Of a DNA stretch of 39,837 nt, positions 1 to 39,837 are shown one piece after another. A program made the position numbers and the translations under genes. Source of the stretch: Acidobacteria bacterium 13_2_20CM_57_17. Its GTDB lineage: Bacteria > Acidobacteriota > Terriglobia > Acidiferrales > UBA7541. The stretch is from assembly GCA_001914785.1 (NCBI GenBank), contig MNDE01000126.1, positions 1 through 39,837 of the forward strand. Direction: 5' to 3'. Under the pieces are notes generated by a model. That model was not told the DNA's origin. It saw nothing but the letters and a program-made list of their open reading frames with translations, and did not search any database. The stretch's first letter is position 1. Each line of letters opens with the position of its first letter.

Positions 1-298
1 TCAGCATGAAGTGCGCGCCGTAATTGAAAAAAATGTAGGCGTGGCCGGGAGCGAGATACATCGAGCGAATGCGCGGAGTAGGGCCGCGGAAATGGTGCCC
101 GGCAGCATCGCCGGGCGGATACGCTTCCGTTTCCACGATGCGGCCGCTCAGCCGCCCCGTAGGAAGATCATGGACGACGACCTTTCCAATAAGAAAGCGG
201 GCGAGCTTGATAGTGTCCGGCGGAAGTGCGGAGCGGCGAAGAGGGCGAAGAGAGAATTCCTCTGAAGAGTTTTTGAGAGCAATGCGCGCCAAGGACAT
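1..298 (-). CDS. DNA-3-methyladenine glycosylase (AAG/MPG family), 3' part cut by window edge
   Basis: This reading frame is missing from the ORF track because it runs off the left edge; I translated it by hand. From ATG at 298-296 it stays open to base 2 (99 codons). It reads LARFLIGKVVVHD, then GRIVETEAYPPGDAAGHHF, then the RIRSMYLAPGHAYIFFNYG region. These are hallmarks of the alkyl-adenine DNA glycosylase (Mpg/AAG) fold: the ETEAY strand with its catalytic glutamate, and the conserved tyrosine/glycine segment 'AY..FNYG.H'. The enzyme removes alkylated purines such as 3-methyladenine in base excision repair. The C-terminal half lies outside the window. The GNAT-like gene upstream ends 11 bases before this start, so the two are probably co-transcribed. 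No strong Shine-Dalgarno is seen, consistent with coupling. The family call is firm; the exact start is likely. Confidence 0.88.
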   Translation of the reverse strand, partial: MSLARIALKNSSEEFSLRPLRRSALPPDTIKLARFLIGKVVVHDLPTGRLSGRIVETEAYPPGDAAGHHFRGPTPRIRSMYLAPGHAYIFFNYGAHFML

Positions 299-309
299 GG
301 GACGCCGGC

Positions 310-642
310 TCAGCGGGACGGCAGCTTCTGCAAGTCTTCGGGAGAAACGAGATCCTGATACTCCTTGTGCTTGCGAATGAAACTGGAGGCGTAGGGACAG
401 AGCGGAACAACCCCGAGACGCTTCTCACGGGCGAAATCGAGCGCAAACCGCGTAAGTTTTGCCGCCAGCCCCTGGCCTTCGAGCGACTGTGGCACTTCGG
501 TGTGAAGCAATACGATGCGGTCGGGAGAAAGGCGATAGGTGAGCAGGGCGCGAAGTCCGTTGATGTACAGCTCGAATCGGTGCGCTTCTTCGTTGTGCGT
601 TACGGCGACGCTATTCAGGTTCACGTCCACGGATTCGCTCAT
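310..642 (-). CDS. GNAT-like N-acetyltransferase of the short YidJ/GTT1-like type (Acetyltransf_CG)
   Basis: A protein of 110 residues. The segment HRFELYINGLRALLTYRL, followed by LLHTEVPQSLEGQGLAAKL and then LGVVPLCPYASSFIRKH, matches the compact single-domain acetyltransferase family (PF14542-type), in which 'EGQGLAAKL' is the acetyl-CoA pyrophosphate loop. The substrate is unknown for most of this family. The track starts at 681, but ATG at 642 is preferred: a good GGAGG lies five bases upstream, and the extra 13 residues do not look like family sequence. The unknown gene upstream (687-1133) and the glycosylase downstream run the same way with short gaps, so a small operon is likely. A link to alkylation repair is only positional. 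Confidence 0.85.
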   Translation of the reverse strand: MSESVDVNLNSVAVTHNEEAHRFELYINGLRALLTYRLSPDRIVLLHTEVPQSLEGQGLAAKLTRFALDFAREKRLGVVPLCPYASSFIRKHKEYQDLVSPEDLQKLPSR

Positions 643-686
643 TGGGCCTCCGAGTGACCGGGAAAGTCTATCAGGGAACATGGATA

Positions 687-1133
687 CTACGGCGTAGGCG
701 AGTCGGAAGGCTCGTTGTTGAAGAGGCGGGCCAGTTCCGCGTGGTCAATGACGACCGCAGGGTCGCGCTGGATGGCGTCGAAGTATTTTTTCTGGAATGC
801 GTCGCCGGATTCCGTGGGAACAAACATTTTCCGCGCAAGAGCGATGGCGCTGCTGGTGTATTCCGGGGTGACAGGCTCCTTGGCGGTTAGCGTTTCATCG
901 ATCCGCACCACGAATTCGGAAATGTTGTGGAGCCAGGCGAACTGCGCGTGGTCGATGACCAGTTGGAAAAGCTCGCCGGTGGTGACGTGGCCGTTCTCGC
1001 GTTCGTATTCGCGCCGCTCCATGTTGAGAAGAGTCTTGTGGAGGCGGAGAAGAGCGAGTCGGAGGGTGAGCAGCTTCTCGCGGGCCGGGGAATCGTTGTT
1101 CGTGGGAAACAAATTGGAGTTTGTTGAATCCAT
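687..1133 (-). CDS. Conserved-looking hypothetical protein
   Basis: A 148-residue protein I do not recognise. It is predicted to be soluble and largely helical: the N-terminal half has heptad-like leucine spacing (LLTLRLALLRLHKTLLNMERREYE), and the middle reads LFQLVIDHAQFAWLHNISEF followed by VVRIDETLTAKEPVT. No signal peptide or membrane segment is visible. Codon use and position within a same-strand run (GNAT-like gene starting 45 bases downstream) support a real gene. The opposite-strand ORFs here (642-890, 715-1368) are arginine- and serine-rich shadows. It could be a four-helix-type regulatory or scaffold protein, but no function can be assigned. Confidence 0.72.
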   Translation of the reverse strand: MDSTNSNLFPTNNDSPAREKLLTLRLALLRLHKTLLNMERREYERENGHVTTGELFQLVIDHAQFAWLHNISEFVVRIDETLTAKEPVTPEYTSSAIALARKMFVPTESGDAFQKKYFDAIQRDPAVVIDHAELARLFNNEPSDSPTP

Positions 1134-1249
1134 TTTTCGAATAACACCTCTATTCTCCGATAGTCAGCGCGCAATTTCAAAACGAATACAAAGACCCCTT
1201 CCACAGAGTTCGCGGAGAGCTCAGAGCACGCGCAGGAGAGGGCCGAAGG

Positions 1250-2179
1250 TTAGTTGTGGTAGCGCTGCTCGCCGACGGGAAGCGGGATGGGAAGGCGGTT
1301 GCCCGCCGGCGGGAGCGGGCACGTTGAATAGGGAGTGTAGGCGCACGGAGGGTTTTCCAGGCGATTGAAATCGAGTACAAGCTCGCCGGGTTTATCGAGG
1401 CCGTTGGTGGGAAAGCCAGTGTAGAGAAACCGGCAGGCCCCATAAGTAGTTGTTGCGCTGGTCTTATCGCGAAGAATGAAGAAAAGTTTTGCGACAGCCG
1501 GATCCTCAAGAACGGGCTCCAGCCGAAATGTCATTCCCGCGAGCTTGAATTCCGCGACGCCAGGAACGGGTTGGTCGTAGCTGGTGCCGACGAGTGTGGC
1601 GAGCGTAATCGTCTTGTGGGGGGAATAGGGAATCCATCGTGCGATGACGCGAAAAGCGATATCGGGCTCGTACCATTTGAGTCCGTGGAAACCCGTGAGG
1701 GCGGGAGAATGAGAATCCTTGATGCGAAGGGCGAAGCGCGCTTCGCGGCGAATTACGTACATGTTGAGCGTACCGATAGTGAGATGCAGAGAAACCTTGT
1801 CTTTGTTTGCTTCGGCGCGCAGAGCTTGTGGTTTTGCAGGAGTGCCGGCGACAAGGAAATCCGGAGGGAATCCCCTGGCTGGAGGATTCAGCGTGACGGT
1901 TTCGCCTTCGAGGTGAAGGACGGCGAGATGAGCGGGTCCGGAGACGAGATGGATCTTGTTGTCAGGTGCGGAGCCGACGGAATTGTCTCCAGACTGGAGC
2001 CATTCTAGACCGGCGAGAGAAAGCCAGCCGTCCGGCTTGAGAAGGTCTGCTCTATGTGCTTCGCGCCAGTTGGCGTTCTCTTTTTCCCACGGATTTTCCT
2101 GCGAGGTTGCAGTCGCGGGCAGCAGTGCGAACAGAAGAGCAATGAAAAGCCAGCAGGCCGAACGATTCCTGAAGCGCAT
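1250..2179 (-). CDS. Secreted DUF1684 domain protein
   Basis: A 309-residue protein. The N-terminus has a positively charged start, a hydrophobic core (LFIALLFALLP) and a likely cleavage site near ATATSQ, so export is expected. The body carries the DUF1684 landmarks: 'WREAHRADLLKPDGWLSLAG' near the mature N-terminus, a beta-rich middle, the KWYEPD motif, and the C-terminal signature 'NPPCAYTPYSTCPLPPAGN' followed by RLPIPLPVGE. Members of this family have no established biochemical role; some bacteria carry several copies. It is transcribed alone or as the promoter-proximal gene of the minus-strand run. A divergent gene starts 344 bases away. Family assignment is confident, function unknown. 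Confidence 0.9.
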   Translation of the reverse strand: MRFRNRSACWLFIALLFALLPATATSQENPWEKENANWREAHRADLLKPDGWLSLAGLEWLQSGDNSVGSAPDNKIHLVSGPAHLAVLHLEGETVTLNPPARGFPPDFLVAGTPAKPQALRAEANKDKVSLHLTIGTLNMYVIRREARFALRIKDSHSPALTGFHGLKWYEPDIAFRVIARWIPYSPHKTITLATLVGTSYDQPVPGVAEFKLAGMTFRLEPVLEDPAVAKLFFILRDKTSATTTYGACRFLYTGFPTNGLDKPGELVLDFNRLENPPCAYTPYSTCPLPPAGNRLPIPLPVGEQRYHN

Positions 2180-2523
2180 GAGAAAGTATACCGCGAAAGA
2201 AAAAACGCTGAAAATGAAGATAAGGAAAAGGACGTGAGTGCGCGGCAGATTACCTGGGCGCGATGTTTTTTGAACTGGAAACGGATTGGTGGGTGGCAGA
2301 AATATTCGTCCCCGGTATCACGAAGTATACCCGAGCCGCTGGAAACACGCTGGTCAGCTAAATCGATTCTCCAATGCATTCGCGCAATTCTTTGATTGCT
2401 GGAAATGTAACCTCGACGTCCTCTTCGTTATCAAATGACAGTAGTCAAATCATGCTTTCCTCAGCGGAAATGATCGTGTTGATCCGGTTCCGTGGGGCGA
2501 AGACAAAAGGAAAATAGGCCCTT
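2180..2523. other. Divergent intergenic region with no recognised gene
   Basis: This 344-base gap separates the divergently transcribed DUF1684 gene and the small secreted protein. The ORFs in it (2005-2379 minus, 2054-2395 plus) are low-quality overlaps with the DUF1684 5' end. It is presumably the promoter region for both genes, but I see no convincing -35/-10 pair, riboswitch or RNA gene. The part next to the plus-strand gene is somewhat A-rich. Confidence 0.5.
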
Positions 2524-2928
2524 ATGAGAAAGACAAAACTTACCGCAGGACTACTGGCATTTTCTTTGTTGCTTGCAGTCGGCGCCATCGCCGGTAATTC
2601 CAACAGGGGCACGCTGAAGGTCGACGAAACCGTTACTGTTGCTGGCAAGCAGCTCCCGGCCGGTCAGTATCAAGTGGAATGGTCTGGAAGCGGCCCGAGC
2701 GTGGAAGTCAGCATTTCCAACGGCAGAGATACGGTAGCCAAGGTCCCGGCGCAGCTTGTTCCGCTAAAGAAGGCCGAGCCCGCAGGTGGCTATTCCACCA
2801 GCACCGACCAGGCTGGTAACAAGGCCCTGACGGGAATTTTGTTCGGTGGCAAGAAGTATCAGTTGTCCATCGGCGATGCATCCGCGGCAACGGCCACACC
2901 TTCGGATAAAACGCAAGGGAGCAACTAG
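2524..2928 (+). CDS. Small secreted conserved hypothetical protein
   Basis: A 134-residue protein with a textbook signal peptide (MRKTKLTAGLLAFSLLLAV, cleavage likely near GAIAG). The mature part is short and beta-rich, reading GTLKVDETVTVAGKQLPAGQ then YQVEWSGSGPSVEVSISNGR, with a Gly/Ser/Thr-rich tail and no cysteines. I recognise this only as the kind of small exported protein common in Acidobacteria, with a 'VAGKQLPAGQYQV' strand pattern resembling a small transthyretin-like or carbohydrate-binding beta sandwich. No enzyme motif is visible. A weak AAAGGA lies about a dozen bases before ATG. It is monocistronic: a strong intrinsic terminator lies 41 bases after the stop. Confidence 0.8.
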   Translation: MRKTKLTAGLLAFSLLLAVGAIAGNSNRGTLKVDETVTVAGKQLPAGQYQVEWSGSGPSVEVSISNGRDTVAKVPAQLVPLKKAEPAGGYSTSTDQAGNKALTGILFGGKKYQLSIGDASAATATPSDKTQGSN

Positions 2929-2969
2929 CCTAGTCATTTCTTCGTGAGGCTCATAGATGGAAGAAAGGA

Positions 2970-2993
2970 GGGACCAATCGGTCCCTTTTTTTT
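2970..2993 (+). terminator. Rho-independent terminator after the small secreted protein gene
   Basis: A perfect 6-bp stem GGGACC / GGTCCC (2970-2975 with 2980-2985) around the loop AATC is followed directly by eight T residues. It sits 41 bases after the stop codon of the secreted protein gene and in the correct orientation. Confidence 0.9.
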
Positions 2994-3226
2994 CGTCTAT
3001 GTGCAATTAGGCCATAGGAACTCAAGAGCATTGTTACCCGACGCTAAGAGAGACTCCTGACTCGAACCAGCTGACGTGATCTAACAGAACCAGTTCCCAT
3101 GAGTGTATGATTTGGAGCGTTTGGCCCTTTGGGGGTTGGCCTTTTCTTGAAATGGATTGAGTCTATTGCCCTGGCGGAGCGCAATTCCCGACAGCAGTTC
3201 TGGTTTTTAGCATTGGAGGAAGCTTC

Positions 3227-4417
3227 ATGATTGTAGGTGTGCCTCGAGAGAGTTTTCCTGGAGAGCGGCGCGTTGCATTGGTGCCGGCGGTCATTCCAAA
3301 TTTGACAAAAGCGGGCCTGGAAGTGGTCGTGGAGGCTGGTGTCGGCATGGCTGCAGGCTACCCGGATGCGGACTTCGTGGCAAAGGGCGCCAAGATTGTC
3401 TCTGCTCGCGCTGAAGTCTTTCGCGCCGCTGACATCGTTGTGCAAATTCTTTGTTATGGATCGAACGACAAAACCGGCAAAGCCGACGTTCCTCTTTTTC
3501 GCAGCGGCCAAGTGCTCGTTGGGTTCTTGCGGCCGCTCGGCTCGATAGAAACCATTCGGGAAATTGCCGCGAAGGGCGTCATTTCGTTTTCCGTGGAAAT
3601 GATGCCGCGAACGACGCGCGCCCAGAGCATGGACGTGCTTTCTTCGATGGCTACAATTTGCGGCTACAAGGCAGTCGTTCTCGCTGCGGACACTTCGCCG
3701 CGTATCTTTCCGATGCTCACCACGGCAGCGGGAACGATTACTCCTGGGCGCGTTTTCGTGATTGGAGCGGGCGTTGCCGGTTTGCAGGCAATCGCTACGG
3801 CGCGGAGACTCGGCGCCGTGGCTTCGGCTTACGATCTGCGTCCCGCGGCGAAAGAACAAGTGCAGAGCCTCGGCGGGCGCTTCGTCGAACTTCCCATTGA
3901 AGCCAAGGATGCTGAGGATGCCCGCGGGTATGCGCGGCCACAGGACGAAACTTTTTACAAACGGCAGCGCGAACTCCTGGGAAAGGTCGTGGCAGAGAGT
4001 GACGTGGTGATCACCGCCGCGGTCATTCCCGGAAAGAAGCCTCCGATTCTCGTGACTAAGGAAATGGTCGGGAGCATGGCACCGGGATCAGTCATCGTCG
4101 ATCTGGCCGGAGAACGCGGCGGCAACTGCGAGCTTACTCGCCCCGGAGAAATTGCCGTGGAGCACGGAGCGACCATCATCGGATGGTTCAACCTGGCCAG
4201 CACCGTGCCGTATCACGCCAGTCAGATGTACGCGCGAAACGTGAGCGCTTTCCTCCTGCATCTCGTGAAAGACGGAAAGCTGCAAGTGGATATGGACGAC
4301 GAAATCATTCGCGAGACGATGCTGACGCGCGGCGGGGAAGTGGTCAATGCGCGTGTGCGGGAATTCTTTTCGCTCCTGCCCTTGCCCGCGCAATCCAAGG
4401 AGATGGCCAAATCATGA
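3227..4417 (+). CDS. pntAA: NAD(P) transhydrogenase alpha subunit, part 1 (domain I, NAD(H)-binding)
   Basis: A 396-residue protein matching the split alpha subunit (PntAA) of the Re/Si-specific proton-translocating transhydrogenase, which passes hydride between NADH and NADP+ at the cytoplasmic face. It opens with MIVGVPRESFPGERRVALVP, the alanine dehydrogenase/PNT N-terminal domain. The 'PRTTRAQSMDVLSSMA' loop is the RQD-type catalytic loop region. The Rossmann motif VIGAGVAGLQAIATARRLGA lies in the middle, followed by the 'YDLRP' NAD-ribose acidic strand. A strong GGAGG sits seven bases before ATG. The stop overlaps pntAB as ATGA. Length fits the split family, like Rhodospirillum PntAA rather than the fused E. 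coli PntA. Confidence 0.97.
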   Translation: MIVGVPRESFPGERRVALVPAVIPNLTKAGLEVVVEAGVGMAAGYPDADFVAKGAKIVSARAEVFRAADIVVQILCYGSNDKTGKADVPLFRSGQVLVGFLRPLGSIETIREIAAKGVISFSVEMMPRTTRAQSMDVLSSMATICGYKAVVLAADTSPRIFPMLTTAAGTITPGRVFVIGAGVAGLQAIATARRLGAVASAYDLRPAAKEQVQSLGGRFVELPIEAKDAEDARGYARPQDETFYKRQRELLGKVVAESDVVITAAVIPGKKPPILVTKEMVGSMAPGSVIVDLAGERGGNCELTRPGEIAVEHGATIIGWFNLASTVPYHASQMYARNVSAFLLHLVKDGKLQVDMDDEIIRETMLTRGGEVVNARVREFFSLLPLPAQSKEMAKS

Positions 4418-4719
4418 AGCTGGATTTGCTTACGAGCCTCTACGTTTTCATGTTGGCCGCATTTATCGGATTTGAAGTGATACGGCGCGTTTCGCCTCTT
4501 CTGCACACCCCCTTGATGTCTTTGACGAACGCGCTCGATGCCATCGCGGTTGTCGGAGCCATCCTTCTTGCCGGTGAATACCATGCGCACGGGGCCATGC
4601 TTGCCAAGATTCTCGGAACCATCGCGATCGTTGCCGCTACCAGCAATATCGTCGGCGGGTTTCTGATTACTGACCGCATGCTGAGAATGTTCAAAGCGAG
4701 CGGGCCCAAGAAACCATGA
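4414..4719 (+). CDS. pntAB: NAD(P) transhydrogenase alpha subunit, part 2 (membrane domain)
   Basis: A 101-residue integral membrane protein with three hydrophobic stretches (LTSLYVFMLAAFIGFEVI, ALDAIAVVGAILLAG, IAIVAATSNIVGGFLITDRM). It includes the family pattern 'HTPLMSLTNALDAIA' and the ending 'GGFLITDRMLRMF'. It forms part of the proton channel with PntB. The track extends this frame to 4183, but that would read inside pntAA; the real start is ATG at 4414, which overlaps the pntAA stop (ATGA). Its own stop overlaps the pntB start the same way, indicating tight translational coupling and a likely fixed stoichiometry. Confidence 0.96.
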   Translation: MKLDLLTSLYVFMLAAFIGFEVIRRVSPLLHTPLMSLTNALDAIAVVGAILLAGEYHAHGAMLAKILGTIAIVAATSNIVGGFLITDRMLRMFKASGPKKP

Positions 4720-6110
4720 CCAACCTGCCTGGCATGGAAAGCATTATCGAAATCACCTATCTGATTGCCACCGCGCTTTTCATTCTTTCGCTCAAGTGGC
4801 TGAGCTCTCCGGCTACCGCTCGCCGCGGAGTTTTTGCCGGCGAACTCGGCATGCTGCTGGCGATTGCCGGCACGCTACTGCATCGCGGCATCGTCGAATA
4901 CAAATGGATCGTGATCGCTCTCGTGCTGGGAACGATCATCGGTGTGCCTCTTGGCGAAGTGGCCATGGCCGCGGTGCCGCAGCGGACCGCTCTCAGCCAC
5001 GCATTTGGCGCGCTGTGTGTGACCCTGGTTGGCGCGGCGGAATTTTATTTGCGCACGCCGGACGTGCCGCGTTTCATGATGGGCGTCCTTTCGCTGGAAG
5101 TTATCCTCGGTTCGCTGACGTTTACCGGCAGCCTTATGGCCGCGGGAAAATTGCAGGAAGTCCTGCCGCAGCGGCCCATCACGTATAAGGGACAGAACAT
5201 CGTCAACCTCGGGCTCCTGGGAGTCGCAATCGTTGTCGCCGGGATGCTGGTGGCGCATCCGGAGAAGACGCAGCTATTCCCGCTGATCGTCGGCATCCCG
5301 CTTCTGTTCGGCGTGATGATGATTATTCCCATCGGCGGAGCGGACATGCCGACAGTGATCTCTCTTTTGAATTCCTACGCGGGGCTATCGGCTGCAGCGA
5401 TGGGCTTCGTGCTCGACAGCAAACTGCTGATCATTGCGGGTGCGCTCGACGGCGCCTCCGGCTTCATTCTTTCCGTGAACATGTCAAAAGCGATGAACCG
5501 CTCGTTTTCAAACGTACTTTTTGGAGCGTTTGGACAGGAGCAGACTGCGGCAGCAACCAAGCAGGAAGCGCGGCCGGTGCGCAGCGCGACGCCCGAAGAA
5601 GCCGCGGCGATTCTCGCAGCTGCGAATAAAGTGGTCATTGTGCCCGGTTACGGAATGGCCGTAGCGCAGGCGCAACACAAAGTGCGCGAACTATACGATG
5701 CGCTCACAAAGCGTGGCGTCGACGTAAAATTTGGCATTCATCCGGTCGCCGGCCGCATGCCCGGGCACATGAATGTTCTTCTCGCCGAAGCGGACATTCC
5801 TTACGATAAGTTGCTGGACATGGACGAAATCAACGGGGAATTTCCGCAAACCGATGTGGCGCTGGTGATCGGTGCGAACGACGTGACCAATCCCGCAGCG
5901 CGCACTGACGCTTCAAGCCCGATTTTTGGCATGCCCATTCTCGATGTGGACAAGGCGCGCACGGTGATGGTGATCAAACGCAGCATGGGGGCGGGGTTTG
6001 CGGGAATTGAAAACCCGCTCTACTACCTCGACAAAACGCTCATGCTCTTCGGCGATGCAAAATCTTTCGTAGGCGCGATTGTGCGCGAGCTCGGCGGCGG
6101 CCACGAATAG
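4716..6110 (+). CDS. pntB: NAD(P) transhydrogenase beta subunit (membrane domain plus NADP(H)-binding domain III)
   Basis: A 464-residue protein of normal PntB length. The N-terminal part is a bundle of hydrophobic helices with IPIGGADMPTVISLLNSYAG and GALDGASGFILSVNMSKAMN, the conserved PntB membrane signatures. The C-terminal domain III shows VVIVPGYGMAVAQAQHKVRE, 'HPVAGRMPGHMNVLLAEA', 'VIGANDVTNPAA' and 'VIKRSMGAGFAG', the NADP(H)-binding elements. Last gene of the pntAA-pntAB-pntB operon, starting by ATGA overlap. The complex couples proton re-entry to NADPH formation. A convergent ADOP permease gene ends 46 bases away, and no strong terminator is visible in that gap. Confidence 0.97.
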   Translation: MTNLPGMESIIEITYLIATALFILSLKWLSSPATARRGVFAGELGMLLAIAGTLLHRGIVEYKWIVIALVLGTIIGVPLGEVAMAAVPQRTALSHAFGALCVTLVGAAEFYLRTPDVPRFMMGVLSLEVILGSLTFTGSLMAAGKLQEVLPQRPITYKGQNIVNLGLLGVAIVVAGMLVAHPEKTQLFPLIVGIPLLFGVMMIIPIGGADMPTVISLLNSYAGLSAAAMGFVLDSKLLIIAGALDGASGFILSVNMSKAMNRSFSNVLFGAFGQEQTAAATKQEARPVRSATPEEAAAILAAANKVVIVPGYGMAVAQAQHKVRELYDALTKRGVDVKFGIHPVAGRMPGHMNVLLAEADIPYDKLLDMDEINGEFPQTDVALVIGANDVTNPAARTDASSPIFGMPILDVDKARTVMVIKRSMGAGFAGIENPLYYLDKTLMLFGDAKSFVGAIVRELGGGHE

Positions 6111-6156
6111 CTCCGCTTAATTTCAGGTCCTCTGGCGCTTTGCCAGTTCCCACCCA

Positions 6157-8615
6157 TTATTCGTAGCGCAGAGCCACGATGGGGTCGACACGCATCGCTC
6201 GGCGAGCAGGTATGGCGCACGCCGCCAGAGCCACAAAGAGCAACAGGATCGTCACTCCCGAAAACGTCAGCCAGTCGCGCGGCGTGACGCCGTAAAGCAA
6301 GCTGCTCAAGAGCCGCGTCAGCCCGAGGCCAGCGATAACGCCGATGGCCAGGCCAACCAGAGTGGCGCGGATTCCCTGACGCAGCACAATGCGCATAATA
6401 TCGCGCCGCTGCGCCCCAAGAGCCAGGCGGATGCCAATTTCCCTGGTGCGCTGCAGCACCATATGCGCAATCAACCCGTACAATCCGACGACAGCGAGAA
6501 TTACTGCCAGCGTCGCGAAGCAGCCGATCAAGTAAGAAGGATATCGCCTGAGAAAAACAGAAGGAGATTGCGCGGCAACCTCTTCCAGCGATTGTGGTTG
6601 TATCAGGGGAAGCTGAGGATCCATTTGCTGCAATGCGGCGCGGGCGGCTCCAACGAACGCGGACGGCTGCCCCGCGGTGCGCACAAGGTAACTCAAGAAA
6701 GTTGAGGGCCCTTGGTCGTTTGGCGTGTAGATGATGGCCGGGGGCGGAGCGGCGATATCAATCGATGCAGTATCAGCCGCCACGCCCACGATTTGAAGAT
6801 ATGGATTTTTCGCGCTGTAAGTAAATCGGATGCGTTTGCCTATCGGATTCTCTCCCTGCATATAGGCTTTGACGAACGCGCCGCTCACAACAACGACTCC
6901 CTCCGTATCCTTGATGTCGTTCGCGGTAAAGAATCTCCCATCGACAAGAGGGATCTTTAGCGAGGAGAAATATCCCGTGCTGACAGTCATGATTTGGCAT
7001 TCGTCTTCCTGCCCGAGGGCAGTGGGGCGGCCTTCGACCACGAAGCGGATTGTGCCGCCTCCTCCACTGGCGGGGATCGCGGATGCCTGGCCGACGTCAA
7101 CGACTCCCGGCAAACTGCGGAGCCGCGCCGTGAATTCGTGATCGAAGCGCACCGCCGCCGCGCTGTAGTAGGGAGGCGTCTTGTCGCTCGGATAGGCGGA
7201 GTCCGGCAAGTTCACATAGAAAGTCAGCACGTTGTGGACATTGAAGCCCGGGTCTTGCCCCAGCAGCACGTGCAGACTCTTGAGCAAGAGCCCGGCGCCG
7301 ACCAGCAGCACCAGCGAAATTGAAATTTCGGCGACGACCAGCGGATTTCGCAGTCGGGCGTGAGCCGTGCTCGTGCCGGCGCGCGATTCATCTTTCAAAA
7401 TGTCATTCAACGAACTTCGAGAAGCCTGCAAACCGGGCGCCAGCCCAAAAAGTATTCCAGTTAGCACCGTGACGGCGCAAAGAAATAGAAGGACCGTGGT
7501 ATTGATCCCCGCGTTCCGCAGAAAAGGCATCGCCTGCAACTGCTGCTCAGGGATTGCGGCCACCAATAAACTAACGCCCCACTGCGCTCCCAGAAGCCCA
7601 ACGCCGGCGCCGATACTCGACAGCAACAAGCTTTCCGTCAGCAGTTGGGAAAATAAGCCGCCGCGAGTTGCTCCCAGCGCGGCACGCACGGCGAATTCCT
7701 TGCGCCGCCCGATCGAGCGCGTCATCACCAGATTGGCCACGTTGGCGCAGGTGATCAGCAGCACAAATCCCACTGCTCCCAGAAGGATCAGCAGGATGGG
7801 CCGGATCTTGCCCACGATTTGTTGATTGAGAGGTTCCATCACGAAAAATACCGAAGCGTTTTCCTTCGGGTGTTCCTGGGTGAGCTGCGCGTTTACGCTT
7901 TGCATTTCCGCGCGAGCCTGCACGGAGAAAAGCCCGGAGCGAGCCGCCCTACCACAGTGAGCCAGTGCAGGCTGCGGCGCGTGATGAGATCCCCGGTTTG
8001 ATGAATCGGCACCCAGACCGGCGCGGAATTAGCGGGCGCAAACTCAAAGTCGCGCGGAAGCACGCCCACGATGTTCGCTGGTTTGCCGTCCAGCCGGACC
8101 GCGCGCCCGATAATGTTCGCATCCCCTCCAAATTCGGTGTGCCAGAATGCATTAGTCAGAATCGCAACGTGCGGCCCGTCCGACTGCATTTCGCCTTCAA
8201 GGAAGTCCCGCCCAAGCGCCGGCCTCACGCCGAGAGTCGCGAAGAAATTCGGAGTAACTTGTTCGGCGAAGATGTTTTTCGGCTCGCCGTTTCCAACCAA
8301 CGTGAAGGCGTCACCGCTGTAAGCGGCGAAGGATTGCACGCTCTTTGCCGTTTTCTTCCAATCCAGATAATCCGGATACGAAACTTGCGCGCCGTTCGCA
8401 CTGTTGTCAGACTGGCTCCGCGCTTCGCCAAGATGAAAGAGCTCGTCGGGTTCATGGTAGGGCAGCGGCCGCAGCAGCGCCGAATAGACGACGGAGAAGA
8501 TCGCCGTGTTGGCCCCGATGCCGAGAGCTAGCGTCAGCACGACGACCGTCGCGAACCCGGGACTGTTCCCCAGTGTGCGAACGGCGTAGCGCAGATTTCG
8601 CATGAATGTGCCCAT
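6157..8615 (-). pseudogene. ADOP-type MacB/FtsX permease, split by a one-base frameshift
   Basis: Two ORFs of the track (7893-8675 and 6157-7923, minus strand) are the front and back of one gene. The front opens MGTFMRNLRYAVRTLGNSPG and then TLALGIGANTAIFSVVYSAL, the classic ADOP start, with an extracytoplasmic MacB-like domain after it. The back has three helices (LLILLGAVGFVLLITCANVA and following), a second MacB-like domain, and the C-terminal FtsX helices ending ARRAMRVDPIVALRYE. The frames meet at about 7923-7925 (minus 'TCTCCGTGCAG'): adding one G restores an 819-residue protein of normal family length. The start at 8615 has GGAGG seven bases upstream. No ABC ATPase is adjacent, as usual for these orphan permeases. 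It may be a real mutation or a sequencing/assembly indel. Confidence 0.88.
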
Positions 8616-8801
8616 CGTCTGCCTCCAAATCCAATTGGACTGCATGGGCAAGCCGTCAGCCATCGCACGGTTCACGTACGTTGCTGAGCAAGAACGACTT
8701 ATGGGGGAACGTTGGACAAGAAGGAAGTTGCCGGTGCCCGTTAATGGGACGGGGAGTGCGGATTCGGACAGCCAACCGGCGCATCAATCTCCACACGACG
8801 G

Positions 8802-9545
8802 CTACTTCGCATCGTGAAAAATAATCCCCAGCGTGTAGCGCGTGCCGCGGTGGACGCGGCTGACGCCGTGCCGCAAATTCACGCGGTAGTAGCCGCGCGA
8901 GCCTTTAACAGGCCGGTATCGCGTTGTGAAAACAATCGCCTGGCCCTGGTCGGCAAGCACCACCTGCGGCTTGGACTGCGCGCGCGGTTGCTGTTCCACG
9001 AGGATGAATTCGCCGCCTTCCCAATCGCGGCCTTGCTGGCCAAGCAAGAAAACCATTTGCAGCGGAAAGCTCACCTCACCGTAGAGATCCTGATGCAGGC
9101 AGTTGTACCCGCCGGCTTCGTAATGAAGCATCAGCGGCGTGGGTTTGGTCTGCCCGGCTTTGTGGCAAATTTTCACGAAGGCCGCATGTTCCTGAGGATA
9201 GAGAGACGTTCGGTCACCAAAAGCTTCCGCCCAGCGATTTGCAACTACAGCGAGATGCGGATACGCGCTGCTCCTGAGCTCGGCGACCAATTCCGGAAGC
9301 GGATTCGCAAAATACTTGTAGTCGCCAATCCCGAAACGATAGCGCTCCATGATGATGTGACTGCGAAAGTGGGTCGCGTCGTTATAGAGCGCGGTTAACT
9401 CGCCGCATTCCGCAGGCGAGAGAACCGGAGCCGTAACCGCGTAGCCGCGTTCCGAAAGAGATTGCTCGGCGCCGCTCCAGTCCAGCGCTCCGATTCGCTC
9501 GGTGACGGAGAGTGCGGCAAGACTATTCCTTGCTGCCTGAGCCAT
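8802..9545 (-). CDS. 2OG-Fe(II) oxygenase (Oxygenase-NA type, AlkB-like role proposed)
   Basis: About 247 residues. The double-stranded beta-helix iron site is visible: 'HYEAGGYNCLHQDLYGEV' supplies the H-x-D pair, and 'YYRVNLRHGVSRVHRGTRYTL' supplies the distal histidine and the 2-oxoglutarate-binding arginine. The region FRSHIIMERYRFGIGDYKYF and then PQEHAAFVKICHKAGQTKPT matches the Oxygenase-NA family (PF09859) as I remember it, described as an oxidative DNA/RNA alkylation-damage oxygenase. The track uses TTG at 9557; ATG at 9545 is chosen since a G-rich GGGGG lies just upstream. It stands alone between the broken ADOP permease and the Tat-aminotransferase. Oxygenase fold and iron ligands are firm; substrate is inferred. 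Confidence 0.88.
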   Translation of the reverse strand: MAQAARNSLAALSVTERIGALDWSGAEQSLSERGYAVTAPVLSPAECGELTALYNDATHFRSHIIMERYRFGIGDYKYFANPLPELVAELRSSAYPHLAVVANRWAEAFGDRTSLYPQEHAAFVKICHKAGQTKPTPLMLHYEAGGYNCLHQDLYGEVSFPLQMVFLLGQQGRDWEGGEFILVEQQPRAQSKPQVVLADQGQAIVFTTRYRPVKGSRGYYRVNLRHGVSRVHRGTRYTLGIIFHDAK

Positions 9546-9823
9546 GCAAGCCCCCAAGTTTCTCTGCGCGCGACTGTCAAACTAGAAGCCTAGAGCGAAC
9601 GCTTAAGAAAATCTATCCGATCTTCGCCATCAAATTTTTCGTTGCCGCCATCCAAAATATCGGAGGACGCTCGCCGGCCCGTCCGTGTTGCAACTGGCTC
9701 TTAAATCCTCCATCGATTCGGTGCTATAGTGGGGCGTAAGCCGGGTGAAATAATCCGGCCGCTCTTGTTGCGGCGGAGAGCAGCAAGATTACCGGAAACG
9801 ATTTGCGCGTTGAGGAGGGCCGG

Positions 9824-10998
9824 ATGAAAACCAACGAGATTCTTTCCAATGGTTCGCGGAGGACGTTTCTCCAGTTGTCGGCTGCGGCCACCGCGGCGGC
9901 AGCGTTCCGCATTACCACCGAGGCGTCTCTCGCGGCGGAAGATCGCAAAGTTTTTCACCCGGGAGCGGTGGTGATCGACGCAAACGAAAATCCGCTCGGA
10001 CCCTGCGACGCCGCGCGCAAAGCTATCGTGGATATGGCCCCGCAAGGCGGGCGCTATTCCTATTGGCTCGCGGAAGAATTCGTCAAAACTTTCACGGAAA
10101 TGGAAGGCCTCAAGCCGGAATATGTGCACGTCTTTCCCGGCTCGAGCGAGCCGCTCCATTTCTCCGTACTGGCGTTTACGTCGCCGGCGAAAAGTTACGT
10201 CACCGCCGACCCGGGATACGAAGCCGGCATGAAAGCGGCAAAAATCTCTGGGGCTCGCATCGTCAAGACTCCGCTGACCAAAACGTATGCCCACGACATC
10301 AAGGCTATGCTCGCCGCAGCTCCGGACGCCGGGCTCTTCTATGTGTGTAGCCCAAATAATCCCACGGGCACACTGACGCCGCATTCCGAAATCGAGCAGC
10401 TCTTGGCGGCGAAGCCGAAGGGCTCGGTCGTTCTCGTCGATGAAGCCTACATCCATTTCTCCGACGGCGTCAGCGCCCTCGATCTCGTCAAGGCCGACCG
10501 CGACCTGATCGTGTTGCGTACCTTCTCGAAAATTTACGGTATGGCGGGCATTCGCTGCGGGATGGCTATCGGGCGTCCCGACTTGCTGGCGAAGCTGGAT
10601 CCGCCGCAACCGCCAGCCTGAAGCACGAACATCTCGTTTCCGAGCGCAAAAAGTTGAACGCGTCAATCCGCCAAAAAACGTTTGATTGGCTCGCGAGCCG
10701 CAGCTATTCCTACGTCCCATCCGAGTCCAACTGCTTCATGCTGGACACCAAGCGCCCCGCAAAAGAAGTCATTGACGCCATGGCCGCGCGCAACGTGTTC
10801 ATCGGACGAATCTGGCCCGTTTGGCCGACCTACACGCGCATTACCGTCGGCACTCAGCAGGAAATGGAAGCCTTCCAAGCCGCCTTCGACGCTGTGATGA
10901 AAGGCTCGACCACCACGGGCTATTCCGCTCTTTCGCCGTTGTTCAGAACCCGCCGCTCGTATCCCGACGGCCAGTCCTGGCCCAACGTTTCTTCCTGA
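9824..10998 (+). pseudogene. Tat-exported histidinol-phosphate aminotransferase-like gene with internal deletion
   Basis: The start ATG at 9824 has GGAGG just upstream and gives a twin-arginine signal (NGSRRTFLQLSAAATAAAAF), followed by a fold-type I PLP aminotransferase of the HisC group: 'VIDANENPLGPCDAAR', 'CSPNNPTGTL', 'VLVDEAYIHF', and the PLP-lysine motif 'RTFSKIYGMAGIRCGMAIGR'. The frame stops at 10621 after AKLDPPQPPA. The expected continuation AATASLKHEHLVSERKKLNA is present but in another frame, running on to 10998 (ORF 10654-10998). Comparison from memory with HisC-like proteins suggests that about 10-15 codons around 'GRPDLLAKL...ATASL' are lost, with a frame change, at about 10595-10606. 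The product would lack the C-terminal small domain. It may be a genuine pseudogene or an assembly collapse. Confidence 0.85.
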
Positions 10999-11059
10999 GC
11001 AACTCATCTTCCGCTTGACTTTATTGGCATGACCTAAACCTGGGCATATAATTCAATCG

Positions 11060-11974
11060 ATGAGCTGCCGAATGTATTTTCGACTCGGCATTCTGGCCAT
11101 ACTCGCAATTTCGTGTTCGTCTCCCCTTTTGTTTGCGCAATCTCAACCGTGTGTTAACACCGATTCCTCGTCAAATGTCCCCACACAAAAAACAAAAATC
11201 ACCATCGTCGGCGTTGAATTTCAGAGTGAAAATCCTCTCTCCGACGCGCAAAGAGAAGAGCACGCTAAGCTTATCCAGCAACAAGATCTCTGGACCACCA
11301 CGGAAGAATCTGACTCCAGCTGGGTCAATCAAGCTCTCAACTCAATGAGAGATGCATTGCGCGAACGAGGCTACTTTAGAACGAATGTAGAAGGGACGCC
11401 GTATCTGGTCCTTGCGCAGCCTAGCGAGCGTCGTTATATGTTGGCGGTTACCATAGAAAGCGGGCCACAGTACAGGCTCGGACATGTACGGTTCGCAAGC
11501 GCCTCGAATTCCTCGTTGGTGTTCCCTGAAGCCCTACTCAGGCAGCAGGTTCAACCGCAAGAAGGCGACCTGTTCGACGTCACAAAGATTCGAGGTGGGC
11601 TCGAAGCGATAGGAAGGCTGTACGGCTCAAAGGGATATATTGATGCCACACCCGAACCTGAGACGACAATCGATGAAAAGAATTCGCTAATCGATCTTCT
11701 CATCAAGGTGGATGAGCAAAAGCCTTACCGCATTGCGAGGCTAGAATTCGTGGGCTTGCATACGAAGACGCGGAACGAGCTGACTCCTCCTCAACAAATT
11801 GGGGACTTCTTCAACCCCGCGTTATGGCGCACCTTCTTCAAAGACAATATGACTCGCCTGCCTCCAGGTTCATCTCCAGAGAGGAACATGCCAGTCTCGC
11901 GAGACGCCGTCAATGGCACTGTGGACATCATGTTGGATTTCCGCCAGTGTCCGAAGAGCGAACGGGTTGATTAA
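11060..11974 (+). CDS. Secreted POTRA-domain protein without a beta-barrel
   Basis: A 304-residue protein with a signal peptide (FRLGILAILAISCSSPLLFAQ). Two POTRA-like segments follow. In the first, a strand KITIVGVEFQSENPLSDAQ is followed by 'WVNQALNSMRDALRERGYF'. The second contains 'ESGPQYRLGHVRFAS', 'LLRQQVQPQEGDLFDVTKIR' and 'GRLYGSKGYIDATPEPE', the typical strand-helix-strand pattern of BamA/TamA POTRA repeats. A third strand set (YRIARLEFVGLHTKTRNE) may be part of another. The protein ends shortly after without the 16-strand barrel found in BamA or TamA. It may be a periplasmic scaffold or assembly partner. It stands alone, convergent with aceA. Domain call is reasonable; the partner is unknown. 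Confidence 0.75.
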   Translation: MSCRMYFRLGILAILAISCSSPLLFAQSQPCVNTDSSSNVPTQKTKITIVGVEFQSENPLSDAQREEHAKLIQQQDLWTTTEESDSSWVNQALNSMRDALRERGYFRTNVEGTPYLVLAQPSERRYMLAVTIESGPQYRLGHVRFASASNSSLVFPEALLRQQVQPQEGDLFDVTKIRGGLEAIGRLYGSKGYIDATPEPETTIDEKNSLIDLLIKVDEQKPYRIARLEFVGLHTKTRNELTPPQQIGDFFNPALWRTFFKDNMTRLPPGSSPERNMPVSRDAVNGTVDIMLDFRQCPKSERVD

Positions 11975-12006
11975 TAGTTATCTGAGACTTTCAGTAGGTT
12001 CGTTTA

Positions 12007-13368
12007 CTACGCGTGTGCTTCCGGCGCGTGCCCATTCGAGGGCGTGAGCGGCACCGCGCCGTGAAACTGTTCCGCCTCCGTCGACCCCGCCAGTGCCGTG
12101 GTGGAAGAATTGCCACTGGAAACCACCTGTGCGATTTCGTCGAAATAACCCGTACCGACGAAGCGCTGGTGCGTCACCGCGCGGTAGCCCAGCTCCTGCG
12201 AGGCGAATTCTTCCTGCTGCAGTTTTGAGTACGCCGTCATGCCCGCCTGCGCATAGCCGCGCGCCAGATGGAACATGGACATATTGAGCGCGTGGAATCC
12301 CGCCAGCGTGACGAACTGGAACTTGTAGCCCATCTTGCCCAGTTCTTGCTGGAAGTTCGCGATGGTCACGTCGTCGAGCTTCTTCTTCCAGTTGAACGAC
12401 GGCGAACAGTTGTACGCCAGCAGTTTGCCGGGAAATTTCGCATGGATGGCTTCTGCGAATTTCTTCGCTTCCGCGAGATCCGGCGTCGACGTTTCGCACC
12501 AGAGCATGTCGGCGTACGGGGCATAAGCCAGCCCGCGCGCGATGGCCGCATCAATGCCCCCACGATATTCGTAAAAACCTTCCGGCGTGCGTTCGCCGTA
12601 AATGAACTCGCGGTCGCGCGGGTCGGCGTCGGAAAGTAGGAGACCGGCGGAGTTGGCATCTGTCCGCGCGATCAGAATCGTCGGCACGCCGCAAACGTCG
12701 GCAGCCAGTCGCGCCGCCACCAGTTTCTCGATGAACTCCCGCGTGGGCACAACGACTTTGCCGCCCAGATGCCCGCATTTCTTTGCGGAAGAAAGTTGAT
12801 CTTCGAAGTGCACCCCCGCCGCGCCTGCTTCGATCATCGCTTTCATCAACTCGTAAGCATTCAGCGAGCCGCCAAAGCCGGCCTCCGCATCCGCGACAAT
12901 CGGCGCAAACCAATACGTGCCGGACTTCTTGCCCTCGGCGGATTCAATCTGGTCCGCACGCATTAACGCGCGATTGGTGCGCTTCACCAGGTTCGGCGCG
13001 GAGTCGCAAGGATAAAGACTCTGGTCGGGGTACACGTCGCCCGCGGTATTGCCGTCAGCGGCAACTTGCCAGCCGCTTCCATAAATCGCCTTCAGTCCTG
13101 CCTGCACCATCTCAATCGCCTGATTGCCGGTGATGGCCCCGAGCGCGGGAACGTAAGCGTCCGTGTGCATCAGATTCCAGAGCCGCTCTGCTCCCAGCCG
13201 CGCCAGCGTGTACTCGATCTGGATCGAGCCGCGCAGCCGCAGCACATCTGAGTAGGAGTAAGGACGCGTGATGCCGGACCAGCGGGGATCAGTGCTCCAA
13301 TAGTTGAGATGTTTGTTGCTTTTGGCATTCCCGTTCCCGTTTGCCCTGTTCGTTCCCTTTGTCGACAT
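12007..13368 (-). CDS. aceA: Isocitrate lyase
   Basis: Isocitrate lyase splits isocitrate to glyoxylate and succinate in the glyoxylate bypass. The protein (about 453 residues) carries the catalytic signature KKCGHLGGK, the '[15 protein letters not shown]' and '[13 protein letters not shown]' segments, 'ILIARTDA', and '[18 protein letters not shown]', all class features of AceA. ATG at 13368 is chosen over the track start (13401) because AAGGA lies about eight bases upstream and the protein then begins [13 protein letters not shown]. It is the second gene of an aceB-aceA pair with a 55-base gap and no aceK is seen. Regulation by the divergent IclR-type gene is likely. Confidence 0.97.
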
Positions 13369-13423
13369 TTTGCTATTCCTTACCTTTCCTGCGGCATCCA
13401 ACCAAAGACTACGAAATCTCTTC

Positions 13424-15034
13424 TCACGCTGGACTAAACTCTTCGCGCCGGATCATTTCTTCACTGATCCTCCGCGCCTCGCGAAGCGTAGCTTCCCTCC
13501 GCCCATCGCTGCTCTTCTCTGATTCGCGCAACAGGCGTTCAAGCTCTTCGTCAAACAGATCGCGGATAAATTCCGGCGCATGACGAACCGGCGTGCCATT
13601 CTCATCCGCGACCTCGACAGTGTTTGAGTGCCTCATGCGCTGCGCGATCATCAGCCGGTAGATGCGATCGGTGGCGAGATCTTCCATGTAGCCGTCCAGC
13701 AGGCTAGCGCCCTTGCCATTGAGAACGCCGTTGCGATAGCGAATCACCGTGCGAACCGCCGCGCGTGTTCCTGCTAACGTGCGCTTGCCGACTCCCTTCG
13801 GCAGCGGCCGCAGATCGGGATGCGTGTTGCCATCCGCAGGGCGCGCCTGAAGTTGATTCGGGGCAGGGAATTGGCTTACCGCGATTTCGTTTTGATCGGG
13901 GTGGCCCGTCCACGCGCCGTCCATCAGCGAATTGGCTTCGTTCTTTTTGTCTTCCGCAAGGATCTTCAGTGCTCGCGTGTTCAGCTCCGCATCTTCCCGG
14001 CTGGGATAGAGAGCGGTCATGCCGCCGATGGCGAGCATCCCGTGCTTGTGGCAAATGTCCGGCATGAGATTGCGCAAGTTTTGGAAAAACGCCACATTGT
14101 GCGGAATCGTGTTGCGGTCGGGGAGTACCCACTCCGGATTTTCCAGATTGAAGTGAATCAAGCTGGCCATGTAATCCCAGCGTCCGAGGTTCAGCCCCAG
14201 GATGTGATCGCGCAAATTCCAGGAAAACTCTTCCATCTGAAACGCTAGCGGATGCGATTCCACCAGCGCCATGCACTTGATGACATTCGTAGGCAAACCC
14301 TTCAGGCGCGCAATCATTTGGAAAAGATCGCGCCACCACAGAGCTTCGTCGGCGGATTCCGACTTCGGAATGTAAATGCACAGCGGATGCTTCAGCGAGC
14401 TGAAATCCACCTGATAAGCCACCATCGCGACGTCGAACAGTGAAGCGGGAAGTAATTCCCCTTGCAGAACGCCGGCCTGGTGCACGTGCAATCCGCGGGG
14501 CCGCGTGAAAATCACCGTGGAACTGGGATTGATGCCGACGGTTTTGTCGCGCTTCCGGTCAAAATACGTGAGCCGGCCCGCCAGCGCTTCGAGAATGTTC
14601 TTGATGCCGCGCGAATTGTGCTCCCAGGTATTGGCAGTGGAGTCTTCCAGATCAAGCATCACGCCGGGCGCGCCGGAATTCAGCATCTTCACCACGAGGT
14701 CGGCGTCATCGGCAGGCCCGGTCATCTGGTTCCGCTGATCGGCGCACCACGCGGGAATCTCGACACGCCAGGAATTCGTAGTGGCCACGGACGGCGGCAG
14801 GTAATCGGGAAGTTTGCCAGCCTGCGCTTCGGCCAGGGCAAAATCACGGCGTGCGACCAAAGCGCGCTGGCGCAAGGTTAGCGCGGCGTGCAGTGGCGCA
14901 AGGAATTCGAGAAAGCCCTCGGGCAGATCGCGAGCAGCATCGAAATCCGGCGGAGCGGAATTGACCGGAACGATGCGATTTGCGAAGGGCTGCGGCTCCA
15001 TTGACGGATTCGGTTTCGTCGTAGCAGATGCCAT
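13424..15034 (-). CDS. aceB: Malate synthase A
   Basis: A 536-residue protein of malate synthase A length; it condenses glyoxylate with acetyl-CoA to malate. Recognisable parts are '[16 protein letters not shown]', '[18 protein letters not shown]', '[16 protein letters not shown]', '[12 protein letters not shown]', '[17 protein letters not shown]', and '[14 protein letters not shown]', which together mark the TIM barrel and the Mg/glyoxylate site. The C-terminal helical domain is present. It is promoter-proximal in the aceBA operon and starts 364 bases from the divergent iclR-type gene, facing the two palindromic operators. Neighbouring isocitrate lyase confirms its role. Confidence 0.97.
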
Positions 15035-15258
15035 GATTTACCTGATCCCCTTCCCCTAACGAAAACGGGTGAAGGCCGGCCGGAAAGAGGGTAGGGCAAT
15101 TGGGAGGCCAATTGCCGCGCCAGCCGTGTTTCTAAAACCAAGCCGTTCAGATAGATAAGAGCATTGCCGCGTGGCAATCAAGCAGACGTGTAAAATTCCC
15201 GTCACCATGTCGAGAAATTTGCACACCAGTGGCGAGTATGTTCTCAACTTAGCCACAT

Positions 15259-15284
15259 TGTTCAATATGTTGAACATATGTTCA
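15259..15284. promoter_or_regulatory. Candidate IclR-type operator 1 (TGTTCA-N6-TGAACA plus extra half-site)
   Basis: Bases 15259-15276 read TGTTCA, six bases, TGAACA, a perfect dyad. A further TGTTCA at 15279-15284 makes an overlapping second dyad TGAACA-TA-TGTTCA. It matches operator 2 in half-site sequence and spacing. It lies on the aceB side of the gap. Confidence 0.6.
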
Positions 15285-15334
15285 GTTCTCTCTGATCCTT
15301 TGATACCTAACGCCAGCGTAGGGTTGCAAGCATC

Positions 15335-15352
15335 TGTTCAACATTCTGAACA
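15335..15352. promoter_or_regulatory. Candidate IclR-type operator 2 (TGTTCA-N6-TGAACA)
   Basis: TGTTCA ACATTC TGAACA is a perfect 6-6-6 dyad with the same half-sites and spacing as operator 1, 76 bases away centre to centre (about seven helical turns). It ends eight bases before a TATACT -10-like box and 47 bases before the iclR-type start codon, so it would occlude that promoter. Confidence 0.6.
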
Positions 15353-15398
15353 TGTATTCTATACTGTGGACATAACCGGAACCTATAGGAGTCCGTCC

Positions 15399-16187
15399 AT
15401 GCCCGCCTCAGACGCCAGTCCCGCAGTCGCGGTCGAGCGCGCCCTGAATATTCTTGAAGCCGCAGCCAACCGCCGCGACGGAATGACCAATTCGGAAATC
15501 AGCCGCAAACTGGCTATCCCCAAAAGTTCCGCCAGCTACATTTTGCGCACCCTCGAAAGACGCGGCTATTTGCGCCGCGAGGCGGAAACCGGACGCTACC
15601 GCCTCGGCCTCAAGATCCTGAGCCTTGGCGGCGACGCGCAAGCCAATCTGGACATCGCCGACGTCGCGCTGCCGTTCATGCGGATGCTCAGCGAGAAGAT
15701 TCGAATGACCGTACACCTGGCGGTGTTGGACCAGGGCGAAGCGGTGTACATCGAAAAAGTGGAAGCCCCCGGATTTTTCAAGGTGAACACCTGGGTGGGG
15801 CGGCGAATGTTTTTGCATTCCACCAGCGTCGGAAAATGTTTGCTGGCCTGGCTGCCGAAAGACGACGTGGAGACAATTGTGAAGCAGCAAGGACTGAAAA
15901 AAAGAACGCCGAAAACGATCACCTCCATCACAAAACTTCTTGCCGATCTCGAACACGCGAAGCAATCAGGTTACGCGGTGGATGATGAAGAAAACAGTTT
16001 GGGCGCGCGGTGCCTTGGCGCGCCCATTTTCGACGGCATGGGAAATGTAACCGCGGCGCTCGGCGCCAGCGGCACGCTGACGCAAATGGACGAAGATGGC
16101 ATGCCGCGAATTATCGACGCGCTCAAGGAAACGGCGCGGCGCATTTCGCGGCAGTTGCAAAGAAGCGGGAGCGCGGGCGCCGCGTAG
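15399..16187 (+). CDS. IclR-family transcriptional regulator, probable glyoxylate-bypass regulator
   Basis: A 262-residue protein from ATG at 15399, which has AGGAG seven bases upstream; the track's longer form (from 15171) is rejected. An N-terminal winged helix-turn-helix (VERALNILEAAANRRDGMTN, 'SEISRKLAIPKSSASYILRT', 'LERRGYLRR') is followed by the IclR effector-binding domain with 'RMTVHLAVLDQGEAVYIEKV', 'LHSTSVGKCLLAWLP', 'SGYAVDDEENSLGARCLGAP' and 'ALGASGTL'. Members of this family bind small carboxylic acids. Position divergent from aceBA recalls E. coli IclR controlling aceBAK, so control of aceBA via TGTTCA-N6-TGAACA sites is proposed. The repressor role is inferred from context. Confidence 0.93.
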   Translation: MPASDASPAVAVERALNILEAAANRRDGMTNSEISRKLAIPKSSASYILRTLERRGYLRREAETGRYRLGLKILSLGGDAQANLDIADVALPFMRMLSEKIRMTVHLAVLDQGEAVYIEKVEAPGFFKVNTWVGRRMFLHSTSVGKCLLAWLPKDDVETIVKQQGLKKRTPKTITSITKLLADLEHAKQSGYAVDDEENSLGARCLGAPIFDGMGNVTAALGASGTLTQMDEDGMPRIIDALKETARRISRQLQRSGSAGAA

Positions 16188-16293
16188 CGAGCGGCCCCGC
16201 ACTCACGAACTACTTGCCATTGCCAGCGACTACCAAGTAGCAAGCGGTCCCGCGCACGCGAACAATTATTTGCCGTTGCCGACGACGATTAAA
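16185..16293. repeat. Diverged tandem duplication of the 3' end of the BON-domain gene
   Basis: Two copies of about 53 bases lie head to tail: 16185-16237 (TAGCGAGCGGCCCCGC...) and 16238-16293 (TAGCAAGCGGTCCCGCGC...). On the minus strand, the second copy encodes the real end of the BON protein (LIVVGNGK stop) and the first copy encodes a near identical LVVAGNGK stop further downstream. The first copy begins at the stop codon of the iclR-type gene. Confidence 0.7.
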
Positions 16294-16841
16294 TTGTTCT
16301 TCACGGAAAAAATATTGGGAACCGCGCTGGCGCGCAGGTACGCAAGATTTTTATCCGCTTCGCTATCCACCACGCCCTCCAGCGTGACGTTGCCATTCTT
16401 CACGATGATATGGATGGAAGGCACGGCTTGAATGGAGTAACGCGAGAGGCCTGAATCTCCGTAAATTGCGCGGTACACAGCACGGCGGATCTGGTCATCC
16501 ATCGGTGAGAGCGGAAGAACCTCGATGTTGTTCACCACCGAGGAGACTGCCTCGATGCTCTTCACGGCGGCTTCGGCGTCGGATTTCAACGTCGGCCGGG
16601 TGACCTGGCCGGAGAGAATGACCTTGTCACCTTCCACCTTATATTCAAGGCTATCGAACACGGAATACCACGGCAGCATGACGAGCTGGTGCCGCACCTC
16701 TTTGGCGAGTTTTTCGCGATATTTTGTTTCACTGCGCTGCTTCTTCTCTTCCTGGGGCTGAGCCGCGGGAGAGTTTGCCAAGGCCACCATGGGAATGGCG
16801 AGGAGCAGCATTACAAACAGGGATCGGAGTTCCTTTCTCAT
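16266..16841 (-). CDS. Secreted protein with two BON domains
   Basis: A 191-residue protein. ATG at 16841 is preferred over the track start (17063), as GGAGG lies seven bases upstream and the protein then starts with a signal peptide (MRKELRSLFVMLLLAIPMVA, cleavage near ALANS). The first BON-like domain includes 'SLEYKVEGDKVILSGQV' and 'SIEAVSSVVNNIEVLP'; the second includes 'SIHIIVKNGNVTLEGVVDSE' and 'IFSVKNNLIVV'. BON domains bind phospholipid surfaces, as in OsmY and DolP, so a periplasmic or outer-membrane envelope role is probable. A charged linker (EEKKQRSETKYREKLAKEV) precedes the domains. It stands alone between two convergent or divergent genes. Confidence 0.88.
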   Translation of the reverse strand: MRKELRSLFVMLLLAIPMVALANSPAAQPQEEKKQRSETKYREKLAKEVRHQLVMLPWYSVFDSLEYKVEGDKVILSGQVTRPTLKSDAEAAVKSIEAVSSVVNNIEVLPLSPMDDQIRRAVYRAIYGDSGLSRYSIQAVPSIHIIVKNGNVTLEGVVDSEADKNLAYLRASAVPNIFSVKNNLIVVGNGK

Positions 16842-17047
16842 GATTTCCTCCTGGACAAATGTCCTAACTTTTTTCAACCAGTTAGATTCAAGATGCAGGG
16901 CGCCTGGGTTGCCTGCACCCGTGCCGAGGGGAGGTGTTAGCATACTCCCGACAAGGACGACGGAAGCATCGGGTTCTTTCGAAGAGAGAAACTTTTTGAA
17001 AGCGGGGGTGTTGTACTTAAATTTATGGCCGCGCTGAGAGTGGCGTA

Positions 17048-17803
17048 GTGCTGGTGATTGCACATCGCGGGGCTTCGGGGAACGCGCCGGAAAACACGTT
17101 GGCGGCGTTCCGGAAAGCCGTTGCGCTTGGGGCTACGTTCATCGAAACGGATTTGCAGCTTTCGCGCGATGCGCACTTCGTGGCCATTCACGACACCACC
17201 GTGGATCGCACCACGAACGGACAGGGCGCGGTACACGACATGACGCTTGCCGATTTGCGGCGGCTGGATGCCGGATCGTGGTTCGGGAGCGAGTTCGCCG
17301 GGGAACGCATCCCCACGCTGGAAGAAATTCTGGAGTTCTCCAAAAAAAATGACGTGGTGTTCTACTTGGAAATAAAACCGGGAGGCGCGTGGGGCGGAGA
17401 GCACGCGCTGATTGGCGCGCTGCGCGATTCGGGAGAAATACCGCGGGCCGTAGTGATCTCGTTTGATGCCGCCATCGTTCTGAATTTGCGGAAAATCGAG
17501 CCCACGCTGATGACCGGACTTTTGTACGACGGACAAATCGAAAATCCGCTGGACAAAGCCGTAGAAATCGGCGCGCGGCAACTGGTCGTGCGGGGAGACC
17601 TGGTGACGCCAGCGCTGATCGCGCAAGCCAAGAAAAAAGATTTGCACGTGGTGTGCTGGACGGTGAACAATCCCGCGCACATGCGAATGCTCATCGCCGC
17701 CGGAGTGGACGGGATCATGAGCGATTATCCGGACCGGCTGGTGGCCGCCACAAAGAGAGATTCTCATGGCGCAGAATCCGGGAGCGCGGAGAGAAGAGAA
17801 TGA
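17048..17803 (+). CDS. Glycerophosphodiester phosphodiesterase (cytoplasmic UgpQ-type)
   Basis: A 251-residue TIM-barrel protein starting at GTG. It shows the GDPD signatures: 'IAHRGASGNAPENTLAAF' (first catalytic histidine and glutamate), 'FIETDLQLSRDAHFVAIHDT' (metal ligand Glu-x-Asp and second histidine), 'VDRTTNG', 'YLEIKPG', and the C-terminal 'VVCWTVNNPAHMRMLIAAGV' then 'DGIMSDYPDRL'. It releases glycerol-3-phosphate from phospholipid-derived diesters. There is no signal peptide, so a cytoplasmic UgpQ-like form is likely. Its last 40 bases overlap the 3' end of ksgA on the other strand, which makes the C-terminal tail (HGAESGSAERRE) probably non-functional sequence. Confidence 0.94.
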   Translation: MLVIAHRGASGNAPENTLAAFRKAVALGATFIETDLQLSRDAHFVAIHDTTVDRTTNGQGAVHDMTLADLRRLDAGSWFGSEFAGERIPTLEEILEFSKKNDVVFYLEIKPGGAWGGEHALIGALRDSGEIPRAVVISFDAAIVLNLRKIEPTLMTGLLYDGQIENPLDKAVEIGARQLVVRGDLVTPALIAQAKKKDLHVVCWTVNNPAHMRMLIAAGVDGIMSDYPDRLVAATKRDSHGAESGSAERRE

Positions 17804-18672
17804 AGGGCGGCGAGCTGGGCGACGGGGAGTTGCTCGGCGCGAGCGTCGGGGCGAAGTTCTAGCGCGGCAAGGGCTTCGCGCGTCCGGTCGGGCTTAGCGA
17901 GAGAGCGCAAGTTGTTGACGAGCGTTTTGCGTTTCTGCGAGAAACACAATTTCACAAAATCCAGGAAGCGAGAATCGGCATCGCGGGATGCGTGTGCCTG
18001 CTTGCCTGCGGCTAGGGGAGCGCTGGAGCCAAGAGAAAGCTTCGCGCGTTCACCGGGCAGGCGAAGCGTGACGAGGGCGGAAGTGACTTCCGGCGGCGGA
18101 TTGAAGGCATCGCGCGGAATTTCGAAGACGAATTCCGGACGCGTATAGAACTGGGTGAGGACGGAAAGATAGCCGTAATCGCGGGTGCCGGGCTGGGCGG
18201 CGAGGCGAAGGGCGACTTCGGTCTGAATGACGACGTGGATTTCATCGATGAGCCCGGCGAAGGTGAAGAGGTGATGAAGGATCGGCGACGTGATGTAGTA
18301 CGGAAGATTGCCGTAGACGCGGACGCGGCGGCCGCCCGCCATGGCGGCGATGTCCGTTTTGAGAATGTCGCCGGGGACAACGTTGAGATTTGGGAATTGT
18401 TTTGCGAGATGGCGGAGGCCCGGCAGGAACGCCGGATCGAGTTCGATGGCGTGGACTGGAGCGCCGGTGGCGAGAAGGCGCTGGGTCATTTCACCGTGCC
18501 CCGAACCAATTTCGATCCAGCAGTGCTGATCGTCCCGGGAAAGCGGGGCTTGACTTCGACCGTCGCCAGCGAGTGGCGCCAGCGAATGCGGCGAAACGCG
18601 AATGGCGCGCGCGATTTCTTCGCGCCAGTGGAGGTCGGCGAGAAAGTGTTGGCCGAGGCGTTGGCGTGCCAT
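17764..18672 (-). CDS. rsmA: 16S rRNA (adenine1518-N6/adenine1519-N6) dimethyltransferase
   Basis: A 302-residue protein (also called KsgA). It begins MARQRLGQHFLADLHWREEI, then shows SAM motif I 'WIEIGSGHGEMTQRLLATGA', the acidic 'VHAIELDPAFLPGLR', 'VVPGDILKTDI', the catalytic 'VYGNLPYYITSPILHHL', and 'RDAFNPPPEVTSALVTLRL'. The helical C-terminal domain has 'FLDFVKLCFSQKRKTLVNNL'. It dimethylates two adenines at the 3' end of 16S rRNA during small-subunit maturation. A short family-atypical insert (PHSLAPLAGDGRSQAPLSRD) precedes motif I. It is convergent with the GDPD gene, sharing 40 bases. Confidence 0.96.
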   Translation of the reverse strand: MARQRLGQHFLADLHWREEIARAIRVSPHSLAPLAGDGRSQAPLSRDDQHCWIEIGSGHGEMTQRLLATGAPVHAIELDPAFLPGLRHLAKQFPNLNVVPGDILKTDIAAMAGGRRVRVYGNLPYYITSPILHHLFTFAGLIDEIHVVIQTEVALRLAAQPGTRDYGYLSVLTQFYTRPEFVFEIPRDAFNPPPEVTSALVTLRLPGERAKLSLGSSAPLAAGKQAHASRDADSRFLDFVKLCFSQKRKTLVNNLRSLAKPDRTREALAALELRPDARAEQLPVAQLAALHSLLSALPDSAP

Positions 18673-19127
18673 GGGTGGAACAGTGTAGCAAGAGGCGCGG
18701 GGAACGCTGAGCGAGGGAACGAAGCAATCCCTCCCCCACCCGGCCTGTTTTTCATGAGTGTTGATTCTGAACGCAGATAAAGTCGTTTGTTTTGAACCAC
18801 TTTTGCAAGTGTTGATTCTATAGAGGGCTTACATTGCACCAAAATTGTGCAAACTGTGGCCTGGCCAAACGCGTGTTTATTCTAAAGGGGTTTAAAGTGT
18901 TTAAAATGAACACTTCCACAAGCGTTGATTCTAGAGATGTTGCGGAAGGGAGGCATACGTCTGCTGCCGGCGGAGTCAGAAGGATCGCATGGAGGGCAAG
19001 CCTCGGTACGAAAACCGGGATGCAAAGAGCGCACATGGGGCGAAGGGCACTTCCTACGGTGGGCGGACTGAGGGAGCATGCCGGACCTACTAAACCATTA
19101 TAGCATATTGGTAACGTATGTCAAGGA
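18673..19127. other. Repeat-rich intergenic region without a gene
   Basis: This 455-base gap has no convincing ORF. It holds four GTGTTGATTCTA-like repeats (separate entry) and several inverted repeats: TTGCAC-N7-GTGCAA at 18834-18852, AAGTGTT-N7-AACACTT at 18895-18915, and CTAAACCA (19090-19097) paired with TGGTTTAG (19138-19145), the last overlapping the end of the next gene. The part nearest that gene is clearly more A+T-rich than the surroundings. No terminator with a T-run was found. Confidence 0.55.
18758..18933 (+). repeat. Four degenerate copies of GTGTTGATTCTA
   Basis: Copies lie at 18758-18768 (GTGTTGATTCT), 18809-18820 (GTGTTGATTCTA), 18873-18884 (GTGTTTATTCTA) and 18922-18933 (GCGTTGATTCTA). 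All have the same orientation, with spacings of about 51, 64 and 49 bases. The segments between the copies are not repeated, so this is not a simple tandem array. Confidence 0.6.
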
Positions 19128-19697
19128 TTACTTTAAGTGGTTTAGTTGCTGAGGGATAGCCAGTATGCGATTGACCTCACCGGAGACGAACTCCACGAAC
19201 TGCTTCGCGTCCTCTTCCAACTGGGGTGCCGTCGAGCCGGCATTCCTCAGTCGATTCTCTTTAGCAGCGTGAATGACCGCCCGCCACACGGGCGGGACGG
19301 TTCCCATCGCCCAGCCGTAGGCTTCGTCTTTGGACGCCAGAGCCCTATGATGACGGGTGAGCCTTCCAGTGTGGTGGTAGAAGCCGCAACAACGCGACGC
19401 CTTGTCGAGAAATTCGCGGTCGATGACGAAGCGCATGTCGATTCGCTTGACCCAGTGGTTCTGCTCCGCTTTCGTTTTGAACCAGCCATCCAGTTCTGAA
19501 AATTCACGGTCGTCGAGGTCTCGCCGAGTGACGCCCACGCAATCGACATTGCTGCAGATCTCATCGAATGCGTCGTAGGTCAACGAGCCCCACACGTAGA
19601 TGCCAACGAGATTGCCATGCAGAATCGCGGGGAAATCGGTGGCCATCGCTTCCAGAAGGCTGGAGAGATCCTTGGGGATATTCTTCGGTAGGCTCAT
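19128..19697 (-). CDS. Nucleotidyltransferase-fold protein (AadA-like) with altered active site
   Basis: A 189-residue protein. The segment 'LVGIYVWGSLTYDAFDE', followed by ICSNVDCVGVTRRDLDD, matches the GS-x(n)-D-x-D nucleotidyltransferase core seen in aminoglycoside adenylyltransferases and related proteins. The Gly-Ser is intact (residues 37-38), but the first acidic metal ligand of the expected S-D-I-D pattern is Asn50, with Asp52 kept. The C-terminal half is helical (EEDAKQFVEFVSGEVNRIL). There is no sign of a partner antitoxin or resistance cassette. It may be an inactive or altered-specificity member. Start ATG lacks a clear Shine-Dalgarno. Neighbouring repeats suggest a variable locus. 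Confidence 0.7.
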   Translation of the reverse strand: MSLPKNIPKDLSSLLEAMATDFPAILHGNLVGIYVWGSLTYDAFDEICSNVDCVGVTRRDLDDREFSELDGWFKTKAEQNHWVKRIDMRFVIDREFLDKASRCCGFYHHTGRLTRHHRALASKDEAYGWAMGTVPPVWRAVIHAAKENRLRNAGSTAPQLEEDAKQFVEFVSGEVNRILAIPQQLNHLK

Positions 19698-19843
19698 TTT
19701 TTCAAGTAAGGATATCAGCTATGGTTCGTATAAAGAATCTTCGCACGAACAGCACGAGGGGATGCGACCAAGCTACGACTGATGCTCCGGCTGCTGCCCG
19801 GAATCTCCGATATCGTGCCCCTGCGAAGGATTGGGGAAAAGGC

Positions 19844-19865
19844 GGACAGCCAGGAATGGCTGTCC
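19844..19865. repeat. Perfect hairpin repeat with GNRA-type loop
   Basis: GGACAGCCA (19844-19852) and TGGCTGTCC (19857-19865) are perfect complements around GGAA, a GNRA tetraloop. No T-run follows, so it is not an intrinsic terminator. From memory, similar sequences recur between genes in Acidobacteria; I cannot verify that here. Confidence 0.65.
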
Positions 19866-19997
19866 CACCCGCCACGGAACGACTTCATTCATGGCTTGCT
19901 CACCGTGAGCGAGGAGCGTTTTTCCGCGAGACGGGGGTAAGAAACTACAACTAGAAATCAGAAGTTAGAAACGGAAATTGGAGAAGCGTAGGGGGAA

Positions 19998-20026
19998 AGA
20001 TGCCGCCCTAAAGGGACGGCGCTACG
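19998..20026 (+). repeat. Hairpin repeat, copy 1 (GCCGCCC-TAAA-GGGACGGC type)
   Basis: This 29-base element matches 20414-20442 at 26 of 29 positions. It folds as GCCG-CCC / GGG-A-CGGC with a TAAA loop and a bulged A. It ends in GCTACG, as does copy 2. Confidence 0.7.
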
Positions 20027-20059
20027 TGGTGGAGGAGGAGAAAGAGAAACGGGGCGGCG

Positions 20060-20314
20060 TCAGACTGGTTCGTAGTCACCCGGGGTTAGCGACCAGATTT
20101 GGTAGTCGCGGCCCAACATTCCCGCGGGGTCGGCGCCATAACGGTAGTCACGAACATGAACTACCCACTCGCCGGGATGAATACAGCTTGGCGCGACGGA
20201 ATCGACCTCAAAGATCATCCAGGAACTTCCCTGAGGAACACGCCCAGTACCCCACTCGGCGAGTTGCACGAATTCGGGCTTGGCTGGGAAATGCGCGCCC
20301 ATCGATGAGGACAT
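20060..20314 (-). CDS. Small hypothetical protein
   Basis: An 84-residue protein from ATG at 20314; the track's longer version from 20407 adds sequence covering part of the intergenic repeat side and is less likely. The composition looks protein-like: PAKPEFVQLAEWGTGRVPQG, then 'SSWMIFEVDSVAPSCIHPGE', then 'WVVHVRDYRYGADPAGMLGR' and DYQIWSLTPGDYEPV. It is beta-rich and aromatic, with no signal peptide or membrane segment. I do not recognise a family. No Shine-Dalgarno is evident. The gene is bracketed by two copies of the covarying hairpin repeat, which may mean insertion or merely a repeat-rich neighbourhood. Confidence 0.45.
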   Translation of the reverse strand: MSSSMGAHFPAKPEFVQLAEWGTGRVPQGSSWMIFEVDSVAPSCIHPGEWVVHVRDYRYGADPAGMLGRDYQIWSLTPGDYEPV

Positions 20315-20413
20315 TCTAAGAGTGAATTTTGAGGGATGCAATTTAGAGTGCCCAATTTGGCATCGGGGAATTGCAGGCGGAAAAAGCACGTGGGCGGAGA
20401 AGGGCAAACGGCA

Positions 20414-20442
20414 AGATGGCGCCCTGAAGGGACGCCGCTACG
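20414..20442 (+). repeat. Hairpin repeat, copy 2 (GGCGCCC-TGAA-GGGACGCC type)
   Basis: Same orientation as copy 1. Two of the three differences (C to G in the left arm, G to C in the right arm) are compensatory, so the stem stays paired; the third is in the loop (TAAA versus TGAA). Confidence 0.7.
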
Positions 20443-20528
20443 AAGTGCTCCGAATCTTGACGCCCACACAGCGCTCCGATAGCGTAAAATGGCTGTGTTG
20501 TTCCCTGTAAGCCGTTGGTGAACGCACT

Positions 20529-22178
20529 GTGAGAATCTTGTTTGTGGCATCGGAGGGGCTGCCGTTTTCGAAGACGGGCGGCCTGGCGGACGTGGTGGAA
20601 GCGCTGCCGAAGGCGCTGGTGGCGCAGGGCCACGAAGTGGCGGCGGTGTTGCCGCGATACCGCGGAACGAAAGCGACGGCAGTGGTGATGCCAAGCCTGA
20701 CAATTCCGATGGGCGGAGCGCGGCTGCGTTTTCCGGCGATTGCGGATGGCGCGGCGCTGAACGGCGTGCGGTATTTTTTTGTGGAAGATGCGGCGTACTT
20801 TGACCGCGATGGATTGTATGGCGGGAGCACCGGGGATTATCCGGACAATCCGGAGCGGTATGCGGAGTTCTGCCGCGCGGCGATTGAGATCGCAAAGCAC
20901 ATCTGGCCGACGGACGTGTTTCATTGCCACGACTGGCAATCGGCGCTGGTGCCGGTGCTGCTGCGGACTTCCTACAGCGACGATCCGCTGGTGAAAGACA
21001 TTCCCGTCGTTTTCTCGATTCACAACATGGGGTATCACGGGCAGTTCACGAGGGATGTTCTGGAGCGTGTGGGACTGCCGCCGGCGCTATTTCATCCGAC
21101 GGGGATTGAGTTTTTCGGGAGCGTGAACCTGTTGAAGGGTGGATTGGTTTTTTCGGATTATTTGACGACAGTGAGCAGGAAATACGCCGAAGAAATTCAG
21201 ACACGGGAATATGGGCATGGATTGGACGGAGTGGCAAAGAGCCGCGCGGACCGGCTAGTGGGAATTTTGAACGGCGTGGATTACGGGGCGTGGAATCCGG
21301 AGACGGACAAGCTGATCGCAGCGAACTATTCTGCGAAGGATTTGGGCGGGAAGCAGGTGTGCAAAGCGAACCTGCTGGAAGTGTTTGGATTGCCACCGGA
21401 ACACCTGAGCCGGCCGGTGATTGGAATCGTGTCGCGCTTCGCGGATCAAAAGGGATTCGATTTGATCGCAGAGAAAGCGCACGAATTGATGCGCGAAGAT
21501 TTGATGTTGGCGGTGCTGGGAAGCGGCGACCGCAAATACGAAAATCTGTTCCGGGCGCTGGCCGCGGCGTATCCAGGGCGCGTGGGCGTGAAGATCGCGT
21601 ACGACAACACGCTGGCACATAAAGTCGAAGCCGGCGCCGACATGTTCCTGATGCCTTCGCGCTACGAACCTTCGGGGTTGAATCAGATGTACAGCCTGAA
21701 GTATGGTACGGTGCCGATTGTGAGAGCCACCGGCGGGCTGGACGACAGCATCGAGCCGTTCGACGTGGAGCATGGGACAGGAACCGGGTTCAAGTTCAAG
21801 GAGTACACTGGCGAGGCGCTGTTGTTCGCGGTGCGGCAGGCGCTGCATCACTACATGGATGAGAGAATCTGGAAGCGCATCCAGTTGAACGGGATGGCGA
21901 AGGATTTTTCTTGGAAGACGCCTGCGGCGGAGTATGCGAAGCTGTACGAGGCCGCGCGAGTCGCACGGGGACTTTCGGCGGCGGTGAAAAGTTCAGGAAA
22001 GGCGGCTCGGAGCAAGGGGCAACCCACGCAGCAGCCCACGAAAGAACCGGAGCAAGCCCCTCAAAGCTCGGCGCAAGCCGAGCGCAAGCCGGAGCAGACG
22101 GCGCAAGCTACGGAACAAACGCCCAAGAAGTCAGGGCAAGGCGCAAGAAACCAAAAGCGTGCTGGAACATCTAATTGA
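20529..22178 (+). CDS. glgA: Glycogen synthase (ADP-glucose type, GT5)
   Basis: A 549-residue protein starting at GTG. The ADP-glucose-binding 'ASEGLPFSKTGGLADVVEAL' motif (Lys15 in KTGGL) opens the N-terminal Rossmann domain. Then come 'FHCHDWQSALVPVLLRT', 'VFSIHNMGYHGQF', 'TVSRKYAEEIQT' and 'GILNGVDYGAWNPETD'. The C-terminal GT-B half contains 'IGIVSRFADQKGFDLI' and 'MPSRYEPSGLNQMYSLKYGT'. It extends alpha-1,4-glucan chains for glycogen storage. The enzyme proper ends near residue 485; the last 60 or so residues are a low-complexity Gln/Lys/Glu/Pro/Ala tail. The thioredoxin gene starts 66 bases downstream. Confidence 0.95.
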   Translation: MRILFVASEGLPFSKTGGLADVVEALPKALVAQGHEVAAVLPRYRGTKATAVVMPSLTIPMGGARLRFPAIADGAALNGVRYFFVEDAAYFDRDGLYGGSTGDYPDNPERYAEFCRAAIEIAKHIWPTDVFHCHDWQSALVPVLLRTSYSDDPLVKDIPVVFSIHNMGYHGQFTRDVLERVGLPPALFHPTGIEFFGSVNLLKGGLVFSDYLTTVSRKYAEEIQTREYGHGLDGVAKSRADRLVGILNGVDYGAWNPETDKLIAANYSAKDLGGKQVCKANLLEVFGLPPEHLSRPVIGIVSRFADQKGFDLIAEKAHELMREDLMLAVLGSGDRKYENLFRALAAAYPGRVGVKIAYDNTLAHKVEAGADMFLMPSRYEPSGLNQMYSLKYGTVPIVRATGGLDDSIEPFDVEHGTGTGFKFKEYTGEALLFAVRQALHHYMDERIWKRIQLNGMAKDFSWKTPAAEYAKLYEAARVARGLSAAVKSSGKAARSKGQPTQQPTKEPEQAPQSSAQAERKPEQTAQATEQTPKKSGQGARNQKRAGTSN

Positions 22179-22244
22179 AATGGACTGAGGAGAAGGAGAT
22201 GCGGCGGCCCGCATGCGGCGGGCAAGCTGCTGAGGACAAAGAAC

Positions 22245-22583
22245 ATGGCGGATAATACAATTCAGACAGCAGATGACAAGAATTTCGAAGCTGAGGTGCT
22301 GACGGCCAGCAATGCGCAGCCGGTGATGGTGGATTTCTGGGCAGAATGGTGCCGCCCATGCCACATGCTCGCGCCGACGGTGGCGGAGATAGCGCACGAT
22401 TATGCGGGGAAGCTGAAAGTGATGAAATTGAACGTCGATGAAGCGATGAATTCGGCGGGCCGATATCGTGTGCAGGGAATCCCGACACTGTTGCTGTTCA
22501 AGAACGGACAAGTCGTCGAGCAGATCGTGGGAGCGGTGCCTAAAGAGCAGATCACCAAGGCTCTGGAACGGCACATCGGATAA
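22245..22583 (+). CDS. trxA: Thioredoxin with WCRPC active site
   Basis: A 112-residue single-domain thioredoxin. It has 'PVMVDFWAEWCRPCHMLAPT' with the redox pair Cys36/Cys39, then 'GKLKVMKLNVDEAMNSAGRY', 'VQGIPTLLLFKNGQVVEQIV' (cis-Pro loop GIPT) and 'GAVPKEQITKAL'. The usual WCGPC is WCRPC here, with His in place of the following Lys. Such changes in the two inner residues tune redox potential and partner choice in this family. No signal peptide, so cytoplasmic. An intrinsic terminator lies 22 bases after the stop, so it closes its transcription unit, possibly with glgA. Confidence 0.94.
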   Translation: MADNTIQTADDKNFEAEVLTASNAQPVMVDFWAEWCRPCHMLAPTVAEIAHDYAGKLKVMKLNVDEAMNSAGRYRVQGIPTLLLFKNGQVVEQIVGAVPKEQITKALERHIG

Positions 22584-22605
22584 TTTGAGGGCGAAGTTAC
22601 CGAGG

Positions 22606-22640
22606 CGCGTCGCGCGGAAAGGTGCGGCGCGTTTTTTTTT
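22606..22640 (+). terminator. Rho-independent terminator after trxA
   Basis: CGCGTCGCG (22606-22614) pairs with TGCGGCGCG (22623-22631) with two G-U wobbles and an 8-base loop, followed by nine T residues. Position 22 bases after the trxA stop and orientation both fit. Confidence 0.88.
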
Positions 22641-22687
22641 GTTTGGATTCGCGTACCGCTGCGGGTGTTAGCTCTGACATAAAAACC

Positions 22688-23272
22688 ATGGCGACAAGCA
22701 AACCAATCGCGCAACTGCGTTGTACCTGGGCGGCGAATGAGCTGAACATCCCGTACCACGATGAAGAGTGGGGCGTGCCCGTTCACGACGAGAAGAAGTG
22801 GTTTGAGTTTCTGATTTTGGAGGGCGCGCAGGCGGGGCTGAGCTGGGACACGATTTTGAAGAAACGCGCGCGGTATCGCGAAGTGTTTGACGGATTCGAT
22901 CCCGCGAAAGTGGCACGCTACGACAAAAAGAAAGTGCGCGACCTGCTCCGCGACGCGGGAATCATCCGCAACCGGCTGAAGGTCGACGCGGCGATTACGA
23001 ACGCGCGGGCGTTCCTGGAAGTGCAGAAAGAATTCGGTACATTTGATGTGTATGTGTGGCGCTTCGTCGGCGGCCAGCCCAAACAAAACGCGTGGAAAAG
23101 CCACAGCGGCCTCCCTGCAAAAACGGCGGAATCGGACGCGCTTAGCAAAGACTTACAGAAACGGGGATTCCGGTTTGTCGGATCGACCATTTGCTACGCA
23201 CTCATGCAAGCGACGGGCATGGTGAACGACCACCTGGTGAGTTGCTTCCGATATCGAGAATTGTCGAAATAG
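22688..23272 (+). CDS. tag: DNA-3-methyladenine glycosylase I
   Basis: A 194-residue protein from ATG at 22688; the track's extra N-terminus from 22622 would begin in the terminator T-run and is rejected. The Tag family signature is clear: 'RCTWAANELNIPYHDEEWGV' near the N-terminus (Zn-ligand Cys, catalytic region), 'FEFLILEGAQAGLSWDTIL', 'YREVFDGFDPAKVARYDKKK', 'IIRNRLKVDAAITNARAFL', and 'GFRFVGSTICYALMQATGMV' then NDHLVSCFRY (Zn-binding His and Cys). It excises 3-methyladenine from DNA. With the AAG-type glycosylase at the left edge, the genome has two unrelated enzymes for this lesion. Confidence 0.95.
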   Translation: MATSKPIAQLRCTWAANELNIPYHDEEWGVPVHDEKKWFEFLILEGAQAGLSWDTILKKRARYREVFDGFDPAKVARYDKKKVRDLLRDAGIIRNRLKVDAAITNARAFLEVQKEFGTFDVYVWRFVGGQPKQNAWKSHSGLPAKTAESDALSKDLQKRGFRFVGSTICYALMQATGMVNDHLVSCFRYRELSK

Positions 23273-23452
23273 GAGTCGGGGCACGCCTGCTTGCGTTGAA
23301 GGCGAGGCGAGCGTACGATTCTAAATTGTTGTTTCCCGCGAATTCCCGCCAGTAAATTTTCCTCTCAGGAAGTGACGGAGAGGGAAGGGTGCGGCCTCGA
23401 CCCATAGGGCAGGGCCCTGATGAGTCAAAGGGTGTGAAGAGAAAGGCGAAGA

Positions 23453-24751
23453 ATGAAATCCGTCGTGGTGGTGGGCGCGCAGTGGGGCGATGAAGGAAAA
23501 GGCAAAGTCGTCGACTATCTTTCCGGCTCGTTCGATTACATTGCCCGAGTAGCGGGCGGGCACAATGCCGGGCACACCGTCATCATCGGAAAAGACCGCT
23601 ACGTGCTGCAACTGATCCCGTGCGGAATTCTTCGCCCCAAACAACATGCGGTGATTGGCACTGGCGTGGTCGTCGATCCGGCCGCACTCGTTGCGGAGAT
23701 TGAAACGCTGTGCAAGGCGGGAGTCAACGTGGACAGCCGCCTGCATGTCAGCAATCGCGCGCACCTGATTTTTCCATATCACCGGGAGCTGGATAAAGCG
23801 GCGGAAGGCGCGCGCGGCGCAAATAAGATTGGCACGACTTCTCGGGGAATTGGCCCGGCCTATGAAGATAAGATGGCGCGGCGTGGGCTGCGGATGTGCG
23901 ACCTGTTGGAGCCCGAGTTGTTTCGAAAGAAGGCAGCGCACGTGGTGGCGGAGAAGAACTGTCTGGCGAAAGGCGCGTATGGAGCGGACATTGATTTTTC
24001 GCATGAAGTGGAAGAAACGCTGAAACTGGGCGAAAAGATCCGTGGATACATTTGCGATACGGCGGAATTGTTGAACCGCGCTTTGGACGAAGGGAAATCC
24101 GTGCTGTTCGAAGGCGCGCAGGGAACCATGCTGGATATCGACCATGGAACATATCCGTTCGTGACCTCCTCGAGCGCGACTTCAGGAGGAGCAGCGACGG
24201 GCGTGGGCGTGCCGCCGACGAAAATCAAGCACGTGCTCGGAATTTCGAAAGCCTACACGACGAGAGTAGGTGGCGGACCGTTTCCGACGGAAATGCCCGA
24301 CCTTGACGCGAAAGAAGTGCGCGAACGCGGAAAAGAATTTGGCGCGGTGACGGGGCGACCGCGGCGCTGCGGCTGGCTGGATTTGCAGGTGCTACGCTAC
24401 GCGAAAATGATCAATGGAATTGATTCGCTCGTAATTACCAAGCTGGACGTTTTTGACACACAGAAAGATATTCAGGTGTGTGTCGGATACAAGTACAAGG
24501 GAACGCAGCTGAAAGAAATGCCGGCGCTTGCAGAAGAATACGAGCAAGTCACGCCGGAATACAAGACGCTCGCTGGATGGAATGAAACCACGTACGGCGT
24601 GAAGGATGGAGAGAAACTCCCGAAAGCGGCGATCAACTATCTTAAGTTTATTTCCGATTTTCTGCAGGTGGAGATTGGGATGATTTCGACGGGACCGGAA
24701 CGCGACGCGACGATCGTGCCGGCGGGGACGCTGCTGTCGCGCTGGCTGTAG
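23453..24751 (+). CDS. purA: Adenylosuccinate synthetase
   Basis: A 432-residue protein of standard PurA length; it joins IMP and aspartate using GTP in AMP synthesis. The GTP-binding signature 'VVGAQWGDEGKGKVVDYL' is at the N-terminus, with 'GGHNAGHTVI' after it. Also present are 'IGTTSRGIGPAYEDKMARRG', 'LFEGAQGTMLDIDHGTYPFV', 'TRVGGGPFPTEM', the 'TGRPRRCGWLDL' loop and 'SLVITKLDVFD'. It is preceded by a 180-base gap without a recognised riboswitch. It stands alone; moeA begins about 100 bases downstream with a repeat between. Confidence 0.97.
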   Translation: MKSVVVVGAQWGDEGKGKVVDYLSGSFDYIARVAGGHNAGHTVIIGKDRYVLQLIPCGILRPKQHAVIGTGVVVDPAALVAEIETLCKAGVNVDSRLHVSNRAHLIFPYHRELDKAAEGARGANKIGTTSRGIGPAYEDKMARRGLRMCDLLEPELFRKKAAHVVAEKNCLAKGAYGADIDFSHEVEETLKLGEKIRGYICDTAELLNRALDEGKSVLFEGAQGTMLDIDHGTYPFVTSSSATSGGAATGVGVPPTKIKHVLGISKAYTTRVGGGPFPTEMPDLDAKEVRERGKEFGAVTGRPRRCGWLDLQVLRYAKMINGIDSLVITKLDVFDTQKDIQVCVGYKYKGTQLKEMPALAEEYEQVTPEYKTLAGWNETTYGVKDGEKLPKAAINYLKFISDFLQVEIGMISTGPERDATIVPAGTLLSRWL

Positions 24752-24762
24752 GAAGAAATTGG

Positions 24763-24786
24763 ACACAGAGGCACAGAGCCACTGAG
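24763..24786 (+). repeat. ACACAGAGGCACAGAG-type intergenic repeat
   Basis: Three imperfect units of about eight bases (ACACAGAG, GCACAGAG, CCACTGAG) lie between purA and moeA. A similar string (CCACAGAG, then GAGCTCAGAG) occurs at about 1201-1225. Such strings are common intergenic repeats in several bacterial genomes; function unknown. Confidence 0.5.
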
Positions 24787-24856
24787 TTTGGGGACGACAC
24801 AGAGTCGAGTCAGGCAAACCACGAGTTATCGCGAATTAGCTCAACAGAAAACCAGA

Positions 24857-26068
24857 ATGCTCAGCTACGAGCAAGCACGGAAGAAAGTCATCGAACAGGT
24901 TGAGAAGAGAAAAGGGCCTCGCGCGGTCGCCAGTGTGAGTGTGTGGAATGCGCTGGGATTGGTGCTGGCGCAAGAGGTGAAGACGGACCGCGAGTATCCG
25001 CCGTTTGACCGCTCGACGCGGGATGGGTATGCGGTCCGTTCGAATGAAATTTCGCCCGGCGCGCAACTTAAGTGCGCGGGGGAAATCAAAGCAGGCGATA
25101 CGGTTCGGGAATCGCTAGCCGCAGGAACGTGCTGGCAAATCATGACGGGGGCGGCGGTTCCGGCAAGCGCGGATGCCGTGGTGATGATGGAGCACACGAG
25201 CCGCGAAGGCGACCTGGTGCGATTCGAACGAGTGGTGCAGCGGGGGCAGAACATTGTCCCAAGAGGAAGCGAGGCCACGGCTGGGCAAACGATACTGAAG
25301 CCCGGCATGAGGCTCGGATATGCGGAGCTGGCGCTGGCGGCGCAAGTCGGGGCGGTGCAATTGCAGTGCGCGCAGCGGCCACGCGTCGCGATTCTTTCCA
25401 CGGGTGACGAAGTCGTTTTGATCGACGAAACGCCCGGCCCATTTCAGATTCGAAACAGCAACAGCGTTTCTCTTGCCGCACAGGTTCGTATTGCGGGTGG
25501 CGAGCCGGTAGTGCTGGGAAATGCGGCGGACCGCATCGAGGACTTGGCAGAGAAAATCGAGCACGGGTTGAAAGAAGATGCGCTGGTGCTGTCGGGCGGC
25601 GTCTCCATGGGGAAGTATGACCTGGTGGAAAGCGTGCTGAAAGCCATGGGCGCGGAGTTTTTTTTCGATGCCGTTGCAATCCGCCCCGGGAAGCCCGCGG
25701 TGTTTGGGATGTGCCAGGGCAAGCCTGTGTTCGGTTTGCCGGGCAATCCGGTTTCGACGATGGTGACGTTTGAATTGTTTGTGGTGCCTGCGATTGACTT
25801 GTTGTCCGGCGCGGAGGCGCGCGCGTTGCCGCTGGTCGAAACACGGCTTGCAGAAGCGCTAAACGAGAAGTCCGGGCTGACGCATTTCTTGCCAGCACGA
25901 GCGGAGTGGCGCGGGGGGATGCCTGAGGTGAAAGCGTTGAAGTGGCAAGGCTCGGGTGATATTACAGCGCTGGCGCAGGCGAACTGTTTCCTAGTGGTGC
26001 CGGCGGAACGAGAAAAGATCGAGCCCGGCGAGAGTGTCTCCGTGTTATTGAGGAAGGACGTAGTCTAA
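24857..26068 (+). CDS. moeA: Molybdopterin molybdenumtransferase
   Basis: About 403 residues from ATG at 24857 (MLSYEQARKKVIEQV); the track start at 24788 would include repeat-derived sequence. MoeA inserts molybdate into adenylylated molybdopterin. Family elements: 'DREYPPFDRSTRDGYAVRS', 'IMTGAAVPASADAVVMME', 'VVQRGQNIVPRGSEATAGQT', 'RVAILSTGDEVV', 'FQIRNSNSVSLAAQ', 'LSGGVSMGKYDLVESVL' and 'KPVFGLPGNPVSTMVTFELF', with the C-terminal domain IV after it. First gene of a Moco operon with moaC, a response regulator and mogA. The start lacks a strong Shine-Dalgarno. Confidence 0.95.
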   Translation: MLSYEQARKKVIEQVEKRKGPRAVASVSVWNALGLVLAQEVKTDREYPPFDRSTRDGYAVRSNEISPGAQLKCAGEIKAGDTVRESLAAGTCWQIMTGAAVPASADAVVMMEHTSREGDLVRFERVVQRGQNIVPRGSEATAGQTILKPGMRLGYAELALAAQVGAVQLQCAQRPRVAILSTGDEVVLIDETPGPFQIRNSNSVSLAAQVRIAGGEPVVLGNAADRIEDLAEKIEHGLKEDALVLSGGVSMGKYDLVESVLKAMGAEFFFDAVAIRPGKPAVFGMCQGKPVFGLPGNPVSTMVTFELFVVPAIDLLSGAEARALPLVETRLAEALNEKSGLTHFLPARAEWRGGMPEVKALKWQGSGDITALAQANCFLVVPAEREKIEPGESVSVLLRKDVV

Positions 26069-26078
26069 ACGAGGCTAG

Positions 26079-26573
26079 ATGGCCAAGCTGTCGCATTACG
26101 GAAATAAAGGCGAAGTGCGCATGGTGGACGTTTCGCAGAAGGTGGTGACGACGCGAACCGCGACGGCAAGAGGTTTTGTGAAGATGAAGCCGCGCGTGGT
26201 AAGCGCTGTCCGGCGGCTGAAAAACCCGAAAGGGAATCCGCTGGAAGTGGCGCGGATTGCGGGAATTGCCGCGGCCAAGAGGACCGCGGAGTGGATACCT
26301 CTTTGTCACTCACTGCCCTTGACGCACATTGATGTGACCGCGCGGCTGTGCCAGAATGGCGTGGAAGTGCATTCCACAGTGACCACGGCCGCCCAAACGG
26401 GCGTGGAAATGGAAGCCCTGGTCGCAGTTACCGCAGCGGCCCTCACGGTCTACGACATGTGCAAAGCCCTCGATAAAGGGATGGAAATCACGGACATTGT
26501 CCTCGTCGAAAAGACAGGTGGCAAGAGCGGGGACTTCCGCCGGCGGATGGCGCCGCTGAGGCGCACGCGATGA
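26079..26573 (+). CDS. moaC: Cyclic pyranopterin monophosphate synthase
   Basis: A 164-residue protein. MoaC turns 3',8-cyclo-GTP into cyclic pyranopterin monophosphate, the first stable Moco precursor. Signatures: 'VRMVDVSQKVVTTRTATARG', 'AAKRTAEWIPLCHSLPLTHI' and 'TGVEMEALVAVTAAALTVYD', then 'MCKALDKGMEITDIVLVEKT' and 'GGKSGDFRR'. It starts 10 bases after moeA, and its stop overlaps the next gene's ATG (ATGA), so the response regulator is translationally coupled to it. MoaA, its partner enzyme, is not in this window. Confidence 0.97.
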   Translation: MAKLSHYGNKGEVRMVDVSQKVVTTRTATARGFVKMKPRVVSAVRRLKNPKGNPLEVARIAGIAAAKRTAEWIPLCHSLPLTHIDVTARLCQNGVEVHSTVTTAAQTGVEMEALVAVTAAALTVYDMCKALDKGMEITDIVLVEKTGGKSGDFRRRMAPLRRTR

Positions 26574-27328
26574 CCACCGCAGGGCACAAAACCATAAAGT
26601 TGCTCCTGGCGGAGGATAATCCGCTGGTGCGCGATTTGATCGTGAAGGGACTTGAGCCGTTCTGCCTGGTGGAATCGTCCACGGACGGCGCGGACGCGCT
26701 CCTTAAGGTTGTGGATACTCCTCCTGACGTGATTTTGTGCGATTACAAGATGCCCGGCCTGGATGGCAGGCAGCTCTTTGAGAAGCTGCGCACGCGCGAG
26801 CCAACACGGCACATCCCTTTCTTATTCATGGCCAGCCGGTCGGATATCGAGGAGCGGCTGAGGCCGCTTGTGGATGGCGTCGAGGATTTTATCCCCAAGC
26901 CATTTTTGATTAAGGACCTGGTGCGCATCACGAAAAAGGTTGTCGATCGCCTGCACCTTGAGAAGCTGCAGAAAAAGGCGTCACGGCCGGGTGTCATTCA
27001 AGGTCGGCTCGAAGAGATGAGCATGATCGACCTGATGCAGTCGCTGGAGATGGGGCAGAAGTCGTGCCGGTTGATCGTGCAGAGCGGCGGCGCCCAAGGC
27101 GAACTTTATTTTGCGAGCGGGCAATGCCGCGACGCGAAAATCGGCAAACTCGAAGGTGATGATGCGGTTTATAAAGTGGTTCTGTGGACGGCGGGAGAAT
27201 TCGAGATCGATTTCAACGCCGCGAATGCCTCGACAAAGACGACCACGACGCGCAATACCACCGGCCTGTTGATGGAAGCCATGCGGCTGATGGACGAAGC
27301 CAACCGCGATACGGTCGAGACGCCGTGA
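26570..27328 (+). CDS. Response regulator with C-terminal PATAN/DUF4388 domain, inside Moco operon
   Basis: A 252-residue protein. Residues 1 to about 128 form a receiver domain: acidic pair in LLLAEDNP (Glu15/Asp16), phospho-acceptor Asp58 in VILCDYKMPGLDG, and Lys110 in DFIPKPF. By hand alignment, the conserved Thr/Ser that relays the switch is Ala88 (FLFMASRSD). Residues from about 140 (IQGRLEEMSMIDLMQSLEMG, then KSCRLIVQSGGAQGELYFAS and 'DAVYKVVLWTAGEFEIDF') match the PATAN/DUF4388 domain, known from regulators of gliding or secretion in bacteria such as Myxococcus and cyanobacteria. There is no DNA-binding domain. It overlaps moaC by ATGA and precedes mogA by 22 bases. No cognate kinase is nearby. 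Confidence 0.88.
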   Translation: MTTAGHKTIKLLLAEDNPLVRDLIVKGLEPFCLVESSTDGADALLKVVDTPPDVILCDYKMPGLDGRQLFEKLRTREPTRHIPFLFMASRSDIEERLRPLVDGVEDFIPKPFLIKDLVRITKKVVDRLHLEKLQKKASRPGVIQGRLEEMSMIDLMQSLEMGQKSCRLIVQSGGAQGELYFASGQCRDAKIGKLEGDDAVYKVVLWTAGEFEIDFNAANASTKTTTTRNTTGLLMEAMRLMDEANRDTVETP

Positions 27329-27350
27329 GTCTCACGAAGAAACCTTCCCG

Positions 27351-27827
27351 ATGCGCGTTGCAGTCCTAACGATCAGCGACTCCGTGACAAAAGGCGAGCG
27401 AGAGGATTTGTCCGGCCCCGCGGTTGTTGCATTTTGCCGTGGACTGGGTTGGGAAATTGCGTCGATGCTGCACGTCTCCGACGATCCCGCAAGCATCCGC
27501 GAGCAGATGCGCGCCGTGGCGGATTCCGGCCGCGTGGACGTTCTCTTGACCACAGGTGGAACGGGGATCGGGCCACGGGATAATACGCCCGAAGCGACTC
27601 AGGCCGTAGCTGACCGCATCGTGCCCGGACTTTCCGAAGAAATGCGGCGCAAGGGATTAGAGAAAACGCCGGCGGCGGTTTTATCGCGCGGGACTGCCGC
27701 CGTGCGAACGAAGACCCTCATCGTCAATTTGCCGGGAAGCCCCAAGGGCGCAGTGGAGTCCCTAGAAGTCGTGGCACACTTGTTGCCGCACGCGGTAAAA
27801 GTTCTCCATGGAGCACGGCACGACTAG
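27351..27827 (+). CDS. mogA: Molybdopterin adenylyltransferase (MogA/MoaB family)
   Basis: A 158-residue protein. It adenylylates molybdopterin for metal insertion by MoeA. It opens MRVAVLTISDSVTKGEREDL and carries 'VDVLLTTGGTGIGPRDNTPE' (substrate-binding GGTG loop), then 'SRGTAAVRTKTLIVNLPGSP' and KGAVESLEVVAHLLPHAVKV. These match MogA and MoaB-type proteins, which cannot be told apart by eye. Last gene of the moeA-moaC-response regulator-mogA run. Its stop TAG lies in CTAG, shared with the stop of the convergent DoxX-like gene. Confidence 0.94.
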   Translation: MRVAVLTISDSVTKGEREDLSGPAVVAFCRGLGWEIASMLHVSDDPASIREQMRAVADSGRVDVLLTTGGTGIGPRDNTPEATQAVADRIVPGLSEEMRRKGLEKTPAAVLSRGTAAVRTKTLIVNLPGSPKGAVESLEVVAHLLPHAVKVLHGARHD

Positions 27828-28249
27828 GCCGCGTTTGGACGCCGGAACGGCAGAAGGGCGCGCAGCCGCTCCTCGCGCAAGTAAAGACCTCCCCACAACA
27901 GCACGCCCAAATACGTCGGGAACAAGACATGGCTGAATAATGGATCGCCGGCGCGTAAGTGCGTGGCAACGGCACCGCCAAGATAACCAGTCAGCAAGAT
28001 CGCGCCAAGAATCGAGGTCTTCGGAATGACATAGAGGACAGTGGACACTAACAAGATCATCCCGAGAACTGGAGCGAGGTTAAGGGGCCAACCCACGTGA
28101 GTGAATGCCTCCACTACGGGGGCCGGAGCCGGCGTTACAAATTTTAAAACGACGTCAAAAGCGAGGAACGCGACAACCAATCCGCTGATGATACGTCCGG
28201 CCCAGAGACCTTTCCTCGAGATGGGGGCAGATTGCGTGTCTGGGGGCAT
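27824..28249 (-). CDS. DoxX-like membrane protein
   Basis: A 141-residue protein with four hydrophobic segments (GRIISGLVVAFLAFDVVLKF; LNLAPVLGMILLVSTVLYVI; ILGAILLTGYLGGAVATHLR; VLFPTYLGVLLWGGLYL). The third contains 'ILLTGYLGGAVATHLRAGDP', a recognisable DoxX-like (PF13564) pattern. Members are small inner-membrane proteins with poorly known roles, often next to redox or stress genes. A clear GGAGG lies seven bases before ATG. It shares its stop-codon CTAG with mogA, so the two genes converge without a gap. It is downstream of, and possibly co-transcribed with, the MoaD-like/propeller pair. Confidence 0.88.
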   Translation of the reverse strand: MPPDTQSAPISRKGLWAGRIISGLVVAFLAFDVVLKFVTPAPAPVVEAFTHVGWPLNLAPVLGMILLVSTVLYVIPKTSILGAILLTGYLGGAVATHLRAGDPLFSHVLFPTYLGVLLWGGLYLREERLRALLPFRRPNAA

Positions 28250-28349
28250 GAGTTTTCCTCCGTATATCCTTCAGATTGTAATACCAAAAGTTTGTGAAGG
28301 TGTTTCCTGTATTGCAGGACAGCGACAGTTCCGTTGCGATGGTCGGTCC

Positions 28350-28646
28350 TTAACCGCCGGCGATGGCCCCGATGATGAGCAGAGGCTCCGCTCCCGAGGC
28401 GACGGCATCCGGCAACGGCGTATCCGGCGGCTCAAGAGAATAGTCTTCCGCGCAAGCGAAAAATCGCAAAAACGGGCGGCGCTCCTGCGTGACATGATCC
28501 CGGATGGTGCCGCGCAGCATCGGGTATTGCGCCTCGAGGGCGTCGAGCACCGAGCGCTGCGTGACCGGGCCCTCGACATGAAGCTGAATCTCCGGACCGA
28601 CGCGCGCCAGCGCCCTCAGATGGCCCGGGAGGACAACGCGAATCAT
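28350..28646 (-). CDS. MoaD/ThiS-like small protein ending in Gly-Gly
   Basis: A 98-residue protein from ATG at 28646. It opens [16 protein letters not shown], continues [20 protein letters not shown], then [20 protein letters not shown], and ends '[10 protein letters not shown]'. That is the beta-grasp (ubiquitin-like) MoaD/ThiS pattern with the C-terminal di-glycine that is activated as a thiocarboxylate. The start overlaps the propeller gene's stop as ATGA, so the two are translated together. The track's longer version (to 28769) is antisense to nothing useful and begins inside the propeller gene. A MoaD role in Moco synthesis is possible but unproven: moaE and moeB are not in the window, and the nearby Moco operon is on the other strand. 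Confidence 0.85.
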
Positions 28647-29827
28647 GGCAGCGTCTGGACCTCGACAGAAAGTACGGCTGGGAGGTGTTCGACGATGGGA
28701 GACCAACTGTCGCCCGCGTCGGCGGAACCGTATACCTGCCCGCCCGTCGTGCCAAAGTAGACGCCACATTTATCGAGCGAGTCGACGGCCATGGCGTCGC
28801 GCAATACGTTTACGTAGCAGTCCTTTTGCGGCAACCCCTTGGTCAGCGCTTCCCATTCGTTGCCGCCGGATTTGCTGCGGTAGACGCGCAACTTGCCCTC
28901 AAGAGGGAAATGTTCTCCGTCGCTCTTGATCGGCACAACGTAAATGGTTTCCGGTTCGTGGGCGTGGACGTCAATCACGAAGCCAAAGTCGGTCGGCAGG
29001 TTGCCACTGACCTCTTTCCACAAGTCACCCGCATTGTCGCTGCGCATCACGTCCCAGTGCTTCTGCATGAAGAGGACATTCGGGCGGGAGGGATGCATGG
29101 CGACGTGATGAACGCAGTGGCCGACCTCGGCGGTTGGCTCGGGGATGTATTGGGAATGGAGGCCCTTGTTGATGGGCTTCCAGGTCTTGCCACCGTCGTC
29201 GGTCCGAAATGCGCCCGCTGCCGAGATGGCGATATAGATACGCTTGGGATCTTTGCGATCCAAAATGATGGTGTGAAGGCACATGCCACCGGCGCCGGGT
29301 TGCCAGCGGGGGCCGGTGCCGTGGCCTCGCAGTCCGGCGAGTTCTTTCCAGTTCCTACCGCCGTCCGTCGAGCGGAATATGCCAGCGTCTTCCACTCCGG
29401 CATAAACGGTGTCTGGATCGGTCGGCGACGGTTCGAGATGCCAGACACGCTTGAATTCCCAGGGATGCTGCGTGCCGTCGTACCACATGTGGGTGGTGAG
29501 AGGTTTGCCGGTTTCCGCGGACGTGTCGTAGACGAACTTATTGCTCTCGCCTTTGGGCGGGCCCGGCTTGGCGTCCTTCTCCCCCGGCGGCGTCCCCGGC
29601 TGTATCCAAGTCTTGCCGCCGTCATCGGAGCGCCGAATGATCTGCCCGAACCAGCCGCTGGTCTGCGACGCATAGATGCGATTAGGGTCGGCTGGCGAGC
29701 CCTTGAGGTGATACATCTCCCATCCCGCAAAATGCGGACCGCTGACATCCCATTTTTGGCGCTTGCCGTCCGATGTCAGGACAAATGCGCCCTTACGCGT
29801 TCCAACCAGCACCCGTACTCCGCTCAT
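28643..29827 (-). CDS. BNR/Asp-box beta-propeller protein (sialidase-like fold)
   Basis: A 394-residue protein made of BNR/Asp-box repeats. The S/T-x-D-G-G-x-T/S-W motif appears as [32 protein letters not shown] and SADAGDSW, with linking strands such as '[20 protein letters not shown]', '[20 protein letters not shown]' and '[19 protein letters not shown]'. This is the sialidase/sortilin-like propeller fold often labelled 'exo-alpha-sialidase' or 'glycosyl hydrolase', but no catalytic Arg triad or Tyr/Glu pair is evident. There is no signal peptide (it begins [20 protein letters not shown]), so it looks cytoplasmic. It heads a unit with the MoaD-like gene and is divergent from the HxlR regulator. 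Confidence 0.9.
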
Positions 29828-29920
29828 GGCTCACTCCCTCTTGTGCTTCGTGTATGCATAAACTAGAGTGCTCGAAACTCTCCATAACAACCACTCATTG
29901 TGCACGAAACTATGCCAATC

Positions 29921-29942
29921 TTACTTGCAAAATACAAGTTAA
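29921..29942. promoter_or_regulatory. Candidate HxlR operator between propeller gene and regulator
   Basis: The imperfect dyad TTACTTG ... CAAGTTAA has a core ACTTG (29923-29927) and CAAGT (29935-29939) with a 7-base spacer, in the 134-base divergent gap. A TATGCT (29945-29950) just after it is a possible -10 for the HxlR gene, so binding there could cause autoregulation. Inferred from position and symmetry only. Confidence 0.45.
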
Positions 29943-29961
29943 AATATGCTAGAGTGAAAAT

Positions 29962-30462
29962 GTGCCAAGGAAAAAGGCGGATTCCAAGCGGCGGTCGGGG
30001 TGTCCGCTGAATGCTTCGGTGGAGATCCTGGGCGACCGCTGGTCGCTGCTGATCATCCGCGACATGATGCTGCGGGGCTTCCGTACTTACAAAGAGTTCC
30101 TGGGGTCCTACGAGGGAATCGCAACGAATATTTTGGCCGATCGCCTGCGAAAGTTGATCGCTCACGGAATTATCACCACCGAGAAAAACCCATTGGACGG
30201 ACGGAAAGTAATTTACTCGCTCACGCCGAAGGGAATCGATCTAGCGCCGGTCCTTACAGAAATGGTTCTGTGGGCCGCGGCGCACGAAGACACAGCCAAT
30301 CAGGCGCTTGTCCACGAAATGCGAAAGGACAAGGAGAAATTCACATCCGCCATACGGCAACGCTGGGCCGAAACGGCCCGAGCGCCGAAGCGCTTTAGGT
30401 CACTCCGATCGCAGCGCCTCCGTGACGTCGACGCGCGCCGCGCGCGCCGCGGGCAGCACTGA
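29962..30462 (+). CDS. HxlR-family transcriptional regulator
   Basis: A 166-residue protein starting at GTG. The HxlR winged helix is clear: 'CPLNASVEILGDRWSLLIIR', then DMMLRGFRTYKEFLGSYEGI, ATNILADRLRKLIAHGIITT and 'LDGRKVIYSLTPKGIDLAPV'. HxlR proteins often sense aldehydes, quinones or other electrophiles through a conserved N-terminal cysteine, present here as Cys in SGCPLN. The last 20 or so residues (SQRLRDVDARRARRGQH) are antisense to the conserved end of the ADOP gene and so are probably an accidental extension from a lost stop. It is divergent from the propeller/MoaD-like pair with a palindrome between, which suggests it controls them. Confidence 0.9.
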   Translation: MPRKKADSKRRSGCPLNASVEILGDRWSLLIIRDMMLRGFRTYKEFLGSYEGIATNILADRLRKLIAHGIITTEKNPLDGRKVIYSLTPKGIDLAPVLTEMVLWAAAHEDTANQALVHEMRKDKEKFTSAIRQRWAETARAPKRFRSLRSQRLRDVDARRARRGQH

Positions 30463-32916
30463 CGCGACGACAGCAGCGGCCAGCAGCACGACCACCGATA
30501 CAACCACAGGCAGGCTGCCCGGCATCTTCACATCCTCGAAAGAACTCCGCGCCAGACGCACCAGCACGTACCCACAGGCGGCGCCAGCGACGACGCCTCC
30601 TGCCGCCATCACGGCGCCTTCCGCAATGACACTCGCCAGGAGTTGCCGCGGCTGCGCTCCAATGGCCAGCCGGACGCCGAACTCGCGCGTCCGCGCGCTA
30701 ACCGAGAATGCCAGCACGCCGGCGACGCCAACCAGCGCAATCGCCAGCGCGACAGCCGCAAAGACACCGAACACCACTGTGTTGAGACGATCCGGAGTGA
30801 GAACTTCGGCGCGAACGTCCTCGAGGGTAGCGGCGCGTTCCACGGGCTGCTCCACAGACATATCGCGAATGATGCGAGTGACCGGTGTGACCAGCGAATA
30901 AGGATTTGCGCTGGTGTGGATGAAGAGGCGGCCGCCAAACATTGGACCTTCTTCAAAAGGGTTGTAAATGGTGATGATGGGCCCAGGAACGACGTGTTCG
31001 TCGTCAATATCGGCAGCGACACCGATGATGCGGTGCGGCACGATGCTAATCCCGGGAATGAATTTCATCACAGGATCCGTCCAGTAGACGTGGCGGTTAA
31101 CGGCATCCTGATTGGGGAACATGCGCTGCGCGAGAGTTTCACTGACGATAACGACGGGTTCCTTGCTTTGGCCATCGAGAGCGTTGAAATCGCGGCCCGC
31201 GATGATGGGAACTCCAAGCGCGGCAAAGAATCCGGGCGAGATGGTCCGCAACTGCGCGCGAGGATCCTCTTCGCCGGGCGCATGAACGTGGCCGTCCGCA
31301 GAGAACTGGAGACCAGGACCAAAGCTGCCGGCGTCGCGCCAGGGAACGACAATGCCGAAAGCCGTCTTGTTCACACCCGGTAGCGCTTCAATGCGGCGAA
31401 TCGCGTCCTTGTAGAAATCGACCACTTGCTGCGGCGTTTTTCCGTAGGACATAGCGGGAACGTTGATGGCCAGGACGTGGCGTATGTCGAGGCCGGTCTG
31501 CGCCGTTTGCAGCGAGAGCAGTGTCTTGACCAATGCGCTTGCGCCCGCCAGCAGCACGAAGGATGCGGCAATTTGCGTCACGGCGAAGATGCGCAACCGG
31601 CGATTCGTACTTCCCGTGATGCGCACGCTGCCGTTCGAGAGACTGATTGCATGCGAGGAGTCAGCCGACGGCAGACGCGGGACAAATGCCAGCAACACCG
31701 CCGCAATGACCGCCAGCGCCGCCCCGACCCAGAGCATACTCGAATCCACTTTCAGGTCGAGCGCGCGGACCGAGAATCGCGAGGCGTACCTCGCCATGAT
31801 ATCAACCATGGGCCGAGCGCTCAACACGCCGAGCGTCGCGCCAACACCGCAGAGCAGAAGGCTTTCCGCCAGCAGGACTCGCCGAAGCGCACCAGTGGTT
31901 GCGCCGAGCGCCGCGCGGATCGACAGCTCACCCTCGCGCCGAACGGTCCGCGAGAGGATCAGGTTGGCGACGTTCGAGCAAGCGATGACGAAGATGAGCG
32001 CCGAAGCCGCGAGCAGCACCAGCAAGACAGTCTTCGCGCGCGAGGTGATCTGGTCGCGCAATAGTCTCGCCTCGATCCGGAAATCCGCTCGCGCCGGATA
32101 CTCTGCTGGATGCGCTTTGACCATCGCTCCATGCACGGTCCGGAGTTCCGCGCGCGCCGACTCGAGAGTTGCACCGGAAGTGAGCTTGCCAAAGAGTTCC
32201 GTCATGCGATGGACGCGCCCGTTCTGCATGGTCGCGGAGAGATGATGCGGACTGGTCACAATGTTCGCAATGATTTCGGTATTTGTCGGGTATTGGACGG
32301 AGGGTTCGAGGACGCCGATGATCGTGGCCGACCTATCGCCGAAGCCAGTGCCGAGGCGAAGGACCTTACCGATGACGGAAGGATCGCTCTTGAGAGTGCC
32401 CGCCCAGAAATGATAGGTCAAAACGGCGACGCCAGCGGCTTTAGGACCGTCGTCTTCCGGGCCGATGAGGCGGCCGAGGACGGGATGGAGGCCCACAACG
32501 TCAAAATAGGAGCCGTCAACGACGCCGGCGCGAACTTCCCGAGGCTCGCCAAGGCCGATCATGGTGAAACCTACGACGGAGAACTCGCCAAACGAACTGA
32601 GTGTCTTGATGCTTGCCCGTAGGTCCTGAATTTCCGGCACGGAGAATGGGACGGCCCCGGGGCTGATACCAGGCGCGCTTTGCTGGATAAAAACGAGCCG
32701 GTCTTCGTCACGATTGACGAGCGGCCGCAGGAGCACCCCGCGCACCAGCGTGAAAATCGCCGCATTGGCGCCGATGCCGAGCGCCAGCGTGAGCACCACG
32801 GTGATTACCAGCCCTTTGCTGCGCGCCAGCGACCGAATAGCGAATTTCAGGTCGTTCACGAAGGTCAGGACGGCCTCGCGAGACGGGGAATCTTTCGTTT
32901 GGCTCTCGTTCATCAT
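30400..32916 (-). CDS. ADOP-type MacB/FtsX permease, intact
   Basis: An 838-residue ADOP (acidobacterial duplicated orphan permease). It opens with NDLKFAIRSLARSKGLVITV, then VLTLALGIGANAAIFTLVRG, an extracytoplasmic MacB-like domain, a first FtsX block ('LLVLLAASALIFVIACSNVA', 'NLILSRTVRREGELSIRAAL'), a second MacB-like domain, and C-terminal helices with 'ALAIALVGVAGVLAFSVSAR' and 'TREFGVRLAIGAQPRQLLAS', ending ARAARVDVTEALRSE. TAGGAG lies six bases before the ATG pair and overlaps the stop of the SRPBCC remnant. Substrate unknown; no ATPase neighbour. Its last 63 bases overlap the HxlR gene on the other strand. Confidence 0.93.
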   Translation of the reverse strand: MMNESQTKDSPSREAVLTFVNDLKFAIRSLARSKGLVITVVLTLALGIGANAAIFTLVRGVLLRPLVNRDEDRLVFIQQSAPGISPGAVPFSVPEIQDLRASIKTLSSFGEFSVVGFTMIGLGEPREVRAGVVDGSYFDVVGLHPVLGRLIGPEDDGPKAAGVAVLTYHFWAGTLKSDPSVIGKVLRLGTGFGDRSATIIGVLEPSVQYPTNTEIIANIVTSPHHLSATMQNGRVHRMTELFGKLTSGATLESARAELRTVHGAMVKAHPAEYPARADFRIEARLLRDQITSRAKTVLLVLLAASALIFVIACSNVANLILSRTVRREGELSIRAALGATTGALRRVLLAESLLLCGVGATLGVLSARPMVDIMARYASRFSVRALDLKVDSSMLWVGAALAVIAAVLLAFVPRLPSADSSHAISLSNGSVRITGSTNRRLRIFAVTQIAASFVLLAGASALVKTLLSLQTAQTGLDIRHVLAINVPAMSYGKTPQQVVDFYKDAIRRIEALPGVNKTAFGIVVPWRDAGSFGPGLQFSADGHVHAPGEEDPRAQLRTISPGFFAALGVPIIAGRDFNALDGQSKEPVVIVSETLAQRMFPNQDAVNRHVYWTDPVMKFIPGISIVPHRIIGVAADIDDEHVVPGPIITIYNPFEEGPMFGGRLFIHTSANPYSLVTPVTRIIRDMSVEQPVERAATLEDVRAEVLTPDRLNTVVFGVFAAVALAIALVGVAGVLAFSVSARTREFGVRLAIGAQPRQLLASVIAEGAVMAAGGVVAGAACGYVLVRLARSSFEDVKMPGSLPVVVSVVVLLAAAVVASVLPAARAARVDVTEALRSE

Positions 32917-32924
32917 CGTTACTC

Positions 32925-33092
32925 CTATGAGTGTGCCGCCAAGTAGGCCGTGAGGCGCTCTAGGCTTTGCGTCCAGCCCGCCTCCATCCCCGCCAGGTAC
33001 CGGGGGGCTTCGGGGGTTGACTTTATAACGCGCGTCCGCAGAATTTGTTTCGTCTTGCCAGCTTGCTCGGCAAAGGTCACGGTGTTAGCACT
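32925..33092 (-). pseudogene. Truncated SRPBCC/AHSA1-like gene, C-terminal remnant
   Basis: A minus-strand frame too short for the track encodes NTVTFAEQAGKTKQILRTRV, then IKSTPEAPRYLAGMEAGWTQ and SLERLTAYLAAHS, ending at TAG 32927-32925. This is the C-terminal strand, helix and 'GM..GW.QSL.RL..YL' ending of AHSA1-type SRPBCC proteins. An in-frame TGA at 33095-33093 blocks the reading upstream and there is no start codon, so the N-terminal two thirds are missing. It ends nine bases before the ADOP gene, whose Shine-Dalgarno overlaps its stop codon, suggesting the two were once an operon. Confidence 0.78.
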
Positions 33093-33314
33093 TCAAATAT
33101 GGGGTTGCCAGCCGCCGCGGTCCCCATTGTGCCACACGCTTTGCGTCTGTCCAGACCCGTGGTTCCCGGCTGTCAAGAGTTTTGTGCTGTCCCCCAAAGG
33201 AGCGCTTTTTGGAACCTCAACCGAATTGTTCCCTGAGGGCTGGCAGTTTGAGGCGGCCGCATCCGAGATTCTTGGGTTGACCGATTACTGATTCAAGTCA
33301 AGAATGCTTGGACT

Positions 33315-34154
33315 ATGGCAAGCACTACCGCACACAAACTATCGGACAAAAAACTGGCTGTCCTGGGCACCGGAAAACTCGGCGGGATTCTTCTCCGGGC
33401 TTACCTGAAACAGGAACTCTTCTCGCCGAAGCGTGTCACGGCGACAGTAAAACACACTGAGAAGGCCTTGGCCCTGGCGAAGGAACTAGGCGTCTCTGTG
33501 ACGACAGAAAACCGCAAGGCGGTGAAAGACGCGGACATCGTGCTCCTCGGCGTGAAACCGCAAGTCGTAGGCGAAGTTCTGAAAGAAATTGCTCCGGAGC
33601 TGAACGAGAAGACCTTGGTCATTTCCGTGGCTGCATCGGTGCCGACCAGCTACATCGAGCAGCGGCTTACAGGAAAAGTCCCCGTGGTGCGCGCCATGCC
33701 CAATACGCCTGCTGCTGTCGATTGCGGCATGACGGGCCTTTGCCGCGGCGCGCATGCGGGGCCGGAGCACCTGGAGATGGCGCGCGCGATGTTCAACGCC
33801 GTGGGGCGCACGGTGGCCGTGGACGAGAAGAATATGGATGCTGTGACCGGGCTTTCCGCCAGTGGCCCCGCGTTTGCGTACATCATTCTCGAATCCCTCG
33901 CGGAAGCCGGCGTGAAAGTCGGTCTCCCGCGCGATGTGGCCACTCTGCTCGCGGCGCAGACCATGAAGGGCGCGGCGAGCGTGGTTCTGGAAACCGGCGA
34001 TCATCCCGCCCTGTTGAAGGACGCCGTGACAACCCCCGCGGGATGCACCATCGACGGAATCATGGAATTGGAAGAAGGCAAGCTCCGCGTGACGCTCATC
34101 AAAGCGGTTGTGAAAGCCACTAGCCGCGCCGGAGAGTTGCTTTTCGAAAAGTAA
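33315..34154 (+). CDS. proC: Pyrroline-5-carboxylate reductase
   Basis: A 279-residue protein of normal ProC length, catalysing the last step of proline synthesis with NAD(P)H. It has an N-terminal Rossmann motif (KLAVLGTGKLGGILLRAY), 'DADIVLLGVKPQVVGEVL', 'VISVAASVPTSYIEQRL', 'VVRAMPNTPAAVDCGMTGLC', and the C-terminal dimerisation/active-site run 'DAVTGLSASGPAFAYIILES', 'LAEAGVKVGLPRDVATLLAA', 'TTPAGCTIDGIMELEEG' and 'LRVTLIKAVVKATSRAGEL'. It is followed after 45 bases by nuoA on the same strand. The 222 bases before it hold the SRPBCC remnant boundary and no other recognisable feature. Confidence 0.97.
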   Translation: MASTTAHKLSDKKLAVLGTGKLGGILLRAYLKQELFSPKRVTATVKHTEKALALAKELGVSVTTENRKAVKDADIVLLGVKPQVVGEVLKEIAPELNEKTLVISVAASVPTSYIEQRLTGKVPVVRAMPNTPAAVDCGMTGLCRGAHAGPEHLEMARAMFNAVGRTVAVDEKNMDAVTGLSASGPAFAYIILESLAEAGVKVGLPRDVATLLAAQTMKGAASVVLETGDHPALLKDAVTTPAGCTIDGIMELEEGKLRVTLIKAVVKATSRAGELLFEK

Positions 34155-34199
34155 CCCTGCGCGCGATTGACAGCAGTGGTAGGATGCACCGTGTGAGGA

Positions 34200-34577
34200 G
34201 TGATGCAGAGCGCGTACATTCCTGTCTTGATTTACGCGGTGCTGGTCATCGCGTTTCCCGCCGTAACACTGATCCTGGCGAAATTCATCCGGCCCGCCTC
34301 CACCTCCGTTGGCGCGAAGCTCAAGCCTTACGAGTGCGGCATTCCTCCGGAAAGCGACTCGCGCGGACGATATTCCGTGCGGTTTTACATTGTGGCCATG
34401 CTGTTCGTGATTTTCGACGTGGAGACGATGTTCCTCATTCCTTGGGCGATCCTATACCGAGGGTGGGTCGCTGTGCACCAGGGGCTATTTGCGCTGGTCT
34501 CGATGGTACTGTTCCTCGGAATCCTCCTTGTCGGATATTTGTGGCTGTACAAAAAAGGCGCCCTTGAGTGGGTGTAA
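34200..34577 (+). CDS. nuoA: NADH-quinone oxidoreductase subunit A
   Basis: A 125-residue membrane protein. NuoA features: an N-terminal helix (YIPVLIYAVLVIAFPAVTLI), the 'GAKLKPYECGIPPESDSRGR' loop with the conserved YECG cysteine, the 'YSVRFYIVAMLFVIFDVETM' helix with its conserved acidic residues, and 'FLIPWAILYRGW'. The start may be GTG 34200 or ATG 34203; the AGGAG at 34196-34200 is too close to either, so the exact start is uncertain. It opens the nuo cluster. In most bacteria nuoB follows directly, but here the next gene is nuoC after 168 bases. Confidence 0.95.
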   Translation: MMQSAYIPVLIYAVLVIAFPAVTLILAKFIRPASTSVGAKLKPYECGIPPESDSRGRYSVRFYIVAMLFVIFDVETMFLIPWAILYRGWVAVHQGLFALVSMVLFLGILLVGYLWLYKKGALEWV

Positions 34578-34702
34578 CGCCCAGCTCTCTTAGTCTCTCC
34601 AATCCCGCCGTCCGCTTCGCAAGTTGTTATGATTGACTCGGTTGGCGGCGTGTGTTAGAAACGCGGCGTTTGAATTTTCGGCTGCTTCTCTGTTGTAGTT
34701 TG

Positions 34703-34720
34703 CGAACCGCAAACGGTTCG
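34703..34720 (+). other. Hairpin in the nuoA-nuoC gap
   Basis: CGAACCG (34703-34709) and CGGTTCG (34714-34720) form a perfect 7-bp stem around CAAA, extendable by a G-U pair. It lies 25 bases before the nuoC start and no T-run follows, so it is not an intrinsic terminator. It could affect mRNA processing or translation. Confidence 0.45.
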
Positions 34721-34745
34721 TCGCAGCCTGTCACACCCGGGGTCC

Positions 34746-35417
34746 ATGGCTGACGAGCCCAAGGAACCTAAACCGCCTCAAGTCCCCACGGGCGAAAAGC
34801 CCGCCAGTAGCACGCCCGCTGTGTCGACTCCTCCTGCCAAGCCCGCGGATGCCGGCACGCCTGCTGCTCCTCCGAAGGCAGCGGCTCCCCCGCCTCCGAA
34901 GCCGCCAGTAGTCCTGCAAACTCCTCTCGACAATGATTTGGTCAAGCGATTTCGCGCCAAGTTCGGCACGGCGCTTCTCGAAGCGATAGAGGACCGCAAG
35001 CAAGCTATCCTCACCGTGGAGCGCGCGAAGCTGGTGGAAATTTCGCTGTATCTGCGCGACGAAGAAAAATTCGACATGCTTTCCAGCTTGACGGCCGTCG
35101 ACTGGCCGAAGCGCGAGAAGCGGTTTGACGTGGTTCTCGATCTGTACTCCTTCCCGAAGAATGAGCGGCTAAGGCTGAAGGTGCATGCCGCGGACGCGGA
35201 AGAAGTGCCCAGCGTCGTGAGTGTCTGGTCCGCGGCGAATTGGCAGGAGCGCGAAGTTTTCGACATGTTCGGAATTGTTTTTTCCGGGCATCCGGATTTG
35301 AAGCGCATTTTGCTGCCGGACGAGTGGCAAGGCTATCCCCTGCGCAAAGACTATGACATCTTGCAGCAAGACACCGCCTGGGTTCGGGAAAACCTTGGCA
35401 TTGAGAGCGGGCAATAG
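34746..35417 (+). CDS. nuoC: NADH-quinone oxidoreductase subunit C with Pro/Ala-rich N-terminal extension
   Basis: A 223-residue protein. The C-terminal 160 residues are a normal NuoC (30-kDa subunit): '[20 protein letters not shown]' and the signature '[20 protein letters not shown]' followed by [19 protein letters not shown]. Residues 1 to about 58 are a Pro/Ala/Lys-rich low-complexity extension (for example [20 protein letters not shown]) not found in typical NuoC. It is part of the peripheral quinone-reducing arm with NuoD. It is not fused to NuoD. A 5' hairpin lies in the gap before it. Family assignment is firm. Confidence 0.96.
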
Positions 35418-35451
35418 GGCTATTTTGGCGTAAATAAGAAGGAAGACGACT

Positions 35452-36582
35452 CTGAGCGTCGACACCACAAACGATCAGAAGACGCTGCTGGGAGCGGATG
35501 AGCTGGTCATCAACATGGGGCCGCAGCATCCGTCCACGCACGGCGTGCTGCGCGTCAAGCTGAAGCTTGACGGCGAGCGCGTGATTGGCTCGGAGTGCAT
35601 CATCGGGTATTTGCACCGAGGTGTGGAAAAAATCGCGGAGAACCGCACCTATCAGCAGTTTGCTCCCTATGTCGACCGCATGGACTATGTCGCAGCCGTC
35701 AGCAGCGGCCTGGGATATTGCGAAGCCATTGAAAAATTGCTGATCGTGGAAGCGCCGCCGCGTGCCCGCGTGATTCGCACCATCTTGACGGAGCTGCAGA
35801 GAATCGCCAGCCATCTCTTGTGGCTCGGCACGCATGCCCTGGACATTGGCGCCCTTACGCCGCTCTTCTACTGCTTCCGCGAACGCGAAGAGATTCTGAA
35901 AATTTTTGAAAAGTATTGCGGGGCGCGCTTGACCACCCATGCCTTCCGCATCGGCGGGCTGCAATACGAGGCTTACGACACTTTCGAAAAGGACGTCGAG
36001 CGCTTCTGCAAGGATTTCGAATCGCGCATCGTGGAATACGAGGATTTGCTCACGCAAAACCGCATCTGGATCGGGCGGACGAAGGGCGTGGGGATTCTGA
36101 CCGCGGCGGACGCCATCGCGTTTGGCGTGACCGGACCGGTCCTGCGCGCCAGTGGCGTGAAATGGGACATCCGGAAGGCCGCTCCTTACGCGGCGTACGA
36201 TCAGTACAAATTCGAAATTCCTGTCGGCACAACCGGAGACACGTACGATCGATACCTGGTCCGCATGGAAGAGATGCGGCAATCGCGGCTGATCTGCCTG
36301 CAAGCCATCGAAAATATTCCCACCGGGCCGATCATGGCCAAAGTGGGCAAGGTGCTGAAGCCGCCGCCGGGCGAGGTCTATCACGCGATTGAAGCGCCAA
36401 AAGGTGAAATTGGTTATTACGTTGTGAGCGACGGCACCGTCATGCCCTATCGCGTGCACATCCGGCCGCCTTCCTTTATCAATTTGCAGGCGTTCGACCG
36501 CATGGTGCGGGGGCACCTCGTAGCGGATGTCGTGGCCATCATCGGTACGATCGATATCGTGTTGGGAGAAGTCGACCGATGA
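35452..36582 (+). CDS. nuoD: NADH-quinone oxidoreductase subunit D, probable CTG start
   Basis: A 376-residue protein if started at CTG 35452; the track starts at ATG 35515, inside the conserved [20 protein letters not shown] segment. Reading upstream adds [21 protein letters not shown] strong AAGGAAG at 35439-35445 sits an ideal distance before the CTG, while ATG 35515 has no Shine-Dalgarno. An in-frame TAA lies a few codons further up. NuoD marks: '[20 protein letters not shown]', '[18 protein letters not shown]', '[12 protein letters not shown]', and the C-terminal '[20 protein letters not shown]' with '[20 protein letters not shown]'. It binds quinone with NuoB and NuoC. Its stop overlaps nuoH as ATGA. 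Confidence 0.94.
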
Positions 36583-37949
36583 TGACTTCGATTTTTCAGG
36601 CGACCATCGAGTTCTTGAAAGCTTTCTGGGCGCCTCTGCTCTGCGGTGTTGCCATCGTGGCCGTTCTGCCGCTGATCGTCGGTTACATCGTACTGGTGGA
36701 ACGCAAGCTTATGGCGGACATGCAGGCGCGGCTGGGGCCCATGCGCGTGGGACCGCATGGACTGCTGCAGCCCATCGCCGACGCCGTGAAATTGCTCATC
36801 AAAGAAGACATCATCCCGGACAACGCGGACAAACTTGTCTTCTGGCTTGCGCCGGTGCTGTCCGTCGGTGCGGCCTTACTTTCGTTGGCAGGCCTTGCGA
36901 TCGGCCCGGCATTCCAAATCGCGCAGGACATCAACATTGGAATTCTCTTTGTCGTAGGTGTCAGCGCCCTGGGAATTTTCGGCATCGTGCTGGGCGGCTG
37001 GGCGTCGAACAGCCACTATTCCTTGATGGGTGCGCTGCGCAGTTCGGCGCAGTTGGTGAGCTACGAGACAGCCGCGGGCATGGCGCTGGTGAGCGCGCTT
37101 TTATTCACCGGCACGTTGAACATTAAATCGATCGTGGAAGCGCAAAATAAAGAGGGCATCTGGTTCGTGATGCTGGCGCCGGTGGCGTTTTTCACTTACC
37201 TCGTTGCCTCCATCGCCGAGACCAACCGCGCCCCATTCGATTTGCCCGAGGCGGAGTCCGAACTTGTCGCCGGATACATGACGGAGTTTAGCGGATTCCG
37301 CTGGTCACTCTACTTTCTCGCCGAATACGCCAACATGATCGTGGTGGCTTCCGTGGCCACGACTTTGTTTCTTGGAGGCTGGCTCAGGCCTTTCGCCAAG
37401 TTTCACGAGCTTCCCGGTTTTCACTGGCTGAATTTTCTGGATTTCGTTCCCCTTCTCTTAATGGTAGTGGTCGGTGTCTACTGCGTGCAGCGTGTGCCAA
37501 AGCAACCAACGCGCGTGCAGCAGTTGTTTATGCTGGTCGTCGCGGGGCTGTGTTTTGTCCTGGGCCTGGTGCTGCTCGCGCCAGTGGTTGTTCCCATCGC
37601 CAAACCGTTTTATGCCGGCATTCACGGCGGGTTCTGGTTTATTTTCAAAGTGAGCCTGTACATCTACTTTTTCATGTGGCTTCGATTCACCATACCACGG
37701 TATCGATTTGACCAGTTGATGCGCCTGGGCTGGCATTTCCTGATCCCACTGTCCATCATCAACGTTTTGCTGGTTGGCGTGGCCTTGATCGCCGGATCGT
37801 ATTTGAACTTGCACGGATGGGGACTGCTTCTGGTTACGACTCCCGCGGCCATCGTCACCCTGATCGTCGCGTTTCTGATTCTGGCGATGGAGAAAGAGCG
37901 CAACGCGCCGCAGGACCAGGCTGCTGAATCGGATTTTTATGCTGGATAA
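36579..37949 (+). CDS. nuoH: NADH-quinone oxidoreductase subunit H, enlarged
   Basis: A 456-residue membrane protein, against about 325-350 for common NuoH. Core motifs are intact: '[20 protein letters not shown]' then [20 protein letters not shown], '[12 protein letters not shown]', '[20 protein letters not shown]', '[20 protein letters not shown]' then [12 protein letters not shown], and '[20 protein letters not shown]'. NuoH forms the quinone-chamber entrance and the E-channel. The excess length lies mainly between the 'FLGGWLRPF' segment and FFMWLRF: two extra hydrophobic segments and a KQPTRVQQL loop. It starts by ATGA overlap with nuoD and overlaps nuoJ by 11 bases, so nuoI is absent. 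Confidence 0.95.
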
Positions 37950-38457
37950 AGCCCTATTTTATTTCTTCGCGGGGATCGCCGTGGTCAGCGCCGTGCTCAT
38001 GGTGACGCGGCGCAACGTCGTGCACAGCGCCATCTTCTTGATCACCGCGCTGCTCGCGACCGCAGGGATTTTCTTGCAGTTGCGCGCGGAGTTTTTGTTC
38101 ATCGTCCAGATCATTCTTTACGTCGGCGGCATCATGGTCCTGTTTGTCTTCGTGATCATGCTGGTCAATTTGGACGTGGCGCTTCAGCAGATCCAGTTCG
38201 CGCGGCAGAAGTGGGTGGCGCTCTTCGTCGCGCTGGCGCTCGCTGGCCAGGTTGGCCTGATGTTCTGGACTTCCGGCAAAATGCCCGGACAGGGCTTGCC
38301 GGTGCTGACTGCAGCGGCCGCCGCGAAGTTGCCGCCTAATTCCGAAACCGTGGCGCGCAGCTTGTTCGAATCGTATCTGCTGCCCTTTGAGATTGCTTCG
38401 GTCTTGTTGCTGGTGGCTATGATTGGGGCCGTGGTCATGGCCAAGAAGAGAGCGTAA
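37939..38457 (+). CDS. nuoJ: NADH-quinone oxidoreductase subunit J
   Basis: A 172-residue membrane protein with five hydrophobic segments. NuoJ motifs: '[20 protein letters not shown]' then [20 protein letters not shown], and '[20 protein letters not shown]' then [12 protein letters not shown], which includes the conserved pi-bulge helix of the antiporter-connecting region. The C-terminal helix is [20 protein letters not shown]. It overlaps the end of nuoH by 11 bases and lies eight bases before nuoK. In most operons nuoI comes between H and J. Confidence 0.95.
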
Positions 38458-38464
38458 CGCAGCG

Positions 38465-38767
38465 ATGCTTCCGATCGGACACTACTTGTTCCTCAGCCTC
38501 GCGCTCTTCATCATCGGCGTGGTCGGAGTCGTCACGCGGCGCAACGTTATCGTCGTGCTCATGTCCATCGAGCTGATTCTGAATGCCGTGAACATCAACT
38601 TGGTCGCCTTTTCCCGTTTGTACGGTGACGTAGCTGGACAGGTCTTCGCGCTTTTCATCATTGCCGATGCTGCCGCGGAGGCTGCCGTCGGCCTCGGAAT
38701 CATCATCGCTTTTTTCCGCAACCGCGAAACGGTGTTGGCGGACGAAATGGATTTGCTGAAGTGGTAG
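38465..38767 (+). CDS. nuoK: NADH-quinone oxidoreductase subunit K
   Basis: A 100-residue protein from ATG at 38465 ([20 protein letters not shown]); the track start at 38423 is inside nuoJ and is rejected. Three helices and the standard NuoK length. The second helix carries the conserved glutamate in [20 protein letters not shown] and the third a second one in [20 protein letters not shown], both part of the proton path. It follows nuoJ closely and precedes nuoL by 28 bases. Confidence 0.96.
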
Positions 38768-38795
38768 ACGACAGGAAAGAAGAAATGAAAACGGC

Positions 38796-39837
38796 ATGAC
38801 GCCCACGGGCTACTTTCTTGACCATCTCTGGCTCATCCCGCTGTTTCCGCTGGCGAGCGCGGCGCTGATGCTTTTCTTCGGCAAGCGGCTGCCGAATACA
38901 GCTGTCAGCGTGCTGTGCGTCGGCAGCGTTGGTTTGTCTTTCGTGTACGCCCTGGGCGCCGTGTTTCAATTGCTGGCCGCCGATCCCGAGCATCGCGTCT
39001 TCCAGAAAGTGCTCTTCGAATGGCTGACGCCCGGCCCCATGCAAATGACCGGCGGCCACACCATTCGCTTTGTCGCGGACTGGGGCTACCTTCTCGATCC
39101 GCTCTCCTGCGTCATGGTTCTCGTGGTTACCGGCGTCGGCTTTCTGATTCACGTTTACTCCATCGGGTACATGGGGCACGAAGGCGGCTACTACCGCTTC
39201 TTCGGCTACATGAATCTCTTCATGTTCGCCATGCTGACGCTCGTTCTGGCGAACAACATGTTGCTTATGTTCGTGGGATGGGAAGGCGTCGGCCTTTGCA
39301 GCTACTTGCTGATCGGTTTCTATTTCCTGAAAAAGTCGGCTTCCGATGCGGGTAAAAAAGCATTCATCGTCAATCGCATCGGCGACGCCGGATTTATCCT
39401 CGGAATTCTTCTGACCGCCGTGACGCTGGGCACCATCCGGTTTACGTCGCAGGGTTTGCCCGACGCCGCGGACGCCACAGGAATTATTCAGGCGCTCAGA
39501 GCGGCTGTTGAATCGCATGCCTTGGCTTTCGGCGCGCCGGTTCTCACCGCCATCGCGCTTTTGCTCTTTATCGGAGCGATGGGCAAATCCGCGCAGATTC
39601 CGCTCTACGTTTGGCTGCCGGACGCCATGGAAGGCCCTACGCCAGTAAGCGCGCTGATCCACGCTGCCACCATGGTGACCGCTGGTGTCTACATGGTTGC
39701 CCGCATGAACGCCGTTTACCAGCTCGCCCCGTTTGCAATGAATGCCGTGGCAGTGATCGGCGCGATCACCGCCATTTTCGCGGCGTCCATGGCGCTCGTG
39801 CAGAACGACATCAAGAAAGTCCTCGCTTATTCGACCA
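38796..39837 (+). CDS. nuoL: NADH-quinone oxidoreductase subunit L, 5' part cut by window edge
   Basis: The frame, absent from the track because it has no stop in the window, opens at ATG 38796 (MTPTGYFLDHLWLIPLFPLA) and stays open to base 39837 (347 codons). NuoL/ND5 landmarks: 'FVADWGYLLDPLSCVMVLVV', 'HVYSIGYMGHEGGYYRFFGY', 'MFVGWEGVGLCSYLLIGFYF', 'KKAFIVNRIGDAGFILGI', and 'FIGAMGKSAQIPLYVWLPDA' then MEGPTPVSALIHAATMVTAG. The conserved TM5 glutamate (GWEGVG) and the TM7 lysine (MGKSAQ) are present. It is an antiporter-like proton-pumping subunit of complex I. The C-terminal lateral helix lies outside the window. nuoM and nuoN presumably follow. Confidence 0.96.
   Translation, partial: MTPTGYFLDHLWLIPLFPLASAALMLFFGKRLPNTAVSVLCVGSVGLSFVYALGAVFQLLAADPEHRVFQKVLFEWLTPGPMQMTGGHTIRFVADWGYLLDPLSCVMVLVVTGVGFLIHVYSIGYMGHEGGYYRFFGYMNLFMFAMLTLVLANNMLLMFVGWEGVGLCSYLLIGFYFLKKSASDAGKKAFIVNRIGDAGFILGILLTAVTLGTIRFTSQGLPDAADATGIIQALRAAVESHALAFGAPVLTAIALLLFIGAMGKSAQIPLYVWLPDAMEGPTPVSALIHAATMVTAGVYMVARMNAVYQLAPFAMNAVAVIGAITAIFAASMALVQNDIKKVLAYST

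Follow-up and report, generated by a model that had tools for sequence, protein, structure and literature searches.

An orphan response regulator that joins a receiver to a PATAN domain (REC-PATAN) is encoded within the molybdenum cofactor (Moco) operon of the DNA analysed here, a stretch of 39,837 nucleotides that we call the window. The genomic comparisons presented below indicate that this protein, expressed from the Moco operon, probably regulates the type IV pilus extension motor PilB and not Moco synthesis, a reading to which we assign a probability of roughly 0.6. Type IV pili are filaments that cells use for movement and attachment. Such a role would mean that the PATAN–PilB link, described in cyanobacteria, also operates in a major phylum of soil bacteria; it would mark MshEN, a domain of PilB, as a place where docking may occur, and would be a clear case of deep gene-order conservation pointing to the wrong partner.

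The regulator gene (positions 26570–27328, forward strand) encodes 252 amino acids, in which a receiver domain (residues 12–119, positions 26603–26926; Pfam Response_reg, PF00072, E-value 3.7e-18) is followed by a DUF4388 domain, which we take to be the PATAN domain (residues 144–244, positions 26999–27301; PF14332, E-value 1e-20). Its neighbours lie on the same strand. Upstream are purA (23453–24751; PF00709, 593.7 bits, and synteny), a neighbour conserved in many relatives and used here as the unrelated control gene; moeA (24860–26068; PF03453, PF00994, and PF03454), the first Moco gene of the cluster; and, immediately before the regulator, moaC (26079–26573; TIGR00581, 193.7 bits for a cut-off of 141.5). 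Downstream is a gene for a MogA-type molybdopterin adenylyltransferase, mogA (27351–27827; PF00994 and TIGR00177). The start of the regulator overlaps moaC by four bases (ATGA), and the mogA ATG at 27351 lies 22 bases past the regulator end, the layout that the initial annotation had described. The Pfam scan also agreed with it that the 252 amino acids hold no DNA-binding domain, and no histidine kinase was recognised among the scanned window genes, most of the window having been judged by eye. No enzymatic output domain was found by Pfam or in the AlphaFold2 model. Since its start overlaps the moaC stop, the regulator and MoaC are probably co-produced from the Moco operon, and the missing DNA-binding domain suggests that it acts post-translationally. 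Fusions of the regulator with MoaC or MogA were not noticed, and the reading frames differ where the start overlaps moaC by four bases. The AlphaFold2 model (mean pLDDT 88.9) shows the last receiver helix continuing as a single long helix (residues 114–136) towards the PATAN domain. Modelled by itself, the PATAN domain reached a pLDDT of 89.6, and no relative of solved structure was found for it by sequence or by fold (best E 0.13).

Within the window's family and order, most of the genomes searched have the regulator, and it also occurs in several other families of their class, the Terriglobia (Acidobacteriota); wherever present in this class, it sits within the Moco gene cluster. Searches of relatives, of the class, and of named genomes were pooled into 126 distinct orthologous loci, a 127th row (L199) being a non-Moco relative from another class. 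In all 126, moaC is the gene directly before the regulator, in the same orientation, and 123 have mogA directly downstream; in the other three the contigs end less than 300 bases from the regulator. In several genomes moeA has moved elsewhere and the moaC-regulator-mogA group is kept together. The initial annotation had staked the place of the gene in the operon on its not being absent there from all relatives; these loci share the position, with a constant order wherever the regulator occurs, and the claim survives. An earlier report of this arrangement was not found in the open-access literature, a scope that leaves most subscription papers outside. Two genomes each hold two moeA-moaC-regulator-mogA cassettes: G033 (C20, locus L067, and C36, locus L077) and G121 (C115, locus L055, and C77, locus L056). 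On the MoeA+MoaC tree the C20 copy of G033 falls among members of another family, which points to horizontal transfer or binning contamination.

In the receiver, D16, D58 (26741–26743), and K110 (26897–26899) are invariant in the orthologues and position 15 is Asp or Glu, so that the acidic pair, the phosphoacceptor Asp, and the conserved Lys are all present. The residues once aligned by hand hold in the full alignment, where D58 and K110 are conserved in 78 of 78 orthologues and position 88 is Ala in 76. In a larger set, which counts some genomes more than once, Ala88 (26831–26833) replaces the switch Thr/Ser in 159 of 163 Moco-linked sequences; 21 of the 25 non-Moco PATAN receivers of the same alignment have Thr/Ser. 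Loci L071–L073 of family f10, listed with the non-Moco group in that alignment, are in fact linked to Moco genes and carry Ala. The aromatic switch on strand 5 is retained (Phe/Tyr at position 107 in 75/78). Judged from sequence, the receiver pocket looks phosphorylatable, with the usual Thr-aromatic coupling apparently broken, and the Ala at the switch position makes a non-standard on/off coupling probable. In the PATAN domain, Cys166 (27065–27067) is near-invariant in the Moco-linked clade; most other PATANs have Gly.

In Synechocystis, PATAN receivers reportedly bind PilB1, the motor of the pilus (PMC10519157, PMC9090330, PMC7690835), and for this reason the PilB model TIGR02538 was tested here. 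In a first set of genomes, PilB scored above the curated cut-off of this model in 28 of 28 carriers of the regulator and in 9 of 28 non-carriers. Among 399 class members with completeness of at least 90%, 97 presented both regulator and PilB, 4 the regulator only, 30 PilB only, and 268 neither. The four exceptions do contain PilB, as revealed by direct protein search: G055 and G543 have the gene divided between contigs, in G557 it is partial, and the PilB of G030 is 92% identical yet falls under the model threshold. No carrier without PilB was therefore found (101/101, counting split, partial, and altered genes), and the window genome itself has a pilB-pilT-pilC-pilS-pilR cluster. PATAN proteins of any kind are almost absent from non-carriers. 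The raw association between regulator and PilB is inflated by shared ancestry: with five supported phylogeny-corrected pairs, zero to three were concordant depending on the pairing (mean 1.6) and none was discordant, which is too few events for significance. PilB does not need the regulator, as the 30 genomes that hold it alone indicate. In lineages g12, f5, and f9, members without the regulator still carry PilB, so that the loss of the regulator gene may precede, or the decay of the pilus may drive both losses. One non-carrier without canonical PilB (G115) has four DUF4388 matches, and a genome placed in family f5 (G535) has two PilB copies, the tree-placed one grouping with family f1, likely by assembly contamination.

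PilB evolves faster, or is missing, where the regulator is gone. The ratio of PilB to Moco distances was 0.462 ± 0.041 in genomes with the regulator (n=42), versus 0.515–0.770 in eight genomes without it, which come from about six separate lineages; the Mann-Whitney test (p=1.7e-7) ignores kinship, and genomes of the same branch are not independent points. Long PilB branches belong to non-carriers, except for G658 and G732 of genus g303, which have the lowest-scoring full-length regulators and also the lowest-scoring PilB among the carriers. In this genus the two proteins may have changed as a pair. Six PilB sites are conserved in carriers and relaxed in non-carriers, and four of them lie in MshEN, versus 24 of the 228 conserved sites overall, a concentration with p of about 0.001 (0.001–0.013 over thresholds). 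Distances between regulators correlate best with those of PilB (partial r 0.49 given PurA, MoeA, MoaC, and MogA), with overlapping subsample ranges for the PilB and PurA partial correlations and with an inflation of distance correlations that arises because PilB is clock-like.

We propose that the orphan regulator has as its output PilB, the motor that extends type IVa pili. Docking onto the PilB hexamer would probably be through the PATAN domain, with the N-terminal MshEN domain as a possible site, and the receiver would decide between docking and no docking, presumably according to its phosphorylation. The location in the Moco operon may bring some benefit, but the constant position between moaC and mogA is unexplained by a role on PilB.

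One alternative accounts for that position by giving it a meaning of its own: the regulator would act on PilB and its place in the operon would tie pilus extension to molybdenum or respiratory status, through co-expression or through contact with both partners. The constant operon place and the dependence on PilB are both real associations and speak for such a tie. We consider it rather unlikely, as no Moco riboswitch or other RNA family matched positions 22000–30000, nothing points to control of the operon by molybdenum, and MoaC and MogA bear no trace of an interface.

The initial annotation had instead suggested a post-translational link between Moco synthesis and a signalling pathway. A conserved regulator without a DNA-binding domain, its altered receiver, and its inseparability from moaC and mogA are supported; Moco synthesis as the target is not. 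In its explicit form, the idea makes the regulator an adaptor that, depending on its phosphorylation, would bind one of MoaC, MogA, and MoeA and so control the synthesis of Moco, which appears unlikely. It agrees with the unbroken moaC-regulator-mogA order of the 126 loci, with the ATGA overlap, and with the existence of a known family of MoaC-MoaB fusions (NCBIfam PRK03604), whose model is matched by both MoaC and MogA of the window. These fusions show moaC and a mogA/moaB-type gene as natural partners, but in the window the two are distinct genes and the regulator stands between. Against an adaptor of this kind, the regulator has been lost repeatedly with the Moco genes intact. Of 42 class genomes without a detected regulator, 35 keep moaC, mostly accompanied by moeA and often by a directly adjacent mogA, and moeA-moaC(-mogA) persists without the regulator in many lineages. 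Its presence changes about eight times on the MoeA+MoaC tree, at least five of them on well-supported branches; two members of one genus differ (G131 with, G143 without), and it is absent from all five genomes of genus g12, which is nested in the window's family. The presence of the regulator follows PilB instead.

The Moco proteins themselves point the same way. At the cut-offs applied to PilB, no residue of MoaC or MogA is conserved only alongside the regulator, and MoeA has three such sites; looser cut-offs leave one site each in MoeA and MoaC. Distance correlations of MoeA and MogA with the regulator were high at first, and that of MogA fell to zero after PilB was added, the partial r being 0.03 for MogA, −0.12 for MoaC, and a residual 0.31 for MoeA, the last favouring an adaptor. 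Together these comparisons of sequences speak against MoaC or MogA as a dedicated target. Dependence on molybdoenzymes was rejected as well, since enzymes of the DMSO-reductase and xanthine-oxidase families occur both with and without the regulator.

A different output within the same machinery has also been considered. The regulator could belong to a surface-motility package that is lost when the type IV pilus decays, and act on another pilus protein or on a c-di-GMP enzyme. Co-loss cannot name the exact partner, and another pilus component could be it; in addition, several related REC-PATAN proteins from other parts of the phylum are fused with HD-GYP or TPR proteins or encoded next to them. 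The change in PilB rate, the clustering of relaxed sites in MshEN, and the published binding of PATAN proteins to PilB favour the motor, and we regard this proposal as improbable. PATANs have been reported near MglA/B genes (PMC4316618), and an MglB/Roadblock partner was rejected here, Roadblock being absent from nearly all carriers.

Far more speculative is a receiver that informs the pilus motor directly of molybdenum or Moco status. Its Ala88 pocket might admit a larger oxyanion, molybdate for example, that mimics the phosphoryl group; the fold matches include a structure of CheY with molybdate (3rvr), and surface motility would in that case follow cofactor supply. That the gene landed here by chance, serves no conserved function, and stays through operon inertia is hardly credible: the one point in favour is that the protein has no obvious connection with Moco chemistry, and the idea is already contradicted by conservation, namely strong purifying selection (dN/dS about 0.03–0.08), 24 invariant positions across the class, and a constant place.

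The proposed regulator of PilB can be compared with PixE, PixG, LsiR, and TaxP2 of Synechocystis, with which it shares a receiver, a PATAN domain, the lack of a DNA-binding domain, and a tie to PilB. The PATAN domain is described as N-terminal to the receiver in PixG, PilG, and TaxP2 (PMC10519157), whereas the receiver comes first here, a difference that bears on the subtype and not on the domain family. The Synechocystis genes belong to tax operons or have a photoreceptor as neighbour, and the present one is an orphan in a moeA-moaC-regulator-mogA operon; it also differs in its Ala switch, and its binding to PilB is a prediction. REC-PATAN proteins of other Acidobacteriota classes have both domains in the same order and about 26–36% identity to the regulator, but none is near moa genes, their switch residue is mostly Thr/Ser, and several are joined to an HD-GYP or TPR protein or have one as a neighbour.

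Besides the regulator, the window genome has a single PATAN protein, which belongs to a chemosensory operon (L222 475–9546; G000:C66, about 20.5–29.5 kb) with the order MCP-CheR-CheA(hybrid)-CheB-CheW-CheW-(REC-PATAN)-REC, a layout which resembles the Synechocystis tax systems and is similar in L224, from another family. This REC-PATAN (L222 7979–8749) has the same domain order as the regulator and a similar length, but it is about 25% identical to it, and the che operon around it is complete and includes a dedicated CheA. Of the genomes with the Moco-operon form, only some also have the chemosensory one. The hybrid CheA, or PilS beside pilB-pilT-pilC, could in principle phosphorylate the regulator; as many carriers have no chemosensory PATAN, naming the kinase is a guess.

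Past mogA, the window encodes on the reverse strand a protein of 98 amino acids (28350–28646) with a MoaD/ThiS-type appearance by eye and no Pfam or NCBIfam match. Its gene overlaps by ATGA that of a BNR/sortilin-like beta-propeller (28643–29827, reverse strand), a gene which also occurs shortly past mogA in some relatives.
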